Assembly (NCBI GenBank): GCA_026075535.2
Contig: AP026539.1
Span: 5,146,001-5,210,000, forward strand
Direction of reading: 5' to 3'
DNA length: 64,000 nucleotides
DNA from: Tricholoma matsutake
Taxonomy: Eukaryota; Basidiomycota; Agaricomycetes; Agaricales; Tricholomataceae
Shown: in pieces, positions 1 through 64,000 of the stretch
Layout of the letters: each line of letters opens with the position of its first letter
How positions within the stretch are numbered: position 1 is the stretch's first letter
Notes under the pieces: model-generated
What the model saw: only the letters and a program-made list of their open reading frames with translations
The model's database searches: none
What the model was told of the DNA's origin: nothing
Position numbers and translations under genes: made by a program

Positions 1-360
1 GTGGGAGGGTGTAAGCCTGGCTTACATCATCTTATGGACATCTGTTTATACACGCATATACTTCGAACCTTATATACTACTAGATATGAAAAATTCCCCT
101 TCCTTCCTTTTCTACTACTTGCTTCCCCATACTCAGCTTTTGTAATTGTCCCTCACTCCTAAATACACGTCGTTGTCCTGTTATATCGTGTGGTTAGAAG
201 TGAGTTCGTTTGTTCTTTTCTCTCCTTACATTCCTCCCCAGTGTTTCCTATCCCAATTAAGGGATAGGCTTTCAAGTGAATAGCTTTGTAATAGTGGATT
301 CTGGAATACATCATAGGCACTGTTGAGACCTGTACAGTTACTACAGTACAACTTAGTTTA
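1..360. other. no gene recognised; 3' flank of the hAT remnant
   Basis: AT-rich sequence at the left window edge. I see no conserved coding pattern, RNA gene or terminal inverted repeat that I can pair with another sequence in the window. It may hold the 3' end of the hAT element read on the minus strand, but no hAT-like end was found. Confidence 0.4.
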
Positions 361-3266
361 TCATGACCAGAACTCATCCTCTTCATCAATCTCATCAGTT
401 TCATCATCATTCTCCTCTGTGTCATGTTCCACCTGCTCACCCCTCATTTGCTTCTCAACAATCTTGATGGTCTCTGAAAGTCCTGGATAAAGTGGGGTTT
501 TGGCCCATGACCCAACTGCAACCTGAGCTTTGAATGTCTGTGGGCTGGTGCTATGCTGGAGATGGTTGACCTCAAGTCTGCCAACTGAAAATGGACATTC
601 AGCATCAACTGATGAAGCTGTCATACATAATGTCTGAGTAGGTGCACAAATTAATACAATTTATACTGACCTGGTGCTGAATAAAAATCAAGTCCCATCT
701 TTCCTACACGAGATCGATGCTCAGTTGGTTGATTCCAGTATTTCATATATCCTCCAGCCTCCTTGACGGCAGAGGATTTGATGACTGGATCAGCCAAGTA
801 GGTAAGAATGGTGTTGGTATTTTGATTATTGTCAGATTCAGTTGGGACAACCCATTTTGATTTTGCCTGCAAACCAATCATAATCCTCCAAATTCATCCA
901 CCAAATTCAAAACTCACCTTGCCTCTCTGTGGCACTGCAAGGGCAGGAGGTAAAACTTCCTCATCTCCCTTATATGACTCATTCCAATGACTGAGAACCG
1001 TCTTCTTGATATCTTGGATTTGGGCAGCTGTGTGACCATGATCCTTGAACCATTTGAGCTTCTTATCAGGACACATGACTGTGTAGTGTCAGAACCAAGA
1101 AATGATAGAATATTCCACACTTACCAATAGCAATGACATATAGTTCAGTTTCCTTCATAAGAGTGTAATACTTGCTGATAAGAATAAGAATGGCCTGTGC
1201 TGCCACACAAACAACATTAGAAAGCTCAGATTCTTCATTGTCACAAACTAGGTTCATGGATTGCTCAATAGAATCTAGCATTGGTAAAACCTCTGCAATA
1301 AGGGGAACCTGAGACTGTGAAAACAATTTTGTTGGCTCCTCAAACACCTGAAAAAAGATTGAATCAATCGTCTGTTCAAACTTCAAAGCAATATAAAACT
1401 GTAACCTCAAGAACAGCACTAAGTGTATCTGCAAGGTTCCACTGGGCTTCTGAAAGTTGATATGCTTGTAGCTTGTTGATTGCAGCACCTGTAAGCTGTT
1501 CAACAGGACTTCTGAAATACAGGTGAGCATCTAAGCATGTGAGATCTGAATTCTATCGAGTAGGAACATGATGATAAAGCATTGTCTTATCACCAGGAAG
1601 ATCTTTGTCATTTGCGACAAGGTTGTCAAACTTCTCTTTAAGTGTTGAATTATCATGAACACGTCAAGCAAGCCCAGCAACCTGTAAATCTATTGTAGCT
1701 TTGTAGCATATGGCATAGTAGTTATTTAGACTTACTCAGGGAAAAAGTTGAAGAGCCATCTTCTCCTCTTCAGTATCAATTGTAACACCCCTCTCTCTCA
1801 TCTTTTCAATTGCCTGCCCATGGGTGGTTTTGAGAATAGCAGCATCATGGGCATCCTGACCATCATCAGGTACAGATGCAGCATCAGTTGCAATACTTTC
1901 CTCTTCAACAGCAAGATCATCATCAGAGGAATCATCATTTTCAGCAACAACTGTCACTACAATATATTTTAGATGTATTCTCATCAAACATTTATCTGGA
2001 AGCTCACCATTAGAATCTGCAGTTGCCTTCTTTTTTGGCTGCTGAAAAAAGAATGATATAAAAATCTGGGAGTTTGTTAGAAAAATAAAACAAAAGACAA
2101 TGGCCATATATACCTTAGCCAAGAGATTGATAATGTGTGGAAAGCAATGACCACGAGATGCCATCCCACGAAATGATGGAATGAGAGTGGGAAGGTATTT
2201 TGCCAGCCCATCATTGTTACTTGTATTGTCCATACAAATTGAAAGAAGCTAAAACAAGATTAATCATCTTTAGCCAGTTATAAAAAAACTAAATAACAAA
2301 CCAGTTTATCAAGCCCAAAATTATTTTAGACAGTTGGCCATGACCTCAGCAAATACTTCCCATTGTGTTTTTGTGTTAGCCTAGAACATGTAGAAGGCTA
2401 AGCAATTCTGCTAATATTTGGACACCAACTGTATAAATTCCAATACTGCATGGTAGATAACTCCCTCTTGAAACCAAACAACAACAATTCCAAGAAAGGA
2501 TGCAACAATAGGTGCTGTCCATCCATCAAGAACCAAATGAATTGTGCTGTTGAGAGCCTTGGTACATTTGAGCACAACATCCATTACGGGAAAAAAATCA
2601 GAAACACACCATGAAATAGTTACGAACATTTTTCGACATTTCAGCATATATGACTTTAATATCACAGGAAACTGTCTGAGGTGAAGGGAGAATTGTTCCT
2701 GGCTGGAGCATCTCAACCTCAGCCTGATAGTCTTCATCAAGAACTGAATTAAAAGGGCGATGGTTTTTTGCACAACACATAGCAATCATAGTATGGTGAC
2801 CTGCAGGTGAGTATGGTGCTCCAGTACATTGAGGAGCATCACCAGAGACAACACCAAGGCGTTTATCACATGGTTTGACACCATCTTGAAGGTTCTTTGT
2901 TCCATGGCCACTTGACATGCAAGAACACAGGTGAGGAGTATGGTGAACAAGGTCAACCTTGCAACTAAAGGCAAATACCATCTTCAAGGGTTCCTCATTA
3001 TTGTCCACTTCTTGGCAAAGGGAGATGTCATAGTGATCATAGATCTTTGAGCACCAAGCAGACTTTGAAGCCTCTGAATAAATGAAGTAATATAGACCAG
3101 GCCAGCCTGGAGAGGACACCAACAATCTCCTGGTCATGTAAGGACCACACCTCAACATCTGTCTTACTAACAATGGTCTTCTTTGCAGCTCAAGCCTTGA
3201 TAGGAGAGATAAGGACAGCTGGCTGCTCAACAGGCTCAAGTGTAGTTGGTCTGGCTCTTCCTGCAC
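361..3266 (-). pseudogene. hAT-family transposase, multi-exon, degraded
   Basis: A cut-and-paste transposase of the hAT superfamily read on the minus strand in several short blocks separated by introns and probable lesions. In order: a cysteine/histidine stretch near 2930-2850 that may be the BED finger; a conserved helical block around 2790-2620 (NHRPFNSVLDED); the catalytic-core strand LVLDGWTAP near 2500-2550; the DNTSNNDGLAKYLPTL block followed by RGHCFPHIINLLAK at 2233-2110, a typical hAT RNase H-fold signature; and the C-terminal dimerisation region, with YWNQP at 880-660 and the DAECPFSVGRLEVNHLQHS block at 624-450. The tail is very acidic. Introns of about 50 bp with GTRNGT-like donors fit the gaps. 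No intact single frame exists, and CpG is scarce, so I treat it as a decayed copy. The family is clear; the exact exon borders are not. Confidence 0.75.
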
Positions 3267-3640
3267 CCTGTACAGCTGGGAAGTGTTGATGAGGCATTCT
3301 TACGTGCTACAGAGGGTGGAAGGGAACAAAGAATGGCAAAACACCAACACAATGACCTGCCAGCAATAAGCGGAGTTCAAAGCGCATTTTGCATGAGTGT
3401 TTGACACACCTAGCCCAGTGACCATCCCTCGTGTGAGAAGAGCAAGTGTCAATTGGGATTGACACTCTCATCCCCACGAGGCAGTGGTCATGAGTCTACA
3501 GCATGCCTTACCCTATGGGTAGACCCACTGTCTCCAGTCAAATCATCCACCAACAGCTCCTGCACCTGAGAAGACCCACAATTGCAGGCTCCTTCAAACA
3601 CAGGAGCTGATAACAATGACGACACCATGTCATTGTCATC
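3267..3640. other. no gene recognised
   Basis: Upstream flank of the hAT remnant. There are short open frames on the minus strand but none shows a family pattern. The distal part leads into the first module of the palindrome-ended repeat cluster. Confidence 0.4.
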
Positions 3641-3768
3641 AGGGCTGGGGTAGCACAGAAGAGGATCCACTCTGCAAGCAGTTGCTTGTGGGTGTGGGTG
3701 TCATCTTGTACTACTAGACTCATAGGGTAGCAAAGAAAAAGAAAAAACAATAAAAAAATAAACTTACA

Positions 3769-3796
3769 GCCCAAGAGATGTCAATGTCTCTTGGGC
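3769..3796. repeat. palindrome of the module family
   Basis: Perfect 10-bp arms GCCCAAGAGA / TCTCTTGGGC around an 8-base centre, directly preceded on the plus strand by AACTTACA (GTAAGT on the minus strand). Confidence 0.85.
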
Positions 3797-4463
3797 CCTT
3801 TTTGTGCACACCTCCTTTCGTCATTGTCATCAGCCATAGTTGTGCCCCCTCCCATCATTGGTACCTTGCTGCTTGCATGCCCCCCTCCCATCATCATCTC
3901 CCTCCCCCTTTGTCTCTCTTCCCCCCATCTCTTGACCCTGCGAGCAGGGGCTCTCAGCAGTGCCACCTGCCATTGTGTTTGTTGGTGCCGAATGTGCCTT
4001 GCTCGTCGTTGCCATGTTGTTGTTCATCATCCCCACTGTTTGTTTGTTGCCTCCCCTGTTCGTTCATCTTCCCCGCTCTTCATTATCCCCCATGTTTGTT
4101 GCCCTGCCATTTGGTGTTTGTTCATTGGTGTTCATTTGTGGGCGTTCATTTGTTGGCATTCATTTGTTGGTGTCATCATTTGATGTCCTGGTTCCATCAT
4201 CGTCAGCACCTCTATCTCCCCCTGCAAGCAGTGGCTTGCAGGTGGGGTGGTGGTGCTGTGACGTGGTGTCGGCTGTGGTGTGGTGTTGATGTTGCTGTTT
4301 AGGAATGGAACCCATTGCCACCCTGCGAGCAGAGGCTTGCAGCAGCGGCGTAGGGCATAGGGCATGGAGAGGGCATGGGTGTGATGTGGGAGATGTCATA
4401 GGCAAACAAAAAGAAACTAGAGAAGTAAAAGAAAAGAAAATAAATAAAAGAAACATATGCTAT

Positions 4464-4494
4464 GGCCCAAACGACATTGTTCATTGTTTGGGCC
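4464..4494. repeat. palindrome of the module family
   Basis: Nine-bp perfect arms GGCCCAAAC / GTTTGGGCC around a 13-base centre. This copy has a two-base deletion relative to the longest family members. Confidence 0.8.
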
Positions 4495-4508
4495 AGCTTT
4501 GCACTGCA

Positions 4509-4535
4509 GTGGTGGTGGTGGTGGTGGTGGTGGTG
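4509..4535 (+). repeat. (GTG)n microsatellite
   Basis: About nine uninterrupted GTG triplets directly 3' of the 4464-4494 palindrome. Confidence 0.9.
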
Positions 4536-4981
4536 TCCCCTGTCACCATTGCAGCATCATTGTGGGCCCATCGTAGCATGAGAGGTGGGCCAGTCATTGT
4601 CATCAATAGTAGTTAGTATCTATAAAAAATTGTTAGTGATGAAAAAATGACACGAGAAAAGCAAAAAGAAATTTACCTGGAGCCCAAGAGACATTGATGA
4701 CATCCTCCTCCCTTGTGCATCGTCCTCACCCTGTCATCATCATCGCCACCATCATCATCCTGCCATCACCATCCTCCCCCTGTCATCATGGACCTCAGGT
4801 GGTCCTGGTCCTGGTCCTTGTTTCCCTGGTCTGGTCCTCATTGATGTTCAGTCATTCCTGGTCCCAGTTGTTGTTGTTGTTGTTGTTGTGTCAGTGTGGG
4901 GTTCATCACCATTGTTGGCAACAGCTAGAACTAGTAATTAGTTAGTAACAATAAAATGAAATGAAATGAAACTTACATACG

Positions 4982-5012
4982 GCCCAAGAAATGTTGTCGA
5001 CATTTCTTGGGC
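4982..5012. repeat. palindrome of the module family
   Basis: Thirteen-bp perfect arms GCCCAAGAAATGT / ACATTTCTTGGGC around a five-base centre; GTAAGT follows on the minus strand at about 4976-4971. Confidence 0.85.
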
Positions 5013-5245
5013 ACTCCACATTTGGTTATCCTCACCTCAAGTTTATAAATGGGGGGTGGTCGTGATGTGCATCCTAAGTGATGCAAACGCAAGCCTGAGT
5101 GTTCTCGGATGACTCATACCAGTGTCTTTCCATATTTGGCACTAACATCTGCAATCCGCAGATATCCATCACATTTTATCTGTATCCATCTGTATCCATA
5201 TGTTTACATAATCCATGGGTGGCTATCCGGATAATGGCCATCCAT

Positions 5246-5254
5246 GGTAGGCCC
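5246..5254. repeat. 9-bp target-site duplication, left copy
   Basis: GGTAGGCCC. The identical nine bases stand at 11349-11357, immediately outside the opposite terminal inverted repeat. Confidence 0.85.
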
Positions 5255-5440
5255 CAGCCTCCTTCCCATGCCCTACTTTGCAGTTGAGAAAAAAAAACAT
5301 TTATCTAATCTAATCTGAATGACAAATTTATTGAAAGTCAGTAACTCTATTTTTTTGAACCACTCTGTAGGGCCTGGCACAAAATGTTTGTCAACAACCT
5401 CAGCCATGGTGGCCAGTGACAGCGGGCTGTCAATTGACAA
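5255..5440 (+). repeat. left terminal inverted repeat of the RecQ/DUF6589 element
   Basis: Inverted copy of 11163-11348. It contains a nine-A tract and ends with the 12-bp palindrome TGTCAATTGACA (5428-5439). The helicase reading frame starts about 58 bp further in. Confidence 0.9.
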
Positions 5441-5497
5441 CTTAATTAGGATAAAATATAATTTTCCATCTTCGGTTTTTTTCTCATTATTCTCTGT

Positions 5498-8034
5498 ATG
5501 GCTGCTCCTTTGATCCCTTTGCTATCTGAAATACAGAACCACACTGAGACTGTCTTTGGCTGTCGGCCATGTCTTTGGCAGATCAAGATCGTTGAGGCCA
5601 TTCTCAAGTGAGACCGAGATGTTGCCTCAATAGCTGGAACTGGGATGGGGAAAACTCTTATGTTCTGGATGCCATTGCTTTTCTGACCAAAAGGCAGTGT
5701 ACAGATCATTGTAACCCCATTGAACATTTTAGGAAAGCAGAATGTTGAGTTGCTAAGAAAGGCTGGATTGAAAGCTATTTTCATCAGTGCCGACACAGCA
5801 ACTGCCAAAAACTTCTGGGTATGTGTTTAGTATTGTTAACTATCTTTCAAAATTGACAGTGTAATATCTGTGATAGGCTATTGAGGATCTAGAGTACCAG
5901 GCTGTCATCATCAATCCTGAACAGTTGATGAAGGCAGGTGGTGGATTTGAGCAGCTTGTTAAGAAGGAAGACTTTACCAATCACATGATTAGTGTAATCT
6001 GTGATGAAGCCCATTGTATCAGTGCCTGGGGTGAATTTTGGCCAGAATAAAAAGAAGTCCACCTTCGCTACATCCTCCCAAAGAATATTTCCATCATGAT
6101 CACATTGGCCACACTCCCTCTTTAGTCTTCAATGATGTAAAGGAGATTCTTCAGCTTCATTCTGATAAACTTGTTATTTTTCACTGTTCAAGTGATTGAC
6201 CCAATATCCATCTTGTGGTTCATGCAATCCAAAGTTCACTCAGCAGCTTTGCAGACATCGAGTTTATACTTTGCAACTGAAAACCAGGAGACCCTCCTCC
6301 TCCAAAATTCCTAGTTTTTTCAATGATATTAATGACACCATCAAGGCTTGCAACCATATCTGATCCCTCCTAGGACCCACTAGACCTTCGTGATAAGGTT
6401 AATTGGTTTCATTTGGAGATGTCAAATGCTTTCAAGACCGAGGAAGCTCTCCACTTTATGGCTGGAGATTTCTGGGGCCTCTTCACAACAGATTCATTTG
6501 GAATGGTGCGTGCATCTGATACTGCAACAGCTTGTATCAATTACTCATCCTAGTGCTCTCTATGTAGGGAATGGATGTTCCCGGTGTACAATTGGTTGTG
6601 CAATGGAAGGTGACATGTTCCCTTGCTGCACTATGGCAGAGATTTGGCAGGGGAGGCTGTGATCAAGCTCACGAAGCAACTGCTGTATTTTTGGTAGAAA
6701 AAGAACACTTTGATGAGGAGTGCAAGAAAAAGGAAGCACAGAAGAAGACTAAAGCTGGGGCCCAGACCAAGTGGAAAGCTTCAAAACAGAAAACTGTGCC
6801 AACCCCTGCAAAGTGGCGTTGGACTGAGGTGGATAGCAATTTGACACCCAACCATGCAACTATGGAAATGGATATCGAGGATCTGTGTGGGAGCCAGTCA
6901 GAGGATTCAGATGCATGCGCAGCCAATGACGAAGCAGATTCAATACTGATAATGGTTCCGGAGATCCAAGCGACAATGATTGAGGAACTCCAGGCTAAGT
7001 ACTGAGACAAGGGGAGGCCAGCACCAAAGAAGAAACTCAAGGTACTTGAACCTGCAATGCTTGACTTTATCAATGCAGGGGTCCGAGGTCTGAAATGTCA
7101 TCGTGTTCCACTCGATGTGTACTTTGAGAATAGCAAAGCTTGTATGTGATTGATTTGATAGTCGTGCGCACTTAACATTATATTTCTGACAGCTTCTGAT
7201 CACATGGAATGTAACACATCTCAGGATCACAGGTGTTTGCATTGCAGTCTTCCACCATCACTTTTATGCTGTGACCTTCATAATTCTGAAGCATCCTCTG
7301 CCTTTCTCTGTCACCGTGACGGTATTCCTGCACCCAAAACAATGCAGCTGCCTGCACGATCATGCATTGATACAAACTACAAGATGACAGTGGACAATAT
7401 GGGCCTTTGTAATGCACTCGAGGACTGGCAGGAGGCGAAAACAGCATATCAGTATGGTGAAGCACACCTGGAAGACCTTGGTCCAGCACTCGTAATTGTT
7501 AGGAAATCACCCCATTACCTAATAAAATTTCATTTTATTTTATTATGTCGAATTACACTACATGACGCCAAATGACGCTACACTTTGATAGCATGAGAAT
7601 TTTATTTCGCATGCATCAAAATGTATGCGCATGTACAAGTGCGTCAGTAACAACAATGTACAATATGTGTAACATAGTATATAAACCCTAAATATATGCC
7701 TAGGGGACCCCAGTTGTGTTCTCTTAGGTATTCCACCTATGTTTTTGGTGTGAAAGGCCTATCTCAACAAACTCACCTATTAATAACCCCTCGCATCAAA
7801 ACCATCAATTCCCCCATCACGAGTGCGGATCCCGCCCCCTTCTTGTAGAGAGAACCCACACGGTCTTAGCTAGCAGATAGTGGGTGTCGCCCTAACAGTA
7901 ATGCCAACTTTAGTTCTCAATCATATTATGGACTGCTCTCATTATTTCAAGATTGGTTCAATGGCTGACCTTAAAAAGGAGATGCGATGGGACAAGTCAG
8001 ATCAGTAGGGGGATAAAGTGGTTGAGATGATTCA
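5498..8034 (+). pseudogene. RecQ-like SF2 DNA helicase, disrupted
   Basis: ATP-dependent superfamily II helicase of the RecQ type that is abundant in agaricomycete genomes. I chose the ATG at 5498, since the frame then runs into the helicase core. Walker A AGTGMGKT lies near 5630-5655, the VTPLN strand near 5710, motif II DEAHC near 6005, and motif VI QRFGRGG near 6632-6650. A cysteine cluster (about 7205-7275: CNTS, HRCLHC, LLCCD) follows, as in RecQ zinc-binding tails. Lesions: TGA at 5609-5611, TGA at 5684-5686 and TGA near 6196-6198, each where the family usually has another residue (arginine in the best matches); further stops and frame changes in 6040-6400; and a solo LTR at 7497-7897. 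The frame continues after the LTR if the insertion and one duplication copy are set aside. The gene converges on the DUF6589 gene. It is not functional as it stands. Confidence 0.8.
7492..7902 (+). mobile_element. solo LTR (7497-7897) with 5-bp duplication GTAAT, inside the helicase gene
   Basis: A 401-bp sequence with termini TGTTAGG...CCTAACA, flanked on both sides by GTAAT (7492-7496 and 7898-7902). A TATATAAACC box at about 7678-7688 gives a likely plus orientation. No internal retrotransposon sequence is present, so this is a solo LTR left by recombination between the two LTRs. Its ends resemble Copia-type LTRs, but it is unlike the 305-bp LTR at 14.0 and 19.5 kb. Confidence 0.9.
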
Positions 8035-8385
8035 ATGATTATGTCCACAGCCACCACCCACTATCCTGATGACCACCACTCTGCGTCCACTAGCACTCAC
8101 AACCACTACTCCACCCACTCTTTCAAACTGAAATGGTGGACTTACATCGGGCCCAGGAGCTCTGCCATCAGTGGGGGAAGCAGTGCCACCCAAAGTTTGT
8201 GCAAAGGCCCTGTGGTGCCGTTGGTCATACTAGTGAGTGTTTACTTAATTTCACAGATTTGTATGATGTTGAAATTTTGAGCACAGTGTGAAACTGCCAA
8301 TGTCTACATCACGCAAACAATTCCACAACATCCTCATCTAAGGAAAATATTGGTACAGCGCCGTAAGATCAGTTCTTATTGCTGG

Positions 8386-11066
8386 TCATATCAGTTCAAC
8401 TATCACATCCTCTGCTTCAATCAAGTTTCCCTCATCTAAATCTGATGTTTCACCTACCCCATCATCAACCTTCGAAGGGCTCTGGAAAAGCTCTTGCCAT
8501 CGATCAACCATATCTAAGATTCTGTATGTCGTTTTACATCCAGTTGTAATTTTATGAGGATTTTGTTCTGTAATGTGTTTTTGCACCAGCTCAAAAGTTT
8601 GCCTCATGTCGGGGTCTGCATGTAATGTCATTAGATGTGTCAGTACAAAGTTTCCCTCAATGGTAGTTCAGATATCTCAGTACACCTGTACCAATGGTGA
8701 CTCTTTGATGATACGCCGAACAGTATGGTTTGATCCTTGCCCACCATGTTCAGCCTATGTATCTCAATTTGGGCACACTTTCAAGTTGAGTGCATACTTA
8801 CTTTTGTATATAGGTTGTTGAGCTTGACACACCAGTCTACTGCACAAAACTTGCCAGCCTTTCCAGTAGGGTTGACCAGGATGCTATATCGAACTGCATG
8901 TCTACCATTCAAAGTTCAGCAAGTAGTACAATGACAGCCAGAAGCTAGCTGAATGCTGCACTTTAGGCCTGCATGGTAGAGAAAGTGGACATCCCCCAAG
9001 AATCTTAACATGTGAGCAGCATATTTGTGCTTGCCTGTTGCTTTGAATATAAGAATCCGTGGTACTAGCCAAGCCTCAACCCTCCCAATGTCACCAGTAT
9101 TCATTGTGTGTGATATCTCCTCATACAATAAGCAGTACTTGTTGAGAAGTAGGGTATTTTCATATTGTGCATCACATTGAGCTTCAGGTTGGGCTCTCAG
9201 TCACTGCATTCTGCCACCTGCAACATACTTCCTTGTGATGCAGTCAGCCATTTCCTGCAGTAGTTCAAAGCTGGGTTTTGACTGGGTGAAGAGCTCCAGT
9301 GTTGTATGCTCTGCATTCTGTTGGAAAGCTTCCATCCTCCAGCAATCAAGGCACCTACAAATCCCAACATGTCCAATTACTTGGTGCATTCAGCGGAAGC
9401 CTGGCTTCAAAGCAATTATTCCTGTTTCCTTTGGGCGCAACTTAGAAATGTCATGCATAAGACAGGTGTCGTCCACTCTTCCCTCTGGAGGCTGAATAAA
9501 TATATGCCACAGTGCATCAGTGCATGCCATTTTTACATGGAATAGGCCAGGAACAAAGACAGCAAATTGAAATCAGTTCCATGCTGACTTTTCAATTGCG
9601 CGGTGTGATTGAATGCTGAGGAGGCGGTCACCCATCCCAAGATCACCATGGAACAAAACTACATACGGTGTAATGTCTACCACCTTATCCTGAATCTCTG
9701 GATCATTAGGGTCACCAACACCACCTTGTTCAGCAAGATTTTTTACTGTGCTGATATTTCTGGAAACCATTGAATTGCTGAATTCCATGATGCGTGCTGG
9801 AATTGTTGGTGTTTTCACAACAGGGATTTGTTCAATCACCTCTGCATCACCAATGTTTGCTCAGAACTGTGCAAAGTAATTCGGCCCATGATGGCAGAGA
9901 TTCCATAGAAATTTCCAAGAATTAAAATAGGTGTGCCATGTCAAACCACTAGGATGGTTTCCTTCAGGATGCAAAGTAAAAAGGTCTTTCCAGGTGCTGC
10001 CCACAGGCAGGTCAGAGATATTGACCCTTGTATTGAGCCGCGACTGGCTCCATAGCTCTTCTGAACACCTCATGTCCTCCCATGTTACACCATGTTGAAA
10101 AGGGAAAATGATGGCAGATGTCAAGTGCTTCAGCGTGTCCTCAGATTTTTCAGTGGTGTGTATCGAGAGCTTCAGGTCAACATCAAAATTGTCATAAGCA
10201 TAGAATGTGAGCAATGTCTGGCCAAGGTCACGGAGGACTTTTGCTGACTTTGTGGACAGGGATGTAATTGCCTGATGAATTGCATTGATGGAGATTGATA
10301 TTCCCATGCGCATGAGAGTCTCTATTACTGTTTTGGGTGTCTTACATGAGTGGAGGAATATTCCAATGATACTTTCAAGTGCATTGACTTTCTGGCTTGT
10401 GCTCTGCATGACGATACCAATGACAACAACTTGTTTCTGCCAACTGCATGAATATCTGTATGTCATTTCATGTACACAAAGGGATGGGCTTATGACTTGA
10501 ATGATTGCCTCCTGTCTGGCAATATTCCTGTGCACGCATGCACCCAGATCATCGACAATCTTCTCAATGATTCCCTCGAGGTCAAGGTCTGCAAAATGAT
10601 CCCAATATTCGCTATCACCACCATCATTCAACACCCTGGTGTTCATCTCAGTCTCATGTTCTACCTTCCTCCCTCCAACCTTGGTTGCTGACATCAAGAG
10701 TTCCAATAGATCCCACAACCAAGGAGCAGTTGCTTGCATTTGCTCCGCCATCTCCTCAATTCGGAAATCTTCAATCTGTTCAGCTGACACGTGAACAGCA
10801 CTGAACTCCCACCCATGCCTCCCCTGGACAAGATTCACAATATCACTTTTATACTTCTCTTTGGCAAAATCACAGACCCAATTCAGACCAGATTCCCCAG
10901 ATGAGTTTGTCAATGTGGTGCATATCTCATGCGAGTTGGAAATGAGACCACACACAATGGGGTGTTCAGCATAGTGTTGATTAGACAAGAGGTCTACTAT
11001 AAATTTGGATATATCAAGCTGATGAACATGAAGAATTTCTAGGATATTGTCAAGCTGGGAGCTCAT
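8386..11066 (-). pseudogene. DUF6589-family protein, broken only by TGA codons
   Basis: A two-exon gene: exon 1 11066-8802, a 47-bp intron with a GTAAGT donor and an ATAG acceptor (8801-8755), exon 2 8754-8386. This gives 877 residues with phases that agree exactly. Exon 1 is one unbroken frame apart from TGA at 9861, 9573, 9390, 9201 and 8916; exon 2 has TGA at 8677 and 8668. The C-terminus is acidic. Recognisable blocks: AYDNFDVDLK (about residue 290), HLTSAIIFPFQHGVTW, VLFHGDLGMGDRLLSIQSH (about 470-485), and FVPGLFHVKMACTDALWHIF just after. These match what I recall of DUF6589, a family expanded in agaricomycetes with no proven function. Invariant aspartates in DNFD and HGDL suggest an RNase H-like metal site, which would suit a transposase. 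It starts about 100 bp inside the right TIR and faces the helicase. The family call is firm; the transposase role is inference. Confidence 0.8.
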
Positions 11067-11162
11067 TTATGCACAATATTAGATTGCAATCAATAAGATT
11101 ATCTCGAGGCTACAGGCTACATATATCACTATTGAAACAATACCAAACAAACTGAATATCTA

Positions 11163-11348
11163 TTGTCAATTGACAGCCCACTGTCACTGGTCACCATGGC
11201 TGAGGTTGTTGACAAACATTTTGTGCCAGGCCCTACGGAGCGGTTGAAAAAAATAGAGTTACTGACTTTCAATAAATTTGTCATTCAGATTAGATTAGAT
11301 AAATGTTTTTTTTTCTCAACCGCAAAGTAGGGCATGGGAAGCAGGCTG
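11163..11348 (-). repeat. right terminal inverted repeat of the RecQ/DUF6589 element
   Basis: Inverted copy of 5255-5440. The 12-bp palindrome TGTCAATTGACA stands at its inner end (11164-11175), and GGTAGGCCC follows at its outer end (11349-11357). Confidence 0.9.
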
Positions 11349-11357
11349 GGTAGGCCC

Positions 11358-11755
11358 TAGTCACAACGATGATGGACAAACTTGGGAGAGCCAAAAGCGT
11401 CCAAAAAAGGCAATTTTCATGTGTTTCTGGCCGTATTTTTGCCCAGGTCACAGAAATTTTTGCAACCTGGCAAAAATCACTTTTCATCAGGTTGGTCACA
11501 GGTCACACCCCCTGATGAATTGATTGCATTGGTACAGTAGTCTTCACCCAAGTGTCTCAAGCAATACAACCCTTTAGAAAACAGATCACATGAGTAAAGC
11601 CTGAGCATGTGAGTGCATGCCAAGTTTGTTTACTCAGTGCTCACTTCATGACTTTTAATTTCTCTTGCTCCTCACGTCACCTAACTGGATAGCCGACTAA
11701 GACTTGTGCACTTGCCACAGCCTCTCCTGAGGACATGTCGTATCTTTTCCACTGC
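11358..11755. other. no gene recognised between two transposons
   Basis: About 400 bp of mixed sequence between the long-TIR element and the non-autonomous hAT element. No conserved reading frame, RNA gene or repeat copy was seen. Confidence 0.5.
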
Positions 11756-13427
11756 CTCTGGACTAGGGATGCCGCAGTCTGGTTCTGAACCAAAGTTCGA
11801 ACCTGAACTTTTCAGAACCAGACCAAAGTTCGGTCCAAGGTTCGATGGTTGTGCAGAACCAGACCACAAGTCTGGTTCTGGGTTTGGGCAAGGCAGAACC
11901 TGGTTCAAACCGAACCTTTTTTAGTTGTTGTGACTTCCGAAAACTCTGGAAAAAGTTTCCCATGTTACTACTACTAATAGCGCAGAAGTCTGAGGCCCTC
12001 TTCTCAATGTCTCCTACAATCCCGATGATGATGCCCCATCCAGTGATGATGTGACCATTAGTAAATGTTTGTCGCTACTTTGTCCCATGCTCTCCTGTAT
12101 CCGAGTCAAACCACAAGCTTCGACAGCAACCACAACCAACTCACCACCACATGGTATGCATCAACCATGCTGACTGCAGGTTAAAGGGATGCTAGGGAGG
12201 TGTTGCCTCCCGAGTTAAAATTATGTCATTTTTCTTTTACTAACATTCTAACCTACAGATATTTGCAGGTATGCCAACAGGTGACCCCCAACCACGAAGG
12301 CTCCTACCACCCATGGCAAGGTTTATCGAATCTAACAGCACCACTAAACAGTGGCCACAAATGCAGGGAAACAATAGGGACTACACCAACCAACAAATGA
12401 GCACAACTAATGAGATCAGCTGGTACCAGTTGAAGAAGACCACACCGACCCAGTGATGATGGGGCATGACAACGAAACAATGGGGGGAGTTCCGTGACCG
12501 AACTCTTGTTCTGATCAACCAACTAATCTCTTTTTTTTTTAGGTTCTAAACTACTGGTAACAATGGTTGTCAACACTAGACGACCTATACCTAACTACAA
12601 GCATGCAAACCCCCTCCTCCCCATCAAAATGGGATGTGAGCCTTTTGGTTATCTACAGGAGGTGGCAAAGGGGGACAAGAGGTGGAAGAGGGGTGCTGGG
12701 AGACCCATGGAGGGGGATACCTGCCAGGTGAGTACCCTACTACTCTCGTAAATGCACTACATCACACTAACCCACCAAAACAGACAACAATGATGGAAAC
12801 GAGCACCCTAGCCCCACAATGATGACAAACAACCTCAGCCACCCACAACAACGATGGGACAACCCAGCACCTGCCCCCCATGCCTGTGAGCCACTGCTCA
12901 TGGGGTGGTTCACGGGTGCTAGCAACCTCATACAATGAGGACAAGGGGGGAGTGACACATCAAGGGAACAAGAGGGAGGGGGAGATGACCACCATGCCAC
13001 CATGCCTGCGAGCCCATCAGCCAACATCAACGCTGTAGAACAAAACAATGGTACACAACAAAAAAGATGGGTAGCCCTCCTGATCCCTTCCTGCCACAGC
13101 ACCCCCTCATCCCTGCAACACAACACCACAATCCTGGAATGAGCATCCTGGCTTGGCTCACCAACCCTCACATTGTGGGGATAGTACTTTGTTCAATGTA
13201 GTTCTCTGTACTTATCTCACTAATTATATTCTACATGTCGTCTCAGTGTTACAGATTTTTTGTACACAAAAAAGTTCGGTTCGAGTTCGAACCCTTTCTG
13301 AACCTGAATCGATGGTCCGGTTCGGGGTTCAGCAGATTGCCTGGACCGAACCTGAAGTCCGGTTCTAGGTTCAGTGAAATTCTCAAAGAACCAAACTGAA
13401 CTGATCTTTGGCATCCCTACTCTGGAC
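11756..13427. mobile_element. non-autonomous hAT element (11764-13419) with 8-bp duplication CTCTGGAC
   Basis: Ends are TAGGGATGCC (11764-11773) and GGCATCCCTA (13410-13419), a perfect 10-bp terminal inverted repeat. The same eight bases CTCTGGAC lie directly outside (11756-11763 and 13420-13427). Subterminal regions (11785-11920 and 13270-13400) are packed with TTCGGTTC / GGTTCGAA-type repeats in both orientations, as in many hAT elements. There is no transposase inside; the 1.66-kb element depends on another hAT source. Its interior (12.2-13.1 kb) carries exon-like modules of the family seen at 29 kb. CpG is plentiful, pointing to a young insertion. Confidence 0.9.
12543..12727 (+). CDS. 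candidate internal exon of the module family, inside the hAT element
   Basis: A poly-T tract and AG acceptor end at 12542. The following exon opens GTTCTAAACTACTGGTAACA, nearly the same as exon starts at 29542, 29382 and 29222 on the minus strand. It reads GSKLLVT... and then HANPLL, matching GSTLLVTT... and HACKPLLVGW there. It ends at a GTGAGT donor (12728), and an intron with a CTAAC branch point and CAG acceptor ends at 12783. A further plus-strand stretch near 12876-12910 reads HACEPLLMGW. No start codon or full gene model could be fixed. This is an exon-like unit, and its expression is unknown. Confidence 0.45.
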
Positions 13428-14018
13428 TCTCAGCCCCCTCTTCTCCTCAAGGATCACTCAACCTGATGAGACACATGGTTGCACACTTAGCCATCCCCTC
13501 AACAACTTGGTCCTCAGTGGTTGAGGCTGCATGAAGTCCAGATCACAGCTGCAGATGCCACCTCTGTCACTATAACACCGCTTTGTCAAACCTACAATGT
13601 ATACTCAGCATGGATGTACCTGTCTAGGTGTTTAGAGCTGGTGGAATTTGGATTAGCAGGGCACTGTACTAGTAGGGTGGAAACACATGGTGTTGATGGG
13701 GGGTCTCTACTGGCAGTATGCTATCTTCCATGAGGCGCGTCGAGAGTTGTCACGATGTGTCGCCCAGATTTTTTGTTACATTCCCATGTAAATCCTATAT
13801 TATTGGCCAATACATGTGATTTCTCCCTAGAACCTTAGGACAAATTCATTTCCACTAGTTTACTGCACTGTTTGATGTCATACTGTCTTGATTCACCCCA
13901 CTGAATGCTTAAACTTCGAAACTTCTTGCTTAAGTTGGAGTACATGTGATGTGAGTGTCATGTGATCTGTTTTCTAAAGGGTCGTATTGCAGGTGTTCAC
14001 CCAGGTAGTCATTCATCA
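13428..14018. other. no gene recognised; left flank of the Copia insertion
   Basis: Target DNA between the hAT element and the Copia element. Short open frames only, none with a recognisable pattern. Confidence 0.5.
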
Positions 14019-14023
14019 CTGGC

Positions 14024-14328
14024 TGTTGGAGCAGACTATATACGCTGCACAGGGGAAGAGACAACACGTTCCTTACAACCTACCTGGGGTTTAGTTAGAC
14101 TTACAGCTAGGGTTAGCAGAGGTAAGAACACTGTATTCCTACTACGGTACAGGTTCTCCTTATATACATAATATTAAGGATGTCACATGACTCGGGAATG
14201 TGTTTACCGCATGTATGCGCAGTAAGCGCAGTAACATGCGTATGCTGCATGTATCGCCTCATGTATACATGTGTATGCTGCATGTATTGCCTCATGTATA
14301 CAGCATGCATCAGGGATTAATTTCAACA
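14024..14328 (-). repeat. 3' LTR of the Copia element
   Basis: A 305-bp direct repeat identical to 19475-19779. It contains short internal repeats of ATGTATRCATG/GCATGTAT type (14200-14310) and a TTATATACATAATATT A/T box near 14160-14175. Confidence 0.95.
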
Positions 14329-14340
14329 CCCCCCCTCAAA
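14329..14340 (-). promoter_or_regulatory. polypurine tract of the Copia element
   Basis: The minus strand reads TTTGAGGGGGGG directly against the 3' LTR. This is the expected RNase H-resistant primer for plus-strand DNA synthesis. Confidence 0.8.
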
Positions 14341-14360
14341 CTGTACAGCGCTCTAAGCAG

Positions 14361-17300
14361 CTAAGTTTGAATCTCGAAAGTAATTCCGAGAGAGTCTCTA
14401 AATTTCCTGAATAGGACGGCGCCAAGGTTCTTTGTGAACATGTCAGCCGGATTATCACTTCCAGGAATGAAAACGACTGTGACTTTGTCATTTTCTATGC
14501 ATTCGCGGGTGTAGTGGTAGCGAATGTCTATATGTTTGGTCCTTCTTTCCTGAACTGGATTTGATCCAATAAAGATGGATCCTTGATTATCAGCGCAGAT
14601 TGGTACGCGCTTCAGTGTATATCCAAGTTCCTGGAATAAGGACTCTATCCACACTATCTGCCGACAAGTGTCGGAGAGAGCCATGTATTCGGCTTCTGTG
14701 GATGACAGTGCTACAGTTTTTTGTAAACGGGACTGCCAGCACACAATGCCACTCGCCAGAGTAGCAAAGTAACCCGTTGTAGATCGGCGCTTGACTGTGT
14801 CAGCTGCCCAATCAGAATCTGTGAAGGCCTGTAGCCCCTCGGATTTCTCTCCATCATAGACCATACTGTACTTCTGGGTTCCCACCAGATAGCGCATTAT
14901 GTACATTGCTTTGTCTAGATGTTCTTGGCTAGGATTAGCCGAGAATTGCGACATCTTGATTACCGCGTAAGCGATATCAGGTCGCGTTCCGAGCATCAGA
15001 TACAATAAAGATCCGATCACAGACTGATATTTTGATCTAAGCGCCGCGTTTGGCGTCGCTGTGTTCTCCGACGGTTTGTAGCCAGTCGGGAGCGGAGTGG
15101 GGGCAATCTTGGCATTTGTCATCTCGAACCTCTCAAGCACTTTGGCGAGATATTCTGTTTGATCGAGTTTGACTTTTGCAGCGGTCTGGGTGACGCGCAT
15201 GCCTAAGAATTCCGTGACTTTTTCAGTACTACGGCACTCCCAATGCTTCAGGCAAGCATTCTTCTTTTCATCCACAAGTTTCTTGTTCTTGCCCATGAAC
15301 AAGCCATCATCAACATAGACTAGCGCAATAACGATGCTGCCTGTCTTAGGATCCTTGTGTATGAAGATGCCGGCATCGGAGCTGGCGCGCACGAACCCAA
15401 TGGTGCGCATAAATGCCTCTAGCTCTCTCCACCATGCTAGTGAAGCCTGTTTAAGGCCATACAATGCTCGGCGTAAGCGCATTACTTTGCGCTCTTTACC
15501 CTCGAGTTTGAAACCCTCGGGTTGATCCATATAGATCTCCTCATCAAGTTTGCCGTATAAAAATGCGGTTTTTACATCTAGACCGGTCATATACATGCCT
15601 TCTAGAGACGCAAGGGCAAACATGAGGCGTACGGTCTCGTAGCGGACTACTGGTGAGAAAATCTCATCAAAGTCAACGCCTTCGACTTGTGAAAAGCCTT
15701 TGGCCACGAGTCTGGCTCGTTTTCTTCCGTCCGATTTCACGGAGAAAACCCATCTATTTTTGATCGTTTTTCGATCATGTGGAAGATCGACGATGTCATA
15801 GACTTGTCGCTTGCGAAGAGCCTCTAACTCTTCACGACAAGCCTGTTTCCACTCAAGTTGCTGCTGCCGGGGTAGGCGCGCAATATCGCGAAATTGGTTT
15901 GGAACTAGGCTTTTTCCGCTTGATGGTGTGACTGCTTTTGACAACAGCCAGCGGATAAGCTCATCTCCACCTTCCTTGGTTATCTTTTTAATATAACCTG
16001 CTTCGTCCGGTTCCCCCATTGGGTGATCATGTTCTTGATTATTGGAATCGGGCACACTCTCGTGGGGTGCCGAACTCGGTCCAGCAACCGGTTCTTGCTG
16101 TTGAGGTCGTGGTCGTGTTCGGTTATGATCCGAATCTTGACCCACAGACTTCTTCCAATATCGATCACGCGCAATGTCTCTCTCTATGTCAGAGGGGAGT
16201 CGCTGTTCTCCATAGGTATTGCCGGGACGGTTTGGGATTTTCCTCTGCCTGCCTGATCGACGGGGCAATTGCTGCCATTCCTGTTGATCTTCACGTCTTG
16301 GACGAAAGTCCTCAGTGCTAACTGGAGGCGGCGGAGGAGGAGCGTTAGTCGCATCGTCATGCGCCTTTTGCTCACTTGGTAAATCATTATCATCTTCTGA
16401 TGATGGAGGAAGGGGCGGATTTTGTGGCGGTATAGGGTCATCGCCATCCGTTCCAGATGAGTGGTCGTCATCTTCTGGTTCTGGTGGAAAATCACCAAGG
16501 TCTGTCTTGGCAGGAGTTTTAGCTCCGGGACAGCATGGGAACATCGTTTCATCAAATAGTGCCGTAGCACCAATGAATATTGCGCCATTTCGTCGCATGA
16601 AACGATATGCTTTAATGCCATCTTCTACTCCAAGGTACGTCATTAGCTCCGATCGAGGAGACAATGTTGTTGGACGTTTTTCTTTTGGTAGATAGACATA
16701 AGCACCGCAACCGAAGACCTTCAGATTGTTTAGATCTGGGCGGACCTTTGTCAGGTCCTCAAAAGGTGTCAGCCATTTCAGGCGCCTTATTGGGGTTCGG
16801 TTGTATAAATGTGTTGCATGTTCTATGCAAAATTCCCACCATGATTGTGGTAGACAAGCGGTGAATCGCAGGGTTTGCGACTTTTCCATTATTGTCCTTA
16901 TGGCGCGTTCTGCGCGCCCGTTCTGTTGATGAACGTGGGGTGCAGACATCTCTATTTTGATGCCTAAATCCTTGAGCTGTTTTTGTAGCTCACGATCCTT
17001 GAACTCCCCCCCTGGATCGACACGCCAGCGCTTGATTGTAGCACCATATTGGGTTTTAGCCATTGCTAGAAATTGTCTAATCGCTGCAGCAGCATCAGAT
17101 TTCTTTCTGAGACATTGGACCCAAATATGTGACGTTTTGTCATCCAGAAATACAATGAAGTATTTATGTTTGTGGTACGATAGTACCGGGAGTTCCTTTA
17201 GGTCGGAATGTATTAATTCAAAGGATTTGTCAGCTCGTGAGTCTGACTCGGGAAAAGATTTTGAGGTCATTTTCCCTTCTGCACACCCTGGACATATAAT

Positions 17301-19256
17301 TTTGTCTTTAGGAATAATTAAATTCCTTGGGAATTTTATGGTGCTTTTAGGCATTTTCCCTAGCGCCTCTTTGGATGGGTGTCCAAGTCGCCTATGCCAA
17401 GTCAAGTAGTCAGCGACATAAATGGTCGCGACATTAACCTTTTTGGTGCTCAATATATGAGTCCGAGCCCAATAGATCGTGTCATTCCTCCTTAGAGGGA
17501 CACAATGCATGATTGGGTTTCCATGCTCGATGAATGAAATGTATGCGGAGGAACCACGCACATCACTTCCGTCTTGTAAAAAGACCCCCATTGACATCAA
17601 TCGAGTATTAATGTCGGGTATGTAGTAGACGGGGTATAGTCGCGTTTCACGCGTCTCTGACTTCCCATTACATACTACCTGGTGCCTAATGAAGACTGCT
17701 CCTTTTCCTACTATATGAGTAGTACCAGTGGCCGTTTGGACCAAGGTAGAGTCCTTTCTCGGTAAAGGCTCGTAAGAAGCGAAATCTTTCATTTCACCAG
17801 TGAAGTGTTTTGATGCGCCTGAATCTATGATCCAGTCGGCACCTTTCTTACAATCTCCCTTTGCACACATAGCACATATATTAAGATCTACATAATTCCA
17901 TGATACATTTAATAGCGGTAAAATTTCACATGAAAAGTTCGCTGTATTCATAGGAATTTTAATCTTAGTGCTTGTGGCAGGGAAAAGGACTGACCTGTCA
18001 TCATACGCCCCTGTGTCAAGGGGTTCATCGACGAGCATTTCGTCGACGGCTTTCCACACTTCCTTGTCAGTTACCGGAGGTTCGGATCCGAGGGAGACGG
18101 TATCGTCTTCTACCTCCTCGATCGTAGCCTCGGTTTCTGGCTCTATCCTTCTTCTCTTACCTTCTCGCACCGTAAGGTGCTCTTCCAGCGGTCGCAGATT
18201 TTTCGCGGTGCGCGGAAGTTGCATGCGCTCGAGGGTGTCTCGAGCTTGCTGATATTCGGTGTAAACCGAACGAGAAGAAGAGGCCGCGCCCGTATATGCC
18301 TGTGCAGGCGGTCGGCGGCGAGGATCCCTTGTGGGAGTGTGTTCGCGTCGCTCGATGCGCTGTATGAGCGGCATCGGCGGTATGATGGTGCCATTACCAT
18401 TTATGGTGGTAAAGGCATTGGAGGCGAGGTGGGTATGTTTCTCTTTTGGCTTCTCCTCCTTAGTCTTTCTGTCCCCACGTCGTCCACGTTTTCGGGACGA
18501 GTCTCCGTTGCTGTTTTGCCCTTCTTTGGGCTGCCATTTGGGGTTTCCCCCCTTGCGCTTAACAGCGGAAAGTTTGTTGGCCTGAGGCTGGCCAGCGGGC
18601 TTTCCAACTGCTGTGCGCCTTGAGGCTTCAGCAACAATGGAGTCCTTGACATGTTTAAATGTCAAGGCGCTAGTGGCGGTCGTGTTAAGGACCGTTGCAG
18701 ACAATGAGTCGTACTCGCGCGGCATCGCAGCAAGTAGAATCATCGCCTGTACTAGCTCGGGGATGGCGACGTTAGCAGCCGTGAGGCGCTCAAATTTGTC
18801 AGCCATTCTCGCAATCTCCGGTGCAGGGTTCGCAGCCGGGATTTTGATTGCTATTGCGGACCTAAAGTCCGAAAAGACTTGGGAGGGGCCGTCCACACCA
18901 TAATCAGTGCGGATGAGGTCCCACACCTCCTCAGCAGTGTCCTTTGTGTTGGCACGCTGCCGAATGGAGGGGGCCAGGCGGAGCACTAGGCTACCAATAG
19001 CCTGGTCATTTTTGTTGCTCCAGGTCTGGAGCTTGGCATTAGCGTCCGCTACCAAGGTAGCGTTCGTCGCCGTCAAAGGAGGCGCCGGGGGCGGTTTTTG
19101 CTCCGCCCCGCTAGTTATTTGCCAGAGGCCCTGAGACCTGAGCCACGCCTTCATAGAGTCGGCCCATAAGATGTAATTTGATCCGTCGAAAGTTTGAACG
19201 AGTTTTTCAAGAGTTGAAGACATGATTCTGTGGTGGCAGCTGTTAAAAGCGCTCAA
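14361..19256 (-). CDS. Copia Gag-Pol polyprotein, 1,631 aa, intact
   Basis: A single frame from ATG at 19256 to TAG at 14361. Order of domains, the Copia order: Gag from residue 10 (FDGSNYILWADSMKAWL) over roughly 400 residues, with a C-rich CAMCAKGDCKK stretch but no canonical CCHC knuckle; aspartic protease DWIIDSGASKHF at about 475; GAG-pre-integrase and zinc-binding region WHRRLGHPS...CPGCAEGK at about 615-655; integrase core with D (ELIHSDLK, about 684), D (FLDDKTSHIW) and E (DPGGEFKD, about 750), then QQNGRAERAIRTI; an acidic, proline-rich linker; reverse transcriptase NRWVFSVKSDG...RLVAKGFSQ, with YVDD at about 1313; and RNase H with TDSDWAAD (about 1482), SSTEAEYMAL and the terminal DNPADMFTK block. 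All key residues are present. It makes capsid, protease, integrase and reverse transcriptase for cytoplasmic particle replication and re-integration. Confidence 0.95.
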   Translation of the reverse strand: MSAFNSCHHRIMSSTLEKLVQTFDGSNYILWADSMKAWLRSQGLWQITSGAEQKPPPAPPLTATNATLVADANAKLQTWSNKNDQAIGSLVLRLAPSIRQRANTKDTAEEVWDLIRTDYGVDGPSQVFSDFRSAIAIKIPAANPAPEIARMADKFERLTAANVAIPELVQAMILLAAMPREYDSLSATVLNTTATSALTFKHVKDSIVAEASRRTAVGKPAGQPQANKLSAVKRKGGNPKWQPKEGQNSNGDSSRKRGRRGDRKTKEEKPKEKHTHLASNAFTTINGNGTIIPPMPLIQRIERREHTPTRDPRRRPPAQAYTGAASSSRSVYTEYQQARDTLERMQLPRTAKNLRPLEEHLTVREGKRRRIEPETEATIEEVEDDTVSLGSEPPVTDKEVWKAVDEMLVDEPLDTGAYDDRSVLFPATSTKIKIPMNTANFSCEILPLLNVSWNYVDLNICAMCAKGDCKKGADWIIDSGASKHFTGEMKDFASYEPLPRKDSTLVQTATGTTHIVGKGAVFIRHQVVCNGKSETRETRLYPVYYIPDINTRLMSMGVFLQDGSDVRGSSAYISFIEHGNPIMHCVPLRRNDTIYWARTHILSTKKVNVATIYVADYLTWHRRLGHPSKEALGKMPKSTIKFPRNLIIPKDKIICPGCAEGKMTSKSFPESDSRADKSFELIHSDLKELPVLSYHKHKYFIVFLDDKTSHIWVQCLRKKSDAAAAIRQFLAMAKTQYGATIKRWRVDPGGEFKDRELQKQLKDLGIKIEMSAPHVHQQNGRAERAIRTIMEKSQTLRFTACLPQSWWEFCIEHATHLYNRTPIRRLKWLTPFEDLTKVRPDLNNLKVFGCGAYVYLPKEKRPTTLSPRSELMTYLGVEDGIKAYRFMRRNGAIFIGATALFDETMFPCCPGAKTPAKTDLGDFPPEPEDDDHSSGTDGDDPIPPQNPPLPPSSEDDNDLPSEQKAHDDATNAPPPPPPVSTEDFRPRREDQQEWQQLPRRSGRQRKIPNRPGNTYGEQRLPSDIERDIARDRYWKKSVGQDSDHNRTRPRPQQQEPVAGPSSAPHESVPDSNNQEHDHPMGEPDEAGYIKKITKEGGDELIRWLLSKAVTPSSGKSLVPNQFRDIARLPRQQQLEWKQACREELEALRKRQVYDIVDLPHDRKTIKNRWVFSVKSDGRKRARLVAKGFSQVEGVDFDEIFSPVVRYETVRLMFALASLEGMYMTGLDVKTAFLYGKLDEEIYMDQPEGFKLEGKERKVMRLRRALYGLKQASLAWWRELEAFMRTIGFVRASSDAGIFIHKDPKTGSIVIALVYVDDGLFMGKNKKLVDEKKNACLKHWECRSTEKVTEFLGMRVTQTAAKVKLDQTEYLAKVLERFEMTNAKIAPTPLPTGYKPSENTATPNAALRSKYQSVIGSLLYLMLGTRPDIAYAVIKMSQFSANPSQEHLDKAMYIMRYLVGTQKYSMVYDGEKSEGLQAFTDSDWAADTVKRRSTTGYFATLASGIVCWQSRLQKTVALSSTEAEYMALSDTCRQIVWIESLFQELGYTLKRVPICADNQGSIFIGSNPVQERRTKHIDIRYHYTRECIENDKVTVVFIPGSDNPADMFTKNLGAVLFRKFRDSLGITFEIQT

Positions 19257-19454
19257 TCAGTCTTTTTACTCAATAAAACACGTTTTAACGTTCTCAGGAG
19301 AAAACACTCCTTCAGAGTGGTTAACCCTAGTCAACCTAGGTTTTATATGCAGCTCGCAGGGAGCGCAATGCAGCTCACGAAGAGCGCAAGGTTATAATTT
19401 TGGAGACAATGAAGTCAACGTCGTTCGCAGCTAATTAAAGCGCGTTCGCGACGT

Positions 19455-19474
19455 GCCCAGCAGGGCCCATAACC
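19455..19474 (-). promoter_or_regulatory. primer-binding site, half-tRNA (initiator Met) type
   Basis: The minus strand directly inside the 5' LTR reads GGTTATGGGCCCTGCTG. This complements the anticodon-arm sequence of initiator tRNA-Met (GCAGGGCTCATAACC in fungi, recalled), with one G:U pair, not the tRNA 3' end. Drosophila copia and Ty5 use this kind of internal or half-tRNA primer. The recalled copia primer site begins with the same GGTTATGGGCCC. Confidence 0.7.
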
Positions 19475-19779
19475 TGTTGGAGCAGACTATATACGCTGCA
19501 CAGGGGAAGAGACAACACGTTCCTTACAACCTACCTGGGGTTTAGTTAGACTTACAGCTAGGGTTAGCAGAGGTAAGAACACTGTATTCCTACTACGGTA
19601 CAGGTTCTCCTTATATACATAATATTAAGGATGTCACATGACTCGGGAATGTGTTTACCGCATGTATGCGCAGTAAGCGCAGTAACATGCGTATGCTGCA
19701 TGTATCGCCTCATGTATACATGTGTATGCTGCATGTATTGCCTCATGTATACAGCATGCATCAGGGATTAATTTCAACA
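19475..19779 (-). repeat. 5' LTR of the Copia element
   Basis: A 305-bp direct repeat identical to 14024-14328. It holds the promoter in the minus orientation. Confidence 0.95.
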
Positions 19780-19784
19780 CTGGC

Positions 19785-20840
19785 TGCATGCCAGAAATGC
19801 AGCACTATGTAGTACATAGTATGCATACAGTGGTCCATACTAATAACTATGTATGTAGCATCAGATCATTGTTTCATCATCATACTATTGGAGGCTAAGC
19901 TTCTAAGCCTATCAAAACCATGACAGATATTGGCACACGACTTGAGCTTCCAAGCACATAGTATATATATATAGATTGTATTTTTTATTCATAATGTTGT
20001 CGATGAACCATGAAAATAACATATACACATGCCGACGCCTATCATCACCTCTCCAACACCTCTCTTCATAGTAATATGTACATTTGGGGCCCTAAAGACA
20101 TTCCCTGTGGCTGATGCGCTTCCTTTATCTAGTGTGTACTTCTCGGAGCTGCAGATACTATTATCATACTTAGTTGACGTGCTGTATATAGCAAAAGATG
20201 TAGAGTAGTGAATATATCTTATTGTTTCTAAATAATATGTCGCTTTTACTAGGTATCATAACCCTAGAAATCGTGGTGCCATGTTGTGATTGTGGTTGGT
20301 GTGGAACCACAAATGTTGTGTAGTAGTGTTGTGGCGTCACGAAAGTATTTTTGGCACCACACCTCATTGTGGTGGTATGGCAGCATATGGTTTGCATGGC
20401 ACCATACCAGCCACACATTGCCACACAGGTTTGAGTTTTCCTGATGTGATCAAAACATAACTTATATCGCAGGTGGTGGGGGGGGGGGGGGGGTCTCGAG
20501 CAAGTCTCGAGGCCATGAAAAAAATCCAACATCATATGAAAAATTCCTGTCCCGACACCCCCTTGGTTGCTAGTTCGAAAACAAGGGTGTTGAACATGGG
20601 ACTGGCATTCTATTACATCATATGTTTCTCTGTTCTTTCCTTCCTAGAATACTCATATATATGTAGGGATACACTCAGAGATAGAGAGTGTTGATCTTGG
20701 AAGATGGAATATAGTATTTCAGTATGCGCGATAACTTTGCTCCGTGGTGTGATGCCCAGAAGCATAATCGCTTGATGAGGAGAGCAATAAGGCATACACA
20801 TACCATGTCCTCCTAAATTTAGATTCATAGGACCTTGCAA
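19785..20840. other. no gene recognised; low-complexity and poly-G tract
   Basis: Right flank of the Copia insertion. 19800-19870 has short TACTATGTA/TACATAGT inverted motifs, and 20270-20430 is rich in TGTGG/CCACA repeats in both orientations. A run of 16 G occurs at 20478-20493, followed by CTCGAGCAAGTCTCGAG. No conserved coding pattern was found. Confidence 0.5.
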
Positions 20841-22595
20841 TCAAGCTGATTCTGGGGAGTGAGGCGACACGAGGCACCAGGTCCACTTCATTCCACCAAG
20901 AATGTCTGCCTTCAGGTCCTCTCTTGATCCAAAAGCGGGAGGTACCGAGTCTATATGCCGCTCAATAATTCTTTTCATGTACTCTTCCAGATCTTTATAT
21001 CTTCTTATGAGCACATAGGGGGTCTCCGACTGACAAAATTTGAATGTATCAGAGAGCTTTCAACAGGATGGTAATGAGGACTTACATTGAATTTTGATGA
21101 AACTGAAAAAGAAGCTGGAAATTCAAGGAGCTCGGAAAGCGAGGAATCGAGGAATGGTGCTTCGTTCACTTTGCGTATTACAATCTTCCCAAGGCTTTCC
21201 ATCAACCACCTCACACCGAGTCAGACAAGATATGACTTTAATCTGTTGTTTTACGTACCACAAATGGCTAAGCGTCTTCGGAACGGCATTTGTCTGGGCA
21301 TCTGGCTCACCGACCTTCTTCAAATGCCAGTCTGGTTCCCCACTCAACGCCAGTTCTAAAACGTCTGCTAGCGCCCTCCGCGCCAACACTAGCGCCTGAT
21401 TCTGCGTCTGATTCTGTGCCCACCCCTGCTCCCACTCCTGCTCCCAGCGATGCCGCCGCTCTAGTAGCGGCTCCCGCCACCACCATCCTCCTTCCTGCTG
21501 CTGCTCCCGCTGCCACTGCTGTCGCGGCCGTTCCTCTTGCTGAGGCCGCCGCTCCCATTCCTGCTGCTGCTGCTCCCATTGCTGATGCTCCCACTCCCGC
21601 TCCTTCTCCTGCACCTGCCGCTCCCACTTTCGTAACCGCTGCCATACCGCCCAGCGCAGGGCCCACTTGCGCAATGCCCAGCGCACTACCCGTACGCGCC
21701 GTCCACTATCCCTATGAGCCCATCTCCAGAACCCGTTCCCTTCTTCCCACCAGCCCATGTCCCAGCCCAAGTCCAGCCTCCTGATTTCATTCCGCTCTTC
21801 TCCCCAATCCATCCTCTCACCCAGCCCCTGGCCAAGCTTCTCACCTAGTACCTGGCCCAACGCTTGGCTCAGTTCCTCTCCTAGCACCCCGCCCATCACC
21901 CCTTCCAGCACCTCTTCTAGCAAGGACCCCAGCGAGGGCCCCAGCGAGTGCACCGAGTAGTACCCTAATAAGTTATCCTTTCCAACGGCTTCCCAGCATA
22001 GCTTCCAAGTTCTGTCACAGATACCACGCTTCAACACCTGATCCAACCTAGCCCTGCAAGCCACAGTTTTGCGTACAACAATCATGATGATTGTTTGTGC
22101 CAAGAAATAGCAATTACGAGTTAAGAGTTTGTACCGCCTTCCCGATTCGTTGTGGACTTGGAAACAAATGTTAAGAGCAAGTAAGAGATCGATGGTCTTG
22201 TCCGAGTCGTCACCCCAGTGCAATTCGATCATACAAGCGGATGTTCGGTCAATTTCCTCTAATGAAGTAGATTGAACCAGTTCGATTGTATCGCATGGTG
22301 GGACCCCCAGCTTGTTCATCGTCTCGAAAACGGGCCCATCTCTGCCCCGATCTACACGATATGTATGGCCGGCTCGAGTGGATACCAAAATAAACTCGTG
22401 ATAAGCTGGTGCAGCATATTGCTTGCGAAGTTGCATTTTGTGGATGGTGGTAGAACCACTGCTTCTATGCATGTGATACCAGTCGGTTACTAGTCCATAG
22501 TCCCCATTAAAGATCAATGGATCTTTTAGATTTCGAGCCCGCCGGGATGATGATGAGGTGAATGTAGCACTTGAGAGCGAGTGAGATGAAGACAT
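20841..22595 (-). CDS. host-type three-exon gene, 549 aa, possible papain-like (LRAT/PPPDE-type) fold
   Basis: Exons 22595-21259, 21209-21086 and 21029-20841. Introns of 49 bp (GTACGT donor, CTGAC branch, GAG acceptor) and 56 bp (GTAAGT, CAG) keep the frame exactly and end at TGA 20841. The N-terminal 170 residues resemble a lineage-specific agaricomycete family. A conserved histidine in AYHEFILVST (about 66) is followed by GHTYRVDRGRDGP, and KLLTRNCYFLAQTI (about 155-168) gives an NC pair. Together these look like the H...NC layout of LRAT/PPPDE-type cysteine hydrolases. Residues 215-260 are an LG-repeat stretch, and about 300-410 are an odd W/R/E/Q-rich low-complexity tract. The last exon is ordinary (PYVLIRRYKDLEEYMKRIIE). 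The gene has no internal stops and is CpG-rich, unlike the old transposons around it. The gene model is good; the catalytic role is inference. Confidence 0.7.
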
Positions 22596-23240
22596 GGCCT
22601 ACAACGTTGACAGCAGAACAAATAAGCTGAAGAGTCAAGCTATCGATGGAGGGAAATCGGAGTTGGACTTAGTAATTACCATAGCCCATGATTGTTATAA
22701 GCGCCCGGTTGGTCAGACTAGATTCCTAGCATGCTGAGCGCTGAGCAGCGTGCCTTAAATTGAAGTACCCAATGACCCCACCCGGTTGTGTTCACTGTGC
22801 TGTTTGTCTTCATCAGTAATGTCGGGGTCAACTACACAGCACTACATAGTGCTCTATAGCATCATAGTGTCGTAGCATGGTTCTTTCATTCTGTAGACAT
22901 CCATAGCACCCTACCTTGTTTACATAGTCTCATACTTCCATTATGTAGTGCTATGTAGTGCTTCGTAGTGCTCTCTAGACAAGGTTCTATCAGCAAAAAT
23001 CTATTATTAATCTTACAGCTATTTTATGTTCAATATCTTCAAGACATTAAGAGCGAAACAAAAATCTATTCCACAATATTATACTACTACTACCTATTAC
23101 ACTTGTATTGTCTACTGAGAAGTTCATATCTGTCCATTAACAAAACTTACATGACCGACCTGGCACATCCTAAAAAGATAAGTGAGGCAATATTTAGATG
23201 ATAAGAACAAGAAACAAATATAAAAAAACAGCTTACCGAG
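22596..23240. other. no gene recognised; upstream region and AGTGCTATGTAG repeats
   Basis: Probable promoter side of the 20841-22595 gene. Between 22826 and 22980, CACTACATAGTGC and TATGTAGTGC motifs occur in both orientations about 100 bp apart, a possible small fold-back element. The rest is A/T-rich with nothing recognisable. Confidence 0.45.
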
Positions 23241-23271
23241 GGCCCAAACGACATCTACCATCATTTGGGCC
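23241..23271 (-). repeat. isolated palindrome-ended module
   Basis: GGCCCAAAC...ATTTGGGCC palindrome directly followed on the minus strand by a GTAAGC splice-donor-like site (23236-23231) and a T-rich spacer. It belongs to the family at 3.6-5.0 kb and 29 kb and, like the copy at 4464, lacks two bases of the longest version. The exon-like part upstream (up to about 23350, minus) reads ...KGGPNDGRCRLG. Confidence 0.7.
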
Positions 23272-23279
23272 TCCCTTGC

Positions 23280-24150
23280 ATCCGAAATACCATGTTTGCC
23301 ACATGGGCAACACTTTTGGCATGGCGAGTGGTGGTGGAGTGGTAGTAGTCCTGATGGAGAGAGGAAGGTGGCAGGATCTGATGAGACAATGACAGGGGAA
23401 TGGACAGAAGGCTAACGCTGAGCTCGACAATTTTCTATGAAATTCAACATACATGTGACTTGACATTAGGGCAGGGTTACTCAACTGAGCACAAAGATCG
23501 AAATGAGTTCTCAGAAATGTCAAGCCGGTGATGCCGGCAACAATGGCAAGAAGTGTGGGAAACAATTTGGCCAGGCAGATTGGTTCCCACGGTTCTTTGT
23601 GGTGGAAAAGCAGTGGTTCCTAGAATCTAAAAGGGGTAAATGCTAGGTAGTGCTATATTGAGCACTGTCGTTGTTATGGGCACTATGGGCACTATGTCAT
23701 TTGGCGTGTTTGCTATGTGCTATAGATTGCCGTGGGAAAACTCCAACATTGCTGATGTTGTAAAGGTTGCAAATTCATTCTGTGTGGCAGGAAGTGAGAA
23801 TGGAGTTCAATGTACTTACCTGTATAAAATGGGTTCCTATAATGTCCACAAGGCCCAGCCAGGCCAAAAATATCATTGAGAGTCTTCTCGCAGGCCATGG
23901 CAGGCATTGAACTTGTCCAATTTGGCCATGCTAAAGCCTGGCATGAATGAGTACTCTAATATCTACTTATTAGTATATATATGTGAGCATAGGTCATAGC
24001 ATCAGTAATCCTGCATTTTGGTTTTTACCAGTTTCTGAACCCAAAAAACTGACAAAAACTGACAAAAACCAGAAAACCTGGAAACTTGGAGACCTAGGTC
24101 TCATTTCCCAGAAACCTCACATGTCTGTGTATTCAAACACCAGACCCTGG
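23280..24150. other. no gene recognised
   Basis: Mixed sequence. 24015-24110 has CAGAAAAC/ACTGACAAAAA short repeats. No coding family was identified on either strand. Confidence 0.4.
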
Positions 24151-24156
24151 CAGTAT

Positions 24157-24232
24157 GATATATAACTAACTGTACTCACAGTATATAGCATGGTACATGC
24201 ACAACTGTAACTACAGTTAGGCTCGATATATC
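24157..24232. repeat. 76-bp palindromic (fold-back) repeat, copy 1
   Basis: A near-palindrome starting GATATAT and ending GATATATC, with inner arms ACTGT...ACAGT and GCATG...CATGC. A homologous 76-bp copy is at 36422-36497 in the opposite orientation, and the similarity stops at the ends of the palindrome in both places. Confidence 0.65.
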
Positions 24233-24656
24233 AAAAGAACTGTAGTTGCATGCTCACGTTGACACCCACATGACAGCAAGCACAACCTGCTGGTCATCAT
24301 CCCACCATTTGTTTGCCTGCCCAGGGCCACTGTCAGGGTATTTATAGCTCCTTCAGTTCTGTTTTCGAATGGTGCTTCATCATGGATTGATGTGGGATTG
24401 ACGATGCTTCTATTTTCATTATATTCTGCCTGATCATCGGTTTGACAGGTTTCAATTGTCTTCGTGGTGATCCCTATGTTTGTTTCCTGTTAGATATGTC
24501 TTCTGCTTCATGATATTATTTTCACTTCCCGGAATACTCATATACTCTATACATATCAGATTTATCTCGGCGAAAGCTTGTCAACTCTTTCTACTTCTGC
24601 AGTTTTGTTGGTCTTTCTCTCAGCTTCCAGGAAAAATATACCAGAAAAATATATAT

Positions 24657-27600
24657 TTAATTTTCCTCAGGTAGGAGATTCTCTTGAGCATCTACATGAT
24701 TATTTAAAAGTGTATAAGCTTCAACCCATACATCTGTGCAGTGTGCAACCATCAACTCGCAGACATCTGCCTGGCAAAGTGCATACATGGCTTGCCCATC
24801 CTGGTTTCCATCCGTGCGGCTCCATGCATCATCAGCTCTTCTTCTCCACATGTTGATCTCCCATAGGAAAAACATCTGCACCCACTGCATCTCTTCCTTT
24901 AACAACAGACACTCCTCCTGCCAGCGATGGGCTCTTGCACGAGCTTTGCACCACTCCAACCAAAGTGCTAAACATGCCAATCAATATTGACATCAAACAG
25001 ATGAGAGTGGTCATACATACCTTCTTGCATGGCTTCGGTGCTATCCCCGATCCCTGCAGTTTTCCAGATCCAGGACATTGTGTGTCGACCCTCACTTACT
25101 CCTTCTGCCTGAGCTGCAGTCATAATATGCACATCATCCTCGAGGAGAGGTTGCAGAGTCTCTGCCCATGTTGTCTCCAAAAGTGGGGATGCCAGATGTG
25201 TGAGCGCCACTCAAGCTTGGTGATAACCCCCAATGCTAAGCTTGAGTCGTCCATTGACACCCAAAATTAATGAGAGGCTACATGTGATCATCCTTTGGCC
25301 ATGAGCATGGTGATCTTTTGACTTGTGAAGCTGAGCTGACAGAAGCAGCAGGCATCAAATATCAGCAAGGAAGTCCAGTGCTTGAGAGTAGCACAACCGC
25401 CACTCATATTTAAGCAGACATTGGTTACTACAAATCGAGACCACCCGCAACGGGAGCATGAGCTTGATTTCTTGTGCTTCCACTGGTTCCCCACCCTCCT
25501 CCTCATCCTCCTTCGCATGCATGGCCACCACACCTGGCATATAGAGCACTTGTATCTCGCACCATGCATCAATTTGCTGATGCAGGGTGTTCTTTCACTC
25601 AATTGTCTTGGCACGTTGCAGGTTGGTGGAGTGTAGACCCAGTTGAGAGCAGTCATAGTGCAAGCGACACCTGGGATAAAAGTACATGTGTCAGGATATG
25701 TGGTAGAATGTACAGTGTGTCACTGACTGTTGGGATTCCAGCTCAATGCCTTGTGTTATGAGCATGCTCGGTGTGACATTGTTGTGAATCACAACAGATC
25801 TACCGCTTTCAAGCTCTGCTTTATCTTCCTCTGCCAGCTGAAATTGTACTTGATGCTCCGAGATAGCTGCATACCAGAAAGTAAATAACAATAGAGAATA
25901 AGAATAAAAGACTGACTAGCTAGTTCAGCACGAAATGGGTTATGCTTATTGTTGTCCCATTCCCACACCTCAATGCATGCAGTCCACTCCGTCGTGCTCT
26001 CCGCAGGTAATGCCACATTAAATTCTTCAAATGGCAAAAGATGTTCTTCTCGTGCAGGGACAGCTTCCTTGACCTTGCACAAAAACGTAACCACTAAAAA
26101 GTTCACCAGTTATCAGTAACTTCGAAGCACATGCAAAACCAAAATCAACTCACCCATTGATGACACTTTCCGCCAATTGTAATCACCAAAATGATCATCT
26201 AATGTATCATGCCAAGATCCCAGACCCATTTCCTTGGTGCTATTAGCCACAGCATTAGTTGCTGCCCATCCCCATTCAGGTGCCTCTCCATCAGTTCATT
26301 CAACATGCAGGGTAAAAGGATGCCTGGCATTGAAGCACATGTGCTGCGAGATGAAACTTTGGAGCAACATATGTGATCAGGAGAGTCCAAAACCTTGCAG
26401 CAAGTATAATGGGGTACAGCTGAAGTTGCTTGACAATATTATGAGCCCATTGACAGGTGATATCATACGAGATAAGGACATGATCCGGAACATTATGTTG
26501 TAGGGTAGACAGGAAGAAATAGTCCATGTTGATGTATCTGCACATTACGACACATCAAAAAAAAAGCCATTCTATAAGAAAGAAATATGTACTGCTCACC
26601 TTTCTGCAAATCTCCAACAGACACGGGACACTTCATGTTGTGTTGAATGCAGTCAATAGCCCCAACTCCACTAGCTGCTGTACCTTTACCTCCATGCATA
26701 CTTGCCAACTTCAATGCATCATGGTTGTGGCAGGTGCTCACATTGTCAGGAATCTTGTCGCCATAGTCTTTCAGATGTTGCTTGAATTTTGTCTCTTCAA
26801 CAACATACGCGAACCCATGGTTGAGTCCAGGATTGTGTTCCTGAGTAGAGACATTTAAATGTTTGAGGTGGAAGTTGGCATCAATCCCAAGAAATAGTGT
26901 ATACAGCCACCTGCGCAAGCATAAGCAGTTGAGCGCTAAACAGACAAACAAATAACTTACTGTTGATTTTCAGGTGCAGACCTCCAGTCCGGTGGCAGGT
27001 TTTTTCCAGGCCGGGGACAGGCTGGGCAAAGCAAGGCACACTCTCCCTCCTTCATACCATTGACACCCAATGGATTATGACCATGACCCATACATTTGAG
27101 AAGCCGTATGTGCCGCCACTCCCTGACCATTCTCAAGAATGCCTCATAGCGATCCTGTACTGACTGTTAGTGGGTCTGAAGCTTTGGGAATTTAGGGGGT
27201 ACAAACAGGAGGGGGGCTACACCCTGTATTATCAGTTTGACATGTAAAATTCGAATGCTGAGACTTTCAACATAAAGCTGAGCATTTGGAAGTGCTTTAG
27301 AATATGGAGCGTAGCACTGGTTTTTGGCTCCAACACTGTGGCTGGATACAACCCCACATGGAGTAGCTGGACATATTGTTGTTGGGCATGCTCGCAGTCA
27401 CAGAAAGCCAGTGAGACAGAATGAATAGCATTTATGTTGATGATGACGAAATTGTTCTTTGCTGCTAGCACAGGATTGGTACATCGGGTTCCTATCATAT
27501 GTCCAAGTTGAATTCGGAGGCCAAGCGTTTTCAGAGTTGTTGCCTTAAAAAAAGACCCATTCCATTCCTATGGTAATGCTGTGAGCACAGCGCCATCCAA

Positions 27601-28069
27601 AAATCAAGCCAAACATACCTGGAGTCGATGGAGTGGAGATGAAAGATGATTGTCAATGGTGCAGGTATGACAAAACATCCTATCATCACAGCAATCCATA
27701 CATCGGATTGACGCCTCACATTCAAAGCATATGGGACAAACGTCGTGTGGGCTACTGCATCCTTCATGTCGGAGAAGCTCTTGAATGAATACATCAATTT
27801 CAGGGATCCACGCCAGAAGAGGGTAATCCTATTATGAATCAGTCCCTGCGAAACAAGGGAATAGAACACCTTACCCCCAAAAAACCTTGGCTACATTTGA
27901 CTGCCTCATCCCGCACATTGCTGACATAGCCAGGCTCCAACATTTTCCTGACCAAGTCCATGTCATCTTCATCCCTAAACTCATTGCCTTGGGACATTGG
28001 TTCGTCCTCTCTCCACAGAATGGGATCATCTGCCATGCGAGTAGGTTGTTTCTTGGGTGATGCTGGCAT
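24657..28069 (-). CDS. KDZ-superfamily transposase with N-terminal CxC2 cysteine cluster
   Basis: Multi-exon gene read from about 28069 (MPASPKKQPTRMADDP) to about 24657. A CxC2-type cluster, CPICFECEASIRCMDCC then FCHTCTIDNH and PLHRLQ, lies near 27740-27630. After a short intron come WNGSFFKATTLKTLGL and FVIININAIHSVSLAFCDC (27540-27380), a regular CxC2 continuation. The KDZ core runs from 27160: GECALLCPACPRPGKNLP, LFLGIDANFHLKH, TAASGVGAIDC, VSVGDLQKGE, RYINMDYFFLST, LISYDITCQWAHN, VAPKFHLAAH and EWGWAATNAVANSTKEM (about 26280). The acidic residues in GIDANF, SYDITCQ and EWGWA are plausible catalytic D/D/E positions. The C-terminal helical region (EWTACIEVWEWDNNKHNPF, LEWCKARARAHRWQEE) is also typical. 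Exon joins need small introns that I did not fix one by one, and a few stops may be real lesions. A 2-kb TIR element sits 120 bp upstream of the start. Confidence 0.8.
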
Positions 28070-28420
28070 TTCATAGTAAGTGTTATTCGTAGACAGGCCA
28101 TATGAAGAAGAGAGGATGTGGGTATGATTTTGGATGATGTGAGGTGAGGGGCATTCATCGTCACTGTCAATGTACTTGGTAATCTGGCAGTACTTTACAG
28201 TCCCCCACCTGTCCTAGTGGACTCTGACTGGACTGACCAGAGTCCACTGGAGTCCGAGTGGAGTCCAATTGAACTACACTAAGTCATGTAGAGTTCAATC
28301 CCCCATTGGAGTCCAACTGGAGTCCAAGTGCAACCAAATGATAAGTCAATTAGATATGAGCTCAAAGGACTTTGGACTTGGTGAATTTCATAAAGTACCT
28401 GCAAAATGAATTTGTGTACT

Positions 28421-28500
28421 GCAGGAATTGAACTCAAGACCTCACCATAAGGAATCACATGACAAACCAAACAAGTGTGCTCAACCACTTGAGCCACAGG
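28421..28500 (-). repeat. tRNA-like sequence (A and B boxes), likely SINE-head remnant
   Basis: The minus strand reads TGGCTCAAGTGG (A-box-like, 28496-28485), then GAGTTCAATTCC (B-box-like, about 28435-28424), at a spacing near that of tRNA genes. It does not fold into a good cloverleaf by eye, so I do not call a functional tRNA. Confidence 0.45.
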
Positions 28501-28660
28501 AGATTTATTGGGGATCAATATAAGGTTTATTTATGACTCAACTTTTCATATTCTTCGAGGAGGCATTTTTCAAACAATTAAGATCAAAATTTTTTAATTA
28601 ACCACATCCCTCTTGTAGGACATGAGAGAGTGGGTATAATATAATAATAAACAAAAAAAA

Positions 28661-28852
28661 CCCCTCTCGCATCTTGCAAGAGGGGGGGGATTACTACTAT
28701 GTACATAAAAAACTAAACCCCTCGCGTTCAGCACAAGGGGGGGATTCATAAGTACTACAATATATATACCCCTCGCATTCAGTGCGAGGGGGGGGGCAGA
28801 GATAAATTAAAAATAATAAAGACCCCTCCCCATGCAAAATGCAGGGGAGGGG
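28661..28852. repeat. tandem array of four CCCCTCGC...GCGAGGGG hairpins
   Basis: Units begin with CCCC at 28661, 28718, 28769 and 28823 (periods 57, 51, 54). Each is a short palindrome such as CCCCTCGCATTCAGTGCGAGGGG-type with a 3-6 base centre, and each is followed by an A/T-rich spacer of about 25 bp. The stems differ between units but stay complementary in most of them. Confidence 0.75.
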
Positions 28853-29016
28853 GGGTTGGGGGATGTGGTCTGGGGTGGGTGTTGTCGCCCACCCCTCCTC
28901 GCACATGTCTGTCACCGTAGCAAGCTGCACCCATCATCCACCCTACAAGCAGAGGCTTGTAGGCATGGGGATGGCATGGGCGTTGCCCTGTCATTGTTCG
29001 CTGTTGTTCGCCGTCA

Positions 29017-29877
29017 TCACCTCCATTCCACCTGTGATCCACCCCCCGAGCAGTTGCTCAAGGGGCTGGAGGCAGGTGGTGTGTCGTTGGCCCCGTTGCT
29101 TCGCGTTGTGGGGGTCCTGGTGACACTCACAATCCACCCTACGAGCAGGGGCTTGCAGGCATGGGGTGGGTGTGTGGGGTTGTCTCGCGTCCAGCCATCG
29201 GTCGTTACCAGTAGAGTAGAACCTACAAAACAAAATAAATGAGTTAGTTAGTTTATAAAAACAAAAAGCAAACTAAAAAAACTTACCTAGGGCCCAAACG
29301 ACGCGATCTGCGTCGTTTGGGTCTGCGTTCCATCCAGTCAGCTCATTTGTGGGTGGTGGCGTTGTTACCAGTAGTTTATAACCTAGAAAACTAAAGAAAA
29401 TGGTTAGTTAGTTTATAAAAACAAAAAGCAAACAAAAAAAACATACCTAGGGCCCAAATGACGTGATCTGCATCGTTTGGGTCTGCATTCCATTCAGTCG
29501 GCTTGTTTGTGGGTGGTGGCGTTGTTACCAGTAGTTTATAACCTAGAAAACTAAAGAAAATGGTTAGTAAGTTTATAAAAACAAAAAGCAAACAAAAAAA
29601 ACATACCTAGGGCCCAAACGATGCAATCTGCATCGTTTGGGCCCGCGTTCCATCCATTCGGCTCGTTTGCAGGTGGTGGTGATGGAGGATTGGGCGTGGG
29701 AGTGGTGGCAGTGGGTGTCCACACAGTGGTGGTGGTGGTAGAGATAGGAGGGAGGGAGGCGGCGTCGACAGTGGTGCTGGTGAGTGATGAGCTGGCACAT
29801 TTGATGACGCAGCAATATGCTTTGTCATGCACAGCTGCACCACGGTACCTAATGCAAGTAGATGATGCCTTACACAA
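29017..29877 (-). CDS. four-exon gene built from a tandemly duplicated 96-nt exon, 222 aa
   Basis: Exons 29877-29607, 29542-29447, 29382-29287 and 29222-29017, joined by three introns of exactly 64 bp each (GTATGT, GTATGT and GTAAGT donors; CTAAC branch; TAG acceptors). All junctions are phase 1, and the frame runs without a stop to TGA at 29017-29019. Exons 2 and 3 are 96 nt and encode near-identical 32-residue modules (YKLLVTTPPPTN... to PNDADHVIWAL / PNDADRVVWAL). Exon 1 ends in the same PNDADCIVWAL block after a T/P-rich stretch. Exon 4 starts with the same STLLVTT opening and then HACKPLLVGW. Product and function are unknown, and no known domain was recognised. The ATG at 29877 is the first in frame; the true start is uncertain. 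It lies inside the 2-kb TIR element, so it is cargo or a chance by-product of repeat growth. Confidence 0.55.
29287..29606 (-). repeat. 160-bp tandem repeat: one exon (96) plus one intron (64) per unit
   Basis: Two complete 160-bp units, with the palindromes at 29291, 29451 and 29611 spaced by exactly 160 bp, and partial units on both sides. The palindrome at 29610-29644 has perfect 15-bp arms; the one at 29293-29321 has perfect 12-bp arms CCCAAACGACGC / GCGTCGTTTGGG; the middle one is imperfect. Unit length splits exactly into exon and intron, so each duplication adds a phase-matched exon. Confidence 0.85.
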
Positions 29878-29881
29878 GGTA

Positions 29882-29955
29882 CTGTGGTGTAATGGTCATA
29901 TTGTGCATCAGGATTGATTACATAAGCAACCTATGGCATCTGGGTTTGATTCCTT
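29882..29955 (+). repeat. tRNA-like sequence (A and B boxes)
   Basis: TGGTGTAATGG (A-box-like, 29885-29895) and GGGTTTGATTCC (B-box-like, 29942-29953), with normal internal promoter spacing. A tRNA-derived SINE head is likelier than a working tRNA, because stems are not convincing. Confidence 0.45.
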
Positions 29956-30959
29956 TTCTTACACACTTTTTCAGCGGAATCCAACTGGACTCCACTTGGA
30001 CTCCACTGGACCAGTCTGAGTGGAATCTGGTGTTTGAGTTGATTCCACTCGGAGTCTGGTCGGACTGGACTGGGACTGGACTGGCAACTTTGCAGGCAGT
30101 TGGCTGGTGACCAGTCCCAGTGGACTCCAGTTGGACTCCAGTTGGACTCTGGTCAGTCCGGTCAGACTCCAGTTGGAACTAGGAAAGGTGGGGGAGTGTA
30201 AAGACCTCTAATCTGGCAGTGACACTTTGGAGGCATGAGTTAGATGGGTAAATTGAGAGGACCATATGCCTCACAGGCTTTGTCAATAAACCATTGGATG
30301 CGCCTTGGTCTTGATTTAGATCATTTACACCAATGCGTTGAAGAGGATGTCCCAAACAAAAGAAAGGGCAGATCACAGTAAGAAAGGCTCGCAATAGGAG
30401 AAGAAAAAGGCCTAGATGGCACCATGGATCCATGGGCAAAAATGGAAGTAGCTAGAGACACGATGGATCCATGGATGAAAGGTGAGATGGTGGGATTCGG
30501 TGGGATTCTTCAACATTGCAGTGTCAATGGTGTCACCTGACCATGCATCAATTCAACGTAATTTTTTAGTTACATAGACAATAGACAGATCATTCTGACT
30601 CTACTACATTTAGGGTACAAGGACAAAAACGCAATAGATGTGGAACACTGCATGTCATTCCAGCATCCCGGCCTTCTATGTATGCAATAAGACTCTCACT
30701 TTCTCATGAGTATTCCTCCTGGGAGTATTCTTCATCACCTAGCTGCAGTTGCAGGGTTGTCCCCACAGCTAAGTATGTCTGAATATCAGTAGATGCTATG
30801 GGGATTTCCAGCGAGCTATGACCTACCCACCATTGAGACATGGCCCATTTTTTCTACCGTGACCTCATCCTCCCATTTCGAGCCTTTGGGTACCTGAAGA
30901 GTGCTCCATCGAGAGATGTTCATAAGCCATTTTTTAATGTCCTACACCATATAGTGTGA

Positions 30960-31210
30960 AAATGATGAGTTTGACATGAAATGATATAAAATCTACTGCT
31001 TTGATGTGTAGTGTCACCCACTCATAGTACTCAGAATCACTGCAAAAAAAAGGGTTGCAAGCCTCATTGATAGGATAGCGATCAAGCCAAACAACAATAA
31101 GGTTGTCGAAAAACAGATTGAGCTTGTCCTCTTTTAGGGCCTGGGTATAAAATGGTGCAAGACTTTTTAGAAAGGTAGTTTTGCCCAGTTCAATGATACC
31201 AATGATTCAG
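30960..31210 (-). pseudogene. unrecognised coding fragment
   Basis: An open stretch reads LGKTTFLKSLAPFYTQAL, then FFDNLIVVWLDRYPINEACN and SEYYEWVTLHIKAVDF. It has real protein texture, but I cannot place the family. An intron with a GTGAGT donor and CAG acceptor is possible at about 31277-31230, with an upstream exon reading TILEVLQLALTISAKLA. Stops follow downstream. CpG is scarce. Confidence 0.35.
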
Positions 31211-31395
31211 GGCATCTGAGATATACATCTGATTGATTGTGGAGATATTAGTATAATAGCTGGACATTACTCACCGGTGTGGCTAATTTGGCAGAAATAG
31301 TGAGAGCTAATTGAAGGACTTCAAGGATGGTGAAAAACCAGGAGTTGAAACGCTGTCATGGATCAAAGAAGGTACTGTACAGTACCTTCTCTGAG

Positions 31396-31746
31396 TTATG
31401 CACAATCAGCCTTAGCCAGCAGGTTGACTTTTTGGGTCAGTGAAATTCCCGCTCTGAACATCCGAGTATTGTCAAGACACAAGTATATTCCAAATACTGA
31501 GCCAGCTACAGCTTCAATGTTCAAATAAATTTCACATTTGAACATTTTTGAATACTGGTAAGATATTCTATCAAGGACACAACAAGTAATTTGCATTTCC
31601 TGAGTAAAAGTCAGATGGAGGCCATTAAACGCCATAGAGTCACAAACTTGTAGGTATTTACTCACATACTCGATGGGCCGCATCTGTACCACACTCCCAA
31701 GCAACAATGTGTGGCTAATAATGCTAAAAGCCACAGGCACTATCAA
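31396..31746 (-). CDS. hypothetical protein fragment, 116 aa
   Basis: An open frame starting MIVPVAFSIISHTLLLGSVV and running to KVNLLAKADCA. It has mixed hydrophobic segments and several cysteines, with no family recognised. It may belong with the fragment at 30960-31210, since both are minus strand and collinear. It could be a chance frame. Confidence 0.25.
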   Translation of the reverse strand: MIVPVAFSIISHTLLLGSVVQMRPIEYVSKYLQVCDSMAFNGLHLTFTQEMQITCCVLDRISYQYSKMFKCEIYLNIEAVAGSVFGIYLCLDNTRMFRAGISLTQKVNLLAKADCA

Positions 31747-31879
31747 AGGTATGGTCTGCCCATCTAATGAGCTGGAAACTCTTAAATTTGTGACCCAGAA
31801 ACCGATCTAAACTTCAGTGTAGACGGTGATCAAATAACCATCAGAACACTTCGAATAGGTAGGTTTATCTAGGTCTACA

Positions 31880-32225
31880 ACATATTCTTTTTACCTATTT
31901 GTGCAAATGATAGCACATCTGGGTCTGTGCCAGCTTCTGGGCCTGCAAACAACAAGCTTTTGGTGGCAGAGTACCAGTAAGTGTTTGACTCAGAATCCCT
32001 TCAAGTCATATCTAATTCAGATAGACATCTTGCTTATTGGCATGAGAAAGTTGCACAGATTGCCGGCGAGTTCAATGAACTTGTTGATGCACACCCTACA
32101 AAATTTGTGGAGAAGCGCACCAGTTGTCCAACAATGTGTGCGAGGTTAGAGGTTGGATCAAGGAAGTGTTATGCTTGGCAACGGTTGACCCTGAAGGTTT
32201 GTGTACATCGTATGCCATGAAGCAG
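31880..32225 (+). other. possible small coding fragment, unrecognised
   Basis: A plus-strand open stretch at 31981-32220 reads MFDSESLQVISNSDRHLAYW... and ARLEVGSRKCYAWQRL. Texture is protein-like, but no family or partner exon could be assigned. Confidence 0.25.
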
Positions 32226-32232
32226 CTGATTT

Positions 32233-32408
32233 TTCAAGTAGTTTACAAGTAGTCAGTTGAGACATTAGACACAAGCCCTTTCCCGTTAGACGTGAGCCCC
32301 CTTGGATTCTAGCACACCTGTTCAAGTAGTTTACAAGTACTAGTTGGTCGAGATGTTAGACACAAGCCATTTCATGTTAGATGTGAGCCCCCTTAGATTC
32401 TAGCACAC
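32233..32408. repeat. tandem duplication, two 88-bp units
   Basis: Units start at 32233 and 32321 with TTCAAGTAGTTTACAAGTA and end with TTCTAGCACACC. They differ at scattered positions, several of them CG against TG. Confidence 0.85.
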
Positions 32409-32524
32409 CCATTGCAGACAAGAAAGCAAGATATATCAATAGCATGGTAGTAGTACATACAGATCTGGCTAGCAAGCAAGCACTGGCAGATATTAAAAAT
32501 ACATGCATAACGCAACTGCACCCC

Positions 32525-33042
32525 TCAGTCCTTAGACAAGATTTTGACGGTGTTGAGGGCCAGTGCCGCTTGGAAAGTGGAAATGGTGGCTTCCAGGCTG
32601 GGGTATTTCTTACGGACTGAACATTTGACACTGGTCACAAATGAGTCCGTGAGAGTCTAGAAGTGATCAGTTCATAAATGTTTGTTGGACAAAAAACTCA
32701 CAGGGTCCCGAAAGATTCCTATGCTAGTCCCAGCCATCACCACATAGTACATCTCCTTGGTGATATGCACTAAATTGGGCTTGGAGCAGGTGCCACATGC
32801 AAATGACATAATGCCTTCTGGATTGCTGGTGGCAATCGCAGAGACATGGCTGCCACAGTTGGGGGTGTTGGGAGCTATGATTGGGGATAAGGACATGTAA
32901 ATGAGCACATAAAAAAAATGAACTTACCGCCAGTGATGACATTGAGCCCTATTTCACGCAGCCTGGCAAGGAGGCGCAATGCCTCAGGGGAGTGGGTGTT
33001 GCCATCACCAGACTTGGCAGGGGTTTGAGTGGTGTTAACCAT
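32525..33042 (-). CDS. small three-exon gene, RNase H1 N-terminal (viroplasmin)-like, 139 aa
   Basis: Exons 33042-32928, 32874-32702 and 32656-32525, with introns of 53 bp (GTAAGT...ATAG) and 45 bp (GTGAGT...CTAG). Phases agree, and the frame ends at TGA 32525. Residues from about 80 read YYVVMAGTSIGIFRDP..., then KKYPSLEATISTFQAAL. This follows the pattern of the RNase H1 N-terminal / caulimovirus viroplasmin-like domain (YYVV-x-G-x-x-GIF and a tyrosine-led final helix), which binds RNA:DNA hybrids. The N-terminal 50 residues are polar (TPAKSGDGNTHSPEALRLL). No RNase H catalytic domain follows, so this is a stand-alone domain. It is transcribed away from the gene at 33296 across a 253-bp shared upstream region. 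Confidence 0.6.
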
Positions 33043-33295
33043 AATAACAATTGTAGCCGATTGATTGAGGGGAGTGATTGAGGATGTGGTTTGGGTTACT
33101 GGACGATGTGGCTTGCAGACTATACTATATGCTGAAGAACTATACAGGTGGTTACCACACCACACATGCCACAATTTTGCATGTCTGAAGTTTGAACCAT
33201 TCCACATGACCTCTGCCAGCTGTATCAGTGAAGATTCAGGGTATGTATGGTCTAGGGTTAAAATGATCATTCTAACAATTATGTCATGACAGTCA
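33043..33295. promoter_or_regulatory. shared upstream region of a divergent gene pair
   Basis: 253 bp between the start codons of the minus-strand gene (33042) and the plus-strand gene (33296). The short distance suggests a bidirectional promoter. No specific motif was identified. Confidence 0.4.
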
Positions 33296-35720
33296 ATGGC
33301 GCCGAGTTTTTGGGCAATGGAGGAACAACTCACATTTCTGCATAGTCACCTTCATGATTTTTTGGAAAAGCAAAAAGTGAAAAAACTAACACTCTTCTGG
33401 CCTGCTCTGCACCAAGACTGGTTCTCTCAATGGCCAGTCAGCAATCCAAATATCCCGCTTCCCATTGAGCAGGAACAATTGGATGCTTATCAGAAGACAG
33501 AAGGGGAAGCCATTTTGCGGCAGAAAAAAGTAAGATAATGTCACCTAAGTTATCTGTCATTAAACTTTATCAGCGCCTTAAGGATTGGTTCAATAATAAT
33601 AACATCAAGAAGAAGCTGTGTAGTACACACTCATCAAGCAAACCATTCCAGATTCGGATGAAACAGCATCATCGCCCCAAATACATAGAAATATACTCTC
33701 GTGAATATTATGATGACTGCGTGTGCCACAAGGTCCAGGCCAAAATCAAGGATAAAGGGTTTACCCAGAAGGAAATTCTGACAACGATCAAATGGCTTAC
33801 TGCAGCTGCATTTGAAGATGAACCCATGGAGTTGAAGGAGAAGATTTATGCAGAAGTGGAGGCCCTTAAGACCGCAAAGAAACCAGATGAGAGCAATTTG
33901 GAAGAAGACCATACACCTCAAAGTTACGCTGAGTATGTATGATATGTCTTGTATGCTTAGTACATACAACTGATAATGTAAATGATTACAGGGCCATCGC
34001 AAACCTGCCGGGGGTGCTAGACCAGTTCTTCAATGAGCTGGCTCTGCAAACCGGGTGGGTATTCACAGTTCTGGCAGGGGGCCCAGAACTGCTTAATGGA
34101 GGAAAGATCAGAATGCTGGGGTACGTCTGCTGATGTGTGAGTCACACGTATGAGCATACGTGTCTTTTCTAGGTATGACTGTGGCAAAAACAATGCTGGG
34201 CTTTCCTTTGGAACAGCCCATCTGTCCTTTCAAACCAGCTTCCTGAAACCATTCGCCACATTTGTGAAGCAAGTCTTTCATGAGTTCTTCCTTGACTTCC
34301 ATGGAAGTTGAGCTCAATATGAAATACCAGCATCAAATATCTGTGTGAGCCGTGCTATCACCCTCAAATCTAGCACATTGGATGACCTACCAACAACTGC
34401 AGCTGACATGGCTGCACTCTTCAGCACTGTTGATGAAAACTCAGACCCCTCCCATTTCATACCAGCACCTCCAGCAGCTAATGACACATCTTCACCTTCC
34501 ATGACAGTAGCAGTTGACACACCCAGTCTCCCTGGTGCTAACATGCTGTCCTCATCAGAAGACCTTGTTGATTTGTCTGCTCCTTCAGAAGATCTGCATG
34601 CGGATGATTTGATCGATCCCCTCTTGCGGAGCATGTTTAATCCTGTGGATGGAGCCTCATCTGTACACACCCATGTGGGAATTCACCCCTCTGTCACTGA
34701 AACCCTGCCTCTGCCAACAGAAGTGCCAACCCACATCTGCGAAGATGCAAATGAATTCCAGAATGTGCCCTCAGCTTGGACACCCTCTGCTCCAAACCCT
34801 TCCTCCCCTGTAGCTGCAATCCCAGGTAGTCCACTGACTTCATCCAATGGCACGTCGACTGTGGACCAACTCCCATCCTCGGTACCTTTACCCATTGCCC
34901 TTCCCTCCACTAATCTTGCGATGCAATCACCCAGCACTCAATCTACACCTCCAACAGAGGTTGCCACCAGTGTGGGACGCGATTGCCTGGCAATGCCATC
35001 ATTGGTCTGCAGAAACGATCTACACCAATGGCGCCTCCAACAGAGGCTACTGCCAGTGAAAGTGGAAGGGCTCAGCATCTGTGCAAGGCTCCTGCAACCA
35101 AGGAGATTGTTCCTCTCATGGACATATCATGCAAGGCCCCAGAATGGTTGTGAGTGGCACATGAGTTTGTGACAGATAAAGCTGCAGGACCAGCTTGGGA
35201 TCGTTGTGTAACTGCGTGGTTTGCATTTGAAGGGACTGCCTTGGTGGACGAGATCGCATCAGTAAGTACCATTGTTGTGAATTCTATTTTATTATTGATG
35301 TGATTTCAATGTTCCCAGTCCAGGCTTCCCAGATCTAAACATCGACCTGAAACCCTTTCTCACTGGCTGCTCATCAGACAGTATTCTCAACCCCCAAAAA
35401 TATCTGATGCAATGATGTTTGGACTGGAGTGGTTGACATGGTGGAATGCTTTACAACCAGCATGGAGGAAAGCACACACCCATGGTACCCTACCTGTTCC
35501 ACTCGATCCCGAATGCCCATCAAGCCGCACCATCCACTCATTGCACAAACAGGGTCCCAACGGCCTAGTCACGGTCTTACTGGGCCTGAAGCTCTGGCGA
35601 TTAGCCGGTGGCAACAGTGATTTATGGAGACAGGCGGTCAATGATGTGGCATCATGTTTTGAAGATGCTGCTACCGTTTCAATGCCAGCAAAGCACTTGG
35701 CCTCTAGCGATACTAGGTAA
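33296..35720 (+). pseudogene. conserved agaricomycete family protein of unknown function, with TGA lesions
   Basis: Exons 33296-33529, 33574-33932, 33992-34120 and 34173 onward fit GTAAGA/CAG, GTATGT/CAG and GTACGT/TAG introns of 44, 59 and 52 bp with correct phase. Features: FLHSHLHDFLEKQK...FWPALHQDWF, then RLKDWFNNN, then LALQTGWVFTVLAGGPE and GKNNAGLSFG, a layout I recall from many agaricomycete hypothetical proteins. A TGA at 34309 interrupts the frame, which continues unchanged with ICVSRAITLKSSTLDDLP and a long S/T/P-rich tail (34345-34990). After a frame change or intron near 34990-35035 come KAPEWL, a TGA at 35151, AWDRCVTAWFAFEG, an intron (GTAAGT at about 35261), and GLEWLTWWNALQPAWRKA ... 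HKQGPNGLVTVLLGLKLW to about 35720. Function is unknown. Either two TGA lesions make it a pseudogene, or the 34311 stop gives a shorter product. Confidence 0.6.
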
Positions 35721-36421
35721 GCATCACTATTTGGCCCGTTTTTCCTTACTAATCCTGCGCCTGCCCCCCACCCCCCAGAGTGGTGAAGAAGAGAAAACTC
35801 TGAACTTCCATCATCTTCTTGCGCGTTATGTGTCTTGGTACAATAATCCACATGTCTTGTTTCTTGCCCACCAAATTTGCACATCTTGTTTTTTGCCCGC
35901 TGTTTGTATTGTAAATATGTTATATATCATCACTATGCAAAGCCATCCAGCTGGCCATTATATGTAATATGTATCTCATTGTGAAGAATAATTATTCTTC
36001 TGACACCCAGCTATGTTTTTGTCAGAACTATGTTTTCATTGCTATGTGGATTATCTGCTGGCCATGTAATAAGTCATTTCATCCACGAGAGATATGAGAT
36101 GGCATTACTGTCTGGAGACCTAGCCATGTTTTGATGTTTTGGAATATCCATCATAGATTTATGTTTTAATGAAATATCATTCTACTACGCCTGACATTGA
36201 CTTACGCATATGCAGTGCATCTTGAATCCTTGATCTTGGTTATTAATAACCTCTGGTGCACATTTCAGGAACAAGCGATGGATTGATGGACAGGAAGAAC
36301 CCTGAATATAAAAGGATTTATTGCAGCAGGGAGGCGCAACAATACAGCTGGAGGGAATGCGCACCCAACAAGCAAAACTGGTGGGAACCGTGCACCACAA
36401 TCCGAAATCACGTGCATTCAT
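35721..36421. other. no gene recognised
   Basis: A/T-rich downstream region of the 33296-35720 gene. No conserved reading frame or repeat match was found except at the palindromic repeat that follows. Confidence 0.45.
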
Positions 36422-36497
36422 GATATATCAAGCATATCTGTAGTTACAGTTCTGCATGTACCATGCTATGATCTGTAATTACAGTACTTTGATATAT
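36422..36497. repeat. 76-bp palindromic (fold-back) repeat, copy 2
   Basis: GATATATC...GATATAT near-palindrome with CTGTAGTTACAG and CTGTAATTACAG arms. It is homologous to 24157-24232 in inverse orientation. Confidence 0.65.
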
Positions 36498-37146
36498 GAT
36501 AAGGACGGTATTGCCTGATTTGAAAAACCTAAGAAACCAATGGAAACCCTAGAAACCTATCTAAATCTGCTACTAGTATTAGCATAAACTAGCTTTTCTT
36601 AGGGACTCTTTCAAGGTTTCCAGGTTCATCAAGAAAACATGAGGGTTGTCTTTGGGCATCTTTGGGGTCTTTGGAAAGACCTAAAGCTCTCAAAGACATC
36701 AAGACCTCACATCTTTTGGGAGACAGGTACAAATTCTTTCAGAGACCCGGTCATCTTTGCGAGACTTCTGAGAATCTTTCAAAGATGAACACAGAGCTTT
36801 GCGAAGATGATGTTTGGCTTTACATGATATCTTTACAAATCTTTTAATCATGCTTATCATACCGCAGATGCATGAAAATCAATCTTATTCAAGCACTGTG
36901 TAAACAGTAGATGACTATGACATCTGATATATAACTTGGACCGCAATATCTTTCGACCAGAATATACTATTTTTGCAATTGAAGGCACTGTACCCACCAA
37001 TGTCCCTGACCTGATTGATGCCACATCACTCTCTTCAATAACAATCTGTCTCGTGATTGGCCCTCTGGACTAAGTGTTGATGGCAAATCAGACAGACTTC
37101 TTCTCCCGGTCTCTCCTGATGGTTGTGGAGCACGCCCCTGGCGATG
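36498..37146. other. no gene recognised
   Basis: Includes 36600-36800 with loose repeats of CTTTCAAAGAC/TTTGGG type. No coding family was identified. Confidence 0.4.
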
Positions 37147-37410
37147 TCAAACTCTGGCAGGCATTGCCACTTCTAGGCCATTGAATGCATCCATTAGACT
37201 CTTTGCTTCACCCTCAACTGACAAGATCTCCTGACAGATCTCCACTGTTGTTTTCACATGTTCATCATCATTTATGTCAAACCCCATGTATCTAGCTTTG
37301 CTTCCAACAGTACACACTGGGAAGGAAAATGGTGGTGTGCCATACTGCTGGATGCTCATCATTGAATGTACCACGCCCAGGGGAAGGTGTGGTGAATAAT
37401 CAGAATGTGT
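37147..37410 (-). other. unrecognised coding fragment
   Basis: The minus strand reads SDYSPHLPLGVVHSMMSIQQ, then ARYMGFDINDDEHVKTTVEI and LMDAFNGLEVAMPARV. It is protein-like, but I cannot place it in a family. No start or further exons were fixed. Confidence 0.3.
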
Positions 37411-37611
37411 GCAATCTGAGCCTACCCCAGTCTGTCATGACAAAATGGAGATCACATCCACATAGGTAAGCTACATTGTATTGAATGATATGACCTATTG
37501 AATGCATGCATTGTATCGAATGATACAGGTTCGATGGATGCTGTCAAACTCACTATATAAAGTCACTATACTATATTAACCAACAACTACATTGTACACT
37601 GATTACTATAC

Positions 37612-38570
37612 CTTACAATAGACATGCATTAGGAATGTAATACAGACATTAGTAATGTTTGAAATGCAACAGGCATGGGGACAGCCTTGTATATCTGTTT
37701 TGATGTATGCCGTTGAACTATAGACATGCATTAGGAATGTAATACAGACATTAGTAACATTTGAAATGCAATGGGCACAGACCTGGCCACAGATATGGAC
37801 ATGGCCACTGACAAGGCCATGGGAGCAGCCATGGACACGGGGATGGCCTTGTATATCTGTTTTGATGTATGCCGTCGAACTATAGACATGCATTAGGAAT
37901 GTAATACAGACATTAGTAACATTTGAAATGCAACAGACACAGACCTGGCCATGGATATGGACACAGCCATAGACATAGCCACTGACAGGGCCACGGGAGT
38001 GGCCATGGACACAGGGATGGCCTTGTATATCTGTTTTGATGTATGCTGTTGAACTATAGACATGCATTAGGAATGTAATACAGACATTAGTAACATTTGA
38101 AATGCAATGGGCACAGACCTGGCCACAGATATGGACACAGCCACTGATACAGCCACAGGAGCAGCCACGGACATGGGGATGGCCTTGTATATCTGTTTTG
38201 ATGTATGCCGTCGAACTATAGACATGCATTAGGAATGTAATACAGACATTAGTAACATTTGAAATGCAATGGGCACAGACATGGACACGGATATGGACAC
38301 AGCCACTGACACAGCCACGGGAACGGCCATGGACACGGCCATGGACACAGGGATGGCCTTGTATATCTGTTTTGATGTATGCCATTGAACTATAGACATG
38401 CATTAGGAATGTAATACATACATTAGTAACATTTGAAATGCAATGGGCACAGACATGGTCACAGATACAGACACAGCCACTGACACAGCCACTGACACAG
38501 CCATGGGAATGGCCATGGACATGGGGATGGATGCGGGGTCGGCCTTGTATAGCTGTTACAATGTATGCCA
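37612..38570. repeat. minisatellite with 162/174-bp higher-order units
   Basis: The core GACATGCATTAGGAATGTAA recurs at 37621, 37723, 37885, 38059, 38221 and 38395 (spacings 102, 162, 174, 162, 174), and a diverged copy is at 38807. Each unit has a conserved part and a variable part made of 6- and 12-base steps of GGACACGGCCAT / ACAGCCACTG type. Because 162 and 174 are multiples of three, the minus strand stays open for 321 codons (repeats of SNVTNVCITFLMHVYSS). I read this as a by-product of the repeat. Confidence 0.85.
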
Positions 38571-38579
38571 TTGAACTAA

Positions 38580-38778
38580 GGCCACTCCCATGTCTCTGGC
38601 TGCTCCTGTGTCTCTGGCTGCTCCTGTGTCTCTGGCTGCTCCCATGTCTCTGGCTGCTCCCATGTCTCTGGCTGCTCCTGTGTCTCTGGCCACTCCTGAG
38701 TCCATGCCGCTCCCGTTTCTCTGTCCACTCCTGTTTCTCTGTCCACTCCTGTTTCTCTGTCTGCTCCCATTTCTCTGA
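38580..38778. repeat. 18-bp tandem repeat (GGCTGCTCCCATGTCTCT type)
   Basis: About eleven 18-bp units, first with a TCTCTGGCTGCTCC core and then diverging to TCTCTGTCCACTCC from about 38718. It directly abuts the larger minisatellite. Confidence 0.9.
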
Positions 38779-38869
38779 TTATTATACCTTACAATTGACA
38801 TGCATTAGGAGTGTAATACAGACATTAGTAAAGTTTGAAATGCAATTGGCACAGACACAGCCATGGCCA

Positions 38870-40115
38870 CAGGGATGGTCAGGGCATTGCCATCAGGCAA
38901 GGACATGGGAATGGGCAATATTAACCTATGCATACTATTGACTATACATATTGTATATCACCATTACTTTGGTTAATAGACCAAAAAAGGACTGATTAAG
39001 ACTAGTTTTTTGTCATGTAATTTGTTATACCTACTATCAGAGGTTGGGTTCTTGCCCACCTAAGGGTATCAGACAGAATTGAGAGTAAAGTAGCTACTTT
39101 CAAGTCTTCAAACTTGGCTTGTATGTTGTCTGTGATGCTGGGAAGAAGTTGACATGCTCACCATGGTTTTACCTGGAGTGCTTTGCTTCCTGTGAGTATT
39201 ATTTGAGAGTGGCTGCCAAATTGAGCAAACCTGCCATGTTGGCCAGTCATGGCCTACAGAATACACATTGACTTCATTGTACAGGGTGAGACCCAAAAAA
39301 TAAAGATAATGGGCAAAGGATTGAGGGGAGCCATAACAGTGGCAAGTTTTTCAATACGAGGCTACAGTGGGGTGGGAGGTTTTTCCATATTGGGCAAGAT
39401 TAACAAACATGCCAAGGAGGCTGAAATGCCACACTGCCATCACCATATCTCGGTAATGCACCATCACTGGTGGATTTGTTTTGGTACATGGTTTCCCATG
39501 AGGTTCTTCTCAATATTGAGATCCACATTATTATGGATTCCTTGCTGTACAGACTCTAAATATGGAATTGGCCAAGTACTCAGGGTGGCCAAGATGGTGA
39601 CCCTTGATAGTATATAACCATTGGTATCTCCCATCAGACCAAGGTATAGGCAGATGAACATTGTAATTCCCCAGTGTTTGGTCCAAGTGTTAAGAGATTT
39701 CATCAAGATCTAACCTAGTTATGGGCAACACAAATGTACATTATCTGAAGTCACGCCTGGCTGCAATGTAGTTAAGAATTTGTTGCTACTTGTCAGGGAT
39801 GTTAATTGAATCAAATCTACATGGTACAAATGTTATTTTCATGCCTTGGATGATGTCCAATTGCCCTCAGTATTTTTGTAGCACAGGTTATAAGCAGTAT
39901 TATTAAAGTTACTCTAATCATGACAAAATAGTGGTATGAAAATGTATTGGGTCATATCTTTCTCAGTTCTGAACCATTTTGGATGAACTAGGGAGTGGAA
40001 TTGAAGGAAATATGTATGGAGGTCAGTCCTTTAACTGGCCATTAGTCCAGTCTCTTTCAGTCACAGTCACAGTCAAGAGTATTATGTCCCCCTTGTACCT
40101 TCATACCCCTTACCC
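38870..40115. other. no gene recognised; possibly Helitron 3' region
   Basis: One minus-strand open stretch at 39706-39464 (ITMFICLYLGLMGDTNGYIL, then TWPIPYLESVQQGIHNNVDL) has protein texture but no family that I know. 40105-40200 has a CCCTTACCC / GGGTAAGGG inverted pair. If the Helitron extends past its coding part, its 3' hairpin and CTRR end should lie here, but I could not identify one. Confidence 0.35.
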
Positions 40116-41000
40116 TCACCCCCAAAAATCCCTACCCTTGTGAAGGGGTAAGGGTTTTGGAGGGTAAGAGTAAGGGTAGAGAATTTTTACCCCAGGGTTA
40201 CCCCTGGTATTCTCTATCTCCATCTCATGACCTGTAGACATGCCATCATGATACCACACAAAACCAGCTTCTGTGATGAAGCGCAATGTGAAGTGGTCAT
40301 TCAAATGGTATATTACTCCTCTAAGTTTGTATGTTTGCATTGTCCATGAACTGTAGTAACAACTATATTATCTGACAGGGATGTCCAATACTGCGACATG
40401 TCAAATGCAATGACAGCAGGTGTTTCTCTTAAAATATGTCATCGCACATTAAGAGACTGACATATGCAGCAGCATGATGTGCACTCAATGGTTTGATCAT
40501 CAACAAATGCTTGTATGGTTGGGGATTGGCATGGAATTGTAATCTGACAACTGCAGGTAAGTGATTCAGCCCTATTCACAGAATTATTATTTGGACAGTA
40601 CACTGATGATGATGTGATAGCTCAATCTGTAGCCAACAGGTAATCCAAAATGTTTTGAATTCCTGTGCATCTGCCTCAAGCAAAAGCCACAGAATCTTGT
40701 TGCTGCAAACACTGTCACATAAAATTGTGGACATCCTTGAGACTATATGTAGTGCTGTAAGGCCTAGTCTGTGAGAAGCTCTCTGAGATCTGTCCTAGAA
40801 ATTCATTGTTGATGTCCTTGAACTGAACAGTTCAATTCCTTGCATCATCTTGCCATATATTGTATAGGATTGACATGACACCATTGAATGTGCAGCTATT
40901 GTTGCTCCACTGAGACCCCTGTGGACTACTAATTGGTGCATGTTGATCAGTAATAATGCTTGATACTGTTTTGTTTCTTTTCAAGCTGGGTTTGGGTACT
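40116..41000 (-). pseudogene. cysteine-peptidase-like C-terminal module of the Helitron protein
   Basis: In the same frame as the PIF1 C-terminus, after TGA at about 41111 and a basic linker (KRSVVSQFVPAK...), the sequence reads SQWSNNSCTFNGVMSILYNI at about 40920. This has a ubiquitin-peptidase-like cysteine box (NNSC). A matching histidine box, YKLRGVIYHLNDHFTLRF..., followed by VWYHDG, lies near 40330-40240. Between them are four more TGA codons in otherwise open sequence (about 40831, 40712, 40679 and 40636 by eye). I recall USP/OTU-like cysteine peptidase domains attached to some Helitron proteins. Such a domain could remove ubiquitin-like tags from replication proteins, but this is inference. 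The family match rests on two short boxes. Confidence 0.5.
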
Positions 41001-44000
41001 GTATGATTAAATTCTGCACTTAACCTATGCTTTTTGAAATTGACTGTCTTGGATGCTGTGACCTTTGCTGGTACAAATTGAGAAACTACAGATCTTTTGG
41101 AGTGTGAAGGAGGTCACTTAGAAGAGTCTACAATCCATTTGGACTCAACACCATCTAACAAGTGAAATGGATCACTATCTTTCCAATGTATTACTCTATG
41201 AACCTTTGGAGGTATGTATTTATCTCCTCTAACCATGCAAAAGGCAGATATGAGATCATTCCTACACTCACCCACTACAGAAACTGGCAACTTTCCATTA
41301 TAACACAGTGTGGTTATGTCATCTAGCATCTCAAGCTCTTGAAACTCCTGTCATAGTGCACCTGAAGCACCCCCTGTAATTTTATATGCATCAAACCCCT
41401 GCAGAATCACTGTACCTGCTGCTGATGCACTTCTGGAAAGTGCTGTATAGTATGACTGGTGGCTCCTTGCACTGGAAAGATCAACAACATTGAATTCCCT
41501 TGTCTTGCCTTGGGAGGTATAATCTGTTATAGCAAAGTTTGGGAGTACCTCAACTTGACTCCTGGATATATTAATAGTTGCATCATTCAGAAGATTACAT
41601 TAGTAGCGGTCAAAGTAGGGCAATTATTGCATGATTAATAGTGCAATTATGAATCAAAAATTGTGTCAATAATCTGAGCCACCTTGACCATGACAATTAT
41701 CAAGGGCGATTACAAGGTGATTATGGGACACAATTATTTTGACAGATCTACGACCTTCTGCGTGATGTAAGCAAAAAAGTAAGCATGTCAAATAATCGTG
41801 TTCGATAATTGTGCAAATAATCCAACAATAATCGCGATTATCCACATCCCAGAAATCGTGGACATAATCCACAGATAATCACCCTACTTTGACCACTACT
41901 ATTGGGTGTTGGTGATTGTTCTTGTCAGTGGTACAACATTTTCAGGTAAGTTATCCAGTTGCACAGTCTGTGGTGGATTTACAAGCTTGACAATTAGTGT
42001 ATCAAGAATACATTGACCTCTAGACCCCCTAGTTGTCTGCCAGTCATATACTGTAGCATCCTGACCTTTAGTTATATGCAACTCTGTTGCACTATTCAAC
42101 TGAATAATCACAGGTAGTCCCTGACAAAGTGACAGTTTTACAGGTTATTACTGGAAGGTGTCAAATCCCAAAGAGTCTGCTGAATGGCTAATGACAGAGA
42201 AGGTTTCTGTACTTGCTTATTTCCTAATTCCTAAATGACTTTTGCTTTGGAGTTTGTGCCCAATCATCTGTTGAACTGACTGTGTCTTCAGAATAGAAAT
42301 GAACCAGATCTTGACCAGTCTCAGTTGCAAATCGTTGTGAACCTAGGTTGTTGATGACATCTTGTGGCAAATTAAGAGGAGTGATCACTGACACATTACA
42401 GAATTGTTTGTCATCTACAGATGATCAACCATCAAGCTCACTGGATATATGAGAACACAAGAATGCAATGTCATCAGGTGTGCATGCTTTGTACCACATA
42501 TTGCTCAATGTCTCACACAGCCTTGCATTATCAGGTGTCTGGGTCTTTTGACACATGTTTTGAACACAGAATGACAATGGTGGTTATTTGATGCCATAAT
42601 GCCTTTCCAATTGCAGCTTCCTGATCATGAAGACTCTGTGGATTTGACCCCACTGTCCTGCTATACAAGGATGCATGGTCTTTCCTGATTGCAGGAGGGA
42701 GTTGTGCAAAATCACCTGCAAAAATCATGTTCAGTCCTCCAAATGGTTCATCAGAATTGTTTATTACCCATGCAAGTCTCTCACTAATCCTGTAAATGTT
42801 TTTGCAAGACAACATTGATACCTCATCCATCAAAATGTAATCAACCCCTTGCAATCTTTGTTTTACTTCTCCCAGCTGCAGATTCACAGATTTTCCAGAT
42901 GAAAAGTCATTTATGCCAAACATATAATGATAAGTTGAACCTCCAAGTAATGCAGGCTTGCAGCTGCACTGCCAGTTGGTGCAACAATGATGAATCAATG
43001 TGATTCATTCTTTCACTTGAAGAATTCCACTAGTGCTTTCAACACCTGGGATTTGCCTGTTCCTGCCATTCCACCAATATGCATCTTCAATCTTTCTGAA
43101 GTTGGATGACATGAGTGATTGGTGACTATATGAAATGGACATTCCTGCTCAGCATTCAGATGGAAGGCTGTTGCCACAGAGTCCATTTGATTTTGCCACT
43201 CAGGGCTGACACAGTTTTTTTCTAAATAACTTTTGTCAACAATTTTGACACCTTCAAATATATTTTTGCTGCTCAACTGAGGGACATTGGCTCTACCTTG
43301 CTGGTAACTTTGCAATCAGCTCTCAAGAATGCTTTGCCTTTTAGATGTGTCCACATTCTTCCATTCACTTCCAATACATATGCCTGAAACAGATGTATGG
43401 GATGTCCAAGTCACAATTGTCTGGAAGGGTTTCTGGTGTGCATGCAGTCCAATGAAGCCTAATCATAATAAGTTTTGTAATAGACATTGATTTGATTTGC
43501 TGCTTATACTTTTGACTTTGCTGATCACCAACTGAAATCTCATCCAGGCTATGCAAAACATCTGATTGATTCATTTCATGGACAATGCATCCAACCAGGC
43601 ACAGCAGTACCTCCCTTCTTTAACTCAGACAGGAAATCATCTCTCTGATCAAGACACTCATATCGGATACTAAAGTTTTTCATTATTTTTTCTTCATGGT
43701 TAGTAAATGTGTGTGCAACAAAAGCTTCATCCCAAGAGGCATCTTTTGCTTTGAGAGTAGAACCAGAATGTCATAGCTAAACAAAGTCAACATTGTTGCA
43801 CAATAAAACTCTCTGTCACCTTAGTCACAATGAGGAAGTGTTTGTTTGTCCTACAAAATTGGGTACAAGTGGAGAGGGAAAACACTTCAAGCCATGAGTG
43901 GGTGTGACTCTGAAAACTGCAGCATCCTATTTGGCACATCACAGCAGTTATCTGCTGGAAAATCATCCTCAGCAGTATCCTGGTTGGCTTCTTGATCTTG

Positions 44001-45973
44001 CTGTATGTCATCATCCTGGTCACTGACAGATGGATCAAGTAGTGGAGCTGCAGATTTTTTTGAGGGTTTGGTTGGAAACTTTACACATTTATAATTTGAT
44101 ATCCAGTGACAAATCATCCAGCTCTGCTGGTCGGCAAACATAATCATCTACATTCGATATTCCAACAATTCTTCCACCATGCTTCAAGATGGCAACCTTT
44201 TGGGTCTGCTCTCCAGTAAGATCCTCATCCCATGCATTTCTAACATCATGGACAAATGACTGCCAGTAAAATGGTACAAATCTATGGCTTGTGTAATGAT
44301 CTGGATTACCAAGCAAGTACAAACAGATCATGACAGCCTAATTCTAATTTTACACACATTGTATTCACCATCTTTGTCATGAGTTTCCTGGCCTTCACAT
44401 GTCTACTCTCACAGCCACCTAGCATTTCTGTATTCTTGTGGAATATGGAGCAAATAGATTCAAAAACTACATGGGTTTTCAAACTCATTTTGGTGATATA
44501 GTCTGACACATACAACAGAGTTCCCTTTATGGCAGTTCCAGACCTGAGGCTGGTAACATCAGTGTTGCAACAAAGCAGATAGGAAATCACAGGTGAGAAA
44601 GTGTTTATCCAAGGTTCTTTTTTTTTAGGTTGAGTGCACCAGTCACTGGGTCAACCTCTGTTACTCCAAAGGTCTCATGGGGAAAGCGGGACTTGCATCT
44701 ACCCCACTTGTTGTCAAGACAACCTTTGTAAGATTTTCCCTTGTTCTGAGTACCATTCTTGTTAATATTAGTACTGCAGGTATGTATATTAGATTTTGAC
44801 ACTATATCATCAACATCACAGGCAAATCTTTTCTGCCAGGTCTTTAGATTTTGGCACTTTGTGCAACTGTTACACTCAGATGTTGTGCATGGTGCAGGTG
44901 GAGGCTCAGGCAAGGTTTCCATTGGATCAAGATAATCTCCACTTTGTGTAGCATTAAACACATCATAACACCTCTGCTTGTGTGCCTGTCAAAAATTCAC
45001 CTTGTGAAGCACTTTCAAGAAAATCAACCATCCTCTGTTGGAAATCAGATGTGGGGTCAATTGGTCAATTATACAATCTCTTATCTCATCTGGAGTCAGG
45101 CCACCTTTAATCCCAAGCAAAAGATGAATGTGAAGCATAAGCTGACCTTGCTGTTCAACAGTACCGTGGTATGCAGATGTTTCTCCATAAAGCCCAGGAT
45201 GGTCTGAGTCAATTCCAAGTACAGGTTTGATGAGTTGTTCTACCATAACATGGAAAAAGTGAGCACATGCTACAGGATTATTTGCAATGAGTCAATATCA
45301 GTCCTCTGGAAGTCTGATTCTGGGCTTGAACATTATGTCTTGGTCAGCATAGTATGGAGCAATTGGATTCTTGACATCAGCAGGTGAAAGAGTTATGTAC
45401 CAAAGTGGAGCACCTTGATATTATTAGTGACTATATTTCATTTCTCATGTACTTTGTGCTGGTGACTGAGCCAGAAATCTTCCCACCTATATAATCCAAG
45501 TCTCGAGTAACTTGAAAGCATTCTTTCTCCTCTTGAGTAGACAGTTTGATAATATCCCCCTTTGACATACAATCAGCCATCAATGACAGAACATCTTGAT
45601 CAATGTCAAGAAGATGCTGTGCTATGTCATTAATTTTTTGTTCTTCAGCCAACAGGAAACCACCTGTGGTAGCATTTATCTGCTCATGACTGAAAGCTAC
45701 AAAGGGGAAACTCAGATCTCACTGAAAGCGCTTGTCATGGTACATGAGGAGATGTCTCTTGTGCTCTTTTTCAGATAGTGATGCAGACCCAATCCCTCCA
45801 TGCCCATAGGGGAAGAGCCAAGGAAACAACTGTGGATATAACCCAGGATTTTCATAAATTGATTCAGCATATGGGCTATGGCCAATGGCAAGAGCCTTTC
45901 CTCTATTTGACCAGTGTAAGGGCAACCTTACAATCAGAGTCCTAAGAACTCGATACTTGCAAGGGAAAACCAA
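41001..45973 (-). pseudogene. Helitron Rep/PIF1 helicase protein, C-terminal two-thirds, decayed
   Basis: Minus-strand remains of a rolling-circle (HUH) transposase. In order: LPLHWSNRGKALAIGHSPYA and QLFPWLFPYGHGGIG ... HKRHLLMYHDKRFQ (45920-45720, the Helitron-like N domain); GTVEQQGQLMLHIHLLLGIK (about 45150-45100), whose HIH is the metal-binding HUH motif of Rep; cysteine-rich ECNSCTKC ... RFPHETFGV (44880-44670); PIF1 helicase with Walker A GMAGTGKS (about 43060), DYILMDEVSMLS (42840-42800) and FAGDFAQLPPAIRKD (42730-42690); then ATELHITKGQDATV, KLVNPPQTVQ, TDYTSQGKTREF and RSHQSYYTALSRS (42100-41440). Many TGA codons interrupt it (for example 41351, 44987, and two near 45290-45305), mostly where arginine is expected. 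A MITE lies at 41602-41900. The other end of the gene is at 59310-60616, separated by the Gypsy composite. Confidence 0.8.
41599..41903. mobile_element. 299-bp MITE (41602-41900) inside the Helitron
   Basis: Inverted ends AGTAGYGGTCAAAGTAGGG (18 of 19 matching), flanked by ATT on both sides (41599-41601, 41901-41903). The interior is full of short AATAATC/GATTATT repeats in both orientations and is CpG-rich, in contrast to the CpG-poor Helitron around it. The Helitron frame resumes on the far side. A three-base duplication would fit a PIF/Harbinger-type source, but the sequence is not the usual TWA. Confidence 0.75.
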
Positions 45974-46222
45974 AGATTAGAATTAATAACTATTGAACAA
46001 GGAAAAGACCCATACATTGCAAAGAAAAACCAAAGAGAAAACTCTAAGGAGTCCAGTGCAAGGCTGAAGTATATATATGGAAGGCATGCGACCTTCTAAA
46101 ATACTTGGAGCCCCTTCCATCCTAGCACTAAACCAGATCCAGGGTCATGTTCCCATTTGGGGAGATGCCCATCAATCAGTGATAGTGTCTGCATCAGGCC
46201 ATGCTTGGTAAGTGGTGTCCGC
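45915..46222 (-). repeat. partial LTR of Gypsy A, left side
   Basis: Direct repeat of the first 300 or so bases of 58708-59304 (TGTAAGGGCAACCTTACAAT start). Similarity ends at about 46222, where sequence ahead of element C begins. This fits insertion of C into the LTR. Confidence 0.75.
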
Positions 46223-46683
46223 TGTAACCATGGCAGCAGAGCCCACAGCGGTGCCCATAGCAGAGCCCACAGCCAGAGTCCAGCATTCTCCTTAGTGGTC
46301 ACATGACCTCATAGATAGAGACATGTGTGTGTAGATAGGAATTCACCTTTGCTTGTCCACATCTGATTCGCCTCATGCCTAGTAGTAGACATGAGCTGTT
46401 CTTGGCTGCATCTGTCTAGTAGTAGATGCATTGCATTTGGGTGGTCAGACTGGCCGACTCCATCTGGTGACAACTGGGAATTCAAACTCGACGCATACAG
46501 CTGACCACTTTCATTTCTGCAATTCACTCCTTCTCATCTCATTTATCTCAGTTACCATCCTTTTCGGCTCAATGTCTCCCTCTGATTGCTCACCCACATT
46601 CATTATTGTCTACATCTGGTCAGCTGTCCAATTTTAATTTCAAATTCATAAGCTATCATTCTATTTCTGTCCACCCAGTAACA
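46223..46683 (+). repeat. candidate 5' LTR of Gypsy C
   Basis: Begins TGTAACC at the point where the A LTR homology stops and ends CAGTAACA shortly before the gag gene of C. No second copy exists in the window because C lost its 3' half, so the borders are inferred. Confidence 0.4.
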
Positions 46684-46826
46684 CCTGATTGTGTCTGTGC
46701 AACATGCACCCATCGATGCACCTCATGTTGTGCATCCTGCTCCACCTCATGGTGAGCCTCGCATCTGCAACACTGGCAAAACCTGTACGATGTGACCCTA
46801 AAGGCAGATTTCTGCCTGCCACTTCA

Positions 46827-48245
46827 ATGACTGCGTCAAGTGAAGCACCGTCCCTAACCACCTCTTATGAATTCCCATTGTTACCCAACCTTGCAACCAG
46901 CCCCACTCCCACCTTCAAGTATACACTACCACCCATACCCCTGTCTACACCTCAGCTCTCTACAACCCCAACCCCACCCAATGACAATGACAACTTCATG
47001 CCCGATAATGTCAAACCATTCTGGGGCAACGACGAACATCCAGAGGAGAGCCCTCAGGACTTCCTAAAAGCGATGCAACACTGGGGCCTCAACAAAACCA
47101 ATGCCACAGACGCACAGAAGCTGGAAAACTTTGGGCTCAACCTGAAATTGAATGCCGCAGCAGAACAATGGTTCGACAACCTACCTGCCACTGACATCGA
47201 CACCTGGGACCACCTCGTCAGTGCATTCAAGAGGAAGTGGCTGAGCAAAGCACCCACCATGAAGACCGTCGAGGAGAAGCAGGCAGCACTAGAGCAAACC
47301 ACGATCAGTGAAGAAGAGGTGGGGAAACAAGTGATGATGAATGGAGTAGAAGAACTCATGCACGTTGTATGGGCTGACAAGATAGAGCGTCTCACAGCCA
47401 CAATCCCAGACACCAATGGTTTGTTGGTCAACTCCATTTGCAGATCAATGCCAAAGGTTCTACAGAAGGTAATGGGATCAGGACACACCACCTGGGCATC
47501 ATTCTGCAGTGCTGTATGTGCAGCTACAGTCACCCAGATTGCCGAGGCAAAAGAGGAAGAGAAGGAAGCACGGGAGTTACGAGAACAGGTAAAGAAGTTA
47601 CAGGAACTATGCGAGACGCCTGCGCAGGACATCACAAATGCACTCCAACAGCTCACCCTCAACACACCACCCCCCATTCCCCACTTCCCAATGCCCCGAA
47701 CACAACCACCTAGCACCCCAAACCATCCCCCTGCACCAACGCTTAACATGAACAACCAGCCTCCACGCACCACCTACCAAACACCGAACCAATCAATATA
47801 CCAGCAGAACAGAACCCCTGCCGAGTGCATGAACGATGTCCTGTGGCTCACACTCCCCATCCACCCAAACACCCCAGCTGGCTGGACTTTGTACGAGGCC
47901 CAGATCACGAAGTGGCACACCAAATACACCGGACAGCAAGTGAGCGAGACACATCCATACCCACTCTCTCCCAGAACCACACCTGTTGCATCAGGAGAGT
48001 GCTGGAGGTGTGGCTTGCCTGGACACATGGGCCCCAGCTGTGACAGCTCCACACCAGTCCCAGGATTTGAAAGTCGCTGGAGATCCATCGGTGCATCTAT
48101 CAAACGCAGCTGCCCACCAAATGTAACAAGAAATGTCAACCTCGTCAACGAGGTCAGTCCATGGGCATCAAAGGAAGAGTACAACCAGCAAGTGATCACC
48201 GACTACTTAGCAAGTCAGGGAAAAGAACCGGGGTCATCAGCATAG
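46827..48245 (+). CDS. Gypsy C Gag, intact frame
   Basis: An open frame with a likely start at 46827 (MTASSEAPSL); an upstream ATG at 46689 is also in frame. After a P/T-rich leader come KPFWGNDEHPEESPQDFLKA and GLNLKLNAAAEQWFDNLPAT, the retrotransposon capsid pattern, a coiled-coil-like EEKEARELREQVKKLQE stretch, a proline-rich part and a CCHC knuckle CWRCGLPGHMGPSC near 48000-48040. The pol frame overlaps by 85 bp in the -1 register (48161-48245), so Pol is probably made by frameshifting. It forms the particle coat and packages RNA. The frame has no stops, so C is younger than A and B. Confidence 0.8.
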   Translation: MTASSEAPSLTTSYEFPLLPNLATSPTPTFKYTLPPIPLSTPQLSTTPTPPNDNDNFMPDNVKPFWGNDEHPEESPQDFLKAMQHWGLNKTNATDAQKLENFGLNLKLNAAAEQWFDNLPATDIDTWDHLVSAFKRKWLSKAPTMKTVEEKQAALEQTTISEEEVGKQVMMNGVEELMHVVWADKIERLTATIPDTNGLLVNSICRSMPKVLQKVMGSGHTTWASFCSAVCAATVTQIAEAKEEEKEARELREQVKKLQELCETPAQDITNALQQLTLNTPPPIPHFPMPRTQPPSTPNHPPAPTLNMNNQPPRTTYQTPNQSIYQQNRTPAECMNDVLWLTLPIHPNTPAGWTLYEAQITKWHTKYTGQQVSETHPYPLSPRTTPVASGECWRCGLPGHMGPSCDSSTPVPGFESRWRSIGASIKRSCPPNVTRNVNLVNEVSPWASKEEYNQQVITDYLASQGKEPGSSA

Positions 48246-49785
48246 AACAAGAGGTCCCACTGATGACCCAAGGAAATGAGCATGATAGCAGAGGAATGGT
48301 CCTTGGGTGTGAGAAGGTGTCATCCAAGGACAACAAAATGCCATCGAGCACAGGGTTTACCATAGAGCAAGAAGACAAACTCTTACTTACAGATGCGAAT
48401 AGTAAACCAGACACCACCATGTACACTGCCCAAGCAGAATCTCATATCATTGATCTGTATTGCATGGAGAGCAACGATGACAAAACAAGAACCACACCAT
48501 TCCAATACACAGTCAAATTACATGGACCACAAGGAGAAATTGTGAGGCTAAATAGCACATTCAACAATGGAGCAATGGTGAACGCTGTTGATCTCCAGAC
48601 ATTCCGAACTGTCAAGCACTGCCTCGAAACCCTGGGGAAGTCAAATTGTATCATGTGTATGGCGGATGGTAGGCTGGTACCATCTGCTGGAACATGGACA
48701 GGAAGTGTCACAGCAGCAGACGTCTTGCATAGAGGTACCTTTGAAGTCTTCAATAGCAATGGGGCTTGGTCAGTACTGTTTGGGAAACCCCTCCTGAAGA
48801 AGTTCAAAGTGGTGCACAATTATGACCTGGACATCATAAAGATTCCCAAGGATGGCAACTGGGTTGTGCTACAGAACCAGCACAAGTCGGAAGGAAGAAC
48901 CCAGTCACGATCTCCAGTGAATGGTAATTCCCGTAATAACCAGTGCATAAACTCCAAGAAAGATCACTGTGTGTCCCCTGCGAGCCAGAGAGCCCTACCA
49001 ATCATGGAAGACCAAGACATCAAAGAGCGCATTAACTCCAAGGGGGATCTCTGCACATCCCCCTCGAGGCAAGTCTTCCAACATGATAACTGTGCTGGTG
49101 AACCAGTTGATGAGGTGATAATCGGACAAACAGAACACAAGAGTCATCAAGAAACCAGAACTGAGCATCCAGAGGCACAGGACAGGCACATGCACCAGAA
49201 TCTTGCAACACCACAAACTCAACACCCACTCATGCAGGATGGAAACAAGAGACATACAAAAATCGAACGTGCTCAGTGGCAAGTAGCCAACAGCTTGCAC
49301 AAAAGGAGGTCTCAAGCAGAACGCGCATTAGCAAAGTGCAAGAGATTAGGGAAATCACTACAGAAAGATAGACAATTAACTGCCCAGCTTTCATCCTCCA
49401 CTGAAATACCTCTTACTAATAGTATACCCAACAGCCCAGACCCCAAACCAAGCAAAGACAACATATGGAACATCGGCTTGGAAAAACATGACATCAACAC
49501 TGGCAGAGCAAAAAATACTTTCTGGGGACCTGGACAAAGCTGTGTTCACCCGGTCATCAGACCCATTTAAAGTTGAGCGTGTGAATGCAGTGCTCTCAGA
49601 ACTAACTATAGGTGATGATTTAACTGAAAAACAATGTGTAAGCATTGATAACCTACTCTGCAAGTTTGCTGACTGCTTTGCACTATCCATGAGCGAGGTA
49701 ACGGTAGTAGCAGGAGCCACACACAGACTACATATACCCAACAGCACAACATCTAAAAAGAAGGTAAATCAATGTCCTCTCAGCA
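48161..49785 (+). pseudogene. Gypsy C Pol fragment: protease region, truncated before reverse transcriptase
   Basis: An open frame to 49570, then a frame change into 49488-49785. It contains an aspartic-protease-like core (TFNNGAMVNAVD, DGRLVPSAGTWTGSV and WSVLFGKPLLKKFKVVHNYD). The first motif has NNGA where related fungal elements have DDGA or DEGA, so the active aspartate may be lost. A long polar linker follows, then VERVNAVLSELTIGDD...FADCFALSMSEV, the leader of the Gypsy reverse transcriptase. It stops at 49785, exactly where the LTR of element B begins. Reverse transcriptase, RNase H and integrase are absent. Confidence 0.75.
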
Positions 49786-50151
49786 TGTAAGGGGACTAGG
49801 GGGGTGCCCTGTGTGTTTTTCCTATTTTTTATGTTCATCCTATATTTTTCCCCACCTCATTTCCTTCTATTCTTCATTTTCTATGATTTTTCTGGATTTT
49901 ATTACTAATTTTCCCTTGCTATCATGTTTGTACATGTTGACACTTTTATATTTAGAGGCGGAGTACCCCTTCCGACACATACCCCTTGGTATGATGTCAT
50001 TCGGTGGCCTTGATCCACCTATCTCCACCTTTTTCTATTTTTAGGTTATATTTGATTTTTGTTGTCTTCACATATACTGGGCATCAGCAAGGGGATCCTT
50101 AGAGTTTTCTCTTCGGATTTCCCTTTGCTAGAGGCTTATGTTGCCTTTATA
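49786..50151 (+). repeat. 5' LTR of Gypsy B
   Basis: A 366-bp direct repeat of 55339-55704, starting TGTAAGGGGAC. By eye there are nine differences over 368 aligned bases; six are CpG against TpG or CpA. Confidence 0.9.
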
Positions 50152-50182
50152 GTAGAAAACTCTCCCCTAAGGCCCGAAAATC

Positions 50183-51436
50183 GTGAACGCGCTGCCCAAG
50201 ATAGGCAGGTACAGACTGGACGATGCTTCCCAAAGCTCCACAGAGTCCCTACACACCGTTCCAGATAATCTCGCCTTTATTACGCCACCATTTTCGCCAA
50301 ACACGCTCCCTAGCGACATGGATGCATCAGAACGCTTCAACGCACTTGAAAGCGACGTTTCTGGAATGCGCGCGCAAATTGACTCACTTAAATCTACGAT
50401 TGAAAACTTTGTTAGGACCCTCCAGGCTAACCCTACAACCAATAGTTCCCCCTTTACGACTCCAAGTGCACCCAACAACGACGTTTTGCCAAATGCATCC
50501 ACTAAGGAACGTGCCCAGATCAAACCGTCCCCCCCCACCGAATTTAATGGTGCACGTGTGCAGGGACGTGCATTCCTTAATTCCTGTGAGTTATACATTA
50601 GTCTCCAGTCGCATCAATTTGTTGATGAGGCTGCAAAAATTTATTGGGCCTTCACATACATGAAATCTGAATGTGCCTATCTCTATGTGGACTGTATCCT
50701 ACGTCAAACTAAAGAACTCAGTTCTCTACCTTTCTCCACTTGGGGTGACTTTCAAGCTGAGTTCGTATGCCACTTCTGCCCCCTCAATGAATGCCACTGA
50801 GCAGTGACACGACTTGAGTCATCCGCTTACCACCAGGGATGTCGATCCATGGACAACTATATTGATGAGTTCAAGGATTTGGTGGACATGGCAGGATATG
50901 GGAGTGGGTTACCAGTGGTGGTGAAGTTCCAATGGGGGCTCAACCAAGAAATTCAGGACCAGATTGCACAGATGTTGGAAGGGCGCCCAGCGGACGATGA
51001 TATCCTTGCTTGGTATGAAGCTGCTTCACTCTGTGATGAGAACTGACTCACAAATGCGGTGTTTAATGCTGCATTCCGTGCTCCAACTACCACTCATACA
51101 CCCTACACCTTCAATCGAAGCCTCCCCTGCCCTAACCCCATTCCTGTTCATCAAACTCCCACACCAGCCGTCAATGTCCCAGTACCAATGGATGTTGATG
51201 CAGCCTGCAGCCGTGCACGTAAGTTGGATCTCTGCTACCATTGTGGGGAACCTGGACACAGGGCTGGAGCATGTCCCCATCGTCAGGATATCCGCATGCT
51301 CACCCCTGAGGGACGAGACGAACTCCTGCAAGATTTGTTGGCGCTTGTAGATGTTGAGGAAGCGAATGATCAAGTTGCAGAGGAGATTAAGTTGGAAGTT
51401 GTAGAGGAGCAGGATTTTCCTATTCGCAGTGAGTGA
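50183..51436 (+). pseudogene. Gypsy B Gag, broken by TGA codons
   Basis: Starts at 50183 or at the ATG 50318 (MDASERFNALESDV). It has a coiled-coil-like N-terminal region, then FNGARVQGRAFLNSCELYI, a typical Gypsy capsid start, WGDFQAEFVCHFCP and YIDEFKDLVDMAGY. The frame is interrupted by TGA at 50798 and 51044; at the second, relatives read DENRLAN. The CCHC knuckle CYHCGEPGHRAGAC lies at about 51232-51273. The stop at 51434 looks like the natural end, because pol overlaps it in the -1 frame. Confidence 0.8.
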
Positions 51437-51441
51437 ATCGT

Positions 51442-54400
51442 ATGCCCTCACTGCCTGTCCATAACCGCTTTGAAGTCTTGTCAGTTGAATCCCTGGAGAA
51501 TGAATCCATTTCTGTGACTGCTCCCCTCTCTGACCCTTCGAAGTTGGCTAAAGATGTACCTGCTCTCCCCATCTCTCCTTCTACTCCATGTCCCAAAATT
51601 AAATCATGGGAGTGTAAACTACCATGCAAGTATATTGTGGCATCCACTCCCTCTGCACATTCCTTAAACCTAGCCATTGAACTGCAGATGACTGACACTA
51701 GACAGATACTCGGTGTCTCTGCACTCCTGGACTCTGGTGCAACTGGTCTCTTCATCGATTCCCATCTGGTACAACAACATTGCCTAAATACTCGCTCACT
51801 CTCACATCTGATACCTGTATATAACATGGATGGATCCCCAAATGAAGGTGGTGCCATCTGAGAGGTTGCAGACCTGGTTCTCTGTTACAAAGATCATAGT
51901 GAGCATGCCCTTTTTGCTGTCACTCAATTAGGAAAGCAAAAGGTGATTTTGGGATATCCATGGCTTCGAGACCATAACCCAGAGGTCGACTGGCATACAG
52001 GGGAGGTTACCATGAGCTGATGTCCATCCCACTGTCAGATGTGTTTCACAGAAGCCAGGCAAGAACATCGTGGACAGAAGGCAGCAATACGACATACTCA
52101 GAAGTGTCGTGCTGGACCCCTGCCTATACCTGAAGTGGAATTGGAAGGGGTTCCTGATCTAATGCCAGACTCGGATGATGATGATGATGAGGACCCAGAG
52201 GAAGTGGAGGAGGGTGATCAGATCTTCTACACTGTGATTCGCTCATTGCATGAGGTGTGTGCCACATCAAACATATCCCAATGCCTTGCCAAGGCCTTCC
52301 ACAAAAACAACACTGCTAAATCCTCTACTAACTCCTTACTCCCTCATCTCCATGAGTTTGAAGATGTGTTCTCCAAGGAGTCATTTGACTCTCTTCCTGC
52401 GTGCAAGCCATGGGATCACGCAATCGAACTCACCCCCGGCGCAACCCCTTCATCCTGCAAGGTCTATCCTCTCTCTCCGGAAGAACAACGGCAGCTTGAC
52501 CAGTTCATCGATGAGCACCTGGCCTCTGGACGTATTTGACCATCAAAGTCACCCATGGCCTCTCCCTTTTTCTTTGTCAAGAAGAAGGATGGCTCACTTC
52601 GACCAGTTCAAGACTACAGAAGGCTCAACAACATCATGGTCAAAAATTGCTACCCACTACCCCTCATCGATGAACTCGTAAACCAGCTCCATGGAGCCTG
52701 ATACTTCACCAAGCTCAATGTCCGTTGGGGCTATAATAATGTGAGGATAAAGGAGGGAGATGAGTGGAAGGCAGCCTTTCATACCAACCGTGGTCTTTTT
52801 GAACCACTTGTCATGTTCTTTGGCCTTACTAATAGCCCTGCCACCTTTCAGACCATGATGAACAACATCTTCCATGACCTCATCCTCGAAGGCGTTGTCT
52901 GCATCTATCTCAACGACATCCTCATCTTCACTCGCACAGTTGAAGAGCACCGTCGCATCACGTGCCTCATCCTAGAGCAACTTCGACAGTACAAACTCTA
53001 CCTTCGTCAGGACAAATGCAAGTTCGAAAGGACCAAGATCGAGTACCTCGGCCTGATTATCTCAGAGGGTCAAGTGGAGATGGATCCTATCAAGGTAAAT
53101 GGGGTCACAGCTTGGCTGACACCCACGAACAAGAAGGAGGTGCAGTCTTTCCTGGGCTTCATCAATTTCTATCGGCGTTTTATCAAGGATTTCTCACATC
53201 ATGCACGACCACTGTTCGACTTGACAGGAAAGGAGGCATGGAGGTGGGATAATGCACAACAGGAGGCATTTGAAAAGCTTAAGGAGATGGTCACTTCCGC
53301 TCTTTGCTGACGATTCGCGTCCTTTTTGTGTAGAAGCCGACAGTTCTGACTTTGCAACGGGTGCCGTGTTGTCTCAGCAGTCTCCGGAGGACCAGAAGTG
53401 GCATCCTGTTGCGTTCTACTCCAAAAGCCTTAGTGCTGTAGAGTGAAACTACGAGATCCATGACAATGAGATGTTGGCGATAATGTGTGCGCTTGAGGAG
53501 TGGCGACACTTCCTTGAGGGTGCCCAACACAAGGTGGAAATTTGGACAGATCACAAGAATCTCGAGTACTTCATGACGGCCAAGAAATTGAACTGTCGTC
53601 AAGCTTGTTGGTCCCTGTATCTATCTAGATTCGACTTCTCCCTGCACCACCATCCGGGTCGCAGCATGGGGAAGACCAATGCCCTATCCCGACGTGCAGA
53701 CCATGGGGATGGCAGTGGTGACAACCAAAACATTGTGCTGTTGCAGCCAGACCTGTTCACCATTCGGGCACTGGAAGGCATCGCACCCCAGGGTGAGGAG
53801 CAGGACATCCTATGTGACATTTGTCACGCAAACCGTAGCAGTTTACATGAGGATGTTGTCGCCCGAGCTGTTAAAGAACTGAGGAAGGGATCGACCCTTT
53901 CCTTATGTGCGGCAGAGTGGGCTGAAAAGGAGGACTTGTTGTATTTCAGGGATCACATCTATGTTCCCAATGACCCAGACCTTCGCCGGCGCATCATATC
54001 CAAACACCATGACTCACAGATTGCTGGCCACCCCAGATGCTGGAAGACCTTGGAGCTCACCTCACGGAACTATTGGTGGCCACAAATGTCACGGCTCATT
54101 GGTCAGTATTGTCACACTTGTGACCTTTGCTTATGCACCAAGGTTCCTCGTCGCAAGCCTATTGGTGAGCTACACCCTCTTCCTGTTCCAGAGAGTCGTT
54201 GGGATGTCATCAGCATCGACTTTGTGGTGGAATTGCCAGAGTCAAACGGGTTTGATGCGGTGATGTGCACAGTTGACTCAGTGGGAAAACACGCTCACTT
54301 CATTCCCACTCACACCACTGTCAGTGCCCTAGGTGCCGCTCGACTCTACCTCCACCATGTGTGGAAATTACATGGACTTCCTGGTGCCTTCCTCTTGGAT

Positions 54401-55297
54401 TGTGGCCCTCAGTTCATGGCAGAGTTCACTCGTGAGCTGTACTGACTCCTTGGGATCAAACTCCTCGCTTCAACTGCTTATCACCCACAAACTGATGGCC
54501 AGACGGAGCGAGTCAACCAGGAACTGGAGCAGTACATCTGCCTCTTTGTCAATGAATGCCAGGACGATTGGGATGATCTCCTTCCTTTGGCCGAGTTCGG
54601 ATACAACAACCATGTCCATGCTTCCACTCAACAGACCCCTTTCCTCTTAGACACTGGATGACATCCACGCATGGGATTTGAACCTCGCCAAACTCCCTCA
54701 CACATCGAGACGGTGAATGAGTTCACAGAACGCATGAGGGATAGCTTGGAGGAGGCAAGGGCAGCCTTAGCAAAGGCAAAGGACGACATGGCGCGATTTT
54801 ACAACCAATGCCACTCCCCAACCCCTCAGTACAAGGTTGGTGATCGAGTTTATCTTGACTCCAGTGACATCTCCACTACACGTCCATCCAAGAAACTTGC
54901 TCATCGCTTCTTGGGACCTTTCCCCATTGTCAAGTGCATTGGAACGCATGCCTATTGTCTACACCTCCCAGCCTCCATGGCCAGACTCCATCCTGTCTTC
55001 CATGTCATCAAATTGCTTCCAGCTCCCCCAGATCCGTTCCCGGGATGCCATTCACACCCACCACCACCACCTACAGTGATCGAGGGAGAACCCCAATACA
55101 AAGTCGAGTCAATCTTGGACAGCTGTTTGTGTCGAGGAAAACTCCAGTATTTGGTACATTGGAAGGGTTATGGGTATGAGGAGAACTCATGGGTCAAAGA
55201 GTCTGACGTAAATGCCCCTCGGTTAATCAAGGAATTCCACCGACGGCACACTGCTGCACCGCATTGCATTCAAGTCACGGACTTTGGTTGTATGTGA
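51442..55297 (+). pseudogene. Gypsy B Pol (protease, RT, RNase H, integrase, chromodomain), broken
   Basis: Order of domains: SHNRF-like leader; protease LLDSGATGLFID (about 51727-51762); reverse transcriptase from [20 protein letters not shown] through RGLFEPLVMFFGLTNSPATF and a catalytic box reading YLNDILIF in place of YLDDILIF; RNase H ([27 protein letters not shown]); integrase zinc and core (HHDSQIAGHPRCWKTLEL, DVISIDFVVELP, FLLDCGPQFMAEF, YHPQTDGQTERVNQELEQY); and a C-terminal chromodomain-like LVHWKGYGYEENSWVKESD. TGA interrupts at 51859, 52018, 52537, 52699, 53444, 54443 and 54659, mostly where relatives have arginine, and a frameshift lies near 53300. Both the aspartate loss in the RT box and the stops make it dead. 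Confidence 0.9.
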
Positions 55298-55338
55298 TTT
55301 TGAATGCATCGGGGTGATGCATCTTAGACAGGGGGTGA

Positions 55339-55704
55339 TGTAAGGGGACTAGGGGGGTGCCCTGTGTGTTTTTCGTATTTTTTATGTTCGTCCTATATTT
55401 TTCCCCACCTCATTTCCTTCTATTCTTCATTTTCTATGATTTTTCTGGATTTTATTACTAATTTTCCCTTGCTATCATGTTTGTACATGTTGACACTTTT
55501 ATATTTAGAGGCGGAGTACCCCTTCCGACACATACCCCTTGGTATGATGTCATTTGGCGGCCTTGATCCGCCTATCTCCGCCTTTTTCTATTTTTAGGTT
55601 ATATTTGATTTTTGTTGTCTTCACATATACTGGGCATCAGCAAGGGGATCCTTAGAGTTTTCTCTTTGGATTTCCCTTTGCTAGAGGCTTAGGTTGCCCT
55701 TATA
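55339..55704 (+). repeat. 3' LTR of Gypsy B
   Basis: Direct repeat of 49786-50151. The purine-rich GACAGGGGGTGA just before it is the likely polypurine tract. Confidence 0.9.
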
Positions 55705-58600
55705 GTTGTGGGGGTGGGCCATTCGGTGACTCCCGCTACCTTGATGGGATCCATACAAATTTCACCCTTGGATATGATGAGTCTGAGGTACTCGATCATT
55801 GTTTGCTTGAACTCACACTTGTCATGTTGCAGAAACAACTTGTGTGCACAAAGGCGCTCCAGGACAAGGTGCGTAATGCCCTGATGTTCGTCGATCAATT
55901 TTGTAAAGATGAGGATGTCATCCAGGTAGACACAGACCACTCCTTCCATAATGAGATCCTGAAAAATGTCATTCATCATCATTTGGAATGTGGAAGGGGA
56001 GTTTGTGAGTCCAAAAAACATCACCAAGGGTTTGAAAAGCCCATGATTCATGCGAAAAGCAGCTTTCCATTCATTGCCCCTTTTCATGTGCACATTGTTG
56101 TACCCCCATCGCACATCGAGTTTTGTAAAGTATTTCGCACCTCGTAGTTGATTTACCAGTTCTGAAATCAGTGGTAGCGGATATCAGTTTTTGATCATGA
56201 GGGCATTGAGAGTGCAATAATCTTGTACAAGCCAGAGGGATCCATCCTTCTTCTTGATAATGAAGACAGGGGATGCCATCAGCGACTTTGAGGGGCAAAT
56301 GTGGCCAGTGGCTAGGTTCTCCTGGATGAATTTGTCCATCTTGGCCTGTTTGTTGGGTGCGAGGGGGTAGACCTTGCAGCTAGCGGCTTTCGCACCAGGG
56401 ATGAGTTTGATCACATGATCCCATACCTTTCGATCAGGCAAGTGGTCAAACAAAGACTTTGCGAATAGGTCCTCGAGCTCGTAGAAGTGCACAGGGATGG
56501 ATTCGTGAAAGGACTTTGGTTGTGCATTCTTATGGAAGGCCTCTGCTAGCCGTTGTGAAATGTTGGATGTGGCATGAATGAATTCCGCTTCGCAGGGAAT
56601 GGTAGTGACAAAAATGTGATCTCCCTCTTTGACCAAGTTTTTGCTCGAAAGGGGTGGTTTGTCATGGTCTTCATCATCATTATCATCATTTACCAGTTGC
56701 GGAAGGTCTGGGATGTCCTCCATCTCAATGTCAGGGGTAGGCATGGGACCTGCATGACAGGTACGAATGCTAGTGATTTCCCGAAAAGCACTTTTGCGCT
56801 CTTCGTTCATCTTGTTCTGACAGGTGCAGCAGTGATTTGGGCATCAACTCATTTTGACCTCATTAGTCTGCCAGTCCACCTCAGGATTATGCTCATGGAG
56901 CCAGGTGAGGCCAAGAATAACATCTCACTTGCCGATGCCAGTCACCACGAACGTTGCATGTTCAGAGTGGTCACAAAATCATAGTAGGACCTCTACAACT
57001 TCTGAGATATTGCCTGCTTCGTTCGCTGAGCCATCGACATTGAACACAGGGATGGGTCAGCTGAGCACTTTTGTTGCAAGGTGATTTCATGCAACAAAAT
57101 TGGAACTGACAAAAAGGCCAGTGACACCACAATCAAGTAGCACCTTGGTTGTGTGCACAGCGCTGGTATCGGTGGTTTGCAGCAATACTTCAAGCTCAAA
57201 TGAGTGGCAGCTCGGGGTCGCCACTATGACATAGTGGTTGGGGAGTCATTTCTCCCATTTAGGGCACTTATGAAAACGTGAATGAGGATAGGGAGGGGTT
57301 AGTATGGCTTGCACATCATTCACAGAGAGATCGGTTGATGAAATAGAATTTGATTTGTACCCTTCATCTACTGACAACACTGTGAAAAAATTTTTCACAG
57401 ACAATGCTGGCGTACTGCTCACTTGTTGTCGCTGCAAAAATCCTCCTTTACTTCTAAAATGGGCTCCTCATTCCTCTCGCTTGTGCTGTTCACATCCAGT
57501 GCTGCGAATTCCTCCTGTGCAAAATCCTGTCACTCTTCACTATCCATGTACCAAATGTCAAACTGTCTTGGGCATTCAGGTCATGTATGACCCGGTTCTC
57601 CGCAATGAAAGCAGATGAGTGCAGATCCATCCTTTGGTTTACTGGGTGCAGAGACACTTTGCACTGAAGGTGTGTATCACAATGGGGCAGTTGTGTGTGA
57701 AATCGGGGGGAGGGGCCACGCCATGGTGGGAATGAGCTTGCGGAACATGTTCCCTGGCTGCGAGCTGGTTTCAGATTGTGAGACCATTCACAAAGACATG
57801 CAAAAGCCTCATTAGCAATGCAATTTTTGTCATAGATGATAGCGGCATTGTACCACTGCTTTGGGGTGTTATCTGAAGGTTGTCCAGTGGTGAGACAGGC
57901 AACATGGTCTTGGATCTTCATGTTTAGACCTTGTTGGAATTTGAGGATGATATGTGAGCGCTCAAAGTACTGCACTCACTCTACCAGTTCACGAAAGTTG
58001 TCGATGTACTTGTCAATGGTTTGTGTACCTTGGAAGTACTTCACAGTCTCAAGCTTGGTCCACAAAGATTGGATCTCATTCTTCAGACAGAACTTGTTTG
58101 CGAATTCATCTGCAAAATCAGAATAGGAGGTGTAGGGGAGTCTTTTGCTTAGTTGGTAGTTGTGCATGAGACGATCCACAAACTATGCGGCTCGTCCACC
58201 CTTCATGAATGAGAGGGCCCACATAACCTGTGCATGCTCATCTGCAAATTGATGAGGAGCAAGGGCAAAATAGAGTGCGCACAAATTCAGGAATGCTCAT
58301 CCTTGTGAACAATCACCTGAAAAGTCTGCAGGGTTTGCAGGCTTGGGGCGGTAATCTCATGACAATGTTTCGCAATGGATTTCGTGAACTACTGGGCCAG
58401 GAGACCCTAGGTCTGTGGGGTTGGAGATGCTTGGAAGCACCTGTGGCTCTTTGCGGTCTGCCTCTCATTGTGCAAATACCACCATAGTCTGTACAAGGTC
58501 TGCAATGCTCACTTTGATGCGCTGGAGGCAGTCCTCATTGTCTGTCTCCATGGGAAGGTTGGTAGTTGTGTAAAGGGGCGGAAGAGTTGAGTGGAGGGAT
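55705..58600 (-). pseudogene. Gypsy A gag and partial pol, truncated and broken by TGA
   Basis: Minus strand, same family as B. Gag: SYSDFADEFANKFCLKNEIQ, ILKFQQGLNMKIQDHVACLT and a knuckle region FHCGEPGHT followed by TGA at 57581 and PECP. Pol: FFTVLSVDEG leader, protease-like LLDCGVTGLFV with cysteine where serine or threonine is usual, then RT (KDGSLWLVQDYCTLNALM; WGYNNVHMKRGNEWKAAF; YLDDILIF) ending at TEWPTPTT at 55705. TGA at 56844, 56979, 57057 and 57246 stands where relatives read MTRCP, LRYxDHSE, LSRPIPV and WERRLP. RNase H and integrase are missing on the left, replaced by element B. Confidence 0.85.
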
Positions 58601-58707
58601 GATAGCGAAGCTCTCTGAAGTCATGAAAATGTGTGAAATTTTTGTAAACTGAGTTACTGGCTGTGGTAACCTACTACCTTCAGTCCACTAAAGAGAGAGT
58701 TTTCTTC

Positions 58708-59304
58708 TGTAAGGGCAACCTTACAATCAGAGTCCTAAGAACTTGATACTTGCAAGGGAAAACCAAAGATTAGATTCAATGACTATTGAACAAGGAAAAG
58801 ACCCATACCTTGCAAGGGAAAACCAAAGAGAAAACTCTAAGGAGTCCGGTGCAAGGCCGAAGTATATATATGGAAGGCATGCAATGTTCTAAAATACTTG
58901 GAGCCCCTTCCATCCTAGCACTAATTCAAATCCAGGGTCATGTTCCCATTTGGGGAGACAGCCATCAATCAGTGATAGTGTCTGCATCAGGCATGCTTGG
59001 TAAGTGCTGTTCGCATCGGGCCATGATTGGTAATGGGTGTGCAAAGACATCCTTGATCATTTCTGCAGATGCAACGATTGCGCAACTGGTTTGCGCAAAG
59101 GTGCAAACTGCAACAATGGTTTGCACAGGGGTATTGACTGCAAGAATGATGAGAGTACAATAGGGGCTGATGGATCAACATATCGGAATGTTTGTAGATG
59201 GTTGGCGCAAAAGGCGCTTTGTTGCACAAACATTTGCATGTTTGCGGAAATGTTCGCAAATGTGTGCCAACCATTGTAGGGGCTCATAAGGTGTTCCCCT
59301 TACA
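58708..59304 (-). repeat. LTR of Gypsy A, right side (5' in the minus orientation)
   Basis: 597 bp, from TGTAAGGGC to CCCTTACA, with ACCAG next to it. It contains a TATATATATGG box near 58862-58872. The inner flank reads AGAAAACTCTCTCTT on the minus strand, close to AGAAAACTCTCCCCT next to the LTR of B, so the two elements share a primer region. Confidence 0.85.
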
Positions 59305-59309
59305 ACCAG

Positions 59310-60616
59310 TGCCAAAGAGCAATTGCCTTTTGGTTATAATTGATTTTGTATCCAATTGTGCACCTGTCAAGCCATGAACAATAAAAGGACACTCTCCTGC
59401 CTCAACACCATCATCAGCTCCATTATCAAATGTGCTTGTACCCTCAGGAACCTTGATGGAGACCTCATGACTATATTCTACAGATACAGGAGGAGAATCC
59501 TCTGGTTATCTATTTAGATTTTCATATGAGATGTCCAAGTCCTTGTAATCTACATGGTTCAGTTTTAGCCATTCAAGTGCATTTGCTATATAGTTTCTTC
59601 TGACTAGAAGTGGTATGCATGACAGGTCCTGTTCAGTGGGTTTTGAAGGTCCTGTGAATAGAATGGCAAGGACATCATCCATTTCTTCCACTGCAGGAGG
59701 CAGAGTATGGTATACCTTTTGGAGAGGAGATTCAAATGTGATTACATGAGCAACCATTTTTCTGAGACCACTAGAGGCTACCTTGACAAAACAACAGTTG
59801 TGACAAATGTGTGCAATGAGAAGTCTTTCCATGAAGTTTAAATCAGACAGCACTTTGGGAGCCTTACCAATCCAAAGGTTGTTACCTAAAGCAAGGTGTG
59901 GCACTTTCCCTTTTCTTATGCTCTTGTGGCAATTATCACACACTTTGTCACACTGATAGTCAAGGACTGGACCTTTGAACTCAGAAATTACTTGAGAAGC
60001 AGTTTTGCGTTCAGTTTGAGTTACACCTGGAGCTTCCAAGACTCCAAGCATTGTCTTTATGGCTTTGAGGCAACTCAGCTGAGAAATGGGCACCAACTCG
60101 CCACATACAGCACATCCAGATTCTTCAAGAGATGATGGTTTTGAATCTTTGCACCAATCTCTAACTATTGTCTCCTTCAGGGCCTCTATTAATGGAGGAG
60201 GAGGAAAGGGAACAGATGGGTCAAGTTGGACATTGTCCACATTAGAATTTGGCTGCATGAATTTCTTTTTTTTACAGTTTATAGCCTTTTTAACATTCCA
60301 TTCATTCTTCTTCTCTTTTGAGAGGTTTGCAAATGTCTTACTAGAAGAAATGTTTTTTTTCAGGAGGAGACATCTGTGCTTCTAAAACAGAAGTGTAATG
60401 ATTGCAATTGACACAGTCATGACCTTCAAAGACCTGTACAAGTTGATCCTTAGTAAGATGCCAGTGAGAGCTAAGAGGGATTTTATGTATTCGTGCAATT
60501 TTTTGGACCATCTGCTTAGAAAGATGCAGAACAATATCAGTAAGGGACAAGTCTGCATACACAAATCCATGCTCAACAGGATATGCCAGGCAACCTATTT
60601 CATCTGCATGGTCCAC
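59310..60616 (-). pseudogene. Helitron protein, N-terminal third (DUF6570-like)
   Basis: Minus strand. An upstream block at 60616-60341 reads VEHGFVYADLSLTDIVLHLS and CVNCNHYTS, then the main block at 60258-59506 has CAVCGELVPISQL, the cysteine pair CDKVCDNCHKSIRKGKVPHL, LALGNNLWIGKAPKVLSDL, TGPSKPTEQDLSCIPLLVRR and ALEWLKLNHVDYKDLDIS. I recall this pattern from DUF6570 at the start of fungal Helitron proteins. Downstream, 59500-59310 continues CPFIVHGLTGAQLDTKSI up to the ACCAG flank. Past the 13.4-kb insertion the protein resumes at 45909. Small introns are likely in 60260-60340. CpG is scarce. Confidence 0.75.
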
Positions 60617-60983
60617 ATATCAAAACACATGAACTGTAGACAATTGTTCATTACCTTTTTTAATAAACAAGGTGATGGATGCATGTGAAAATAAATATGG
60701 CCTCCCTCCACCCATGGGAGTTGAAGCATGATCACAAGTAGGCAACCCAGATGGAAAACCTGATGGAGGACCATCAGAACTGCATGGCATACATGGGTAA
60801 TGAAATGAAAATGAGCTAAAATAAAGTGCAGAGGGAAACAATCCAGTCAGATTTTTTGTCAATGCTAGAACAGTTGTTCCATAAACAAGAGAATGCATAC
60901 CATGGTGAGTGGAAAAATGCTGTTGAGGAGCATGTGGTGACATAGCAGTCCATGATGGTCACAAGGAATAAATTATGACCATG

Positions 60984-61666
60984 TGTTAAGAACTGATCCA
61001 AAAGGGCTCGTTGGAATCCAGTCGGACCCGGCAGGTGTTTGAGAGCGGAAGATTGTCAGGTCGTAGCAGATTATGCAGATGGGTAATGAAAAGGACTTGG
61101 CTTCAGCTTGTAAGAAGCTGCACCCTTCACCTTGTCTGGTGTCCTAATTTCAAGTAGAGGTTTTAGAGATAGGAGCGGGAGAGTGCAGGTAAATGCGGGA
61201 AGGAGTACGGAGGGACTTAGGTTAAGTTCAGATGAGACTAGAACTTCAGAGGGGAACTAGAGGTTGAGTCGAATGGAGTTCAGACTCTTAGAGGTCAGGA
61301 ATTGGAGTAGAAGGAGGTTTTAGATTGACAGGGTAATGTCGAGTCTATGTCAATATATGAACTGAGGAATACAAAGCAAAACTAACTAAGCTTAAATACT
61401 AGAGTCTGGAACAAGAGCAGAATGGAAACAGAAACTGCAGCAGTGTCTCAACTGCATAGATAAATTGCCTAGCGGAGGCCGCACAGGAATCCATAGTCGA
61501 ATTTGCAAAACTAGATGGCAGCCATGGTTTCTGTACATGGCGGCCTGGTGCACAGCAGTGTGGGCAGTGCAAGGGGCCAGAACAAAGGTGGTAGGAGTTG
61601 AGTTAGGAAAAGCGGAAAAGATCAGAAGGTTGCAGGTTCCGAGCGGGCAAGGAACAGATCGTGACA
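60984..61666 (-). mobile_element. solo LTR, 683 bp, with 5-bp duplication CCATG
   Basis: Ends TGTTAAGAACTGATCC and GGAACAGATCGTGACA form an imperfect inverted pair (12 of 16). CCATG flanks both sides (60979-60983, 61667-61671). Read on the minus strand it begins TGTCACGATCTG, a start I associate with agaricomycete Gypsy LTRs. It is CpG-rich compared with its surroundings, so it is a fairly young insertion. No internal domain remains. Confidence 0.85.
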
Positions 61667-61671
61667 CCATG

Positions 61672-62340
61672 TAATCATGTCAGTAACATTGATTTTGTAA
61701 GAAACCTAGGGCCACACGGTAACAGCTCACTGGAACATGACCCAAAGGAAGAACATACATCCAAAGCAATAAGCAGAAAGGTAAAATTCTAACAACCTTG
61801 CTGAAATATGTACTAAAAATGTTGCAATGCAATGCAGAACAAAGAGCAATATCCAATAGATCAAACTGGAAATCACATCACACACGATCAGTGAGACACT
61901 GTCTGTTCATGCCAAAACATATGGAAGTTTTTGTTTGAAGACAGAATGGTGAATTTCATGAGACCACACATGCAGCTCAAGAGGTTTGATAGTCAAGGTA
62001 GAACATTCTACCAGAAGAAGAGGACAGACAAATCCAAATGTGCAAGGATTGTCATACAATGGATGACATTGAATAGTGCAAGGTAATATATGCTGGTCAA
62101 AAAAGCATTACATAGCACAATAAGTCGAGGAGCAATACAAACCAGCTTACAGTGGCAGTATACAGACCCTGTAGGAGGATAACATTGAGGCAACAGAATG
62201 CAAGTGCAAGGACATGGATAAGTTGCATGACTTGGAGCTTGTGAAGGTGAGAAGCAAGATGTGATGCATGGAAACAAGATCAGCATGTTGATCATCAAAC
62301 AATAACACATGATCAAATGTGTTGCATCTGAGTCACACAC
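61672..62340. other. no gene recognised
   Basis: Sequence between the solo LTR and the SINE. No conserved coding pattern on either strand. Confidence 0.4.
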
Positions 62341-62704
62341 ATCTAGGCATGTTAGGGGCACGATGGTGTAGTGGCAACCATCATACTCAGCCAAGGCCCT
62401 GTGACCAACTGACAATAGGCAGGAGGTCTCAAGTTCAAATACCACCCCTGTTCAGCCACTGGGGGGTTTTAGTGGCTATTATCCAATGTGATGAGTCCCA
62501 CACTACTGTAATCATACAGATACAGTGTGCATCAAATGCATTTCCTCCCTGGTAACCCTACTCTGAGGTTCAAATTCCTTGGAACCCCTAAGCAGGCAGT
62601 GAGAGCAGTAACATTGCCATCCCCATATTAAGCAGGATGGTCTTCCAGAAATGGAATTCTAGTGTCTAAAAGCCTCCCACAAATTGTGGGGAAAATACTG
62701 GCAC

Positions 62705-62738
<34 letters not shown>

Positions 62739-62747
62739 AGGCATGTT
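62341..62747 (+). mobile_element. tRNA-derived SINE (62354-62734) with poly(A) tail and 13-bp duplication
   Basis: The head has an A-box-like TGGTGTAGTGGC (about 62364-62375) and a B-box-like CAAGTTCAAATACC (about 62430-62443), as in RNA polymerase III promoters of tRNA genes. A tRNA-unrelated body of about 250 bp and a run of 30 A (62706-62735) follow. ATCTAGGCATGTT flanks both sides (62341-62353, 62735-62747), as expected for LINE-machinery retrotransposition. It has no protein coding and depends on a LINE reverse transcriptase elsewhere. Confidence 0.9.
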
Positions 62748-63530
62748 CAATGGCAAAGGGATTTACAACACAGCTCCCAATCATTCACAAAGTTGGCACA
62801 GAGATCAGGATGATGTGCTGAGACATTCAAGCCACAGGCATTCAGAATTGCAATATGTGGTTGTGAATTTGTTCACACTTGAACAGGTGTTTGGTACTAC
62901 TTGCACTGGGCTGTCTGGCATATCAGGAATAAGTTGACTTTTACAGTGGAATGGATAGCAAACCTGCATCCTGAATATGTCTTGTCAGAGACCATCCAAG
63001 GTGAGTTTGCTGCCAGGGTGCGCAAGAACCTTCACAAGGATATAGAAGTTAAGCTTGCAGAAGGAAGTCATCAATTTCTGAAAGCTTTTGGAGAAGTGGG
63101 TTCATTTGTAAAATATGTCTTCACTCTGCTGTGGTTAACATTCATAATGGGCAGAAATTGGATGAATTGCTGCAACATATCAGTGACATGCAACAGAGTT
63201 GTGATGAAGCAGAGGCTCGGCACTTTTTAACTATGGAAGCAAGCCAAACTCTGTTGGAATGAGCCAGTAACTTAAGAGAGGTTTGTGCACTGGTGCTTGT
63301 TTAGGATTCACAAATTAACTGACTGTTAGACAAGAGGTGGAGAATAAGAGATCCATTGTAACCCTCATCCTTGCCTGGTTTACACTTAGGGTCTGTTCAG
63401 CAACCAAACCTGGGTTGCAGTTTCAGTTTCAGTTACAATTTATAAGCATTGTGTAATTACATGCAAATACAATAGTTTTACTCAAGTCTCGCAAGCTGCA
63501 ACCTCCCTGCATCTTCTGAGCTTGTTCCAT
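62748..63530. other. unrecognised; weak plus-strand coding texture
   Basis: 62748-63230 has short open plus-strand stretches (FNGKGIYNTAPNHSQSWH; FAARVRKNLHKDIEVKLAEG) broken by stops, possibly a decayed gene into which the SINE inserted. I cannot name a family. Confidence 0.3.
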
Positions 63531-63538
63531 GTTTGTCT

Positions 63539-64000
63539 ATGGCTGGGGACAAGGCACACTGGATGAACATTGATGAAGGAGCTCTTTTTGATTACCTCTT
63601 GACTCTTGATGCCACAGCTGGAGATGGAAAGAACTTCAAGCTGTTCATTTGGACTGGTGCATCTGTGATGCTAGCTCCACTTGTCACCAAAAGCAGCCCA
63701 AAGACAGCCAGTTCCTGCAAGAACAAGTGGGGAAATGTATGTTGCTATAGCTCTGGTCTATTTTTACCTGCTGAGTCATGTGACAGATGAAGAAGATCTT
63801 TGCCATCATCAAGGCCATTAGAGCATCTCAGGCTGGATGTGGAGTGATGAAACAGGCACATCTATTGATTACACAACTGCTGACAGCTGGGATGCCTATG
63901 TGAACACAAAGATGCCAAACCATTCTGTGATGCTGGTTGGATACACCTTGTGAAGGTTTCCCACATTATGCCATCTTCAGCACCCATACATGGATCCAAT
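63539..64000 (+). pseudogene. Myb/SANT-like domain protein, frameshifted, cut by the window edge
   Basis: Starts at ATG 63539. Exon 1 reads HWMNIDEGALFDYLLTL, then ATAGDGKNFKLFIWTGASVM and SCKNKWGN, matching the Myb/SANT-like DNA-binding domain common in agaricomycetes (W...E...LVDFL...GDG.NFK...CQNKWG). An intron with a GTATGT donor (63738) and GACAG acceptor (63788) leads to KKIFAIIKAIRAS. Then frame shifts are needed to read WSDETGTSIDYTTADSWDAY and DAKPFCDAGWIHLVKVSHIM. Two small indels therefore break it. Such genes are often transposon-linked, but the partner cannot be seen here. Confidence 0.65.

Follow-up and report, generated by a model that had tools for sequence, protein, structure and literature searches.

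Terminal inverted repeats (TIRs) are a feature of Academ DNA transposons; Mutator elements combine long TIRs with 9-bp target-site duplications, and the duplication made by the P element and by hAT elements is 8 bp long. The founding paper for the AcademH group of the Academ superfamily is reportedly that of Kojima 2020 (Mob DNA 11:15). According to a passage in PMC10045372, AcademH generates duplications of 9 or 10 bp and AcademX of 3 or 4 bp, a difference seemingly tied to the encoded helicase and nuclease. In a section of PMC10799480, DEAD and Helicase_C domains in fungi are credited to AcademH, KolobokH or Helitron, and AcademH is called low-copy and said to occur in Basidiomycota, Ascomycota and Mucoromycota; Academ insertions in the mushroom Marasmius oreades appear in an extract of PMC8290104. 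KolobokH is presented, in an extract of PMC9587614, as a fungal Kolobok with a RecQ helicase downstream of the transposase domain, Kolobok making 4-bp TTAA duplications.

The element described here lies in a 64,000-nucleotide stretch of Tricholoma matsutake DNA, hereafter the window. We are fairly confident that it is an agaricomycete DNA transposon, very probably of the AcademH kind, in which a DUF6589 protein would be the DDE transposase and a RecQ helicase its partner, and that the window holds a broken copy. On published descriptions, it resembles AcademH in being a helicase-encoding fungal DNA transposon with TIRs and a 9-bp duplication, within the 9–10 bp given for AcademH. No difference from AcademH was established, although the latter is called low-copy in the section of PMC10799480 cited above and the DUF6589 family (PF20231) has at least 117 matches in this genome, in which a single copy may be counted more than once if it is in pieces.

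The window element and its parts

The earlier note on this DNA had claimed 186-bp TIRs, an exact 9-bp flanking duplication and two converging genes, a RecQ helicase and a DUF6589 gene. All of these were borne out, the genes as remnants recognised by tblastn, Pfam and comparison with sibling copies. The TIR element occupies 5255–11348, and its arms align with 7 mismatches and 0 gaps (188 nt at 96% in a second measurement). Its features are as follows:

5246–5254, no strand: target-site duplication, left copy GGTAGGCCC, exact 9 bp
5255–5440, plus strand: left TIR, starting CAGCCTCCTTCCC, 7 mismatches in 186 against the right arm
5513–8080, plus strand: RecQ-family helicase gene remnant, in several frames, with a solo LTR inside
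7497–7897, no strand: solo LTR in the RecQ gene, TGTTAGG...CCTAACA, with a 5-bp duplication GTAAT
8916–11066, minus strand: DUF6589 (PF20231) gene remnant, presumed DDE transposase, ATG at 11066, five in-frame TGA stops
11163–11348, minus strand: right TIR, 186 bp
11349–11357, no strand: target-site duplication, right copy GGTAGGCCC, exact 9 bp, identical to the left copy

With sibling copies as tblastn queries, the RecQ remnant was recovered as pieces at 5513–5821, 5985–6119, 6116–6508, 6568–7101, 7180–7524 and 7898–8080, spread over several reading frames. The 401-bp solo LTR within it is flanked by GTAAT at 7492–7496 and 7898–7902, and helicase homology picks up again at 7898, directly after the LTR. 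Since the solo LTR has its own 5-bp duplication inside the RecQ remnant, an LTR element inserted there after the transposon, and the LTR is no part of the transposon. One of the six window ORFs scanned with Pfam matches Helicase_C, below the cut-off, and we use the name RecQ for the window gene because sibling copies and homologues assign the family. Two exons of the sibling copy at L011 match recQ_fam (TIGR00614) best, with E values of 1.1e-7 and 3.5e-16 that fall below the whole-protein cut-off because the queries were gene pieces only; for the helicase piece at L010 the matches are to different helicase models, and a fourth piece matched none. Solved relatives of the RecQ homologue P0122 include WRN, RecQ1, RecQ5 and BLM, and a zinc knuckle was seen below the cut-off in two of the five RecQ homologues scanned. 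The consensus of 28 RecQ homologues retains GTGxGKT, DEAH and QRFGRA, which we take to be helicase motifs. Telomere-linked fungal RecQ genes, the subject of an extract of PMC4522978, were set aside as an identity for the window gene because it sits inside TIRs beside DUF6589.

PF20231 scored above its cut-off in two of the six window ORFs (E 2.5e-9 and 5.9e-19), and a Pfam scan of a 401-aa window ORF gave no match. With the sibling copy C8 as tblastn query, DUF6589 homology runs from 11066 down to 8958; below 8916 no family matched above the cut-off, and more coding remnant may lie there. Given the five TGA stops in DUF6589 and the solo LTR in RecQ, the window copy is decayed and broken and looks dead, so that the word "self-contained", which the earlier note had used, may suit the family but not this copy. 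The CpG ratio is 0.30 inside the element vs 0.40 in the rest of the window, and as CpG depletion is common to the whole window it does not mark the element. Judged by eye rather than by tally, the in-frame stops of other DUF6589 copies among the PF20231 genome matches are also mostly TGA. TGA-rich stops in DUF6589 copies would be consistent with methylated CpG having decayed from CGA to TGA.

On its left side, the element adjoins the end of a repeat (4955–5256) that has at least 16 near-full-length relatives in the genome among the matches listed, and the transposon is inserted at this repeat's extreme end.

Copies, short derivatives and sites without the element

The genome search with the TIRs that the earlier note had suggested (161,040,721 bases in 13 contigs) yielded four further two-ended copies, namely C11 (L009), C8 (L010), C3 (L011) and C13 (L025 and L026), as well as short TIR-only derivatives. 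Far from occurring once, the TIRs thus bound five two-ended copies including the window's, and every one of them holds both genes, convergent, between its ends. The 9-bp duplication is exact in the window copy, C8 and C3 and has one mismatch in C11 and C13. The ends of C13 lie approximately 10.8 kb apart, which makes insertions inside it probable. C8, C3 and C13 are 92–97% alike across their longer aligned pieces vs 66–73% between C11 and these three, which points to distinct subfamilies within the family.

Both ends were present in six of the ten short loci examined, and these represent three distinct insertions: C1 (168 bp, exact duplication AGGGAGGGC), counted as one insertion because its three places have identical flanks; C5 (222 bp, exact duplication ATGGGCCCC); and C2 (227 bp, at two places, duplication with one mismatch). 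By the pattern used for these short loci, L016, L017, L018 and L028 show one end only. A 9-bp duplication matching at 8 or more of 9 positions accompanies 5/5 two-ended copies and 3/3 distinct two-ended derivatives. One set of eleven places, which includes C13 and L028 from above, divides as follows. Two have both genes (C13, read as L025 and L026, and L027, assigned to C11, for which the sequence read shows a single TIR end), one is the short derivative L028, and L030, truncated where the stretch ends, holds a DUF6589 piece only; against these, the sequence read at the other seven (L029 and L031–L036) shows a TIR-like end but no trace of either gene. The element is a mobile family, bounded and repeated in the genome.

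Three side observations concern individual loci. The C3 copy has inverted ends of 443 bp at 96% identity (L011:8684–9126 and 3001–3443), so that a piece of its RecQ end is repeated at its DUF6589 end. Adjoining it, at L011:9018–9647, is an ORF that by eye resembles the RNase H region of a non-LTR retrotransposon; repeats related to this ORF supplied the C3 sites without the element. L034:496–6594 and L035 are two 7-kb stretches, 96% alike, with one transposon-like end each, another TIR-like piece that points the same way and no DUF6589 or RecQ match.

Paralogous sites free of the element were found for C3, which is inserted in repeated sequence. When its flanks were joined with the target present once and searched against the genome, 33 of the 40 matches listed spanned the junction, and the four that were read (L054–L057) all run gapless through it with GGTGCGTGT once. 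One paralogue of the C2 derivative's site (L058) carries a single copy of the target, close to some gaps, and for the C1 derivative no copy of the site without the element was found in the genome. Three left-flank paralogues of the window element were read, two with GGTAGGCCC and one with GGTGGGCCC, which continue 4–10 bases past the target, and two right-flank paralogues, which have GGAAGTCAC at that position and lack the target; support from these sites for an element-free state is compatible but weak.

DUF6589 and its pairing with RecQ

Searches with PF20231 gave no match in 14 control genomes. In T. matsutake, where linkage was assessed from the loci read, we chose the eight best PF20231 loci regardless of ends, and a convergent helicase was present at five of them. 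Two of these, L061 and L066, fall within the clade of the window copy and share its RecQ; the others are L062 (extended as L067 on account of a helicase-like ORF already noticed next to it), L060 (extended next, as L068) and L059. No helicase lay within 1.5 kb of L063, L064 or L065. Six of the eight loci are far more divergent, mostly with 20–28% identity to the proteins of the first clade (two short pieces excepted). As L067 and L068 are 23% identical in their DUF6589 cores and L059 and L067 50%, we count three lineages including the window's clade.

A RecQ-family helicase is present in 5/5 two-ended copies of the first clade, in L067 and in L068, and both genes lie inside TIRs in three divergent lineages. 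The L067 element (1505–7418) has 86-nt TIRs unlike those of the window in sequence, and its 9-bp duplication, GCCACAGCC, is exact; in a control run on L068, an exact match of at least 9 arose in 6 of 2000 random placements over the same search space. The TIRs of L068 measure 49 nt, and no 9-bp duplication was found at its ends. By eye, DUF6589-like ORFs also lie beside these divergent elements (L068:8521–9000; L067:1326–1568 and 7503–7802). The L067 element may be nested in another such element.

Homologue searches returned 352 DUF6589 and 220 RecQ relatives, with the best 120 of each listed; the named ones are presumably agaricomycetes. Contig sharing was counted over rows bearing an organism (80 DUF6589 and 119 RecQ relatives out of the 120 listed for each), the same contig being judged by the proxy of same organism and equal contig size. 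A listed RecQ lies on the same contig in at least 23 of these 80 DUF6589 rows, or in 23 of the 41 from organisms on both lists; the counts are lower bounds, the comparison having covered the best 120 of the 352 DUF6589 and of the 220 RecQ relatives. Approximately 2.3 shared contigs would be expected under size-proportional placement in an assumed 40-Mb genome, vs the 23 found, which cover 20 organisms in 13 genera. Locus tags are consecutive in Termitomyces (C0992_003987/003988, on a 6.5-kb contig), Coprinellus (NMY22_g13344/g13345) and Pleurotus (EYR36_011614/011613). Searching with a member of the L068 lineage gave 330 relatives, the best 120 of which are all distinct from the earlier DUF6589 list and include T. 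matsutake proteins at 78% identity (over 65% of the query) and 91% (over 38%). The earlier note had taken RecQ for a helper and had named normally unlinked genes as evidence against its reading. Among the loci and rows compared they do not look normally unlinked, with a convergent helicase at 5/8 loci and a shared contig for at least 23/41 rows; RecQ is a frequent partner, and its helping role would be a further step.

Structure models of two DUF6589 homologues resemble the P-element, Hermes and RAG1 proteins in VIA-align, the P element and hAT (Hermes) being the closest solved folds among the chains compared, at 8–12% identity across aligned residues. Foldseek gave no significant E value for these two models, and the VIA-align comparison covered the structures that Foldseek had ranked, which leaves room for families absent there. 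A sequence search of solved structures with DUF6589 gave no match (best E 0.42). Acidic residues are conserved in DUF6589. The mobile TIR copies, the pairing across genera and the resemblance of the modelled folds together lead us to regard DUF6589 as very probably the DDE transposase of the element. The suggestion that DUF6589 is a recombinase thus gains support as likely, and the accompanying statement that no known transposase is present gives way, judging from the models, to a protein like DDE transposases. In viral contigs, none of 77 pattern matches proved to be a relative.

Placement of the element and a possible mechanism

Because a helicase, 9–10-bp duplications and fungal hosts are the combination reported for AcademH, the element most probably belongs there. 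Its presentation as an undescribed system finds no support and is probably wrong, as fungal AcademH elements with a helicase and 9–10-bp duplications are reported in passages of PMC10045372 and PMC10799480. The same combination argues against a superfamily apart from Academ, in which DUF6589 would be a DDE lineage of its own, with RecQ and the 9-bp duplications gained independently of AcademH. This we consider unlikely, even if our literature search found no text naming DUF6589, no statement equating it with the AcademH transposase and, as the sole occurrence of PF20231, an optics paper. We hold it similarly improbable that DUF6589 and RecQ form an agaricomycete superfamily of their own with at least three lineages with different ends, in which an obligatory RecQ would set the 9-bp stagger.

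It is very unlikely that the two genes are accessory or captured ones, moved in trans by an unrelated, for example Mutator-like, transposase that recognises the TIRs. Long TIRs and 9-bp duplications would suit Mutator-like elements too, and the short TIR-only derivatives show ends moving without the genes; the gene pair, however, recurs with other TIRs in divergent clades and across 13 genera, and DUF6589 itself resembles DDE enzymes in its models. The Mutator-like ends of the earlier note hold as to TIR length and duplication size and in nothing beyond these. Pfam, which leaves room for families it does not list, found no Mutator family in the six window ORFs or in six DUF6589 homologues, and for the DUF6589 model ISCth4, which we take to be a bacterial relative of Mutator transposases, ranks below the P element and Hermes. 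The P element and hAT themselves are like the element in the fold of the DUF6589 models and differ in their 8-bp duplication and the 8–12% identity, against 9 bp and a RecQ partner here.

Even less probable is a KolobokH element. KolobokH elements are known fungal DNA transposons with a RecQ helicase (extract of PMC9587614), but Kolobok duplicates the four bases TTAA, which does not fit the 9 bp of varying sequence in the window family, and its RecQ follows the transposase domain, whereas the two genes converge here on opposite strands. No point was found in favour of a chance arrangement in which a segmental inverted duplication encloses two gene fragments unrelated to each other, and the five two-ended copies with duplications and the element-free paralogous sites refute it.

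For the AcademH-like transposon that we prefer, DUF6589, with a predicted RNase-H-like core and a long helical insertion like that of the P-element, hAT and RAG1 proteins, would bind and pair the long TIRs, excise the element by cutting at its ends rather than copy it, and join it to the target with a 9-base stagger, which would give rise to the 9-bp duplication. The RecQ partner would presumably unwind ends, donor or gap DNA in transposition or repair. That the two genes keep occurring together between different TIRs suggests a helicase that is required and not a mere passenger.

The transposon thus probably fits a described kind, AcademH, and suggests a job for DUF6589, a large, unexplained Pfam family of unknown function. 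Many mushroom proteins annotated as "hypothetical" or "P-loop NTPase" are probable transposon proteins, and divergent bounded elements within one genome offer material for studying what a RecQ helicase does in transposition.
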